A stretch of 64,000 nucleotides of DNA, from the NCBI GenBank assembly GCA_035236585.1, contig CP141135.1, positions 61,658,190-61,722,189 on the forward strand, read 5' to 3'. Shown in pieces: positions 1 to 64,000 of this stretch (its first letter is position 1; the number at the start of each line of letters is the position of its first letter). Made by a program: the position numbers and the translations under genes. The notes under the pieces are model-generated. The model searched no databases and had not been told where the DNA came from. It saw only the letters and a list, made by a program, of their open reading frames with translations. This stretch comes from Warburgia ugandensis (taxonomy: Eukaryota; Streptophyta; Magnoliopsida; Canellales; Canellaceae).

Positions 1-604
1 AATCTGGGTGCCAAGCGTGTCGGCAAATGCGCTGCCAGATAAGAGGGAGGAGAGAAAGAGGAAAGAGAGAGGAAAAAGAGAAAAGGGAAGGAAAGAGGGA
101 GAGCTGGGGGAAAGAGAGCAGATTTTTTGTAACAAAAATTTTGAGGTATTTATAGGTTAAAATTTGATTATTTTATTAATTTTTATTAATTTATCTTTTT
201 ATTCCAGTAAAATTACTTTAATAAAAGTGAAAGTTCTATTATCTCTACTTTCATCTTTGTTCTAGCTGACTCATATTTTACTTCAGTTATAACTCATATT
301 TTACCTAACTTTTGTGGACCCTACACAAAAGTAAAATTACCATTTACCCTTTTTAATAAAATTAAAATATAAAAATTAAGAAAAATATGAATTTTTCATG
401 AACTCCAATTTCAACGTGCTTATAATGTTTAGACTCAAATTTTCCAGTACATTTCAAATATCCATGTTTTAACCCTTGATTCTATTTTTTTTTTATTATA
501 AAAAATTGATTTTCTTGGAATCTAAAATTTGAGCTCCGTTTTCAAAATTACAAATTCTCACTTTCAATAAATCAAATATATTCTTAAAATTTGGGGTTAT
601 TACA
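1..604 (-). mobile_element. LTR fragment, chromovirus-like Gypsy type, left edge outside the window
   Basis: This matches, segment by segment, the right part of the solo LTR at 53873-58084. Shared landmarks are a purine-rich GAGA tract, a TATTTATAG segment, a block near 305-350 resembling 57805-57850, and an end reading TTTGGGGTTATTACA against TTTTGGGGTTTTCACA. Read on the minus strand it begins TGTAATAACCCC, as expected for an LTR start, so the LTR runs leftward out of the window. It abuts the first recognisable VIR exon, which suggests that this insertion or a linked deletion removed the upstream part of that gene copy. Whether it is a solo LTR or part of a full element cannot be seen. Confidence 0.75.
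147..154 (-). promoter_or_regulatory. possible LTR TATA box
   Basis: On the minus strand this reads TATAAATA, followed by a purine-rich tract on the + strand. The same motif sits at the matching place in the related LTR (57655-57662), which supports it as the LTR core promoter. Inference only. Confidence 0.35.
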
Positions 605-1103
605 TGAGATCTGTGATTTGAGGAACGCCATCATCAAGTCTTGCAATCTTTCACTCAGCAGCTGAACTTTTTGAAGTTATGGTTATTGAGTCATCTACAT
701 CTTCTTTGATTTCTTTGACTGGACATGCTGTGGGGCTTCATAGAGTCCTACATAGATCTTCCCTCGAATCTAATAGCAAGGATGCTCTTACAAGTTTGTT
801 AGAATGGATGGATGTTGGTGTAGTTTATCACAAAAATGGAGCTGTCGGACTTCTTAGGTATGCTGCAGTTTTAGCATCTCGAGGAGATGCTCACCTTACT
901 ACAGCAAGTGTTCAAGTATTGGACTTTGTGGATCTTGAAAATGTTGTTGGAGATTTTGCAAGTGGTTCAGATATTCAGCTTATTGAGAATTTGTTGGGGA
1001 AGCTCATTTCTCATAATACTTTAATGGGTTCACCCTTCGTGATTCTTCTATCACGCAACTAACCACAACTTTTCAAATTTTGGGATCCATTTCAGAAAAC
1101 TTG
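605..1103 (+). pseudogene. VIR: VIR pseudogene exon piece A
   Basis: The open part encodes AIFHSAAELFEVMV, then a HAVGLHRVLH segment, LLEWMDVGVVYHKNG and LLRYAAVLASRGDAHL, all typical of plant VIR. Near 1020-1030 the reading frame must shift by one base to continue as GFTLRDSSITQLTT and ILGSISEN. A GTAGG donor follows at 1104. The left end meets the LTR at 604, so the true exon start is uncertain. Confidence 0.85.
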
Positions 1104-1183
1104 GTAGGAAACTTTTGCAACTTAATCTTTTTCAGCTGTTGATGTTAGTAAACTTATAGCTGAATTTTCTTTCTTTTGCAAAG

Positions 1184-1282
1184 GCTAAAGCTGCTTCTCT
1201 CTATGAAGAAGGTGCAGTTACTCTTATTTATGTGGTTTTGGTCAATTGTAAGTTCATGCTTGAGCAGTCCTCGAACACTTAT
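1184..1282 (+). pseudogene. VIR: VIR pseudogene exon piece B
   Basis: It lies between an acceptor TTTTGCAAAG and a donor GTATGT. It encodes AKAASLYEEGAVTLIYVVLV and then NCKFMLEQSSNTY, matching the VIR segment that follows SEN in piece A. The 80-bp intron before it is normal in size. The intron after it (1283-5001) is swollen by SINEs and a CT microsatellite. Confidence 0.85.
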
Positions 1283-1603
1283 GTATGTTCCATGCTTACC
1301 CATTACACTAACGGACTAGCTTTCATGGATTAACTGTAGCATAACAGTAGTTCATGTATTGCTTTATCTATCTCATAGCAACACAATGAAATAATTTTGT
1401 ATCATAGAGAATTTCTTGATGCATTTTGATGAATCCTCTTACATTTTAATTTGCTAAAAAATTTCACTTGATAATTGAAATGTTCTTCTTTCTTAGAATA
1501 AATAGCGAGCAACTTGTTCTATTGTACTTGATCTATGATTCTGTTTGAAAACCAAGAATCTGCTGAATCAAGTACATTAAACATGTCTAGAAGTTCAAGA
1601 AAT

Positions 1604-1754
1604 GAATGGCACTGTAGACAACAGAAGGAGAGCCTAGGCCCTTGTGTGACCTAGAGGTCATGGGTTCAAGGCATGCAAATAGCCTCTTGCAAATACGCAG
1701 GAGCTTCATGCACTAGGCTGCCTTTTTTTCTTTTTTGAATGGCAGTGTAGACAA
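1604..1754 (+). mobile_element. Au-type SINE (internally deleted) with target-site duplication
   Basis: A tRNA-derived SINE with the B-box-like GGGTTCAAGG, the conserved AGCCTCTTGCAAA block and the 3' end GGAGCTTCATGCACTAGGCTGCC plus T tract (here given in part). The flanks GAATGGCACTGTAGACAA (1604-1621) and GAATGGCAGTGTAGACAA (1737-1754) are an 18-bp target duplication with one mismatch. The body (1622-1736) lacks the stretch between the CTCTTGC block and the GAGCTTC block seen in fuller copies. Confidence 0.85.
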
Positions 1755-3097
1755 TTTATAAGAAACTAAAGTTGTTTGTTGTGGACTATATACCACTAGA
1801 TGGAAAATGTAGAACTTTAGACCTGTGCAATCAGTGGTTTGAATTATTATGTAAATATTAAATTATCTTATTTAAAGGAGTAGTAAAGAGTAAACAATAA
1901 TAGTTATGTCAAATTGTAAAAGAGAGTTGAAAGTTAGTATAACTTATTTTGGAATATCTATAGCGTCTCTTTTCTATGGGTCTGTTTATTCATCTTTTCA
2001 AAATTTTGACTTAATCAACTCATTTGTTAAAATAGTTCCTAAGAGAATTTTCTTGGACCAAATAATAAATGTGATCTACAATTAGTCTTATAATCGTAGT
2101 TACATATGCATTTTTTATGCAACATCCTTAACTAAGGGTATAAGAAGATTAGCTGAACTAACTCATTTCTTTAATAGACAAGTAATTGATGGAATTACAA
2201 ATGGGGTTGGTGTTGTAAGTTTCTTTCTGAGAGAGCAGAATTACACCAGCACTGATGCACCAACTTCCATAAGAACCATGCAGTTAAGCGTGGGCAAAAG
2301 AAGTACTAGGATGGCTGACTTCTTGGGAAGTCATCTTGTTGCACCTCTCATTTTGCCCCAAAAAAAGAAGAACATATTATTTCTTAACTTGGAACTCTAA
2401 AACATGAAATCAATGTTCATAATGATCATCAAGTTCTAATTTATCTTTTCTGCCTAAGCCTGATAAATATTCCAGTTAGGTACTGACCATTTAAGTCGAT
2501 AACTGCCAGTCACTCATGCTCAAGTTGACAGTTTGTGTACAATCTCCTCGTCAAAAAATAAAAATCCGTAAAAAATGTAACGACCTAAAAAATAACTACA
2601 GCGCATACTTTACTGTTAAGACAATGGCAAGATGGTAGTGGAAGAATTAGCACATTGGTATCTCTTCTTTTGTCTTTTAGATAACGGATTTTAGGTTTAT
2701 CATAGTGTTCACTTACTGTAGGCTGTTGGAATGTGTTTTGCCATGTGCCATGGCCCCACATGCGGCTAGACACATGGCCTAAACATGGTCCACATATGGC
2801 TTAAACATGGCTCAAACATGTTGCCTGGATGTTAAACATGGATGGGCCATGGATTATGTGAGTGCTGATCTTTGAGCAAGTTCTTCCATGCTCTTAACTT
2901 CACATAATGCGTGTTTTTATTTTTGTGCTAAAAGTTGTTGCAAAAGAAGAAAGCCAGGCTTCACCAGTAGTTTTGTTTCTGGATAGTTTATACACATCCT
3001 TGTGTGTATAGGGATAAAATAGTCTCTTAAATTTTCACAGGTCACAATAAAAGAGAAATATAAATTACAGTACATGCCCAATATCTACAAACTAGCT

Positions 3098-3235
3098 TTG
3101 GTGTAAAGATAAAAAGTTGTTATTTTGTGAGTTCGAGGTCAAAGTTTAAAACGTGAAAACGGGCTTCTTCCAAAATTCTACTTTAAGCTCTGTGTAGTCA
3201 TGCCTTGAGCTTCACGGACCGGAGCTGAGCCCTTT
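3098..3235 (+). mobile_element. diverged Au-type SINE
   Basis: GGTGTAAAGATAAAAAGTTG, GAGTTCGAGGTC, GAAAACGGGCTTC and GAGCTTCACGGACCGGAGCT occur in the order of the Au SINE. The copy is more diverged than the others and no clear target duplication was found. A CT microsatellite follows. Confidence 0.6.
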
Positions 3236-3250
3236 ACCCAGGATCCACGT

Positions 3251-3251
<1 letters not shown>

Positions 3252-3305
<54 letters not shown>
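3252..3305. repeat. (CT)n microsatellite
   Basis: About 54 bases of perfect CT dinucleotide repeat in the long VIR intron, just past a diverged SINE. Confidence 0.95.
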
Positions 3306-3308
<3 letters not shown>

Positions 3309-4693
3309 GGTTTGTTTTTCGTTCTACAGCCTCCTTCTCTCTTGGAGAAGAGAAGAAGACCGGCCTGTCTATGTATGCAGTGATCCCATTTCGCATCTTC
3401 TTTGATCTGGGCCGTTGGAAATGGAGGCTCTTGGATGAAATAGCTGATGCTCGTCGTTGGTGAAACTCACACGACTGTCAGGTTTTGCACTTGCTAAAAT
3501 ATCCTACTTCTCGTTTTCGACTGGTTTTGTAAATCACTGGATTTGAATGAAAACCCATGTCAGGCAAAAGTTTTGGATGAGAATTAGATCACGATCCTGC
3601 TTCCCATGGTAGAGTTCCAATGATTATGCAAGACCATTACTGCTAGCCATTTTGATAACCTCACTCCCTTGGCTCAATTCGCTTCTCGACCCTCTGATGC
3701 GAAATTCAGATTGAACTTGCATTAAATGAATAATTCGGATCAAAGATTCTCTACCTTTCTTATGCTGATTTCCATGTGATGGAGGGTGAATTTTCAAAGA
3801 ATAACGAACTTGTCTATTTATGTAACACGACAAATCAAAGAAGATGGAAACCCCAAATCCCAATTTTTCGTGATCCGCTAGCATATGAAATTGATTTTCT
3901 AGACTCTAGATTTCTTAATAGAAAACCCTCTAATTTGCATAGAACTGCATCTAAGACTTGAAGTATCAAAAGAAATTTATGAAAGCCATAAGGTGCTATG
4001 TTATATGAAGGATCGAAACCATATCTCTCTTGCATCACAGTTTGTTGATCAAGTATCAAAATCAAGTAAGAATGTGACATGCAACAAAGATTGCTTGAGA
4101 AGAATTTAAAAATCCGGTCACTGGTGAATTATTTTTGGCCGGCAGGATGGGCTTGGATGGCATTTGTCTTGACTATGTGACAACAGAAAGATAACGGTTT
4201 AAGGGCAATAGTTTAAAATTGAACCCATTAAAAGGGGTAATTTGGTCATTGACATCTTTTGGAGAAACAAGTTCAGCTTCTCGGTTGTCTTTTCCCATGT
4301 ATTATTAATTGCTGTAATAAATAACTGGTAGTAACAGCTTTTTTACATTTTTATCCTTAATATTCTTGCCAGTAACAAAATCATTCGTGCCTATATAATT
4401 TTTACCTTAAATATTTCTTGGTGTTATTTTGCTCCAAGAACCTTTTGGATTATTACTTACTTTTTTCCCATTCATTTTTTTTTTCTGAGCTGTGTTTGGT
4501 GATGATGCAATTTGGACATGCTTATGCATAGTTGGGACTTGACTATAGTATTTGAGTCAAGTGACTTGAGCTGCTTGTTTTATATACGTTCTTGCTAAGG
4601 CTGTTGTTTGTTAGTGGCACGAGGGTAGCATAAATATTTTCAGGACAAGAACTTATAAACATTGGCTAATTAATAACCACGATATTCTGAAAC
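3306..4693. other. intronic sequence, nothing recognised
   Basis: AT-rich sequence between two SINEs in the long VIR intron. Short open frames on both strands (for example 3624-4080) resemble nothing I know and show no codon structure. Confidence 0.5.
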
Positions 4694-4905
4694 TATTGCT
4701 GCATGTCAATGGGGCAGCACCACCGGTGCATGAAGATCCCTCGTATGCAGGGTCCGGGGAAGGGGTGGACCACAAGGGTCTATAGTACGCAGTCTTAACT
4801 TGTATTTTTGCAAGAGGCTATTTCCATGCCTTGAACCCATGATTTCAAGGTCACACGAGGACAACTTTTAGCGTTGCACGAAGGCTCATATTGCTGTATG
4901 TCAAT
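4694..4905 (-). mobile_element. full-length Au-type SINE with target-site duplication
   Basis: The body (4711-4888, about 178 bp) is a near-complete Au-type SINE in reverse orientation, from the CACCGGTGCATGAAG end through GCAAGAGGCTATTTCC to the CTTGAACCCATGATTTC B-box region. Flanks TATTGCTGCATGTCAAT (4694-4710) and TATTGCTGTATGTCAAT (4889-4905) form a 17-bp duplication with one mismatch. Confidence 0.9.
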
Positions 4906-5001
4906 ATGCTTATCATTTGTGTATAAATGACATGCATTCCTCATGTCTACTCCTAATAATTCATGGCTAGAGATTTGAGTTTGAATTGGTTTCTTGTGCA
5001 G

Positions 5002-5134
5002 ATTGTCTTGTTGACGAAGGTGGGGAGTGCAACTTTACATCAGATTTACTTTGGAAATGCAGCTGTGGCAGAGCCTGCTTGATCTTTTGATTCCATATAT
5101 TGTACTTCTTGTTACTCTCCTGCAGAAATTGCAG
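5002..5134 (+). pseudogene. VIR: VIR pseudogene exon piece C
   Basis: It follows the acceptor TTCTTGTGCAG and ends before GTATAT. One frame gives DEGGECNFTSDLLW; after a frameshift near 5060-5075 another gives QSLLDLLIPYIVLLVTLLQK, matching the VIR stretch TSDLL to LLQKLQ. Confidence 0.85.
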
Positions 5135-5887
5135 GTATATAATATTGTTAGTCCTTCATAGCTTTTCCCTCTCTTGTGGATGGTAATTGGTGGATTGTCT
5201 TTTGTAAATTTTTCTATTGTCTCTTTCCTCTATTGACTAGACAATCAAATATCACCAACACAACATCTTAAGAGGTATAGGAGAAAGCCCTCATATAAAC
5301 AAGTAATGGATAGCTAGAGGAAGTCTCCACGAAGATGATGATAAAATTAATTTTCTCCTGAAGATCCAAATCACTATTGACCTACTTAATCACTGTTTAG
5401 TTTCTTTTTCAACCTTTTCATGTGATCACTATGTCATGGTATACAACCCCTAATAAATATCCAAATCTTCATAAGTTGGCCAGCCTAGAAATGAAGATTG
5501 TACTATTATAGTAAGTTGAGTCTGTGCCATCAAACTACCAAGGGTGTGCTTGGATATTGTATTCTAGGAGGCTTATACTTTTAACCACTTAAATAATTAG
5601 GGAACTGAACAAATTTTTTAAAGGAGGCATCAAAGGGCTTCCTCCCTTTCTCTTTTGATTCCTTGTTAGTTTAGTTATTCATTTTGTACCATCCAATTGG
5701 TTGTTTTCTTTATCGTCATGATAATTTAAGTTTTTTTTATAGATTTGCTTTTCCAAATTGATTGCTGATTCAATGTGTTTTTTAGTTTTTAGTTTTATAA
5801 ATGTGCTTTTATGTTCCCTAAACATATGACACTAATAGTTAGTGTCTTATTGTGTCTATTTAGTTAACAATATTATTGTATTTGTAG

Positions 5888-5952
5888 GAATCAAAAGTGC
5901 AGCATCGGAATACAAAGCTATTGAATGTTCTTCTGAGATTTGCATCGAGAAG
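5888..5952 (+). pseudogene. VIR: VIR pseudogene exon piece D
   Basis: This 65-bp exon lies between TTTGTAG and GTGATT. It encodes ESKVQHRNTKLLNVLLRFAS, matching the VIR QHRNTKLMNALLRLH region. No disruption inside it. Confidence 0.85.
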
Positions 5953-6023
5953 GTGATTGACTGTTTATTTTGTTTGGAAAGGATTTCTGTATTAGCTTTT
6001 GATGCTTGCTTCTTTGATTGCAG

Positions 6024-6175
6024 TCCAAAATTAGCAGCATGTGCAGCAGATCTATCTTCTTCGTACCCTGCTTCTGCACTTGGTTTAGGAGCCATCTGCT
6101 GCCTTATAGTATCTGCACTTGCTTATAGCCTGGTATTTGGTTGGACACCAGGGATATTTCACTGTCTTCTCGCTT
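6024..6175 (+). pseudogene. VIR: VIR pseudogene exon piece E
   Basis: After the acceptor TTTGATTGCAG it encodes SPKLAACAADLSSSYPASAL, then VSALAY and GWTPGIFHCLLA, then TAG. In VIR the chain continues past HCLLA for several hundred residues. No such sequence is recognisable in the next 600 bases, so the right side of this exon is lost. Confidence 0.88.
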
Positions 6176-6811
6176 AGTGTTGAAAAAGATTAGCCCTTTC
6201 ACCATTGCTTAATTTTGAAACCACCAATTAGTCTTTGGTTGCTTAGGTGTTCTCAGTCCAGTCTTCTATTTTGAAAATTGCCTCTACTGAGATTCTCTCA
6301 GATGCATTTTCATGTGATATGTTCTTTGATACCATATCTTCACAGGACCGTTTGTCTTTATCAATTGTTTTCAGTACTCTCTAGTTGAATTATCTTAACT
6401 CAGATGTGATGGTTGTCTCTTTGGCCTCAATATCTTCAGGAATCTTAGCTCCACTTTGTTCTCAGAAGCTGAATCCATCTCCACCTTAAACGTTTGATGA
6501 TTGTTTAATCTTTCCTTGCTTTGACTTCCAGCCTTTCTGCATGCCCTGTTAGATGAAGAACTACTATGAAATGAATGCATAGTAATCTTGTAGATTTTCT
6601 GCTTCCAGATTTCTTGATGCACTCTCTGATGAACTATTATGAATTTAATGCATGGGGAATCTACGAGAGTTTCTGCCACTCCATAACTTGATTGGAGGTT
6701 CTCCTTCTTATGGCTTTGAAGTATCCATATGGATATGTATATTGTGTGTGATATGCTAGTGTTTCCAAAGTCATATGATATTCTGATTATCTGGTCCTGG
6801 TTTTGTTTGTT
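6176..6811 (+). other. degenerate VIR interval, exons not recognised
   Basis: This lies between exon pieces E and F. A stretch near 6405-6460 could encode DGMVV and ASISSGILAPLCSQ and may be VIR-derived, but stops follow quickly. The VIR segment that should lie here is mostly deleted. Confidence 0.4.
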
Positions 6812-6995
6812 GAGAGCTTCAGAGGGAATTTGGGTGCTGATATGTCCTTTTGGGATTCCATCCAATTCGAGTGTTACATATGATAGTCATGAAGAAAACT
6901 TGAAGGATGTCCAAGAATTGTTAGCTCTGGTGGAGCCAAGGATCAGAATCAATGAAAATTCAATATCTTTAGGTGCAAGTATCCCTTTATATCAG
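6812..6995 (+). pseudogene. VIR: VIR pseudogene exon piece F
   Basis: It encodes PFGIPSNSS, then EENLKDVQELLALVEPRI and NENSISLGASIPLYQ, with a GTATAA donor after CAG. This corresponds to the VIR FGLP to IQELLTLVESRI region. The left edge is approximate because no convincing acceptor was placed. Confidence 0.75.
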
Positions 6996-7396
6996 GTATA
7001 ACATTTGTTTTATTCATATTGTAAAACAGCTGTTTATACTTTTTGCCGCCTACAACTTTCTCAGAATTATTTTTCACAAATGTACAGGTTAAGAAATCTG
7101 TGGAATCTATCCTTCTGCTGCTGTAGAAACCTGCGGCTTCTGAAAAAGTGGAAGATGTGATTTTATGTGATGGTTTTCTTTCTTCGAATGAAGTTTTAAT
7201 TCCTTCAAAGACCTTGCCACCTCATATGTTAATTCAATCGCAGACCATGAGTAACATTCACAAGGAGAATGGATTATTACTTTCAAGGATGAGGAAACCA
7301 GATATTTCTGAGAAAGCTGGCAGTTATATTTTCTTTGAAGGTCTTGCAGGCAAAGTTTTGTGGGACTGTCCTGATTCTTCACCTGACAGACTTTTG

Positions 7397-7508
7397 ATGC
7401 CAGTTCTCCATAAAAAAGGGCCTGGGAAAGGGGCAAACCTCAAGGGTTAATAGTATGCAGCCTTACCTTGCATTTTTGCAAGAGACTGTTTTCATGCCAG
7501 TTCTCCAT
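7397..7508 (-). mobile_element. truncated Au-type SINE inside a VIR exon, perfect target duplication
   Basis: ATGCCAGTTCTCCAT occurs at 7397-7411 and 7494-7508, a perfect 15-bp target duplication. Between them (7412-7493, 82 bp) lies the reverse complement of an Au-type SINE piece: AGGGCCTGGGAAAGGGGCAA, GCAGCCTTACCTTGC and GCAAGAGACTGTTTTC, with a poly-A/T end. It lacks the 5' tRNA part and the GAGCTTC block. The insertion adds 97 bases and breaks the VIR frame. Confidence 0.93.
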
Positions 7509-7925
7509 GTAAAGAGAAAAATGGTGGCAGTAGAAGGATCCAGTAGGCATTGAGGAGAGGATAATGCAGGCGTTGAGACCATGGGCTCAGGTGCATTTTC
7601 TTGATGGGTGGGGACCCCAATTATTTCTTCTGGTTCTATTTGTAGGGATACCTTAGCGCAAGCCTAATACAAGTAGACCTCATTCTATGCAAGTAGATGA
7701 TTATGTTGCAAGAGAAAGGAACATGGATGATGTTAATAGTGGCTCAAACATTGTAAGTTCTATGCAGCATGGAGGATCTAGTGGAGGGAGACCTCTGTCT
7801 ATACATGTTGTCAAAATGCTGTGGCTGTGACAGTTGGAGAGGTGGCATGAGTTAGAAAGCCAGCCCTTGAAAATGAGAATGTCTCAGAGAAGCTCAATAA
7901 ATCTAGAAACTGAAAGCTAATCTTG

Positions 7926-8096
7926 ACGATGATATTCAGAAAATTGATATTGTGTTTGATGAGGAGTCAGAGTCTGATGATAGACTACATTTCCTCATCC
8001 AGATGAGAATACGATGATCTTCAGGAAATTGATATTATGTTTGATGAGGAGTCAGAGTCTGATGATAGACTACCATTTCCTCAGCCAGATGAGAAT
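7926..8096 (+). repeat. tandem duplication of an acidic VIR coding block
   Basis: Units 7926-8010 (85 bp) and 8011-8096 (86 bp) both encode IDI(V/M)FDEESESDDRL and a PFPQPDEN-like end. The first unit lacks one C in ACTACATTTCC against ACTACCATTTCC, which shifts its frame. VIR proteins I remember carry a single copy. Confidence 0.9.
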
Positions 8097-9502
8097 CTCC
8101 CACCTGCTTCTGTCATCACAGGGGAAAATTCTCCACATTCAAAATTTTTGAAGAGACTGAAAGTGATGTTAATTTAAGTACTCAGTTTTCTCACTTAAAT
8201 AATCCCCAGGGATCTGTAGTTGAAGGGACATCAAATGCTGAGTTTCCTTTAAGGAGGTCAACATCCCAACCTGAGATTTTGGTAATGCGGGAAGTGATTG
8301 TTTCTTCAGAGAGAAAGGATCCTGTGACAAACAGTGGCAAAATATTCTTTCATGACCAAACTGATGACAAAAAGCATGCTTATTCTCCGCCTAGAGCCTG
8401 TAAGGGATTTGATTCTACCACAGCAACAAACATGTCAGAATTTTCTTCTCAATTCCATAATAATGCTTCTACCTCATTATCAGTACAGTCATTAAGAGAT
8501 GGTAGGCTTCCGCAGCCTACTTTTTATCAGAGGGACAGCCACAACAGGCAAATAATGTTGCCATAGGTTCTGGATCTCAGGGGCTTTATGACCAGAAACT
8601 CTGAGGTAACCAGCCACCTCTTCCCCTGTTGCCCCTCCACCCACGGTCTCATCTGTATCCCAGGCTGCTGAGCCTGTTGAAAGTCATGCATCTCCTTTTC
8701 ATAAGTCCATGAGAGATGTGCAGCCACCACTTTCTTCGGCCTATCCTTTGAGACTGTTTGATCACAGTGGCTCTAAGTGTCTACTCACCATGTGAGGGAA
8801 GACAGATCTCTGGTTCAAAATTCAGCTGCAACTTTGTTATTGCCTGCATCTAGTTCATCTACCTTCTCAGAATCATTGAATTACCCTCTCTCTGCAGATT
8901 CATACAGGCAGTCTATCTTCTTATTCTCTGCCTCCATCTGCCACCCTTCCTTCTTGCTCAGCCCACACCTATTCCTTAAAGTCGTTTCATTTCTGTCTAT
9001 GCAGCAGCAGGGCCAGACTCAGCAAGTGTCTCACTTCCTCTTCCTAGTCCTTAACCTTCTGATTAGTCACTGCAACCTCATCCACCACCACCACCACCAC
9101 CTCCCCAGCATCCTCATCCTCCTCATCTTCCTTAGCACCCTAGGCCACCTATTAAAGTTTGCAGTCACAGTCTGGACAGGGGGTCTCATTGCAACAGAGC
9201 CCTATTCAGCTGCAGATGTGCCCATTACAGATTAAGCAACAATTGCATATTTGACAGATGCGTGTCTATTATCCAACCCAACAGCAAGAACTACTTTCAC
9301 AACCCAGCAACAGCAAGTTGAACATGGTCAACCACCCTTGCAACAAGCAGTAGACAATGCATCCTATGAACAACAAGATTCAGGAGTGCCACTACAGCAA
9401 TATATCACTTCTCTGGAAGTGGTTTAGGTACGCATTTCATTACATTTGTACCATGAAACTTGTAATGAAATTGACCATACATCACAATTTTTTCTTTTGC
9501 AG

Positions 9503-9571
9503 TCTTTATTGGGTGAAGGAGAGATCTGCCAGCTTCTGGAGCAGCATCTGAAATTGATGCAGATGCTTCAG
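9503..9571 (+). pseudogene. VIR: VIR pseudogene penultimate exon
   Basis: This 69-bp exon follows a 75-bp intron (9428-9502) ending TTTTGCAG. It reads SLLGEGEICQLLEQHLKLMQ and then MLQ, with no disruption, and is followed by a GTTTGA donor. It matches the conserved VIR C-terminus. Confidence 0.92.
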
Positions 9572-9831
9572 GTTTGACAGTTTGATGGGCTTTTTATCTT
9601 TTCCTTTCCTTTTTTTTTTTTTTTTTTTCAAATTATCTATTAGCTTTCCTTGCTACTACATCTTGAAAGATGGATAAAAGTGGATATGTGAGGGACCCTA
9701 ATCAAAACTGGTATGTGAGAGAGGCTAAAGCTGTTGCTGAGGAAATAAATTTGACTGAAATTGCATTTATTAAATTGGAGTTCATCTTTGCCACTCCAGG
9801 TCCCAAGCCCGGATGAAAAGGAGGGTCTTGT

Positions 9832-10085
9832 GTCAGGTGCCAGTCGGCAAGGGAGAAGTTGAAGATGATTTTGTTATTTTTTTCCTTCTTGCAAATGAAT
9901 ATGCATTTGTATATTAGTTTGCAAGGAAGAAATGAAAATCATATCCAGCTTGTTAAAAGCATGGCAATCCTTGCGTCAGGTGTTAGTCGACAAGGGAGAA
10001 GTTGAAGCTAATTTTGTAATTTCTTTCCTACTTGTTGTAAGGAAGAAATGAAAATCATCTCCAGTTTCTTAAAGCTATAGCAACC
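9832..10085 (+). repeat. two tandem monomers in the LINE 5' region
   Basis: GTCAGGTG...AGTCG.CAAGGGAGAAGTTGAAG starts at 9832 and again at 9975, an offset of 143 bp. Both copies continue into GGAAGAAATGAAAATCAT. The duplicated leader lies upstream of the coding part. Confidence 0.8.
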
Positions 10086-10309
10086 CTAACATGACATGAA
10101 TCGAAAACTGACATTCCCTCAAGCTAGGGCATTCCATATAAGCGACACATTGCATCGGATCTCGAGTGTAGTGAAAAATGGTAAAGGGTTGCTAGATCGT
10201 CCCCTCGAAAGTGACGTGCTGCCTGAGAACTCAGGTGTAGTGAAAATTGAACATGGGTTTATGCCATGGAGATCAAGAAGAGAGCTAGTAAATAGAATAT
10301 CTCAAGAGC

Positions 10310-11158
10310 ATAAGATTTGTATCATCACATGGAATATAGGGATATTGACAGGTAAGAGTTTGGAGTTAGTAGACACAATAAAACGTAAAAGAGTCAACAT
10401 TGCTTGTATCCAAGAAACCAAGTAGAAAGGGGGCAAGGCATATCTTGTTGAATCAATCTTTTTTGCCACATCGCGTATAACGGGAATCGAACCCTTTTGC
10501 TGCTGGTGAGCGGATGGAGAATTTCCTACTTCGATCCATACCCGCCGAGTCAGGTGTAATGAATGGGTATAAATTATGGTATGTAGGAAAGGATAATAAC
10601 AGCAATGACATAAGAATATTAGTAGATAAAGAATTAAAGGATAAAGTTGTGGACGTTAAAAGAATTAGTGATAGAATTATAATAATAAAACTTGTTCTAG
10701 GAGATCAGATCATAAATGTTATGAGTGCATACGTACCACAAATAAGTTTAGAAGATATAGTCAAAAGACAGTTTTGGGAAGATATGGAGGGAGTCATACA
10801 AGAAATTCCTAATACTGAGGGGATATTTATAGGAGCAGGCTTAAATGACCATATAGGAAAAGAAAAGGAAGGATATGATAGAATACATGGAGGGTATGGT
10901 ATAGGTTAATGAAATGAGGTGGGGGAAACTATCCTCAATTTTGCTTTGTCATATAACCCGGCCATTGCAAATACACTCTTTAAGAAGGGGGATGAATACT
11001 TAATAACCTTTAAAAGTGGACTTTATAAAAGCCAAATAAACTTCTTTCTACTTAGGAATAATGAACGATTTATGTGTAAGGATTGTAAAGTGATACCCGG
11101 TGAGAGTTTAACCTCACAACATAGGTTAATGGTTATGAATATCCATATGAAAAGATGA
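10310..11158 (+). pseudogene. RTE LINE endonuclease domain, broken
   Basis: It encodes ITWNIGILTGKSLELVDTIK and NIACIQETK, the start of an AP-endonuclease domain that nicks the target DNA. After an insert it resumes at GYKLWYVGKD, IINVMSAYVPQ and NDHIGKEKEGYDRIHGGYG, then FALSYNPAIANTLFKK and DCKVIPGESL. Stops fall near 10423 and 10907. RTE elements usually have GGDLNGH where this copy has GAGLNDH, so the catalytic Asp is gone. Confidence 0.8.
10441..10558. other. unexplained insert in the LINE endonuclease
   Basis: About 118 bp separates two halves of the endonuclease that should be adjacent (QETK.KGGKA and NGYKLWYVGKD). It contains ACGGGAATCGAACCC, the complement of a tRNA T-arm (GGGTTCGATTCCCGT). 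The rest does not fold into an obvious full tRNA. The source is unknown; an organellar origin is one guess. Confidence 0.5.
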
Positions 11159-12130
11159 AAGAAAAGAAATGAACTTAATAGGCATCCAAAAACTAAGTGG
11201 TGGAACTTAAAAGGAGAGAAAATAATCTCATTCGCAAATAAGTTGATGGTATAAGGAAACTAGAATTATGAAATAGAAGTAAACACCATGTGGATTAATA
11301 TTGCTGAGTCAATTAAGAAAGTGGTAAAAGATGTCTTAGGAGTATTTAAAGGTAAAAGGCAATTAGTAAAGAAAACATGGTGGTGGAGTGAAATAGTGCA
11401 AAAAGTTATTAAAGAAAAATGGATGTATTTTAAAGCATGGTAGAAGACTAGAAATAATGAAAACTATGAACAATATAAAAATACTAAAAAGGCTGCTAAG
11501 AGAATAGTAAGTGAGGCTAAACTTAAGGTATATGATGAGTTCTATAATAGACTAGGAACAAGAGAAGGTGAGAAAGATGTGTTTAAACTTGCAAAAGTAA
11601 GAGAACAGTAAAGACTTAGATCATGTTAGGCGCATTAGAAGTGATGATCAAAGGGTATTGGTCAAAGATGATGAGATCAAATAGAGGTGGGAAACGTACT
11701 TTCAAAAATTATTAAATGATAATGGTTTTGAGAATATAGGGATTGAAAATACTATAAATCTAAATAACATTGGATATTATTGATATGAACATAGGATTAG
11801 AATACCTTAAGTGATAGAAGCCTTGAAAAAGATAAAATCAAGAAAGGCCATGGGGTCCAATGGTATACCAATAGAGGTTTGGAAGCATATGGGAGATATT
11901 GGCATAATTTGGTTGACCAAGTTATTTAACAAGATTATAAAATCAAAGAAAATGCCTGATGAGTAGAGAAAAAGCTCTGTTGTACTAATTTAATAGAATA
12001 AAGGAGATATACAAAGTTGTACTAATTATTGAGGGATTAAACTTATGAGCCACACTATGAAACATTTGAAAGAGTGATTGAGAAGCAGCTGTGGCATGAG
12101 ACTAGTGTATCAGAGAATTAGTTTGGTTTC

Positions 12131-12949
12131 ATGCCTAGGAGGTCTACCATGAAAGCTATTTTCTTACTAAGACAATTGATAGAGAAATATAGGGAGAGGA
12201 GAAAAGACGTCAACATGGTCTTTATTGACTTAGAGAAAGCTTATGATAGAGTCCCTCGAGAGTTAATATGGAGGGTGTTGGGCGAGAAAGGTGTTTCACG
12301 AGGGTATATAAACATAATTAAGGATATGTATGAGGGAGCGGTAAGAAATGTTAAGACCACTAGTGGCGAGACCGATGATTTTCCTGTCATTGTAGGATTG
12401 CACCAAGGATCAACATTGAGCCCATACCTTTTTACGCTGGTTATGGATGAGTTAACAAAACATCTATATGAGGAGATTCCTTGGTGCATGCTATTTGCAG
12501 ATAATATAGTCTTACTTGATAGGACAAGGGAGGGTGTAAATACAAAGCTAGAGTTATGGAGAGAAGCATTAGAATCTAAAGGATTTAAAATCAGGCGAAC
12601 TAAGACAAAATATATGGAATGCAATTTTAGCAAGGAAAGTAGAAGTGGAACCTCAGTCAAGATTGATAACCAACAAGTTCCCAGAAAAGTACACTTTCGG
12701 TACTTAGGGTTAATTATTTATGAGAGTAGAGAGATTGAGAGGGAGGTTACCCAGAGAATTCAAGCGGGTTGGAACAAATGGAGAAGTGCATCTCGAGTTT
12801 TGTGTGATCGGTGGGTGCCACTCAAACTAAAAGGAAAATTCTATAAGATGGTCATAAGGCCAGCCATGCTCTATGGATTAGAGTGTGGGGTAGTTAAGAA
12901 ACATCATGCTCATAGGATGAGCGTTGTAGAAATGAGAAGGTTGATATGA
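12131..12949 (+). pseudogene. RTE LINE reverse transcriptase, catalytic site altered
   Basis: A 272-codon open frame with NMVFIDLEKAYDRVPRELIW (palm motif A), LHQGSTLSPYLFTLVMDELT (motif B), and CMLFADNIVL where the family has FADD. The second catalytic Asp is Asn here. RYLGLIIYESREIEREVTQR and RPAMLYGLECG follow, then a stop. The frame continues past it as MSGKTRKDEIRN and IRLRWFGYVQRR, the RTE C-terminal region, to about 13255. It would copy LINE RNA at the nicked target if intact. Confidence 0.85.
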
Positions 12950-13363
12950 ATGAGTGGTAAGACAAGAAAGGATGAAATTAGGAATAAAAATATTAGAGGA
13001 GATTTAGGGATAGCACCAATAGGTAATAAGATGAGGGAGATTAGACTTAGATGGTTTGGATATGTCCAAAGGAGATAAAAAATGGCACCAGTTAGAAGGA
13101 GTGAGGCAATGCTAGTTGAAGGTTTTAAAAGGGCAAGGGGAAGGCTCAAAAAAATGTGGATAGATGTGGTAAGGAAAAATTTAAAAACTTTGGGCCTAAA
13201 TGAAACAATGGTACTTAATAGAGAGGAATGAGGAGTAAGATTCATGTGGCCGACCCCTAATTGGGATAAGGTCTTGATGATGATGATGATGAAATCGGAG
13301 TTCATCTGATTTTGATTGCCTTTTTTTGATTGATGAAACCCAACAGAAGTTGAGCTATCCAAT

Positions 13364-13525
13364 TAAAAGGCAGCCCAAGCGTGAAGTTCCCACATATGCG
13401 GGGTCCACGGAAGGGGCAAACCACAAAAGGTTTGTAGTACGCAGCATTACCTTGTATATTCGTAAGAGGTTGTTTCTATGGCTAGAACCTGTGACCTCTA
13501 GGTTACACAACGACAACTCTATCAT
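13364..13525 (-). mobile_element. Au-type SINE, reverse
   Basis: Reverse orientation copy from GGCAGCCCAAGCGTGAAG through GGGGTCCACGGAAGGGGCAA, TACGCAGCATTACCTTG and CTAGAACCTGTGACCTC. It lies 57 bp past the LINE target duplication in the last VIR intron. Confidence 0.85.
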
Positions 13526-13684
13526 GTGTGATTGCAGATCAAAATTACACTTTAATTCAAATAACAGTTTTCAGAGAAAATTATCTACGGGCTGAGAGCA
13601 ACCTTCTATGCTTAACATCCCTGTCTCCTTCATATTTTGTTGACCTGAACCAAAATTATTTTCTGTTGGAGTTCATTGTGTTTC

Positions 13685-13855
13685 CCCTGGCGCAACAGTA
13701 AAAGTTGTCGTCATGTGACCTTGATGTCACGGGTTCAAGGCGTGGAATCAGCCTCTTGCAAAATGCAAGGTAAGGCTGCCTACTATAGGCCCTTGTGGTC
13801 CGCCCCGTCCTTGGGCCCCGCATAGGCGAGAGCTTCGTGCACCGGGGCTGTCCTT
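13685..13855 (+). mobile_element. Au-type SINE, near complete
   Basis: It has the A-box-like GCGCAACAGTAAAAGTTG, the B-box CACGGGTTCAAGG, CAGCCTCTTGCAAAATGCAA, TGTGGTCCGCCCC and GCTTCGTGCACCGGGGCTGT with a T-rich end. Together with the copy at 13364-13525 it forms an inverted SINE pair about 160 bp apart. Confidence 0.9.
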
Positions 13856-14029
13856 TTTATTCTGCTATTATTTTATGTAGTTCTCTAGTATTCAAAAAGT
13901 TTGTTTGCAGGTTCAAAAGTATCCAAATAATTGTGTCCTGGCCATCTGAAGAATCTGATAATACTTGCATTCTGTTTATGCAGCGTCCATCAGGAACTTA
14001 ACATTGCTCGTTTTCTTGTGGTTAACCAG

Positions 14030-14056
14030 GAAAGGTTGGGCTTGGGCCAACTATAG
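14030..14056 (+). pseudogene. VIR: VIR pseudogene last exon
   Basis: Directly after GGTTAACCAG the frame reads ERLGLGQL and TAG, completing the conserved VIR end (MLQ followed by ERLGQL). It is 27 bp and far too short for an ORF search. Phase and splice signal fit the exon ending at 9571. The reading LGLG instead of LG is a small in-frame difference. Confidence 0.85.
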
Positions 14057-14300
14057 CAAAGTATGAGAAGAAGAGAGCATCATTTATGCCGCCACTCTCG
14101 GCTTACACAATGTTAGCTTCTTGTTTCCAAGGCAGATCTAGTAGTCAACATGCGGATCCATGTTGGTGGTGAGGAGTTCAGGAAACAGGCAACAGCTACT
14201 TGCCTTCATGTATCCATGTATTTCTATATGTGAATTTTGTTCCATGTATTTTCTATGTGAATAATAGCTATTAAATCAGGTCTCAATTTTCTGAAATTTT
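14057..14300 (+). other. former VIR 3' UTR
   Basis: Non-coding sequence after the VIR stop, with AT-rich polyadenylation-like stretches such as AATAATAGC near 14260. Assigned by position only. Confidence 0.4.
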
Positions 14301-14844
14301 GACAATTTCCTGGTTTTGCGTTGTCTTTAAACACCCATGGTGATGTTAGTGATGCTTATGCTGTTGTAGCTGACAAGTAAAGGGTGTTCCATTGGAGACC
14401 AACTAACCTCAGCTTAAACCTGAGATTTGCTAAACAGAAGTAAATGGTATGTATTTTGATTTTCAATTGAAAATTTTTATTTGTTGATTTCTTCTGTGGA
14501 TAAAAATGGGATGGTGTTTAGTGGCATCTGCATGGAAGTGCAGCTGTCAGGTCTGGTGATCAACAATCAAGAAATCAGCTGTCGCCAACTGTGCAACTGT
14601 GCTAGCCATCCAATAACTGTGATTGCTCCTCGTTAGTCCTTTTGCAAGCAAACTCTCAGCAAGCAAACCAGGTGAGACTTGAATTACCTCCTATAAATAT
14701 TGGCAGCCACTCCCGTTCTTTTATGAAGTTCAGAGTGAGTTTAGAAAAGTTATGAGCGACCTTCCTTCGTACATATTAGTTTCATTAATGGTCACATTTT
14801 GGGTCAGCGAGAAACTGCATTTGCTATATCTGGGGTTCGATTGC

Positions 14845-15013
14845 CAAGGTTGCGCAATGGTAAAAGTTGTTGTGATCTTGTGGTTACGGGTTCAAGGAGT
14901 AGAAACAGCCTCTTATAAAAATACAAAGTAAGGCTGCATACTTTAGGCCCTTGCAATCTGCCCCTTCTACGGATCACGCATAGGCAGGAGCTTTGTGAAC
15001 CAGGGCTGCCCTT
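14845..15013 (+). mobile_element. Au-type SINE
   Basis: GGTTGCGCAATGGTAAAAGT, TTACGGGTTCAAGGAG, AACAGCCTCTTATAAAAATA, GGCCCTTGCAATCTGCCCC and GGAGCTTTGTGAACCAGGGC occur in order. Boundaries are approximate. Confidence 0.88.
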
Positions 15014-15019
15014 ATATCC

Positions 15020-15642
15020 CATGTCACTGCATACAAGTTCTTAATGCACAAGTAAGATTATGGAAGCCTTGTTTTGTGCGAGGAGCCTGCATGCTATGTG
15101 TCGACGTGAAACAGTTTACCAGATTCAGAAACGGGCTCGGTTCTAAAAGATTGGGTGATTTGCACGAACTTAGCTCTCCCAACGCTAACAATACTTTTCG
15201 GGGACTCGTAGTCTGGTAGATACCATATTAACCACTCAATGGACATCATCATCAATAAAAATGTACATATACCGTTGAGCTGCTTTGTTGTATGCGGTTA
15301 CGCAATGTGTTGTTTAACTCTTTTGCCTTTCTGTTTTAAATCTCATCGGATGGGATTTAACAACCCATGAAAGCTAATAAATATTCTTTATCCTCCAAAT
15401 CGCCCAAAAGCATAAGGAGAACAGTTGCTCCTCGTTCCTATCCACTGCTCAGCTTTGCGTGTTGAAAGAAAGAGAAACAAAACAAAAAGTAAAGAGCATA
15501 CAAGCAGTAGATAAAGCAAAACTCCACAACATGCTACCAGGCCCCTGCCTTATTTCCCATTGAGACTCTTTTTTTTCCTACTTATTTTCCGATCTAGAGC
15601 CACAACTTTAGACAAGCACACCAACATGGACAGTATCCCTTT
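15020..15642. other. downstream of the DOG1-like gene, nothing else recognised
   Basis: Holds the presumed 3' UTR side of the DOG1-like gene (minus strand) and short unrecognised frames such as 14995-15219, which begins inside a SINE. Confidence 0.4.
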
Positions 15643-16413
15643 TCATTCTCCATTCGTAACAACACCAACATGAGCAGCATCCCTTTTCATCCCCCATTCG
15701 GGAAGCCTCAGATGCAACTCAGCAGCAGCGATTAAGAAATGCACAGACTGCAAAGGCCCCAGTGTCTCAATCACCCCCTTAAGCGTTCTCAACCGTAGAT
15801 CATCAGCCGCCACCAAGACATCCTTCAAACTATTTTTTTTCGGCTTCATAGCAGACTCCGACTCGTCATCTCCAGCCTCCAACTCCTTCCCTAGTTTCTT
15901 CATCTCCGAAAGCGTATGTGACAACTCCACCATCTTCGCATCTGCTACTGTTTCCTGCTGCCTAGCCATTTTCTCACTTATATCCTTCTCTTCTGCAATG
16001 GTTCTTCTTTGCAAGGCATCCACTTTTTCCAGTTGGGTCAGCGATAAGTCGCCCAAATCCTCAGTGGTTAATCCACCAGTTGTAAACCGGCTTTTAAATA
16101 GAGAAGCTGGAAAGCCATACTGGGCCTCCATCCACCAATCCAAAGAAAAGCGTCCTCCATGGTACTAGTCCATGTTGGAGAAAACATTGGAAAAATGTTA
16201 GAGCTTTGCCGACTCTGATTTATTCATGTAGTAGCACCCATAGTGATCCATTACCTTGTTTATCAAGGGTCGAAGGCGTTTTTCTTCGTTGTCATCTTTC
16301 TTGGGATCTCTGGAAGCTGCAAGCAGTTCCTCAAGGTATTGATCTTGCTTCACTATCCATTCTTCGAAGAACAGGTTGAAGTTTTCATCGTGTTGATCTT
16401 GGTTACGCGACAT
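15643..16413 (-). pseudogene. DOG1-domain protein gene (DOG1-like), two frameshifts
   Basis: DOG1-domain proteins act in seed dormancy and related signalling, and the same domain occurs in TGA bZIP factors. From the start Met (16413, MSRNQDQHDENF) the frame gives FFEEWIVKQDQYLEELLAAS and VMDHYGCYYMNKS. After a shift near 16205 another frame gives FPMFSPTWTSTMEDAFLWIG and GWRPSMAFQLLY. After a second shift near 16070-16090 it continues TEDLGDLSLTQLEKVDALQ, RRTIAEEKDISEKMARQQET, VADAKMVELSHTL, DDLRLRTLKGVIETL and VHFLIAAAELHLRLPEWGMK. Domain order is complete and no intron is needed. No bZIP region precedes it, so it is DOG1-like, not TGA. Frameshifts could be decay or assembly errors. Confidence 0.85.
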
Positions 16414-16566
16414 ATTAATAAACATACGAAGATGTTTTAGGGGTTTGTCTTGCAGAAGACTACATGGGTGTAAAGTGGCGGTGTAGGACGTGTTTCTGGT
16501 GGATTCAATCTGACAAAAAATGCAGCGAGACTGATTTCTGATAAGCTTAAGCCAAGGAGTTTTCAT

Positions 16567-17404
16567 TGTTTTCGGTGCTAGTTCTCTGTTTTTTCTTTAC
16601 CCGCAATTAGTAGCTACTTGAAGGCATAGTTGTCGAGGAGAAGGGTCTTGTCTGTATCAGGCCAGGATTCGGGAAGGAGCTCTTGACAAATCACAAAATG
16701 CCAGCTGCAGTAGCTGACATTAGATCAGTCCTACAAGAATCAGATTGATTTGGTAAGAACAGACGCTTTTGTTGGTTATTTCACTAGGGTTGGTTCATGG
16801 AACGAATTTAAAATACTGTGAAGGCGGTCGGCCTCAGCCAATACATGAGAAGACCGTCCACCTTCGTTTATTCCGTCTTGATCGTATGATTTAGCCTCTT
16901 GATCCTTCAAAAGTTAGACCATCTTTCTTTTTATTGATATGTTCTTGCAGTTTGAACACCAAAATACATCTGCCAATAATCCAAAGAGTGCCTGAAGCAT
17001 GTTGACGAAGGGATCACAATCAACCTTCGTAGTAATACTAATAAACAATCTTCCAGTAAGACATTATTGTCTGCGTCATCTGCCGTTCAACTCCTATGTG
17101 ACTGCTTCATTCATCTTCACACGCTTCCAGACAAAGAATCCTTTTTTGTTTTTTTTTTTTTGTATTCTTAACCCTTATGTCAGGGTTTCAACTGTATTTT
17201 ACAACAATCAATACTCCTTGGAAAAGCAAAAAAGCAGGCTGCTCTTTTTCTTGTGCTTACTTGCCGACATTTCAGTTCTTTCTCGTAACTCATCCTCACA
17301 AATACTGTGATAGCTTCTTTTTTTTTTTTTTTTTTTTAAATTGAGAATTACTTCCGTATCACAAATTGCCGTGCCATTGTACACTAGATTTTCATTTCTG
17401 GCAG
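16567..17404. other. presumed upstream region of the DOG1-like gene, no gene seen
   Basis: Non-coding sequence with T tracts near 17150 and 17315. The frame at 16999-17310 has no recognisable features. Confidence 0.4.
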
Positions 17405-17582
17405 CAAACTTCTACGGTAGCAAGCCTTTGCAGTAAAAGCCGTTGTCTTAATGCATAAAAATAGTCTCTTGCAAAATACAAGGTAAGACTGTGTACTTTT
17501 AGGCCCTTGTAATTTGCCCCTTTTCTAAACTCTGCATAAGCAAAAGCTTCGTGCACGGGGACTACCCTTTATCAAACTTCTC
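17405..17582 (+). mobile_element. Au-type SINE, diverged
   Basis: GCAGTAAAAGCCGTTGTCTT, AGTCTCTTGCAAAATACAAG, GGCCCTTGTAATTTGCCCC and AAGCTTCGTGCACGGGGACT are Au-type blocks. CAAACTTCT flanks both sides (17405 and 17573), a likely short target duplication. Confidence 0.8.
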
Positions 17583-18515
17583 CTACACTATATCCTCTTC
17601 TTCTTTCTCCAGGCAGCTATTCCATAGACAAATGTGGTACAAATGGCATGGCCAAAAATCAGGAAATCTTAATCATTCATTTCTTATTATCGCATTATCA
17701 CGATCCATGGGAAGCAACCCTTCCGGTCCCCACAAATATAAAATCAAACTTGTTGAATAATAAGTGGAAGCGCACATTGATTTTTAATCCATGTTAGGAG
17801 CATTTAGGAGCGTTTGCTGACTCTAAAGTTGACCTTAAAGATGAATGGAAGCATCACCAATCATCAAAAGCATACAAATTTGGTGCTTGGAGCCTATCAC
17901 TTCGATTAGACCATTCACTAAATGTTATCTTCATTGCATGATTCGAGCCATTGGGGTTCAAGAAAGGAAACTGGACAGTGAAGAGTAGATTTTAGGCTCT
18001 ACTTACATTTAAGCTACAATTGTCCTATCAAGGAAAGGCTTTTAATTTTGAAGGTAATGTCTACAAGACCACATCACAATATCTGGGCCCCACTTTTAGT
18101 TTTAGCTGTTGATGTTTAGTGCTCACATGTACGTGCACTTAGCTAGTCGCAATAGACTTGGAATACGCATAACTAGAGTGGTAGTGGTCATGCTCAGAAA
18201 CGTTCAAAGATTCAGTGCCCCTTTTTCTCATGCAAAGTGATAGTTTTTCATAGATATAAATCATTCATCATTTGGATTTTGGACACATTAAATGGTGTGG
18301 ATTATTTTATGTTCCTTTAATGATGGTGACATTAGAAGGGCCTCTCCTATACTTATATGATGAGTTCAACACGCTCATGGGCAGTAGGTTATCCATAAAA
18401 GCCCAACTTGCCTAAGCCGCCCACTTCCTCTCCCTGCCAACCAAACATAAAAAGGGAAAAGAAAGGCTAACAAAAGAAAAAGAGTTCTTTGGTCTAAAAG
18501 TTTCTTTGAGTTTAG
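17583..18515. other. no recognised feature
   Basis: AT-rich sequence without long open frames or recognised repeats. Confidence 0.4.
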
Positions 18516-19749
18516 TGTGTAATCTCAAGAGGGAGATAAATTGAGCCCTAATCAAGTTTTAAAAACTTTTGTTAACTTTAAAAAGAAGTGCTCAATTTGC
18601 AAAGACAATTTCTGAAATGAAAATGTAGGCACACAAGAAGCTAAACACACAAATTTTGTAGTGGTTTGGCCAGCCAACCAGTATACTTATACTCTCTCAA
18701 AGTAACACCTACTTTGAGTTTCACAAAATCCCTATAGGATTATACATACTTGATGACATAGTACGGGCTACAAATAAGGGACAGAACACTTGCAATATGC
18801 TCTTTTTATTTACAAACACTGGAATAATCACCCCAAGAATAAGAGAGCTATACTACTCTCTCAAGTACAATGATAAATATTTTGAAAAAGAAAATATCTC
18901 TCTCAAGTTATTACACAACTTTAAGAAGATAGAGAGAGAAGGTTTCTAAAACAAAAGATAGAAAGAATGGAACAGTGAGCTTGGAGTTGCTTGCTTGAGT
19001 AGTAGGCTTGAATGCTTAAGAATTTGATGTTCAATTAGTTGTTTGAATCTTCTAGGAGTGTTCAATTTATAGTAATCTTACTAATCGATCCAAAAGAATC
19101 CAAAAGGCTAGCCATTGGACAGAAACAGATATTAGGATATAGTTGTCTCCTAAGACGTCGATTAGTTTAGTAGGGACAATTGATTGAATTCCAAATAAAG
19201 TAAATCCACCTTACATATTGAATCTAGGTAGTTAATCTTGGTAATTGACTTGATTTAAAACCCAAAAATTGAAATTCGTTTCGTTTTGTTGGCAATTGAC
19301 GGCTCTTCTAGAGAGAATCAACTAGATTTCTAAGCATGAACTTCTCAAAGCTACAAATCCATTTAAGTAAGCTAGATTTTCGGGGGAACTTGTTTGATTC
19401 AAAATTGGTGACTGTTTTGACAAAAATAGTTGGTTAAATCATATAAAAAAATTAAGTTCTTTTGTGGAAAGTTTTCATCTAAAGCAATCGATTTGATCTC
19501 TTTTGGTAGTTAATTAGATTTGCACATGTGACATCATCTCAAGTGAGCTTCTTGTGGAATGTAGTTGACTAAAGATCAAAAGGCAATCAACTATAATTTT
19601 GAATTCAATATGATAACGAGACATAAAGTAGTTCCTGAAGAAAATTGGAGCAATTAACTAGAATTCATGTCACTAATCACTTTTTCCAATGTAGTTCCTA
19701 GAGAGTTGAGTTATTTTCAATTAAAATTTGCTTCAAAATAGCTAATGGA

Positions 19750-20920
19750 TGTTGATTGTTTAACTGCAAGTGCATAGGCTATTGTAGTGTAGCTTATGCA
19801 AGTACGGGTCGATCCCATGAGGACTTGATTTAAAATGATGGAGTTTTCAATAAAATTCAATTAATAAAAGAATAAAAACAAAGGCTATACTAAAAATAAA
19901 CTAAAATCCAAATTTCTTCAATTTCTGCAGTTTGCACTCAAAAGAGAACAGAAAATAAAACTAAAAGGCGTCCTGGATAAGCTTGTCCTTGGATTGCACT
20001 ATCCCTGAATAGTCTGTCCTGGATTATACTGTCCTTGAATAGTTAGAATGAAGATAAGGTAAAACCAGAATAGTACAAGGACACAGTTGGAATTAAATCA
20101 GGGACTCAGTTGGAATTAAATCGGGGACATAGATGGAATTAGTCTGGGGACACAGATGGTATTAAATAGGGGACCCAGTTGGTATTTCTGAAATCTGCCA
20201 GGGAACACGTTTGGAATTCCTGAGATCTACCAGGGGTACACTCATAATTTCTTTAGGGGTTCTGGTTTTTCACGAAAAAACTAGGAAAATACGGTGGGAA
20301 CTGGAGAAGGGGGGAAGAAAGGAAGAGGAAGGAGGAAAGAGAAGGAGGATCACGGGAGTGCGTTGGGAATGGAAACCCAGTTTGGGTTTCCAGTCCTAGA
20401 CCGTTCGGTGAAGAGAAGTGAGAGGGTAGAGAAGCTGGCCGGAGGAAGAGAGGAGAGTGGAAGAGATGGGAGGACCGTCCAACAAAGGAGATGGAAGAGA
20501 AGCTGGCCGGAGGATGAGATGGGGAAGAAGATGGGAGAAAACTCGTGTTGGGTTTTCTCTCCTTGGGCCGACCGGTGCTAGGCTTGCTAGTAGCTAACAG
20601 AGAAGAGTTTGTCGAGCAAGGCGAAGTAGGTGCGATAGAAAATTGAGGAGCAGATGAGGCGTCGCACGTAGAGTGAAACAGACGCCTAGTCTGCCCTACT
20701 GGCCTGGGTAGATGGGTAAATTAGAGAGAAGAGAATGGAGAGGAAGGGGGGTTGATCTGCCAGCCCAACCAAGTCCTACTCGAGGTTTGGAGAAGAGCGC
20801 TGGAAAGGGATCAGGCGAAGATAAACGGTGATGGAGGGCTGGATTGTGCAGGGCAGACAAGGGGCTAGAAGAGATGAAACAAGAGAGAAAGCAAGGAGAT
20901 TGGGCGACTAGAAACTCTAG

Positions 20921-21003
<83 letters not shown>

Positions 21004-21886
21004 GAGGAGGAGGAGGAGGAGGAGGAGGAGGAGGAGAAGATGATGCCAGCCAGCCCAGGTGTGTCACGCACCTATGGCCGGCCTAGCAGCAGATCTGATG
21101 GGAAGCAAAGGAGAGAAAAAGAGAGAACAATGGAGATGGAGAGGAGGAGAGTGTGTGCTGGTTAAGAGAGGTGTGGAGAGGGAAAGAGAGAAGAAAGGGT
21201 GAAAGAGAAACAATACGTGAGATAGAGGTGAGGAGAGGAAAGAAGAAGGGAGAAAAGAGGGAGTGAGGGAAAGAGAGGAGAGGGAGAAAGTCAACCAGCC
21301 CCACCCTCCTAAGAGGGGAAAACCGTTCCCCTTGGGAAGAGAGTAAATGAAATATGAGAAGAGGGAGAAGAGAGACGTGAAAGAGTGGAAGATTAGAGGG
21401 AGAGACGTGTAGGTGAGAGGGGGATAAGAGAAGGAGAAAAAGAGATAGAAGAGAGAGAGAAAAGAAAAGAGAGAGATAAGAGAGAAAGGAGAGGAGAAAG
21501 AGAAGGAAGAGGAGATAGAGTGATAGAGATAGGTGGGGTCCACTAGTATCCTGGTCTTGCTAGAACTCTGCAAGTCTTCAAAGTCTTCAGTCTCTTTCCA
21601 TGAAACTTCATCTGATCTCCATCTAATATCCTTGATTCGATCTAGAGCGTCCACGCCTAAGTTGACCGATCTGCAATGCACATGACCCAATTAGTGCAAT
21701 CTAAACAGTTCAATATTCATCTAATTGCTTTAATAATCATCTAACCACTAAATCTTTCAATTTAATGGTGGATGACCAATTAACGCTAAAATGAAACATT
21801 TTATTTAAAATCTTGAAATTAATGGCCTAGATGCTCTAATTGAACACTAAATTAGGGGTATTTTAACCAAAATTGAACACTTAACA
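19750..21886 (-). mobile_element. solo LTR of an Athila-like Gypsy element
   Basis: The minus strand runs TGTTAAGTGTTCAATTTTGG to AAACAATCAACA, the same ends as the LTRs of the element at 34425-44051. Flanking ATGGA (19745-19749) and ATGAA (21887-21891) are a 5-bp target duplication with one mismatch. No internal region is present, so an LTR-LTR recombination left this copy. It carries a long GA tract and a GGA tract at positions matching the CT tracts of the paired LTRs. Confidence 0.88.
20924..21036. repeat. (GA)n followed by (GGA)n
   Basis: About 77 bases of GA repeat then about 36 bases of GAG trinucleotides inside the solo LTR. Long open frames here on both strands (SLSL or RERE proteins) are products of the repeat. 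Confidence 0.95.
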
Positions 21887-22430
21887 ATGAACAACTAATT
21901 GGATTTTCATGTGTGATGAACCTTCACATGTTTCTTTTTTGATGAAATAGTTGACTTGGTCAAGCTGGGCATTTAGCCAAACTTGCATCCAAACCAGTTG
22001 GTTGCCTTACAAAGGTAGTTGAAAGAATTCACATTGAATCATATGTAAAACTTGTCATGTCCTTGTTGAAGGCTTGTCTTTAAAACAATAGGCTTGACTC
22101 CAAAAATTGTTGACTATTCACAATAGAATTAGTTAGATTCTCTTGAAATCAAGTATGAAGCTAGTCAACTTTCTGTAAACCTTTTTGCTTACAAAATAGT
22201 TAATTGTTTGAGGGGATAGGCTGAATTTGCAAGACTTATGTGTGTTCACTCCAAAATAGTTGACTGTCCTTAGAGCTAGTTAGTTAGAATAGTCATTAAC
22301 AAGTAGTCTTTTGTAATTTAGCCAAAATAGCTAATTGTTCATCCTTTGGTGGTCAACTATATATTGTAAACTTCTATGCTTTGCTCTTTCTTTCAAGTTT
22401 GATTTAGCAACTACTACATGATCATTCTTC

Positions 22431-24259
22431 ATAGTCCAATTGCATCTTTCTAGAAATCAAGTCAAGTAGGGTTGTTTGTTTCATTCATATCTAGTATCTT
22501 TCGTGTAAAAATTTAACAACCAAGTAGGTTAGTGTTGTCATTTTGTATAAATTACCCCTAGTTTTGATTACATTCCTTTTAAAAATTGCATGTGAATTTT
22601 TTATTGGGGAGATACAACTCAAAAAGTTAGAGGTTTTACATGTTTGGTTGAAAAAGTTACAGGATATCAATATGTAATTTTTCCTACATAACATTTGGTT
22701 CCAATCATATGCATGGGCTAATTGGTGGTTGTATGAAAAATAATAAATAAATAAATTTTAAAGTGCTAGTATTTTCTCTCTTTTAGTTAAGAGTTTGGTG
22801 ACTCCACTACAAAGTGAAATGTGGTTAGTTTGCCTCGGTATGATTGGCCCTTTTTACTCCTCTTTTGTCTTATAATTTTACTTGATCAAATATGAAGAAA
22901 ATTCAAATTTTCATCCAATTAACCATTGCACAGGCTTAAGAGAAAGAAAAGAAATACATCTCCATTTCCACTCCTTTTCTCTCTCTAAAAGAAAGATAAA
23001 ATTTTCTAGCAATGCTTGGAAATCATTATACTACCAATCTTATTATTCCTAAAAACTCCATTTTAGTTAACTTGTTAGTTGGTGAATTTACTAATCTCTT
23101 CACATGATAAAAAGAAACTTGTGAGTGGCAAAAATTAACTTTGCTTCATCTATGAAGTCCCAAAAGTACCAAGGAGCTTATTCTTTTTAGTTGTAATGCT
23201 AAATCACACATTTAAAGAGATATCTTCCACCAAAAGTGGAACAAGAACATCTAACTTTTGAATTTTCAAACCCTACAAAAGGGATTAACTTTCTTCTGCA
23301 TTAGGAACTAGAAAATCAACAAGACTAAAAAGGCTAGTTTAATTAGAAACACCCATATGATCTCTAAAAATACCTCCAACTCCTAGTGGACCTGGCTTAC
23401 TAGTGCATCAATGTTAAACTTAAAATGATTGAAAAGTGGTGGAGTCCATTTGCATTTTAGTACATTCTTGGGAACAAAGACATCTTAATAGCATGACCAG
23501 TTTCTCTTAATATCTTCCTATGAAGTGTAAAATCCAAATTTGTGTATTGGAAGTTGATTCAAAGGTCCACCATTTAAGAGGAGAAAATAATCTTCATTAT
23601 AGACTTTAGGATGGTATTCAAACATTTAGCACCTTTTCCAACCTTTCAAAGCCTTAAATTTCCCAAATTTTGATCCAAAATAACCCACTTTTTATAGTTC
23701 CTAAACATGAATCTTGTCACACAATCAAATGATTTTAACCTCAATACTTACTTATGTGGTTTAGGGGCTTTTTGCAGGGTTGGGCAAAGTAATAATGTGG
23801 TTTGGGCACCCCAAACCGTACAATCGTGTGTTTTGCACTATCTAAACAATGTGATTGCATAGTTCAAGCGGCCAAGAATATACAATCGTATGTTTTGAGC
23901 AGCCCAAACTATATTGTTGAATGTTTTAGTGGCCCAATGATTATATGTTTGGAGTAGCACTATACACACAATAGTATGTTTTTTGTGATAAAAAATAATC
24001 ATGCATGATGCACTCTCAACCAAAAAAATTTCACTTTTTCCATTCACTCTTGCTTTCTAAGCTATTTACATACCTTGCCATTTTCCCCTTCTCTGGACAG
24101 TTGTGTTATTTCTCATTTTTGACACAAATCCTACGAGTTCTTTACTCTTTAGTTACTTTATATTTAGTTTTTTATTTGATTTTCTTAGTCTCTCTCTTAC
24201 CTTATCCAATTCAAGGTAGTTCCTCCTTCCTCTCTATTCTACTTCTTTCTTTACGTTAC

Positions 24260-24263
<4 letters not shown>
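22431..24263. other. no recognised gene
   Basis: AT-rich sequence with no long open frame and no domain I recognise on either strand. Probably old repeat DNA. Confidence 0.4.

Positions 24264-24331
<68 letters not shown>
24264..24331. repeat. (CT)n microsatellite
   Basis: About 68 bases of perfect CT repeat. The 120-codon frame across it is not a gene. Confidence 0.95.
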
Positions 24332-24333
<2 letters not shown>

Positions 24334-24374
24334 TTTAGAAACCCACTCTAAGCATGCAAGACCCTAGGTTTCCC

Positions 24375-24700
24375 CCTTCTTCTAGGCTTCGAGTGTAGGT
24401 GCCTGTTGTTTACTTGGAAGAAACCTTTAGGTGATCCTTAACCACATGGGACAACATGATTTTCACCCTAAGAACTTGAAACTGCCTTTAATTGGAGGAC
24501 AAGGAAGAGAGATTACCTTTAAGCTCCTTTTGTTGTTGTTTTGCCACATTTTTATTATCATTATTTTTTATTTTCCCACCCTTTTCTTCCTACAGAGGAC
24601 CTTCTATGCACACAACACCCTTGTGTTGCCCTTTCATCTGGGCTTTTAGCAGAGGTGCTTATTGTCTATATGAAAAGAACCTCCAGGTGATTCTTAAGCA
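24375..24700 (+). repeat. imperfect 60-bp direct repeat
   Basis: The stretches near 24382-24447 and 24638-24703 share AGGTGC.T.TTGT.TA, GAA.GAA.CCT and AGGTGAT.CTTAA in the same order. Function unknown. Confidence 0.5.
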
Positions 24701-25789
24701 TCTAAGCCAATGGTGTTCTAACTCTTTGCTTTTAGGGATCTCTCCCTTGGAAGGAAAGAGAAAAAATGGTTCAAGGAAAGATTTCCTAGTATTCCTTCTA
24801 TGGGTGAAGATGGACCTTTAAGAACTATTTAAGATTTGTTTGAAAGAGAATGGTTGTCAAGGATGAAAATCCCTGATCTTGAAAAAGGGGCTTCTGGGAT
24901 AACTAATAATTCTCCTATTTATATGTTTTAATGATTTTCACAAGAAAATTCTTGAAGAGGGTGGCCTCTTTCTATAGGCTTTCTCTAAAAAGAGATTAAA
25001 TATTTTATAAGTAACCTTTGTTCTAAAAGAAATAATTTTAGCATGATGTATGTGATGAATCCTTTCCAAAGGAAACATCATCTTTTAATATTTTTCAAAG
25101 TTTTATCTCATGCTTAAGAAAAGAAGAACAGTTTCCTTTCAAAGACGAATGGTTTAGGAGTGTTCTCTTGAAAGGTAAACATGAAATCTAAGGAATGGAA
25201 GCTTCCCTTCCATTAAGAGTGTTTCTACATGATCTTCTTTCTCCTCCTATATATTCCCAAGCATCCTACTTATATTATATTTACATAAATGATCCATTAT
25301 GCATCTTTACATAACACCTTGTTCTTTGATCCTTACATGCCTCAAATGTCATGTTATCTACTTCAATGCACATTTTTTTGTTCAATTCTAACTTCTAGTT
25401 TATTTCATATGATGTTTCATGATTTTAATTTCTAGTTTGATTCATGTCATGTTTGTAGTTTCTAGTTCATGTTATTCTCCATTCCCTACTATGTTAATGT
25501 TTCAATTTTTCAAAGTTCCAATTCATTTTATGTTCTATGTTTCCTTTGATGTCTTATATTATGCTCATTCCAATGTATGTTTCCATTTATTTTAATGAGC
25601 TTTTTAAGTTCATAGATCATATAGGCTGGATGTTTCTTGAAGTGCATATATCATTTGCAAGATGATATCATTCATTGTTAGGACTTTCATAGATGTCTTG
25701 TTTTGTCTTTTTTACTTTACTCTTTTGATTCCTTATTTCTTAGATTATAGGGTAAAATCAAACTATTAGTCTCTAATACCTAGAAGAAC
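24701..25789. other. no recognised gene
   Basis: AT-rich, no codon structure seen. It ends at the AAGGG target site of the next solo LTR. Confidence 0.4.
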
Positions 25790-25794
25790 AAGGG

Positions 25795-27716
25795 TGTTAG
25801 ATCCAAAGGTTTCAACATTGATATTTCAAATTATTTTGATAATAACAAAGCATTTATGCATTTATACTAATAATTATTTTTGAGTATGTGTTGAAGCAAT
25901 TATTCAAATCAACACAAGACATCACAAATTTTATGAAGGATCAAAGATTGCTACAAGGCTTATGGCACAAGAAGTAAGCCTCATGCAAGAAAAAGTCAAA
26001 GAAAGTCAAAATTGAAGACTTGAAGATTTAATTCTCAAAGTTTATTTTTGAGATTATGTGTTTGTATGTGCGAATGGATATAAATATTGGCAAAGCACAC
26101 ACACACTCATGCATTTCATTATTACATATTTTTTCAGCATAAAAAATTGTTTCTAAACTGAATTTTGATCATTAAAAAAAATATTTTACACGATTTAAAT
26201 TATTTTTTATGATCAAATATTTATTAAATTATGTCACAAAATATTTTTCATGGTTCAAAATATCTATTGATCATGTCATAAAAATTTATGTGCATTGGCA
26301 ATTTTTAAAGATACGAAACAATTATTTTTAAGGAATATTGATGACAAATATATATATAATAAATTTACACTATATCTTATTCTTAGTGGGAAACATATGA
26401 CACCAATGCATGTTTGTACTCCATATTATTGCACATGCTAGTACTTGTCTCATGTGGGGAACATATGACACCACTAATGCATGCTTGTACTTCATGTTAT
26501 TGCACATGCTAGTACTGGTCTCATGTGAGGAACATATGACGCCACTAATGCATGTTTGTACTTCTTGTTGTTGCACATGATAGTACTTGTCTCATGTGGG
26601 GAACATAGTAAGGAACATATGACACTACTAATGCATGCTAGTACTTCATATTGTTGCACATGATAGTACTTGTCTCATATGGGGAACATAGTGGGAAACA
26701 TATGACACCACTAATGCACGCTTCCACCTCTACTAAGCCTCAAATTGTGCTATAAAAGGAACCCTTCACCTCCTCATTTTGCATCCATTTATTGTAAGAG
26801 AAATCAAGAGAGATTGATAGCAAAAACACTCCAAAAAAATCAGCCTTGCTACTGCCCATATTTCTCTAGAAAAATCCTTCAAACAGTGTTCTTCTTGAGT
26901 TATCAAAGAGCCATACTTTTTGCTACCATTTGCTGAAATTTTTAGAAGCTCTAAACTCCAAAAACTCACTTTAGTTGCTACCCTTCTCTAGTCCAGAAAA
27001 TTTCCTAGCAGTTCCACTTTTGAGTGTTCAAAAAGTGTTATTACTTGTGTTCTTCATTGTTATACTTCTCTACTTGCTAATCACATGTAAAGCTTATTTT
27101 CTTTTGTTAGTAAAGCTCTGTAGATTTATTTTTCTGCTTAAAATTGACTGCCTATTTATTTTGAAGCACATCATTGCACATTCACAACTTCATATTGAGC
27201 ATACATAGTCTTGCATATACATATTGCTCATAGCACACTTTGCCAAAATCGTTATATTTTTTCTTATGTGCAAAAACAGTTAACTATATTGTAATATCTA
27301 TCCTAAAAGAGGATTCATCGTACTTAACCTTTATATTCTTGTATTTGGTGTTTAAGGTCGGATCACCACATCAAAAGGCTTTGGATTCTTGGTGTTTAAG
27401 GTTGGTTCACTGGAATAAAAGACCTTGGTTGTAAAGGAGTTCTTACCTCCTATTGTTAGAGTAAGTGAATAGTGGAAACCTCAAGGGCAGTTGTTTGCCT
27501 TGGGAAACTAAGTGGAGTAGGTCTTGGATATATAGACCAAACCACTATAAATCCTTGTGTCTCTTGTCTCTATTTACTTTCTTAGAAAGCTTTATTTTTG
27601 CTTATTTTCTTTACAAGCACATTTACTTTCCTTGAGTTGAACATTGCACTTTATTGTTTTAATTTTTCAAAAAGTTCAATTCACCCCCCCTCTTGAGTTG
27701 CCTACATGGACTTTCA
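25795..27716 (+). mobile_element. solo LTR, Copia type, with target-site duplication
   Basis: It begins TGTTAGATCCAAAGG and ends GGACTTTCA, flanked by AAGGG at 25790-25794 and 27717-27721. The 3' part has GACCAAACCACTATAAATCC, AATTCACCCCCCCTCTTGAG and other hallmarks of plant Copia LTRs. The 1922-bp LTR has no internal region next to it, so it is solo. A minisatellite lies in its middle. Confidence 0.85.
26391..26722 (+). repeat. minisatellite in the Copia LTR, about 4.5 units
   Basis: AACATATGAC recurs at 26392, 26460, 26531, 26613 and 26697, giving units of 68, 71, 82 and 84 bp. Each full unit has CACTAATGCATG.TTGTACTT, TTGCACATG.TAGTACT and GTCTCATGTGGGG. The two longer units carry an extra GAACATAGTAAG or GAACATAGTGGG. 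Confidence 0.9.
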
Positions 27717-28099
27717 AAGGGAACTTAGATTGCTTTAGTCCTTGGAGGTGTCAAGCCTAGAATATTTGATTAGTGGACTCTTTGAGTCATTAGGGACCTA
27801 AGGCCCTTTGTTCACTTTAGATGTTGACTCCTTTCTCATAGTCAAGCTGCTTAGGTTCATTTTGAACTTAGGATAGATATTTAATAAAATTATTATAAAA
27901 GATGAAATAATCTTGGTAATTCTCCCAAATTCCTAGATAGTCAATCCAACAAAAAATACACATCCGCCTCACATAAAAAGACTTAACAAGTACCTAAACC
28001 TATAATAATTCTTAACCTACGGCAGCATAAACCTTTCCGAGTTGAGGGCACCTAAAATGCCTACATGAAGTTTCTCAAACACTTTTTATGACTACAAGC

Positions 28100-28470
28100 C
28101 CACCAACAAAATAACCATCTTTATTCTATCACATAATGTCGGAAGATCCCACAATTCATTCTAAAGATATGTCTACTATGCCCGTTCCAAATAGTCAAAA
28201 GAGTAGCTGGCATAAAGAAAATTCAAAGAACTCTCATTTTATCCATACCATCAAAGTAATTCCAAAGAGAAATTTGTGTATCAATATTCCTTGGCATGAC
28301 CCATTTCATCGAAAATAAAGCAAACACAAAAATCCTGATTCTCATAGAAAACTCAGAGTGTAAAAGTAGATAATCTGCAGTCTCAAGTCTCCTCTTGTTT
28401 GAAGCAAAGACTGCATTGACTAAGCGTTGACCATCCAAAAGCCTTCAGCCTATCCATTGTACAAATTCTG
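28100..28470 (-). pseudogene. L1 LINE C-terminal fragment (zinc-knuckle reverse transcriptase tail)
   Basis: The minus strand encodes CSLCFKQEET, then after a frameshift ADYLLLHSEFSMR, FALFSMKWVMPRN and SLWNYF, followed by MPATLLTIWNGHSRHIF. This follows the plant L1 ORF2 tail (C..C...EE..DHLLLHC, LFG..WVMP, W..IWRERN). The second zinc-binding residue is Ser in place of Cys (LLLHS). No RT core is visible nearby. Confidence 0.7.
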
Positions 28471-28899
28471 ACAAAGGAAGTTAACCAACAAAAGCCTTCA
28501 CACGAGGTGGGCAGAGGAGTTTTGAAGTGCAAATCACAAAGCCCTAAGTTTGGGGAGGTACAACAATCTTGTCATAAAAGGATTTGGCTAATATTTACTT
28601 GAAGAGTTCTACATTAAAATGCTTTTATATCTTCCATTAGAATGAAGGAACCGATTTTGAAGTAAAGAAATCAACTCATGATGTTGTTCCTCCTCGTACA
28701 CAAAAATGAAATTCCTCTTATAAATTATGTTCCACTAAACAGCCTCATCAAACCAAGAGAAGTAAAGCAATGCATCAATACGATCAGAAAGTGAAGACAT
28801 GGCTTATACTTCTGACGTCTATTTACAATGCAAGGTTGGCCGAGCTCTCTTATCTAATCAGGGAATATCCAATTGGCCAATATTAGGCCCAATTTAAAA

Positions 28900-31489
28900 T
28901 GCTGACCCGAACGATTAATGTTTGAGGCCAACATCTTAGGCATGCCATGCGCTCAAAATATTCCCAATCAGAAGAACTAACACGCTTAGCATAGGGTGCA
29001 AATGGATGTCTCCAAGAGGTTTTAACTAGGGATGCATGTTCGAGGCTCTTCCCCTAGGGACTTACTAAAACTGCCTCTTTGAGCATTGTAAGCGTTTCTA
29101 TCATCTTGATGGAACCTTAATGCAAATGCTTCTTCTTCTAACAAAAAGCTCTACATTAAGCAGTTAGAAAAAGAAAGGTAGTTTCCAGTGTATATCTGAG
29201 CATTCTGAAAAAATTGCCTAATTACTAAGACCACTCTTCCAAAAAGTGGTTTTTATCGCCAAATTAATCTCTGAGTTCATTTATGATTTTGAAAATTCAA
29301 AAACTTAACTTGACTCAAAAGTGAAGTTAGGTCAATTAATTACTCAAAATGATTCGTGAATGACTAAAAATACTAAAAAATTAAATAAGATTTTATTTAC
29401 TTTTAGTTACATTTCAATATTTTTACTTTATGTGCACATAATTAAGGGAGCTAGGTAATAAATGATATTGTTATTTTGAAGGTCTTTGGTTTAAATCACT
29501 TAGCAAATACAATATTTATGTTGCTAATATTGAGTCTTGAGTAACTCGGACAAGTTCTCCTACTTGCGAGTTCGAGAACTATGGACCACCTAATTTTTCT
29601 GACAAAGTTCTCAAGGGCGAGATGAAGTACGACAACCAGGGGGTTGCTTCGGATCATTATCCACATACAAGTCTACCGTAATAATAGTGGGAAGATTGAA
29701 TTGGAAACTGCTCCTTTCTTTGGACAACCTTCCTTTTAGATGCTTTCAACATTGCAATTGCCTATTGACGGTTTGGCACACCAGACATTTAAGAAAGGAT
29801 TCTGCACACTCCAAAGGTGTCAACCTCCAAGTGGATACTATAAAACAAGGATTCAAATTCAACTATTCTCCTGTTTAATTACTGCAAAATTGTTCTACAC
29901 TTCTCCATATTCAGTACGACAGGCCTGTCGCTAAGCCTGCTTCATGAAAGAGCCATTGGGAAGTGTCAAGACCGCTTCAGTGCGGACAAAGCCGAGAACC
30001 CGGATATATATGGAGGAAACTTCAACTTTCTATGACGAAATAATTCTTGGTACTTGGAGCGAAGCTCACCTAGCGGGGGAAAATGCCCCTATTAATCCAC
30101 ACCGTCAAACAAGAAGACTAGTCTGGCCACGCAAGTGGTCATTCACTAGATGTAGTGCAACAAAAATCAAACGGCTCACATTTTGATGGTGGAAACGCTG
30201 ATAAGAATGCTTTGAACGAGGGTCCAGAGTCATTCGGTGAAGACAAAATGAGCCACTGAGGTGGAATTGGGTCAGCTCTCAGATAACAAGTTCAATCCTG
30301 CTCGCGTAGTCTCAGGCCTTTATTTGTTTGTTATGAAAGAGCAGTCGTGTTTAGCTTCTAGGCGGAACATTTATTGTTACGACGAAGGGGAGCTTGGCCA
30401 AAGGGTAGAGTTGCCTTCGTATGACTTTGAGATTACAGTTCAAAGTATAAAAATAGTCTCTTGTAAAGTCTATTAGGACGCATTTTTATACTAGGCGTCC
30501 TAGCATGCGAAACTGCCTTTTTATACTAGGACGCATTTTTTTAATCCCTCTGCCCGAGTGTGTATTATCCTGCCCCTGCCTGGCTTGGTCTTTGCCTCGG
30601 CTTCCATAATATTATGTGCCGTTTCGGGGTAGATCAGAAACTAAACTACCCATTTTGACCCACCCTGCCACGCTTCCTCAGGTGGGGTATCAAGTTTTTG
30701 CATCTCTGCAGTCAACAAAGTAACTAATTAATGCTGCATGTAAATGTGTATCATCTAATAAAAGTATCTGAGTTATTAGAAGAACAATAGTCTAATGACA
30801 TCAAAGACGAATATACAAGCAAACCAGCCATATGAACGAACAAGACTATCTAAATGCTCTAGAAATTTTTTATAAGGAGACGTAGACATTTAAATTTTCC
30901 GCATTTCCAGTGACTGAACCACTCCCCTGACGCCGCCCCGCCTCGGATTGATCTTTTTCCCACCCATTCCGCATCGCATGGTTCCCCAAAAAACATCCGC
31001 CCACTATCGTCCCCATCTGCCGACCACTACAATACTGATAAATACCCTAAAAATAGATACCCTAACCCAAGAACCAGATATACTTCAAGCTCTGTATGAG
31101 ACTGCCATGCGGAGCTTGACACTGGCAGCCACTTGTCATGCATACGTCACCCTCTTTTGTACTAAGGGACCAATCTTTGGATGACCTGACCTGCTCAGCT
31201 GAGTGCTCTGGCAATAGATATCTATTAAAACAAAAGTAAGATGATTGGATGATTTTAGCGTCGTAAGAACTCTTTTTTATCGTTGAGTGTAGATCTTTGT
31301 TTGTATGGAATTTCTAATTATAAGCCTCTATTTCATTCGGTCAGAAGTAAAAAAATTTATATGCTAGAATGTTGAAGTCCAAAAGTACCTTATAAAAAAA
31401 CAAAAAAGATACAGTAGCCATTGGCATCTATCCTATGATATCCTGTGCCTGTATCTAGTTCAAATGGACACAAATATATGGTTCTTTCT
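28900..31489. other. no recognised gene
   Basis: Short open frames (29687-29934, 29944-30186, 30261-30476, 30948-31184) lack recognisable domains. Near 30473-30540 the word TAGGACGC appears twice and once inverted. A short match to the AATAGTCTCTTG SINE block lies at 30450. Confidence 0.4.
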
Positions 31490-32480
31490 TTTATTCTTCG
31501 AAATTCATTTGGTCATTTCCTTTTCCACATAAATCAGATTTATATGCCACTTTCTGTCAATTACAAGATCTTATTGAACGGCAGTTTGATCAAAAAATGA
31601 AGTTTTTCCAGTTTAAGTAAGGCTGAAATTCGTCATCTAAACTCGTCTTTGAATTCTTGTGGCGTTCGTCATCGTGTTGCACATCCGCATATGCAGGAAC
31701 AGCGGGGATATTGAATGTCAAATTCGATACTTGTTGAGATCTGATTATCAGTGATGCTCATGCTAGTGTCCTTGGAAGGTTTTGTCGCTATGCCTTTGAA
31801 AGTGCCACCTACTTAATCAATAGAATGCCCGTCCTATACTTAAATCACACTCTCTTAGATGTTTTATTTCACGAAACTCTAATTTATCTTGTATCTACGA
31901 TCGTATAATGAACCACAAATTTGATTATCTGTCTAGATCATGCGTTTTCTTACGCTATAGCTAGTCTTAATGGGTATAGGTGTCATGATCTAGCCTCGAA
32001 TCAACTTTACATTGCCAAGCATGCTAGATTTTCTGAATCAATTTTTCATTTCACAAGTCGTTGATTCTAGGGGCCGATCGTTACTGCAAATAAGATTGCC
32101 TTGGATTGCTATTCATTCTAATCTTCCCATTGAAGGAGTGTCCACCTCAGGTATCGGTATTTCCTAATTCGCATTTCTCTGCTATCTACCTCTTCCATTC
32201 CGACTACTACCACTAATGTAGATTTGCCCACGCCTTCCACTAACAATGGGCCGGTTACGTTGTCCTCAAATCACTCTCACGATCCGTCCTCTCTTAACAT
32301 CGATGGGGACTAAAATCTATATCATTAATTCTATCCTCTGATCCATTTCATTCAATGTCAAACTCCAGTACTACTAATACGATAGTCAATGCTAACCCAA
32401 TTCCAGCTCCTTTATCTTCTCTTAGAACTAGCGTTCATAGCTTTAGCATGTGCTTCAGAAGGTATAGAGAAGTTGAGAAA
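31490..32480 (+). pseudogene. Copia integrase fragment, degenerate
   Basis: Shifting frames give HKSDLYATFCQLQDLIERQF, CGVRHRVAHPHMQEQ, YAFESATYLINRMPV and LLDVLFHETLIY, then LRPYN, the order seen in Copia integrase (VERQF, CGI.HR.SCPHTPEQNG, ETATYLINRMP, PF..L). Many stops. No LTR of this copy was found. Confidence 0.75.
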
Positions 32481-33527
32481 CTAATTGATAGACATACCGA
32501 TTAAAGGTAAATCCAATGCCAACTAGAACTATCTACTTTGTAATAATGCAGCTTTGATAAGTGCAAACTATTATTGTTATAAAGTGAATTCCAGACAACT
32601 ACGCTTGAAGCATAATAGGGTGAGAGATTTAATCTCAATGCTTCGACTTTTGCATAGTATGTAAACTCAAAGCATAATTTAGCCAATCCTCTCTCAATGA
32701 CTTAAAGAGAGATCAGATCATTAAAACATCAAGGAATGTGTATAGAAACATATACGAATTGAAAATAGTGGCAATCTTACCTAGTATTAATTACAAAGGT
32801 TTAAAGGCAATAACAAGCTATTTGGAATCGTGAGAGGATATTGCAAAGCAATAAATGAAATTTTATTTATCAAATTCCTAATGATGTATACAGTGTTGTA
32901 TTGTCCTGTATCAATATATCTTTGAATTTTAGTTTATATAACTTATAGACACACCTAGTCGAAGTGTGGAAGAGTACTACTTTCTATGACATTATAGGTT
33001 TTTTCTCAAAATCACTAGCGAAATAATAGTTTGCACATTACCCTAATATGCACTAAGCTTAAAGTACAAAAATCTCCTAAATAGAAGTATGTGTTCCAAT
33101 TCTAACTTATGATTAAGGAGGTAGTTCAAGACTTTGTGCACTATATTTCTTGATATTCATTGAATTGCATACATTAAGAGGAAGTTCATGTCTAGAAGGC
33201 ACTTTCTTTTATGCATGAATCTTTAATTTGAATACACATGTGGGAGAATTTCATTTGAGTTGTTTCAACTTAAAGCACATGAAATTTATGTTTAGGTTAC
33301 ATAATAAAGCGTATTTGGAAGGAATTAAAAACATGTATTTTAAATTAAAGAGTTTTAAGTTACTTTAAGAAATTGATACAGTTTAAGCTTTCTTTCTAAT
33401 GTTAAACACATGGTTTTCGGTCTTAAATGAGTTTTTATCTCCTCAATTATTGAACTAAGTTCAATTATTAGTAAGGTTTAGGGAGGTGTTGGAACCTACA
33501 AAAGGATATCCTTAGATAGTTAGAAGA

Positions 33528-33531
<4 letters not shown>
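32481..33531. other. no recognised feature
   Basis: AT-rich sequence before a CT microsatellite. Confidence 0.4.

Positions 33532-33615
<84 letters not shown>
33532..33615. repeat. (CT)n microsatellite
   Basis: About 84 bases of perfect CT repeat. Confidence 0.95.
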
Positions 33616-33619
<4 letters not shown>

Positions 33620-34364
33620 AAGTGAGAAAGAGAAGTTTGTCTTCATGAAATTCAAAAAGAGAAAGTGAGAGAGATAACAAGTGATCCGTCTACAAGATAT
33701 ATGGTCAAATTAATTATTCTATTATAACTTTTGCTCTTTTAATCTTCTTTTAAGGTCTTGGATTATTTGTAATTTATGAATTTTAAAAGGTACTTTGTTC
33801 TTTTAAGAATAGTACATGATCTCATATCTTTTGCTTATTGAAGTGATTGATCAAGAATGAGTTTTAGTATAAGCTCAAGGTGTTGAGGTTGAGGGAAAAA
33901 TCATATAAGTTTTTGAAGGCATTCTTGAAAGGAGACTAAGTACTGATCTTGGCTAGTCAAGGAAATTGGACAAGACAAGATTGAGTCTACCTTAGTTGAA
34001 TATTGGATATAGTGTTGTTGCTAATCCCTTGAATATTTCAAAAGCTCCAATTATCTTCAAGAAGTAGCATTTTTAGTGTGCCTCTGAGCTAGATTCAAGG
34101 AATTCGTCAATGTGCATGTAATCTACCAACTATTAAAGATACATGTCCAACACTTTCTTCTCGTTCCTACTGATATGTCACTTTCGTTACCATGAACCCT
34201 CCCATATGGATGGACCATATGCAAACTCTGTGTCCATAACTTGTAGTCAAAATCATTCATCTAATTCAGCCTCTAAATTATGTATTTTCCTATCTCGTGA
34301 ACTATCTTGTTTTTCCAATACTTCAAATTGCCCAAATTAGGGGCTCTTATAGATAATGAAGATA

Positions 34365-34365
<1 letters not shown>
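33616..34365. other. no recognised feature
   Basis: AT-rich, no recognisable coding sequence. Confidence 0.4.

Positions 34366-34426
<61 letters not shown>
34366..34426. repeat. (AT)n then (GA)n, target of the Athila-like insertion
   Basis: About 20 bases of AT then about 40 of GA end exactly where the 5' LTR starts. The GA tract resumes at 44052-44094 after the 3' LTR, so the element split one GA microsatellite. Confidence 0.85.
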
Positions 34427-35940
<1,514 letters not shown>

Positions 35941-35946
35941 AGTTTT

Positions 35947-35964
35947 TGACGCCGTTGCCGGGGA
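35947..35964 (+). promoter_or_regulatory. primer binding site, tRNA-Asp type
   Basis: TGACGCCGTTGCCGGGGA lies 6 bp after the 5' LTR. It matches TGGCGCCGTTGCCGGGGA, complementary to the 3' end of plant tRNA-Asp, except for G to A at the third base. This primer is typical of the Athila group. Confidence 0.85.
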
Positions 35965-36592
35965 CTTGTAATGAAGTTTTATAAAATTTAATTAAAAATA
36001 AAAAAAAATACAAAAAATTAGGAATTGCATTTTAGGAATTCTTAGGTGCATATTTAGGCATTTTTAGTGCATAACTACTTTATTTCCTAAATTTGGTACT
36101 AATCATTATCTTTCTTTTTCAGGAAATTGCAAGTGGAGCATCATCACTTAGATAGATTTTCCTTGCTTTCCTAGATTAGAATTTTTTATTTTATTTTTGA
36201 GTGAATCTTGTAGTGAGGCCCCTTGTAATTTGCATTTTTAATTTCAATTTTTAAAGGGTTGTAATAATACAGGGCAAGTCTGAGATAAGGTGGCTCACAC
36301 TTGATCTTCATCAGAAACCTCACTGTAAGTCTTCTCATTCATTTATTTTCTAGATTAGGGTTTGCATTTAGAATAATTTGCATTGTTTGGTAATTATTTG
36401 CATATAGAAAGCATCTGTTATAATTGTTGCATCTTAGGGTTTTGCATTAGTTTATTGCTTTCAATTGCATTTTAGGACACGTCTAACACTTTAAGGTGAA
36501 TTATATGTTGATCGAATTGTCATGGTATGTGAAAAATAATTAGTAACGACACCCTACCCCATAAGATCAAGGGTGGATTTCATCACCACTCC

Positions 36593-36908
36593 TTGGCTCA
36601 CCTAGGATAATCACCTCAAGCGCGCAACCCTACCATTCACTTTAAATTAAAATCAATTAAAAGAGACCTATAGGGTCAGCACATGCTCGTAGGACCCTCT
36701 TAATAGGACACGAATTACTGTCACTCCAATTGCTTTTGATCACTGTGATTATTGGGGGTTGTCTAATAGAGCCTCGCTCTTCCCCCACCTCCTGTTGATG
36801 TTCGTGAGGTCTAAACGCCTCCTTACACGAGGGTTGTATTAACCGCGTTGGTTAGAATTTAACTGGTGAGCAGTAGTCAACTCCTAAAGAGAAGAGTGTT
36901 AGATTAGG
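36593..36908 (+). repeat. leader domain shared with the LTR at 53873-58084
   Basis: It aligns over its whole length with the reverse complement of 55722-56042. The best part is TCTAATAGAGCCTCGCTCTT CCCCCACCT (shown in two parts), GTGAGGTCTAAACGCCTCCT and TTACACGAGG. The two host elements are otherwise of different Gypsy lineages. Confidence 0.85.
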
Positions 36909-37088
36909 CTAATTAAAATCATTGTCCCCACAGAAAATCAAAATATCTATGCTTGCTAGCCTTAGGGAAGTGCTTGATTGTGTCCTTGATTATGCATCAT
37001 TCTAGGCATTTAGGTTGCATCATTTAGGATAGTTAAAAAATAAAAAATAAAAACCAAAAAAATAAAAACCAAAAAGAGCTTTCATTGT

Positions 37089-38636
37089 ATGCCCTTTTGG
37101 ATACGTGACGAAACCAGTAGGTTAGTCTCGTACGACCAAAAAGACAGACCAACAATGGCTGATCAACGATCAAGGGGTAACTCACCCCATGGTAGTATCA
37201 GAGGTGATCAAGGTCCTCCACTCATCATGAATGAGGACCCACCACCTCTCATTGATGATGAATATCAGCCTCCACCAAGGAGGAATAATCATCAACAAAG
37301 AAATTGGAGAAGGAATGGAAATAGGGAATGAGACCAACAGAGTGACCATGGAGAAAATGATGTTTATCAGAATCCTCATGGATGAACCTTAAGAGACTAC
37401 CTTCAACCTACATGCACCAGTACACCCTCTTGTGTCATTCTTCCTCAAAATACTAGTGCTTTAGAATTAAAAATGGGAGTAATTCAATTACTTCCCAAAT
37501 TTCATTGGCTAGATAGTGAGAGTCTTTATTTGCACCTTAAAGAATTTGATGAGGTATGTAGTACCCAAAGAACCCAAAATATAGGTCTAGATACTGTCAG
37601 GCTTAAGCTATTTCCTTTCTCTTTAAAGGAAAAAGCAAAAATGTGGTTTAATGCACTGCCACCAGGTTCCATAAGGACTTGGAATGAAATGACTAGGGAA
37701 TTCTTGAAAAAGTTTTTCCTTACACATAAAACAAATACACTCCATCGTAAGATAATGAACTTTACCCAAAAAGATAAAGAATCATTTTTCTAATGTTGGG
37801 AGAGGTTCAAAGATCTATTGCTTACTTGCCCACATCATGGCTATGAACCATGGCACATTATGAGCTTCTTTTATGAAGGACTTAATTCTGACATGCGCCA
37901 GTTTGTAGAGATGATGTGCAATGGTAACTTTTTGAATAAACAATTAGATGAGGCGGAGGAGTATTTGGAATGGCTAGCTGAAAGTGCATAGACCTGAGCT
38001 GACTCAGAAAGAGTAGAACATTCAGATAGACCCAAGCCCACTACCACATCTACTAGGGGAGGCATGTATGCCATGACTGAAAAAGATGAAATCAGTGCTA
38101 AAGTAGTAACCCTAGCTAGAAAAGTAGAAGCCATGGAAATGGGAACAAAAACCTTAACTAATGATGAACAAGTGTGTAGCATTTATGAAAGTACGTCACA
38201 TCTTACCCAGGAATGTCCTACCATCCCTGCATTTCAAGATGTACTTCATGATCAGGCTAATGCACTTAATAATTATAAAAGACCTTTCTCCCCATATTCA
38301 GAGACATATAATCCCAACTGGAGAAACTATCTAAATTTCAGTTGGAGAAATGGACCTAATGCAAATATCTCACAACCAGGCCCATACCAGAGTCATCAAC
38401 AACCAAACCAAGGACTACTTGCTCCACCACCATATCAAACTCATCAACCTCATTCTCCTGGACTTTACTTGCCCCCACTTAAAAGGCATGTAGAGGATAA
38501 TCAAGTTAATCAGAACCAGGAGAAGAAAATATCTCAATTAGAAAAGTCTGTGAATGAACTAAAAAATATGATGAGTCAAATGATGCAAAATATGGAAAAA
38601 GGAAAAATTCCCAACTTAACCACAAACAAACCCTAA
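37089..38636 (+). pseudogene. Athila-like gag, one frame with in-frame stops
   Basis: Gag forms the particle that packages element RNA. One reading frame spans the region, likely starting at Met 37155 (MADQRSRG). It encodes TLRDYLQPTCTSTPSC, MGVIQLLPKFHWLDSESLYL, VRLKLFPFSLKEKAKMWFNA, LPPGSIRTWNEMTREFLKKF and CWERFKDLLLTCPHHGYEPW, the Retrotrans_gag pattern. Stops occur at 37332, near 37383, near 37791 and near 37989. The zinc knuckle reads CSIYESTSHLTQEC where CxxC is expected, so the second Cys is Tyr. Confidence 0.88.
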
Positions 38637-40041
38637 GGGAGTGCATGTAGTTAGCATTAATGCATCTGATGAAACATCTAGCTCTATCATGGAACAGACT
38701 AAAGTTGTTACTCTTCTTATGAGTGGTAAAATAATTGAGAAAGATGAGCCTCAAAAGATTGAAAAGGTAGAAGAACCTAAAGAAAAATATAAAGAAAAGG
38801 ATCCCGCTCCATCTATTAAGCCATGTCCATTACCTGCTCCATTCCCTCAATGGTTGCGCCAAGCCCCAAAGTCTGCATCTAATGATGAGATTTTAGAGAT
38901 TTTCAAGCAAGTCAAGATCAACATACCGATCTTAGATGCTATAAAACAAATCCCATCATATGCCAAATTCTTAAAAGACTTATGCACCATCAAGAGAAAA
39001 TTAAATGTCCAAAAGAAGGCATTTTTGACTGAACAGGTTAGCTCTATTCTTCAACATCATACACCACCAAAGTACAAAGATCCTGGTTGCCCCACTCTTG
39101 CTTGTATTATTGGCAACTACAAAATTAACCAAGCTCTTCTTGATTTAGAATCTAGTGTGAACCTATTACCATACTCGGTATATGAACAGTTAGGTCTGGG
39201 TGAATTGAAACCTACATTTACTATGCTCCAGCTAGCTGATCGTTCTATAAAAATACCACGAGGGGTAATAGAGGATGTGTTAGTCCAGGTAGAACAATTT
39301 TTCTTCCCTATAGATTTTTTGGTTCTAGATACACAACCTGTGGTGAATGAGAAGAATGAAATATCAGTCATCCTAGGACGACCAATTTTGGCTACGTTCA
39401 ATGCATTAATCAATTGTAGAAATGGTGTAATGAAATTGTCCTTTGGCAATATGACAATAGAGCTCAACATCTTCAATATTTGTATGCAACCTGGTGAAAC
39501 TACTGATAATTTGCACAATGTTAACATGATCACTTCAGTTGTGCAAGATCAGTTTCAGTCATCTTCTTTGTCGGACCCACTTGAGGCCTGTTTGGCCCAT
39601 TTTAATGAGTTTAATGAGGATACATTAATAGAGGAAGTTAATGCCCTCCTCGATTCTATGCCCCCTATGGATACAGAAAAATGGAAACCTCATTTCAAGG
39701 TGCTTCCATTGAGTGAGATCACTCCCCTCCCATCATCAGTAAAAACCCTTACAGAGCCTAAAATTCAAATTGAGCCTTGTAATGTTGAAGACGTACTTGA
39801 TTGGGACCTACAGACTTTATTTGAACAACCATTAGATAAGAAATTAGGCCCACCTGAAGTATTACATGTGCCAATTGAACATGAGGAAAAAGAGTCCATT
39901 GATATATTGTCCATACATCAACCGACTCTAAGGTACACATTAGAAGATAATCATGATGTAAGCAAAACCATGCTCCCTCCTCTATTAATACAAGAACAAT
40001 CTTTTAAGGAAGGGCATACTGAGCTTATACCTCAATCTTAG
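38629..40041 (+). CDS. Athila-like protease ORF (466 codons open) without RT
   Basis: The frame lies +1 to gag and joins it near 38625 at a NPKGVHVVSI-like point. It is open to 40041. The first part has VVTLLMSGKIIEK and PFPQWLRQAP, then a retropepsin-like domain: ALLDLESSVNLLPYSVYEQL, LADRSIKIPRGVIEDVLVQV and ISVILGRPILATFNALI. The family has DLGASVN or similar, so the Gly after the catalytic Asp region is Glu here. DPLEACLAHF and EEVNALLDSMPPMDTEKWK follow, then ITPLPSS, where RT should begin. The last ~100 codons have no domain I recognise. Confidence 0.85.
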   Translation, partial: NPKGVHVVSINASDETSSSIMEQTKVVTLLMSGKIIEKDEPQKIEKVEEPKEKYKEKDPAPSIKPCPLPAPFPQWLRQAPKSASNDEILEIFKQVKINIPILDAIKQIPSYAKFLKDLCTIKRKLNVQKKAFLTEQVSSILQHHTPPKYKDPGCPTLACIIGNYKINQALLDLESSVNLLPYSVYEQLGLGELKPTFTMLQLADRSIKIPRGVIEDVLVQVEQFFFPIDFLVLDTQPVVNEKNEISVILGRPILATFNALINCRNGVMKLSFGNMTIELNIFNICMQPGETTDNLHNVNMITSVVQDQFQSSSLSDPLEACLAHFNEFNEDTLIEEVNALLDSMPPMDTEKWKPHFKVLPLSEITPLPSSVKTLTEPKIQIEPCNVEDVLDWDLQTLFEQPLDKKLGPPEVLHVPIEHEEKESIDILSIHQPTLRYTLEDNHDVSKTMLPPLLIQEQSFKEGHTELIPQS

Positions 40042-42048
40042 GAAAATGTAAGGGAAAAGGAGGACCATTCACATATATATGGTTCAAAAGAATTTAAATT
40101 AACGGTAGTTGACATTGTTATAGAGATTCCACCACCCAAATTTTCAAGGTGGAGGAATTATATTGATTATTGTGAAATTTTGAAGATAGGAGATCGTCAG
40201 AGTGGTCCCACTCAATTTACATTCGTGGTAGTCTATTGTGTCATAATGCTACCATCACCAAAAATTTTAGGGTGGATGAAATATATAGACTATCGTGAGA
40301 TTTTGAAGTGGCATGAGAATTCTTGCCATTTCATTATTGGAATCTGAAAAACTCAAAAATAAATGAGGATATGTCTGGCTGAAGACGTTAAACTTAGCGC
40401 TTACTGGGAGGCAACTCAGAGTTTTCATTTTTGTTATTTTCTACATCACCCATATTCCTTTTAGGTCCTACTTTTTAAACATTGAGGACAATGTTTCTCT
40501 CAGGTTGGGTGGTGTAGAATTCTAGTAAATTCTAGTTTTTCTTGATTTTTAGGTGTTTTCCTTGTTTTTCAAAAAAAAAAAAAAAAAATTTAGGTCATTT
40601 CCTATACTATGATGAGAATTGGATTTTCTAAAGTATAATCTGGATAACTTTAGCTTATTAATGGAATTGAATATGATTAATTCATTATTTTACTCATTTT
40701 CTAAAGTATTCCATGAAAGCAAAGTCTCAGATCACATTTGTACACAGCAGTTGCATATAGATAGTCTAAATTGATAAGTAGCTATAACTTAGAAATTCTG
40801 AAGAAATTAAGTGGAGACCTATAACCTAAGTGAGTTTTAGAGTCATTCATCCTTTTGAGAGGTTATAAATATTCCTAATTTTCTTCAACGTGCTTAAAGA
40901 AAATTGATCTCAAACTCTTAAATTTGGCTAATTACCTGAATAATTAGAATACGACCTTTAAAAATATGAAAGTTCATTGAATTTGATAGATTATAGGAAA
41001 CCTAGAAAATGATTTAGGCCATCCTTGTTATAACTTAGAGACATAAAGCCTACCCATAAGTATTTTTACCACTAGTTAGCCAAGTTGAGCCTTTTAATAT
41101 AAGCCTTTTCTTGTTTCACCCAAATTACCCTTTACCCATATTAACCCAATATAAACTATCCATTACCCATTTTTCTTTGAAAAATAAGTTAGAGAAGAAT
41201 GAAAGAATATCTTTTAGTTGCAATGAAAGTAGAAAAGTGGATATGAAGAAAAGAAATATTCTTCAAAGTGAGTCAAAAGTACTGAAATATAAAGAAAAAA
41301 GTTAAAAAAAAAAAGAGTTTGAAGAATGCAAAGAAAAATAGAAAAAGAAATATTCACTTCATCAAAGAAAAGAAGAATTGCCAACTTTAAGAAGACATCT
41401 ACTTATTTTTTGAAGAAACTTTGAATACCCTTATACCCTTTTCTTTGGTATCCTGTCCTAAGCCTATGTTTCGTCCCAGTTAAAGACCTATTGATTCTAA
41501 AAGAAATATAGTCTTGATGAGGAAATGAATGAATAGGATTAAAAGAGTGGTATTTCTAAATATTCAAAGGTAATGACATCCATTTCAAAGGGATCAAAAC
41601 AATTCCTTAGTAACTCCCGTTCTTCATGAGCATATGTGAGATAAATTTGTTTTTATTGACTCTTCTCACATAATCAAAAGAGAAATATGAGTTGAACCCT
41701 CTATCTGAGAGACTTTATTTCTGAGCGTATGTCATTAGTAAGGATTGAGGTCAAAACATATTTCAGATGGAGTTCAAAAGTTAGAAGTCTACTTAGAGAT
41801 AAAGATTATTCTATGTGTAGACTGTATACGCATACACTCACTCTGAGATCTGAGTTGGAATGTAATATTTTTAGCATATGGGTAAGGTTTTGAATTATTC
41901 AGTCATCTTTATTAGTTTGCTAAAGTTGATGGATTTATTTAAAATAATTCTCTGAGAAAAAAGTGGAGATGACCTGAAAAATAAAAAAATTTGAGTTGAT
42001 TTCTTCGCATCTTTTGCTAGGGACTAGCAAAATGCTGGTTGAGGGATG
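40042..42048 (+). other. 3' internal region of the Athila-like element
   Basis: A degenerate stretch encodes KFSRWRNYIDYCEILK and a similar GWMKYIDYREILKW, an internal duplication. Near 40385-40420 lies GACGTTAAACTTAGCGCTTA, then ACATTGAGGACAATGTTTCT near 40476; both belong to the Athila 3' region. The rest is AT-rich with no pol. A poly-A run is at 40570. GAGGGATG just before the 3' LTR may be the polypurine tract. Confidence 0.7.

Positions 42049-44051
<2,003 letters not shown>

Positions 44052-44094
<43 letters not shown>
44052..44094. repeat. (GA)n, right flank of the Athila-like insertion
   Basis: About 43 bases of GA repeat directly after the 3' LTR. It continues the tract that ends at 34426. 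Confidence 0.95.
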
Positions 44095-44096
<2 letters not shown>

Positions 44097-44534
44097 TGAT
44101 TATGTGGCTATTTAGAGTATTACAAGGATGGTCTACTGATTGTAACTATTGGGAAAGACTGTAATGTTGCCTAATTATTTCTATTTGATCGAGTTAAAAT
44201 ACCATTTGGTGTCTAAAATCAAGAAGATAATTAATCATAGTCATATTGATTAAAGGACTCTTTACAATGGTTTGTTGCTTTCAGTTGTCTAATAGCTCAT
44301 AGATAATCTTAGTATTATTCATGGATAAGAACCGATTTTTGCTAGTTATTCTTCTTCAAAAACCATTCTGACCTTAAACATTTCCAAACCTTGTTCCTGT
44401 GAGCTGGCTAAGGTTGAAAACCCCAAAAATCACGTTCAATTCTGGGTAGAAAAATTTGAGCTCACTAAGTTTGAAGATAAATTGAGTACCTTTCAAAAGG
44501 ATTTCAGTGGATTTACTATAAGTAGAAATTATTA

Positions 44535-46105
44535 TGTTTCTCTATCAGTAATTTTGATGACAACAAAACTAAGTTTTTAAGCACTAACATTTTGGATTGC
44601 TTGTTTATGATTCTTTTGAAGATTGAATCAAAGAAAGGCAATTATGAGCTTTATATCATTGAATTTTGAATTTTAAAATTTTACTGAGAAATGAAGCAAA
44701 TGTTGTTCAAAATATTTCACATGAATCATGTTTTTAAGTCATCTACAACATGTGTTCAAAAATCAAGACTTTCATTTGTAAGAATTTTAAAGGGACATTT
44801 TTTTTTAAAGGAGTCAACTACCTCATGGGACTCAACTCCTTCTTGAGAAATTGAATTTAACACAGTAGGCATTGATTCCTCTAAGAGAATACTTGACACC
44901 TAATTCATTTCCTTGATTTTGGTGCAATGGGAGTGGACTCCCAAGTCGTGGTTTTCAAAAGGAGTCGATGCTTATGTTGGATGATTTGACTCCATTTTGT
45001 AGAAGATGAATTTAGTAGGGGTCCACACTCATCGGGGAGTTGACTCCCTGCTGAACTTTTCAAGAGTAAAAAAGGAGTCAAGACCTTTGTGGAATGAACT
45101 TTACAAGATTTTTGAAAATTAAAACTTTTGTTTAAAATATTTATAAATTTGAAACTTAAGTTGGGTTTTGCATGTAGGTCCTTTTTGTTGGTTCCTAAAA
45201 CATCATTTTGAAAACATCGCTTCTTCTTTCAATAAGATATAGAGGCTCTTCAATAGCTATTTTCTTCCCCAATCAAATTTTGGAGAATTCGAACAACTCT
45301 TTCAATATCCAATAAAGCTTAGACATCTCTCCAATAGCTAATTGAAGAACAATTAAAAGAGGGAGACTCTTCAACAACTAGTTTTGGTGTTTCAAGTATA
45401 TTTAGAAGCTATTGAAAAAGGCTAGAGGCTTATGAAGTGAAAAGCATCAAGGAAGCCATTAAAGCTCAAGTTTAAAACTCTCAAGCATCCACTTTTTGCA
45501 GAAAATTCACTTTGTATAGTATATTCATTACTTTTTCTCATTTTTCTTCTATATTTGAATGTAGATATTTAATTGAAGATCCATTTCTTCTTCTTAATTC
45601 ATTCTAAAGAGGTTTTTCTCTAGGAACTTTGTCATATTTGAATTGAGGCATTGTGAGTTCTCAATCTTTAGTGTCTAAGAACTCAATTGAATTTGCATGT
45701 ACAGCATCACAAGGATTAGTGGTAACTCAAGGAGTGGATATCCTTGAGAGAGAGGAAATAGGTGCCGATTAGGTGAGCAAAACCTCTATAAATCATTTTA
45801 TGTTTGGTGTTATTTAATATTTTTGTTACTATGTTCTTGAGTTTAATATCCCACATTTTTATTGCATATTCTTTGTCTTTCATATGCATTCACCCAATGT
45901 TGAAATGCATGAGTAGTTTTATTCAAAACATCTTTAATCTCTTCAACTTATGTTCCATCATATTAGTGTTTGTAGTTTTGCTTAGAGAATAATTTTCAAG
46001 GAAAAATGCTTGATTCTTTCACTATTCCTATGTTAAAGATTTTTAACTAAAAAATCCTTAAGTTTTGTTTCAGGGCCAAATTCACCTTCATGGGACCATA
46101 GAATG
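44535..46105 (+). mobile_element. Copia-type LTR remnant
   Basis: AATTTTGATGACAACAAAAC near its start, GAGTCAACT words in the middle, GTGAGCAAAACCTCTATAAA near 45775 and GCCAAATTCACCTTCATGGG near 46080 follow the order in the Copia LTR at 25795-27716. Termini and target duplication were not established. Confidence 0.4.
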
Positions 46106-46299
46106 TAGCTAGCTATCTAGAGTCATCGATTCAACTAGATGAGGGTATAGTAGAGACAATTGTATTTTTCAATTTGAGATATTGTCTCCCCAGCAGGTAG
46201 ATTGGTTTCCAACAGATAGGAATTTATCTCCCATGAATTTACTTAAAAGACTAACATATGTTGGAGAAATGTAGATGATTAAAATAAGAGATTGAACAT

Positions 46300-46739
46300 C
46301 AAATTCAAGATCATCTAAGCCATCTACTCAGGTTAGCAACTTCAAGCTTTGTGTGTGGGTTGAATGTACTAAGAGAACTTTTTCTTCAAACCTTCTTTGT
46401 ATGTGAAGAGTGTGTTGCTCTCTTATCTTGAATAGTTTTTTAAATAGTTGTAAAAAGGTTGAGCTGCTACAAGTGTTTTAGTCCTTTGTGGCTAGCAGTG
46501 TCAACTGGTGAGTAAAAACTTGCAAGAAATTAGTGACGCTCAAAGTAGGTGTCACTTTAAGAGACTGGAAGCATGTTCCTTGATTTATGGCTAAACCATG
46601 ATAAAATCTATGTGTCTAGTAGTTTTTCGTGTGCGCTAAAAGTTTTTCTTTAAAAAACTCCATGTTTTTAGGATAAACTTACAAAAGGTTGTTAAGCTTT
46701 GATTTTGGGCCCAATTTAAACCCCTCTTGGGGCCTTACA
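46300..46739 (+). mobile_element. 3' part of another Copia-type LTR
   Basis: CTCAAAGTAGGTGTCACTTT, GGCTAAACCATGATAAAATC and AATTTAAACCCCTCTTGGGG match the reverse complement of 18530-18720 in order. Only the 3' part seems present. Confidence 0.4.
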
Positions 46740-46927
46740 ACAATAAATAAAAAAAGAGAGGAAAAAAGATACAAAAATAAGGAGCTAAGGAATATTTCCT
46801 TGATGGAGTAGGGTACTTTTAGGTCCAACATTTCCAACTTATGCATGATCAAATCCATTCATTTGATAGACCATGGCAAGCCTATCCTACTTATGCTGAT
46901 TTTTTATTGAGGAGATGCCTCTAACCA

Positions 46928-49620
46928 TGTAATGCCCGAGCAATTTACACTATTTTTAACGAAAATTGAATGTTCTATAGGAAATAAACTGTGTTGAATG
47001 TTTGATTTTATTTAAAATAGTAAATAAGGAATTTATGAGGAAACTTAGTACCATTATATTCTACTCAAAAAATAGAATCCAACGCCTCAAAAATCACCTA
47101 AAACGGAGTTCGTATGAAGAAGTTACAGCCATTTAAAGATAGGAGTATTTCTGAAAAATAAACAGAAAAACGAAAAAGGATGAAAAACTCAGCGGGCCGT
47201 TTTGATAACGGCACCCCCTGTCGTCTTCAACCTCTAGACCCTCCTAAAAACCCTCGATCCCGATTTTTCTAGAGGGATCCGCCACCACCATTGAGGGGCA
47301 CCACCATAGCTGGTTTATAAAAAACCCATCTCCCCTCTCCAAAAAACCATGTTTTTCGGTGATTTTCCAGTCATTTGAAACTGGGGTTTCCGGCAAAAAC
47401 TAGAAACCTGTTCCTTTGTGTTTCCGGCAACGGCCAGGCCAAGACTGGCCGGCCATTCCCGTCTCCCCATTCCCCTCTCTTCTCTTGTTCTGGCCTTGCA
47501 CGACATGGGAGTTTCCACCTTCATCGAGTTTTTTCGGCAACAAGGGTTTGGACAGGCTGGAAGAGCACCATCTCCGACTGCAAGGTAAGTCATCCCTCCT
47601 TCTTTTCCTTTCCGTTTGCTTCCCCCAGGCTAGATCCATGCTGGATCTGGTCCTTTCCAGTCGTTTTCAGTCGGGTTCTTGGCTGGAAAAACACCCCACG
47701 ATGGCTTGGGCCGGACTTGCACGAGCCAGGCGTCCCAAGGACGCCAAGCACCACGTGCACCTGGGATTGGGTCCCTGGGACGGGTTCCAGGTGTACGACA
47801 GCGCATACACTACCCCAGGTACGGCCTTCAGGTGCGCGCATGACATGGGGGACGGGTCCTGGCTCGACCAGGATGCACAGGGTGCCCTGGGAGCTAAGAC
47901 GCGCCATGCTACAAGGTGCGTCCATGTGATGATGCACGTCATAGCGTCACTTGAGCATGCATGTGCGTGTGCAAAACGCGGTCTCTGGCACGGCCTTTAG
48001 GCACACACGCACGTGAGGCGGTCACGGTTCAACCAGGATGCACGGGTGTCCTGGGAATCGAGACACGCGGACCTAATGAGACTTTAAAATTAGGATCATA
48101 GGACCATTCATAGAATTTAACTATTGAATAAGTAGGTCCATATTATAGGAGCTAGCCTGACAGTGAATTAGGCAAGGACCTTGGACCCAATAGGCAGAGC
48201 TAGTGATCTAATGACTAAATATATTGAAATTAATAAGGACTCCTTGTATCCATTTATACCCAGGAGTTTATAAATAAGACCCAGGGACGGGTTGAGTGCT
48301 AAAGGACGCGACTCGAGGAGATTTTGAGGTGGTGCTCTATCGCTACTAGACTTTTTAAAGAGCTATGATTGTTTTATGCATGTTTTAAGTACAAATTATA
48401 TAACTTGTTTAGCATGACTTAATTCAGCATACATATGATAAACGCTTTATGCATAGATATGTTTTGCAAATAATTGCATATACATTATGCATAGATATGT
48501 TTTGCAAACAAATGCATATATTGCATAATTTGTGAGCATTTAGTTTTTAAAAGATTGCATTTCCTTGAGGGTTACCGAAAGACGCTGGAGTGCTCAAAAG
48601 ACGCTAAGTAGGCAGTTGTGAGGGACCCAAAGAGGACAGGTTTTGAAAAAGAGGTTTTCGCTGGTTTGATCTGATATGATTTGGGTTGATGAGCTCGTGG
48701 ACGCTATGCCGAGAGGTTTGGGTTAGCCTCCAGCCTCTACCACTATTAGGTGGATGGGTACCATGCCCAAAAAGGGCAACATCCCTACGTCGACTGCATG
48801 TGGTACAGGGGGCTACCACTAGTGTCACGGCACTAGGTCGACGTGTCATATGCCCTGTGGAGGTTATGATCGAGTGTCCTCAGGTACCCGGGGACCACAC
48901 GACGATGAGGTCATGGGCATAGTTGGACCCTATGGTTTCGTAGACTTATGTGCATTGCATATGGCATGGTATGAGGTTGGTCGACCATACCATACCAAAT
49001 ATCCATGAGTTGGATTCAATTGAGCATCTGATGCATATCATTATGTTTATGATATATGATACTTTCGACTTGGATTATGATATTTCTTTAAGTCGTCAAT
49101 ATTCCGGTTTGGCAGTGGTTTTTAATATCGATATTGAACATGATTGTTCGAACATACACATGTTTTTAAGAGCACATGATTTTAAACATAGCATGCATTT
49201 CAAAACTAGTAGTGATAGACTCCTACTAAGTATAGTATATACTCACCTTATCATTAACATTTTTCAGGATAATTTCATCCACGAGTAGAGGATGTTTATG
49301 TTAATGCTACGAGCAAGTGAATCAAAAAGGAAACAATTATACATGTAAGTAAATTCTCAACCCTTTGGACATGTATTTGTATTTATTTACAGTTGGACTG
49401 TGTGTTGTGACTGGATAGATTTGGGGAAAAATACTTATGATTTCTAAAGCTTTTCAAAAACTACCTTGGTTGTTGTGAAAGCAAATGACACTCGAGGTTT
49501 TCAAAATGAGTTTAAAACAAAAGATTTTTCCACTGCATTGCACTTTTTCAAATCGGGATCCCACCTTAGCAAATTTAGATTTTTCATTTAAAAATGCATG
49601 TGGAAACCCAGGTCATCACA
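46928..49620 (+). mobile_element. solo LTR, chromovirus-like Gypsy, with perfect target duplication
   Basis: It begins TGTAATGCCC and ends GGTCATCACA (an inverted terminal match), flanked by AACCA at 46923-46927 and 49621-49625. Its 3' end, reversed, resembles the left end of the LTR at 53873-58084 (TGTGATGACCTGGG against TGTGAAGACTAGGG). The 2693-bp LTR is more GC-rich than its surroundings near 47400-48000. Open frames there are not genes. Confidence 0.88.
47316..47322 (+). promoter_or_regulatory. possible LTR TATA box
   Basis: TATAAAA lies about 390 bp into the LTR, between AT-rich U3-like and GC-rich sequence, where a plant LTR promoter would be expected. Inference. Confidence 0.35.
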
Positions 49621-49625
49621 AACCA

Positions 49626-51519
49626 TTCATCCTAGAGACTCTATTTTGGTTTCTTATAGAAGAATGTCAACCATTTTTATTGAAATATATATTGTAAGCA
49701 AGATATCTATTTGGCGTGGGATAAAAATCCCACAATTCTCCCATTTTCAAGCCTACAACTTTCATTAGGTTCATATATAATATTTCCATATTAGCCCAAA
49801 AAGTCCCTTGCTCTCTCAAACAAGCAAGTACATTGCTCAATAGTCATACTCAATTAGGAATCCCATGAATCCTTGACTATCATTCCTATTTTCACGTTTT
49901 CTCTCTTTTCAACTAACAAGTTTATTATTTAGCTTGGGAGATAATAAAAGCAATCTAAGCTACCTCTAATCTCCCAACTATAGTGGTGCACTAAACTTGA
50001 TGGATGTTCGGCGCTCCTGACCTTGACCTGAATTACATGCATACATACATGCACATATATATATATATATATATATCAAGAATCTAAATGGTTATTAATT
50101 ATTCCAAATCTACCTCCATTTTTTTTCAGTCCTGAAAAGCCATATTTTTTGCTAACCCTCTCTAGCAACAAAATTAGCATCTTTTCCCTTTGTTGAAAGG
50201 AAAGGAATAACAAAATATTCTAATTCTAGAATTGATTAATTTAATGCCACTTAGATATAATCATTAGAAGCTTCTTAAATTTCACAATGATCGATGCCTA
50301 AATGACAAAATAGCGGTTATAGACTACACAGTTTATTATTCAAGAAAAAAAGAAAACCTAGGAAACATAATTAGGGAAGCAATGCATTAGTCTGTGGAAG
50401 ATATGAATAATATTAGGAAAAATACATGTTTTAACCTTGACATTAAGCATTCTAGTTTTACTCAAGTAATTGGAATAAAGAACACCCTTGTTGATGCCTT
50501 AGCAACTTAGACTAGTGCAAAGCAATCTTCTTGACTGCTTTCTCCATGTAATATAGTGGCAAGTTGCACTCACATTTTCATGGTTGCTCTAGGCTCCAAG
50601 TTTTCTCATCAATTCTGCTCAATGTCATCTAATCTCTCCAACTTTGGAAATCTTCTACTTTAAACATCTTGGTCTAGATTGGACGATTATAACATCTAAA
50701 AAAATCTATTTTATTCAGTGAGAATTGATGCTTAAAAACATTGCATAAACGAAAATTCATAGTCAACTAGAAAAATTACATTCTTTTGAATATTAAAATC
50801 TTAGAATCATCATGATTTTGGGCTAAAGATATCCTCAAGTCAGGAAAACTAGATCATTTTAGAGAATCAACAAAAGATGAGCCATCATGGAACAATTGCC
50901 AAATCAAACTTGAAAGGAGCATACTTAAGGTGAAATTCATATAGGATCAATGTCGATCTAAAAGATATGTACCAAGTAGCATGCATCATTATGTATACTT
51001 AATCATCGAATTAAATGATCCCACCATTGCATCTATAATCCAAATACTAAAAAAAAATTTCTCATTGAATCTTCATCCACTTATGTTTCCATGGGTGCTT
51101 CCACCAATGTCACTACATGGATGACCTCATGTAGGGCTCAACCATGGTGGTTTTGGTGCACGAGTAAAAGAATGAAGTATTTGGTGAAAAGGAGAATGTC
51201 TCCTTCACAATACGATGATACATTGCAATTAATGGCTGGGGTTGATGGCTTAACTAGAGGAGAATCTCTTAATGGACTGAGGATAAGACATATCCCAGTT
51301 GGGTAAATACTAAATACATCTTGCTTAAGTTTGTGATCATGTACGAGAGATCTATTCCATCTCTCGTCACATTTGTATGACTATACCTAAGATAATCTTG
51401 ATCTCAATTTGAACAAGATAGCAGCTACTATAAAAACGTCAAAACAAAAAGAAGAATGTTCACAAAATACCAATATAAGCTCGATCAAAATAAGCACAAG
51501 TCACATATTCAACAAGGAG
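49626..51519. other. no recognised gene
   Basis: AT-rich. An (AT)n run lies at about 50057-50078. The 71-codon frame at 51091-51306 has no recognisable domain. Confidence 0.4.
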
Positions 51520-51780
51520 TACTACTATAGTTAATGGTTATTAAGATGGTTAAAAACATATATGCAAGATGGTTAAAAACTATCTTATACCCAATCCTTT
51601 TATAAAATAATGTCAAACATAAGACGGTTCCAAAAACCAACTTATATTATTCATGTAATATAGGACGGTTTTTGGAAACCCATTCATATTATGCATGCAA
51701 TATAGAACAATCTAGGAAACCATCCTATATTATATGAGTAATATAGTATGGGTATTGAAAAATCGTCCTATATAGTATGT
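51520..51780. repeat. about 42-bp tandem repeats with ACGGTT/ACCATCCTATATT motifs, CACTA-like
   Basis: Three units start near 51623, 51666 and 51707, each ending in a form of ATGCAATATAG. Shorter AAGATGGTTAAAAAC repeats precede them and ATCGTCCTATATAGTATG follows. Clusters of short direct and inverted motifs of this type occur in subterminal regions of CACTA transposons, but no CACTA terminus or transposase was seen. Confidence 0.4.
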
Positions 51781-52499
51781 AAAACTTCCTGCATAATTTC
51801 TATATTTTTTGTTGGTTCCTTATTATATATTCTTCCTGCAGTCAACATACATTTGACAGTCACTATCACTAGAAAAATTAAAAGAACACATTCACTTTAT
51901 TTTTGTAGGCTACAATCATTTTACAACATACATTCACTTCTAACATTTCATATTGAACTTCTCCATACACAACTTATTGAAATAAAGAAAGCATGCACAC
52001 ACTTCAACCAAAAATAAAAAGGAAAACATCCATATAAATGAAGTGTTGTTTTGTATTTCATTGATAAAAACATTCATATTCAATAACATCATCTAAAAAC
52101 TAAAAGTCAAAAGATATTTAGTCTATTCCTGATGTCATCTGTATCTAAATGGGAGTAACTCTTGCTTCATAAATAAGCCTGCAAGATAACATGTATTAAA
52201 TCAGTTGAGACATATCTTAGAGTCATTCAAGAAATGATGAAAACTATACAAATGATGATTAGTAAATTGTCTTACCTTTCTAAACTATGAGATCGTAAGT
52301 CCTTCGCAAATAAGGGTTCCCATATATCTTAGAACATAGTACCCACAGTTTTAATTAAATTGTTGTTTAGGGAGCTATAGTAGTGTGCTCGCTTCTAGAA
52401 TTAGTTTCTGAGCCTAAAATCTAGTTCATATTTAGAATATTTTTCTAGTACAAAAGAATAACTTCTGTAGTGTAGATCAAACTTCAAAGTAGCCTTTAA

Positions 52500-53867
52500 A
52501 ATATCTTAAGATTCCAATTAATGCTTCTTAATGGTCTTCCAAGATTACTAATGGATCCACTTAATCTATTGATAGCATAAGCAACATATAGTCTAGCGGA
52601 GATCATCAAGTAAATAAGTCTGCCTAAAGTAGTAGCATATTTTGCTTGCAATACCTCCTCCATTGGTTTTACACAAATATGAGTTTGGATTACAAGGTGT
52701 TGAAAATTGTTTGTAGTAAAAATATATTAATTTTCTTAATATTTTCTCCACATAATGACATTGAGTCAAGATAATTTCTTTTTTATTTAAAAATTTTACT
52801 TCCTAAAACATCTACACTTAGATATTCATTTCAAAATTCCTTTCAAGAAAATTCTTAGTGCTTTTTATTACTTCAAAATTAGTATAAAAAATTAGAATAT
52901 CATTGCATATCAACAAATCATAATATCAATGTTCTCTTCAAATGTGTTATAAAAATATTTCTCTAACTCATTTATTCTAACTCTATTTGGTAATAACACA
53001 CTATCAAAGTTTCATGCCACTAGTTAGGAGCTTATTTCAAGCTATATAATGATTTAAGGGATCTACAAATTTATGTTTTTGTCTAGGTACTACAAATGTG
53101 TTTAGTAGTTTCATATATATTTTCTCCTGTAAGACTCCATTTAAAAAGGTGGTTTTGATATCCATTTGATGTATCTCAATGTTATAAATACTAGTATTCA
53201 AGTTATAGCTATTTGAGTTACTAGACTATATGTGTCAAAGAAATCCACTCCTTTCTAAGTGAATCCTTGATCTACTGGTCTAACTTTGAGTTTCTTTATT
53301 GTTCCATCACCTCTAAGCCTTTTTCTAAAGATCCACTTGCATTTTATAACTTTGCTTAATAACCATGTATTATACGTATTTCTAGAACATAGTGATACCA
53401 TGACTTCTTCACTTGTAGTAGGACCTCCTTCCACTATATAAGTATAAAATCAAAATGAAAATTTGTTTCACTTCTAGTTATTTTGCTTCTCCTATATTTT
53501 TCTTCATTTCTAATAGTTATTTGTCTATCAAAGGCAAATATTTCATGTTTAGTATGACTAAGGCTAGATTTTCTTGTTTTATACGTAAATGTGTTCTTGA
53601 AGGACTACTATTGTCTTGATTCTATGATGGTATTCACATCTATCCCACCATTTTTAGACTTTAATACTAAGAATTTACATGCACTACTCTTGAGCATATT
53701 CTACCTTAGCCACACACCACCTCTCTTTGATATATTTGGACCTTTATTTTTTTTTATTCATCCACATTTCACATGAGGATTTTATCTAATTCTTAAAAAA
53801 AATTGTTAGTACAAAAAAACCATTTAGAAGTTCTTCTATCCATAAATTATGACGTAAATTAAAACTT
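52500..53867 (-). pseudogene. Copia integrase end and reverse transcriptase, degenerate
   Basis: From the right it gives SFNLRHNLWIEELLNGFFVL (integrase), then SKVIKCKWIFRKRLRGDGTI and DQGFT.KGVDFFDTYS (RT start), KHKFVDPLNHYIA.NKLL (RT middle) and GRLIYLMISARLYVAYAINR (RT end). All fit Copia pol in order. Frames must be switched often. Confidence 0.8.
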
Positions 53868-55721
53868 GTTAGTGTGAAGACTAGGGTTTTTAAAACGTAT
53901 TTTCATAAATATTTGCAAAGGTAGGGCCCTGATTTTGAAAATTTTTAAAATTCAAACAGCAAAAACATATTTTCTTTGAAATTGATTTGTCAAAAACCCG
54001 AGTGTCACCTCAAATTACTTATCATATATAGATTTTTGTATAAAATAAAAATTCTATTGAATATCAGTAGAAATACTTTTATTAAAATCAGGATCAATCC
54101 AATGGTTCACATACACAACCCTGGTAGTCATTATATACCTTGTTCAAATATTATAATCCAAATTACAAAACAATCAATATAATCTTGCTCAAAGTAAATA
54201 CCCTGAGTCGTAATTCAGTGATGATTATCCACAAGTTTTGAGCTTTCAATCTTCCTTAATTGTATCTGAGATATTGTAAACATTCAAACATTTACAATAT
54301 CTCAGCAAACTCTGCTTGGTAGGAGATTTAAGAAATATATTCAATATATCTCAAAATAAAAAATTCTTTATATTCATGGTATAAATCAATTTATACAATT
54401 GGATAACCATTTCATCCTTCACTCATTATATGAATTATATGTATATATTACATATGAATAAAACCATTGAAAATCATGAATATAGTCAATATCATCAATA
54501 ATATCTCATTTTCAAATTGATTTCAATATTAACACTAGGTGTTAATATATAATCATACTGTATTGGGAATCATCTTCCAATACAACATTGGTAATAACTT
54601 TTACCGGGCATCTCATTGTGCCATAAAATAAGGAATCTCATCACGCCATAACATAAGGCATCTCATCATGCCATAATCAATTGCATCATAATGTCAAATA
54701 ATCGCAAGGACTACCAGCTTGCAATCTTAATCCGTACATCATGCCTGGATAACTGCTTAATACTCTATTGATATCACAGTGAAAAATACAGATCCATGTT
54801 CATATGGGGGGAACCATGGCTGTCACAGTGGCATGGTATCGTCATCATAATTAGTTTCGGAGAGCAGGTGGCCAAACCCTTATAACTCTCCTAGCATTGG
54901 CATCCCCAAGCATAAGCATGTCTTAAAACAAAACCACAAGCCTCCATGCTTGTATGGAAAATAATATTTTATACTTACAAACTGTGTGTCTGGTTATAAT
55001 ATGACATGCTTATAACTTATTTTTTTAAGATTTGGGGGTCCAACTTATATAATTCAAATCTTCTCATTCTCCCATTAAGTAATTTCATAATTACTTAATC
55101 AATCACTTTGTATTCATTTCAACATCATTTGTTACCTTAAGTAATTTCATAATTACTTAATCAATCACTTTTTTATTCATTTCACCATCATTTGTTGATT
55201 TATAAATAATTCTAAGGAAATTATAATTAATCTATAGTTATTAAGATAAGATCATGTGTAAAATACATGTATCTTATATATTAAATATATTCTTAAGGTC
55301 CACCTACCTTTACTTTCAACAATCCATCTTCTCATTGATCTTGATACTCATATCCTTCATGTATTTGTCAAATCATATATATACAGTCATTCCTCAACTC
55401 ATTTATACTTCCTAGTTGTTCTTTTGACCATCCTTACATATGATGATTTGGATTTTTTTCCTTGGATCATATTGATCAAGGTTCTAATCTATTGATCTAC
55501 ATTTAAATATAATATTCATACTAATTCACAAACAGACATACTAACACAATATTATGTTTCTTATTATTCTTGATCATTTAAGATCTTCCTATGGATCTTA
55601 TTTGATCTTTGATTATCTTAATTACACTTTTTATTAAGATTAGATAGTTTACTATCCTTTTATGATCTTATTATTATTCAACAAGTTAATGTTTTACTGA
55701 TTGAAGATAATTTATGCACAG

Positions 55722-56042
55722 CTAATTCTAGACAACTCCTCTTATTTTCAATTGACTAAGGTTTACCAGATAAAAGCTATTTATGGAGTGATTAATTCAA
55801 TCCTCATGTAAGGAGGCGTTTAGACCTCACAAACATTGCCATAAGGTGGGGGAAGAGCGAGGCTCTATTAGAGAACCCCCTTACCCATCATTTTCATCAT
55901 TTTCTAGGGTGACCTTAGCTCAACCTTCATAAGGTTCCTATGAGCATTAAACCCTAAGTACTCTTGCTATGTGATTTTAATTAAATCCATGATCATTTAA
56001 AATGTCATTCATGGGGTTTATTATTCTCCTAAATTAAGCCAA
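55722..56042 (-). repeat. domain shared with the Athila-like leader at 36593-36908
   Basis: The minus strand has TCTAATAGAGCCTCGCTCTT then CCCCCACCT, GTGAGGTCTAAACGCCTCCT and weaker similarity to both sides, over about 320 bp. It lies within the LTR in the LTR's own sense direction. Confidence 0.85.
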
Positions 56043-57654
56043 GGAAATAATATTCCGTATATTGTCTTACTAACTATAGCCCTTACTATCATTAAGTCCA
56101 TGTACATATTCATTGTAGATGTTCATCAATATCTATTTTTATTTAATGACATTTTTCATGTATACATGAACATTAAAGTGTAAATAAACAATTAAATCCA
56201 CTAAACAAATAAAAGAACATTTACAATAGAATATAATAACTCTCATGCTCATTTGAATATATTTTATTTGTCCATTTTGATCCCATGATCATATTTTAAT
56301 CATTTTGCATCTCATTAAGGGTTTTGATCTTGATCTTTTATTTTTATTCAAATCTATTACATTATCTTAATGTGATATCATTACTAAATCATGATGCACC
56401 TCATCATATGATATGATCTTTCTTGATCCAACTGATCAATATGCTCTTATAGTTAGGATCATCATCCATTCTGATTCACAATTTTTTATCATCCTTGATC
56501 AAGGAGATGATTATGAATTTTAAAGGATTTTATTACTTTTAATGATCAAGATCTAAAGATCTACCAAATCAGTTACATCCAATCCACTTCTTTAAGTTAT
56601 CACATCATTAGGTCACTAATGGATCAAAATTCTAAGGTTTGATCATGTCAGGTTTGATTGATCTGGAAAATTAGTACCACTTTTTATGATTTATAAAAAT
56701 TTATAGTAAATAAAACTTAAATTTTATATTTTCATTAGATTCTACTCTTCACTAGGAATTCATAGCTTCTTTCCGATCTTGATTTAGAGTTAAAATGAGC
56801 TCTGAATTGGACTTTTAAATTTTTAGTCAAAACAAGGGCCCATATTCAATATGGGTTATTCAGATCGACGAGTCAATCAACGGCCAGCTCCTTTTACCAC
56901 TAATTCCCAGTGTATGGGGAGGGTGACTTGGGATAAGCAAGACCATCTGATCTAGATCGTCGGATCACCATTTTCCCCCATTCACCAAGATCTGAATGAG
57001 CCATCATCTCATATTTCATGCCCTTGGGTTTTTGAATACTAGGAATCTATCCAATGGCTCAAAATATCCAAATAACATTGATTTACCAGAGTTTTTAAGA
57101 TAGGTCAGCGGTACTGGATCCATCGAAGAAACCTTGCCAAAAAATTCAATCTAGTGATCTTCTTGCCATAAAAACTACCAGAATAGATATAGTAGAAGAT
57201 GAGGAACCTACCTATAGCATCTAGAATTGAAGAATAAAGCCAGAAAAGAGAGATCCACGCCAAAAAATATAGGTTGCTAGACTTATTATTTTTCGGTGAT
57301 TTCACCAGTGAATACACCTTCGATCAATATAGAATCTTAGGGCTTTTATAGATCAGGTCAGCCCAAACCCATCAAATGGTGGAGATTGAATTATAACGGC
57401 CAAATTTGGATGGCTAATTAATTTAGGGTTTTCAAGTGGAAACCCTATTCAGTTGGGGACGACGAGTCCTCAAACGCGCCTGACGCTTTGTGAGGGAATA
57501 TTCCCTTTGGTGCATCCGTAGACGCGCTCTATGGCTGTAAAGGGAAGAGAGAGAAAAAGGAGAGAAGAGAGAGAAAGAGAAAGAAAGAGAGAGGGAAAGG
57601 GAGAGAGTGGAAGCTTGGGAATTTTTGTGCAATTTTGTGAAGATGTTAGGGGGA

Positions 57655-57662
57655 TATTTATA
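57655..57662 (-). promoter_or_regulatory. possible LTR TATA box
   Basis: TATAAATA on the minus strand, at the place matching 147-154 in the related LTR. A purine-rich tract (57540-57610) lies downstream in the LTR's sense direction. Confidence 0.35.
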
Positions 57663-58089
57663 GATTTATTTGTGGAATATTTTAATTATTTTTTATTTTA
57701 AATATTTTTTCAATTTTTCTTATTTAATTCAAAAGAAATTCCTCATCATGTTTATTGTTCATCATTAATATTCCCTGAGCTAGCTGCCTACCAGCTCACC
57801 TAACTTTTGTAGACCCCACACAAAAGTGAAATGACCATTTTACCCCTATGGGTAAATGTAAATTCACAAAATTAAGAAAAATAGGAATTTTTCACTCGAG
57901 CTCAAATTTCAGTGTGCTTACAGTTATTCTAATTAGTTTCCCATGAATAATTTCAAATATTTACGTTTTAAGACCTAATTCTTGTCCTAAAATTTAATAT
58001 TATATTAAATATAATATTTTACCATGATTTTCGTAAAAATTCTAATTAATTTCAAATAATTCCAAAAATTTTGGGGTTTTCACAGTTAG

Positions 58090-58424
58090 CATGTCTTTCA
58101 CCATGTTCATGAGAACCCAATTTGTCCTCTAAACTATTCTATTTTGTTGTGGAGAATAAAAAGTTGCTACTTTGTAAATCACTCCTTATTCTTTGTAGTA
58201 TTTGCTGAATCAAGAGAGGTAAATTCTTCAACTCTATCAGATCTTAAAAATTTTATTTTATTGTCTAATCGGTTTTCTACTTGTATTTTGTACATTATGA
58301 ATTTTTCAAATGATTCATCTTTACTTCTAAGAAGATATACACTTCTATATCTTGTACATTCATCTATAAAAATGATAAAGTATTCCTTTTCCTCTTGAGT
58401 CGGAGTATTTCTAGGATCTAACAT
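58090..58424 (-). pseudogene. Copia integrase core fragment
   Basis: It encodes EYFIIFIDECTRYRSVYLLR, SKDESFEKFIMYKIQVENRL and IKFLRSDRVEEFTSL, then after a frameshift VIYKVATFYSPQQN and MNMVKDMLT. These are the D,D part of the Copia integrase core; Gly-Glu after RSDR is replaced by Val-Glu. It stops at the GTTAG duplication of the solo LTR. Confidence 0.85.
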
Positions 58425-59099
58425 ACATCACTATTTATTGACTTCAATATTACAATGACTTTTTCTATCTTGGGGAAGGTTTTCTAGTTAACTTACATTG
58501 TGTGAAGATTTCACACTTATGGTTACTTCATCTAGTACTTTACCTAGTAGCCCTAAGTCTACCATTTTTTAGTGATGTTACATTTACATATCATAGCCTA
58601 CTAGACAACATTTTTGTAGATGAAGCTTTATTGATGACACTCTCAATTACATTTGATTTAAATAAACCTTTAGAACAGTATCTCATTCCTAGCTATTACT
58701 AGTTTTTGGACTTTAAAGACCAGTTTGAATCATTTGTTGCTTAGTATTGACCCAAAGACTAATTTCATTCTTATATCCATTACATGTGATACTTCGTTTA
58801 GCTTAAGCTCTTGGCCTAAAATTAGCTTTAACAAGATCATGCCCTTCCTTGCTAGTGTAGATGAAGAGGAGTTTCCTATGAATAATTGTTCTTCTTCTCC
58901 AAGAGGCATGTAGGAAGAGAACACACTTCAGCCTTAACAATTCCACTAAAGAGTGGGTAGAACATCTATAGAAAATATAAGGTTTTCATGAGACTGATCA
59001 TGAACCAACATCAAAGTACTGATTATTCTGTCATTATAACATTCATTTATGAATAAATAGTAAAATTCAAATGCAAATTACATATTTTACTTCCAAATC

Positions 59100-59560
59100 T
59101 TCAATGAATGTGACATTGTGTACCTATGAATTTTTAAACATTATCAATGTATGTTGAGCGGGCTCCATGTCCATCTTGCTATCCTTAGAGTTACCAATAA
59201 AACATATTTCTGCTCCAGCAACCTAGTTGTTTGGTCATCAGTTGCTTGAGCAATATTGGCTAGTGCTACCTTTGCATTGAGTTTCTTTATTCTATGATGA
59301 GAATCCTTTGCATGATGTCCAACTTTTCCCAATAATTAGAATGATTTCGAAGCTTGTTTTCATTGTGGCTTCTAGTTAAGGTTGCCTTAGATGCTACTTT
59401 AGAATTTCAACTTTTTCTTTTATATTTCCTATTTTTCATCAATTCTACCATGTAAAGCCAAGTCTTCTGATGATATTTTAATTTATTATGTCTTTTTTTA
59501 TATATTTCCCATGAAGGTAACAATTTCTCAGTGATAGTAGCTACTTGAAATTATTTATAA
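59100..59560 (-). pseudogene. Copia gag remnant
   Basis: It encodes SSEDLALHGRIDEK and GKVGHHAKDSHHRIKKLNAK followed by VALANIAQATDDQ. The knuckle is GHHAKDS where a Cys is expected in place of the last Ser. Stops are frequent. Confidence 0.65.
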
Positions 59561-60299
59561 AGTTCAAATAAATCATCGTGCAATTATTTCACTTTCATGG
59601 AATTTGGCTACGACAAATTTTTTGTATACCAATTGGCAATCAGTAAGAATTATCCTATAACATGTTTTTTAGTGCATCTTTAGTTTATGTTTCTTTTCTA
59701 ACATCAAGACATCATATAAAGAGTTTATCATGGACTTTAAAATATAACCACAACAAACAATAACATCCTTGTTTCTTTCAATACCAACTAGGATTTTACT
59801 AGTTCATGTTCATTTCTAGAGTCATTAGGTTTCAGACTAACAAAATCCAGATTCATAGACATTAGGAAAAATGGGATCTTTTTTTGTCATCTTTCAGAAC
59901 TAATTTAATGAGAACTTTCTAGTTTTGAAAAATCAAAATATTGTTGTTAACCATGATTTTTTAACTACTTTAGATCATAAAAAAGAGCTAAATAAATTAT
60001 AGAAGAATAACATGTCATTCATCGGTTAAGATAATAATTAAAAAGACCACGTAGATTGAATGCTGAATAAAATAATATATTATAAGATGAGTTTGTCAAA
60101 TTTAATTTGGAATAAGCTACCGAAGCAATTTCTAATAGCATCCACCTTTGGAGATCCTTACCCAGCCATTTGTCTGATTGCTTAGTTTGGATGTCTAATG
60201 GTTCAAACAAATAGTCCAACATTATGTTGATCTTTTGATCTTTCGATGGTTTGCTCAACAAACAAATGTAACCAACAATGAGTTGTTTTCTAGTAACTT

Positions 60300-61104
60300 A
60301 TCAGATAATCTAAATAAAATGATATAATCTCACAGTTCTTTATTTTTAGAAGTAGTATCTTACGGTTATATGGTAACTTACCTTTGCTTTATAGCAAATG
60401 ATCCCCTCTTTTTCTTCTACCAAGAAGCAACAATCCATAGGCTGTGAACCTTAAGAAGAAATCAATAAGTAAAATACTTAAAGCAAAAAGTAGGAGAAAA
60501 TGCGCTTTGTTCCAACTATTGACCAAGAAAGAGAGAGATGTATTTACGTCAGAGCTCGGTTAAGAAAATTGATGTTTGCATCAAATGGATATCCATTCAC
60601 CTTGACTATGCCGCTCTTTTCTGGACGATGAGAATGATTTTGAAGTAGCACGTAACTAATGGCACATGGTGGTCCATTTCCCTTTTTCACCGTAATTAAG
60701 ATGGATTCAAACCCATATAGTGAGAGAACTTAACCCTATTTCTAGCTCCCTCTCGAAGCAGATGCTGACCAGTTCTAAACAAGGGTACTCAATACTACAG
60801 CAGCAAATTTTCAAAATTGAAACTAGGTTAAGAAGAAATGCCTACCAATTCCAACCAAGATTAAGAAATCTCAAAACTAGGATGGGTGGTCAATGCCACC
60901 GTAGCAAATTTTCTAAATTGACTCAATTACCTAAACACTCCATGTGCAGGTTCCTGAATCTCTCAAGAATTGACTAATTACCTAAACTCTCATTTTGTTA
61001 GCTCCTATATCTATAAAAAAACTTTCTAGTATCAATAAAAGTATAGTCCATGAAACCTACGCCAAAAATAAATCTAAGCGAAACAATCATGCCCCACTGT
61101 CATA

Positions 61105-61106
<2 letters not shown>
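60300..61106. other. no recognised gene
   Basis: Mixed-composition sequence. The 85-codon frame at 60720-60977 contains two similar halves (LRRNAYQFQPRLRN and neighbouring text) but no known domain. Confidence 0.4.

Positions 61107-61197
<91 letters not shown>
61107..61197. repeat. (CT)n microsatellite
   Basis: About 91 bases of nearly perfect CT repeat. Confidence 0.95.
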
Positions 61198-61200
<3 letters not shown>

Positions 61201-64000
61201 CTTTGAACTTAGTTTGATTCAGTACTGCAAAAATCTGGTAGAACTAGTGTACACGAGTTCTTGCCACAGGATTAAACAAGCTGCATACACTCTTTAGCCC
61301 AACCATTCAGCTTGAAAGTACTGTAGCTTGAATAATAGAGGAAGAGGACGATGAAGAAGTTGGAAGGTTTCGTCCTTTTCTCTTTCTCATGAACGAGTGA
61401 AAAGGGCGAAGATGGTAATTTGGGATTTTTCTTAACCCCGATCTAACAGGGATATTTTATTTATTTTAGTGAGTCAAAGGAAGTTAACCATCTTCCATTA
61501 GTGGGAGACTTGGTGGGCCGAGACAGCTTCTCACATTGAGACGTAGTTAAAGCGTCTCGAAATATCATTTCTCAATTTATAATCTTGTCCATCGAAAGTT
61601 AAATAATGGTCTAATGGCTATTGTTTTGTAGGGTGATCACAACTATGCCACAGTACCACTTAAAGGTAGTCCAGATACGGTCCACTTTCTGCATTCATGA
61701 CTGCGATAAGTAACAATCGACAAGATCGAACGATCTCAACTGTTAATAGCAAACACCAATATATGAATTGTATAATCCATACAAAGACAAATGGACAAAC
61801 GATCAGTGAATGCTTAACTGAGAGAAGAAACTTGCAATTACCTACTGATAACTGTATAATCCATACATACGTGCATTCATTTAATTAGTTCAATTATGTA
61901 TGTAGAACCCAGCCCAATTAACCGATTATCAACGACTTGCACTAACACATTCCACAACCAAAATACTGTTTTTGAGATGCTAAAATTATCCATTCTTTGT
62001 GATTTTTTTTGTAGCCAGAGCCTGAGCAGTCAACTAATGAATGGGCTGCATCACCCGAAGATGGTCCCCATAATGCAAAAGAAGGGTGCTACGTGGTACC
62101 TTGCCCATGTTTTCCCTCTATCATGTGCAGTTGCCTTTTTGGTATAAAGGCCCCATCTTTGCTTGATTAGGCCCGTTCATTTGATTCCTCGGCCTTCAGA
62201 TATATTGTCACCCAACAACCACGAAGATTGAAGAATCTAGACTGCAACTAGGAAAATGATTTGGCCATTAAATGTGGTCTGTTGCTGATTCAAAGTATCG
62301 GAGCTCGTTTTTCAGTTATCCAAAGTACACGATCACTCAGTCGTCACAGTTTCTTATTTCCAAATCCTGCACAAATCAGATGAACTGAGTCTGACCAGGT
62401 AAACATGGGGCCTTGCATGGAAAAAGTGAGCGCTGACGGCAACTAGCTAGCCATGTCCACCTCCTTTTTGGAGCATTTCAACTTTCTATTTTTCTTCTCC
62501 TGAACCTCCTGAAACTTAATACAATATTGGTCAGATACTTTCAAGACAAGATATAAATGAGAAGATAATGGATCTATACCGAGACCAAGGCGTCGGAAAA
62601 TCCAAAGCAGTCATGAAGTTATCTTACTTAGAGGGGCCATGCTTTTATCCCACTAGATATCATAGCCACTGTTTGCTAGAAAAGTAAATACTAATCAATT
62701 TGCTCAACAGACAGTGTGTTTAAATTGCAGGGAAACCACCTCTTGAGTGTCCACAATTTCCTAAATATAAGCTGGTTTGTGTGGGTACAAGGAGATGAAG
62801 CATAAAAGATCCTTCCGCCGTAACATGACGGAGGGACCCGACATCCAGTCCAAACTTTCTCCGTTCTGCAAACATCATTAGTAAGTACTATCTAGATGAG
62901 TTTGATCGTCTCCATTCCTCGTAACAAGCAAAATGGGGTTGCTACATAAAACAACGTGAAATTTTGGATATATTCAGCTCCTCTCTCTCCTTGAAAACCT
63001 TCGGAAGCACCCAATGCCATGTCCCAGATGGATCCTTTTCACGTGAACAAGGCGACCGATTGTGGTATCAATCCAGGGCTAGATCATCTGAAGGATGTCG
63101 TCGAATCTTCTGACTGCCGTGTTCGGTGAACAGCACCAAGCTAGTAAAAGACAATGACATTCATTAACAAAAAACAATTAACACCATTGAAACCCAACCT
63201 CAAACCTTGAATCATCTCATTTTCTTGCACCGAGGGAAGTCTGCGGGCTGTCACTGGCGTATCAGGGAGTATTTTGGTACTTGCAGCCAAAAGCAGAAAG
63301 CAGTTTATTGGAGACGTTCAGGTTCACGGTTAAGTTTTAGATAGACTGTGCACCAAATTTCCGTCCATTGGATGATGTAGGCCTTTGCATCAGATTTTGT
63401 TCCGACTGTAATCCAAAACCGCCCGTAATATATATTCTGCCCAGTACTCTATCAAGTACCAGAAATTTCTGGGAAAAACTTGTTTGAATCAAACAGTCTC
63501 ACCGAAAGCCTCATTGTCAAAATTCGTGCTTCTATGAAGAAAGGATAATAAGGCAAAAAGGACCTCACTATTTCAATGATGGAAACCATTTATCATTAAG
63601 CGCGTTATGGATGCGCCATGCATAAAAGTTCATTCGGTTAGATGATTCTAAGCCTTCATTTTTTCTCTTTGTAATTCGTCATGGAAGATAAAAGAATTGT
63701 TGCGAGACCTAAGAGCCAGACGCAGTGTCTTAGTAGGACCTGGGTGCTTTTGCACGTAGGGAACCTCACTGATTAACCAGAAAGTGGAGACCTGACGTTC
63801 TCCGTGTCACTGTACTGAATTATGTGCATTTCTGAGGTATTCCAAGGGACCTTCGACTGTGAAAAATAACATAAAATTGGCTAACAGAGGAATTTCTGGT
63901 TGAATTTTAATATGTATGCATGTGTAGCAATTCTAAGCTAGCAGGCTGGTCACACAATTGATGCCAAGGAGGGTCACTCATCGTGCAGCCGAGCTAAGGT
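61198..64000. other. no recognised gene; lower repeat content
   Basis: Neither LTR nor LINE hallmarks were seen. A weak exon-like open stretch lies at 62015-62165 after a T-rich acceptor. Composition is less AT-rich than 49-60 kb, so this may be the flank of a gene outside the window. Confidence 0.4.

Follow-up and report, generated by a model that had tools for sequence, protein, structure and literature searches.

Why would two apparently unrelated LTR retrotransposons carry the same stretch of about 320 nucleotides in the same sense? The question arises from a 64,000-nucleotide stretch of the Warburgia ugandensis genome (hereafter the window), for which an earlier note, made from the letters alone, had placed such a segment in an Athila-like leader and in the LTR of a chromovirus-like element. 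Here we examine the two elements, the relationship between the two copies and the explanations that could account for it.

One copy of the shared module is in an Athila-type leader, the other in a long solo LTR

The features on which the analysis rests are as follows.

34426..35940, plus strand: 5' LTR of an Athila-type element, its 5' end abutting an AG microsatellite
35947..35964, plus strand: primer binding site (PBS) TGACGCCGTTGCCGGGGA, read directly, just inside the 5' LTR
36593..36908, plus strand: copy A of the shared module, within the Athila-type leader (BLASTN and shuffle tests)
about 36753-36842, plus strand: conserved core of copy A, with two hairpin candidates (alignment, cmsearch)
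37155..40038, plus strand: gag, interrupted by stop codons, and a protease-like ORF (Pfam, ORFs)
42049..44051, plus strand: 3' LTR of the Athila-type element, matching the 5' LTR
53040..58427, minus strand: degraded Copia element, interrupted by the solo LTR (Pfam pieces, ORFs)
53873..58084, minus strand: solo LTR of 4212 bp, starting TGTGAAAACCCC and ending GTCTTCACA (TG...CA)
55722..56042, minus strand: shared module, copy B, at about nt 2043-2363 of the solo LTR (BLASTN and shuffle tests)
about 55792-55881, minus strand: conserved core of copy B (alignment, cmsearch)
57340..57351, minus strand: TATA box CTATAAAAGCCC of the solo LTR, at offset 733

The placement of copy A in an Athila-like leader is supported by an LTR pair, a PBS, gag and a protease-like ORF. 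The two LTRs are 92% identical over 1496 aligned columns (K2P 0.090) and have TG...CA ends, the leading TG being intact in the 3' LTR only. We take the PBS to be of the tRNA-Asp type, as known for Athila. tRNA-Asp is among the PBS types given for non-chromoviruses in the literature (PMC6317226). The gag region was recognized by the Pfam family Retrotrans_gag (PF03732, 2.9e-13), which is not specific to Athila, and a second gag piece (Retrotrans_gag, 0.0025) and the protease-like ORF (Asp_protease_2, E 0.14, a weak match) fall below the cut-off. About 630 nt separate the PBS from the start of copy A, and a further stretch of about 250 nt lies between its end and the probable gag ATG at 37155. 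Among the 8 plus-strand ORFs of at least 60 aa between 37044 and 41890, no Pfam match to reverse transcriptase or integrase was found, and the element (34426-44051), with its gag and protease-like ORF, is possibly non-autonomous. Elsewhere in the window, the minus strand of 19750-21886 holds a solo LTR whose family is also Athila-type and related to this one. Its longest pieces are about 78-79% identical, and its 5-bp flanks (TTCAT and TCCAT) are alike without being identical; neither an exact PBS nor the module was found beside it. The window also contains a reverse transcriptase match at 12122-12946 (RVT_1, 1.4e-25), which may belong to a LINE or to a Gypsy pol fragment, and short direct duplications, 86-95% identical, at 26386-26722, 55075-55196 and 7926-8096.

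Copy B lies within a solo LTR that is flanked on both sides by the 5-bp target site duplication CTAAC and has no coding region of its own. As the ends of an LTR are inverted repeats, its orientation was read from the TATA box: CTATAAAA occurs once in the LTR when both strands are searched, as the TATA box itself, and looser TATA-like sites are also found downstream of the module. Pieces of a retroelement polyprotein flank the LTR, one per side and on the same strand, namely an integrase piece at 58182-58427 (rve, 2.4e-4) and a Copia-type RVT_2 piece at 53040-53225 (3.3e-6), both below curated cut-offs. With integrase on one side and RVT_2 on the other, we conclude that the solo LTR was inserted in an old Copia element, whose limits, judged by eye, are probably near 52499 and 60297; four other ORFs around that element gave no useful Pfam match. 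We also considered whether the sequence could be a small complete retroelement rather than a solo LTR and rejected this, the sole internal direct repeat found being a 60-bp tandem.

The chromovirus (Tekay/Del) identity of the solo LTR is plausible by analogy: the LTR is very long, the stretch before its TATA box is short, and its start, as we take it, resembles that of Del/Tekay elements. Copy B sits 1.3-1.6 kb downstream of the TATA box. Retrosat2, which has been assigned to Del/Tekay (PMC6317226), is described as having an LTR that exceeds 3.2 kb, in which a U3 of about 243 nt precedes a very long R (PMC3485330), and this short U3 and very long R make a position of copy B in R/U5 credible. 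Judged from one TATA box and the analogy with Retrosat2, copy B is thus probably part of the transcribed leader, in sense; a start at one of the TATA-like sites downstream of the module would leave it untranscribed. A further LTR piece related to this solo LTR occupies position 1 to about 650 on the minus strand, where it is cut by the window edge, with 303-422 matching the U3 side of the solo LTR at 81% over 123 columns.

The two copies are homologous along their length

When 36400-37100 was searched against the window by BLASTN (match 1/mismatch -1), 36642-36907 aligned with 55985-55722 at 70% identity over 274 columns (E 1e-31), and under a stricter scheme an ungapped 89-nt core, 36754-36842 paired with 55880-55792, was recovered at 88.8% identity (E 3e-28). 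The segments 36593-36908 on the plus strand and 56042-55722 on the minus strand are homologous, as the earlier note had proposed from the match of the first to the reverse complement of the second. Global alignment gave 84/153 identities (55%) in the left flank, 79/89 in the core and 40/66 (61%) in the right flank, with 17, 0 and 4 gap columns, respectively. A fall of identity to background on proper alignment had been named as one outcome that would speak against the claim; each flank, aligned alone, instead exceeded all 500 of 500 dinucleotide shuffles (left, score 45 versus a maximum of 35; right, 42 versus 37). The core had been described as almost unchanged, and this is what was observed: it carries 10-11 differences over 89 columns (78-79/89 identical, depending on the alignment) and holds two runs identical in both copies, of 29 nt and 24 nt, the second of which contains the 20-mer cited earlier.

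Outside low-complexity tracts no other similarity between the elements was detected, in line with the claim that they are otherwise unrelated. Comparing the whole Athila-type element with the solo LTR under a low-complexity filter returned 8 matches at E up to 1, of which the module alone had E <0.01; unfiltered, 69 of the 70 matches (E up to 1e-3) fell in the CT-rich tract of the LTR. No third copy of the module was found in the window by word-7 BLASTN, the next matches being short (E 0.007 or worse) and located for the most part in an A-rich tract beyond the module, and a covariance model of the core, run over the window, matched the two known copies only. The description of the core as GC-rich in AT-rich surroundings holds in part: its G+C content is 52% in copy A and 47% in copy B, whereas the Athila interior has 35% and the LTR 31%, but it is not unique in this, as equal or higher G+C occurs in 270 of the 4124 89-nt windows taken from the LTR and in 40 of the 6020 from the Athila interior.

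Other identities for the module were examined and rejected. No frame is open across the whole module in either copy, which argues against a coding segment; short frames that cross the core are in some cases open in both copies, but the 11 differences fall by codon position as 5, 5 and 1. No tRNA was found in the window, and a known RNA family was discarded on the results of Rfam searches, in which the window had no match at gathering and neither copy matched at E up to 1. Two sequence collections (viral_contigs and genome_contigs) were also searched; both are viral or prokaryotic, and null results there say little about plants. In the search for copies elsewhere, an exact 20-mer and a 22-mer were each found in 0 contigs of viral_contigs and two patterns gave 0 in genome_contigs; a gag fragment had no relative in viral_contigs. 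A 16-mer occurs in 2 contigs of viral_contigs, L001 and L002, which were judged to be chance matches: BLASTN gave a match of at most 23 bp for L002 and none among the best 20 matches for L001, and the core covariance model gave partial matches only on these contigs, at 14.6 and 14.0 bits. No such shared module is described in the titles and opening lines of abstracts among the literature matches listed, and a literature search with a literal 16-mer of the core returned no match.

The core has diverged far less than its flanks

The core is 89% identical between the copies versus 55% and 61% for the flanks (Fisher p = 1.6e-8), which differ by 39-45% and contain gaps. Had both copies descended from one shared insertion, core and flanks would be expected to have diverged equally; the contrast observed instead points to selection on the core or to a recent transfer that involved only the core, and for these two sequences either fits better than one old insertion. 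The LTR divergence (K2P 0.090, about 0.045 per site for each LTR) implies that the Athila branch should by itself have gathered about 4 neutral changes per 89 nt, and copy B has also decayed after insertion. Post-insertion decay could thus account for much of the 10-11 core differences, and the cores of the active elements were probably nearly identical while the flanks were not. Three readings had been offered for the segment, among which a regulatory or structured-RNA module fits best, because the copies have the same sense, lie in an evident and a probable leader, respectively, and have a core far more conserved than the flanks. A plain old independent insertion, also among the three, does not by itself explain the contrast.

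Evidence for RNA structure in the core

A fold of two hairpins was proposed for the core, the first being GGGGG...AGAGC-CTC-GCTCT...CCCCC and the second GAGGU-CUAAAC-GCCUC on a longer wobble-rich stem; it was picked after both sequences had been seen, from an alignment of two rows. All 24/24 pairs form in both copies. Nineteen are invariant and 5 vary by one-sided changes, each kept through G-U, with 0 pairs changed on both sides; a shuffle control of pair conservation equalled the observed value in 500/500 cases and, with two rows, does not discriminate. Read in antisense, 19 and 20 of the 24 pairs hold. When substitutions were placed at random, keeping the real numbers of transitions and transversions, a shared fold as good was obtained in 9 and 5 of 1000 and in 16 and 8 of 1000 placements (two runs), and in the same simulation the antisense strand, with 73 and 6 of 1000 as good, was also better than most simulations. 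RNAalifold found column shuffles of the core to be as good in 1/300 and 2/300 cases (95 and 92 nt), those of hairpin 1 in 1/300 and those of hairpin 2 in 10/300; for the whole module under ribosum scoring, 1/200 local shuffles were as good. Across the full module, two-sided changes are no more frequent than in shuffles: 43/200 shuffles have at least as many.

The stability of a single core is unremarkable against dinucleotide shuffles (z -1.23 and -1.35; 57 and 51 of 500 as stable), as is that of a 101-nt stretch (z -0.77 and -0.84). Shuffles were as stable as hairpin 1 in 47/500 cases and as hairpin 2 of copy A in 29/500, and 116/500 random mutants of copy A were at least as stable as copy B. 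Within a 490-nt context, the GAGGU/GCCUC helix is the only one predicted to be likely in both copies (0.76-0.89), while the GGGGG hairpin is likely in copy A and reaches about 0.1 in copy B; for the wobble-rich stem the values do not exceed 0.10 in copy A and 0.00 in copy B. Overall, these models provide mixed evidence for RNA structure, which is suggestive of one short hairpin, GAGGU/GCCUC, and leaves the rest of the fold tentative.

Candidate explanations for the shared module

The reading that we favour, tentatively and at somewhat under even weight, is that the two copies represent a homologous, modular cis-acting RNA element that would lie in sense in the 5' leader of two Gypsy lineages, have a host factor as its partner and have been moved by recombination. 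On this account the module would sit in the leader of the genomic RNA, between PBS and gag in the Athila-type element and in the probable R/U5 of a long LTR, and the constraint on the core, which may fold into one or two hairpins, would act at the RNA level. The candidate partner would be a host factor that sets the fate of full-length RNA, through export, retention from splicing or translation. Upstream ATGs are numerous, with 9 between the PBS and the gag ATG of the Athila-type element and 129 after the TATA box of the solo LTR, making simple scanning to gag unlikely, at least in the element from which the solo LTR derives; reaching gag would then require splicing, internal entry or a different start site, and an export or RNA-fate signal would fit this load. 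The module may have passed from one lineage to the other, or from a third lineage to both, by recombination that was probably template switching between co-packaged RNAs. Both the exchange between lineages and any function are what we infer from two sequences.

A different history, which we consider unlikely, is passive capture, whereby a third repeat, or part of one element, entered the other by insertion or recombination and the core is similar because of a recent gene-conversion tract or because its source was conserved, and not because it functions in both elements. Such a history would suit a module with two copies only, neither of them established as typical of its family, one in an element lacking a match to reverse transcriptase or integrase and the other in a solo LTR. 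It sits poorly with the unequal divergence of core and flanks, as a single insertion should have affected both alike, and a target duplication around the module was rejected, no 8-mer being common to the tested left and right border stretches of either copy. Quite unlikely, in our view, is a module acting at the DNA level, as a site for a transcription or chromatin factor that serves both elements as a downstream enhancer (in the LTR possibly an upstream one). The GC-rich core, its near-palindromic stretches and the AT-rich DNA around it are consistent with such a site, as are the TATA-like sites downstream of copy B, given that the start of transcription in the LTR was read from one TATA box; the copies nevertheless share one orientation, and the G-U changes that keep pairs suit a sense RNA better than an antisense one, subject to the weaknesses of the fold stated above.

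The leader position of the module would also be expected of a dimerisation or packaging signal of genomic RNA, bound by the Gag of the element and allowing one element to use the particles of the other, an explanation that we regard as very doubtful. The Gag proteins of the two Gypsy lineages are, from general knowledge, expected to be very different, while the host is common to both, which makes a host factor a likelier partner than a lineage-specific Gag. In favour of a packaging signal, the Gag-less BARE2 is reported to be packaged in trans and to have conserved dimerisation and packaging signals (PMC3735527), and the Athila-type element analysed here has no reverse transcriptase or integrase match.

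Comparison with known systems

If the favoured reading of a mobile cis-acting RNA element is correct, non-coding control modules, beyond LTRs and coding domains, would move between Gypsy lineages. Whole LTRs are reportedly exchanged between autonomous and non-autonomous retrotransposons in soybean, a process known as LTR swapping. The present case would be similar in that a non-coding control sequence is exchanged, and differs in that the sequence is a module of 320 nt found in different parts of the two elements. Mammalian LTR elements offer parallels to a proposed non-coding RNA module. The RTE of IAP and the MTE of musD are non-coding RNA modules that use host export factors (PMC12786077), and the SERV-K/MER11 CTE, an HML-8-derived region of about 750 bp gained by recombination between retrovirus lineages (PMC11379458), provides a precedent for transfer from lineage to lineage. 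In SERV-K the module is located between env and the 3' LTR, whereas the place proposed for the module described here is the 5' leader; the function of the mammalian transport elements has been tested, whereas our module is known from its sequence, and no sequence relation to them is claimed. In its strongest form, to which we give little credence at present, our proposal would make the module a plant counterpart of these transport elements, that is, a portable structured RNA that recruits a plant host factor, was exchanged between Athila and chromovirus lineages and was nearly unchanged in the active copies.

Among plant elements, the Sireviruses (Ty1/copia) are described as having highly conserved non-coding motifs amid otherwise divergent LTR elements (PMC2829016). 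Those motifs belong to one genus and are placed near the PPT, in the LTRs and upstream of env (PMC2829016), whereas the segment described here is a leader segment common to two apparent Gypsy lineages. Cauliflower mosaic virus, whose structured 5' RNA leader is reported to recruit a host export complex (PMC12786077), is similar to the present case as a plant retroelement leader; no match of sequence or structure is claimed. The export of LTR retrotransposon RNA is said in a 2025 review to lack direct studies in plants (PMC12786077), and a leader segment kept in two lineages would be a candidate host-recognised signal, making the question of export in plants testable by a small reporter.
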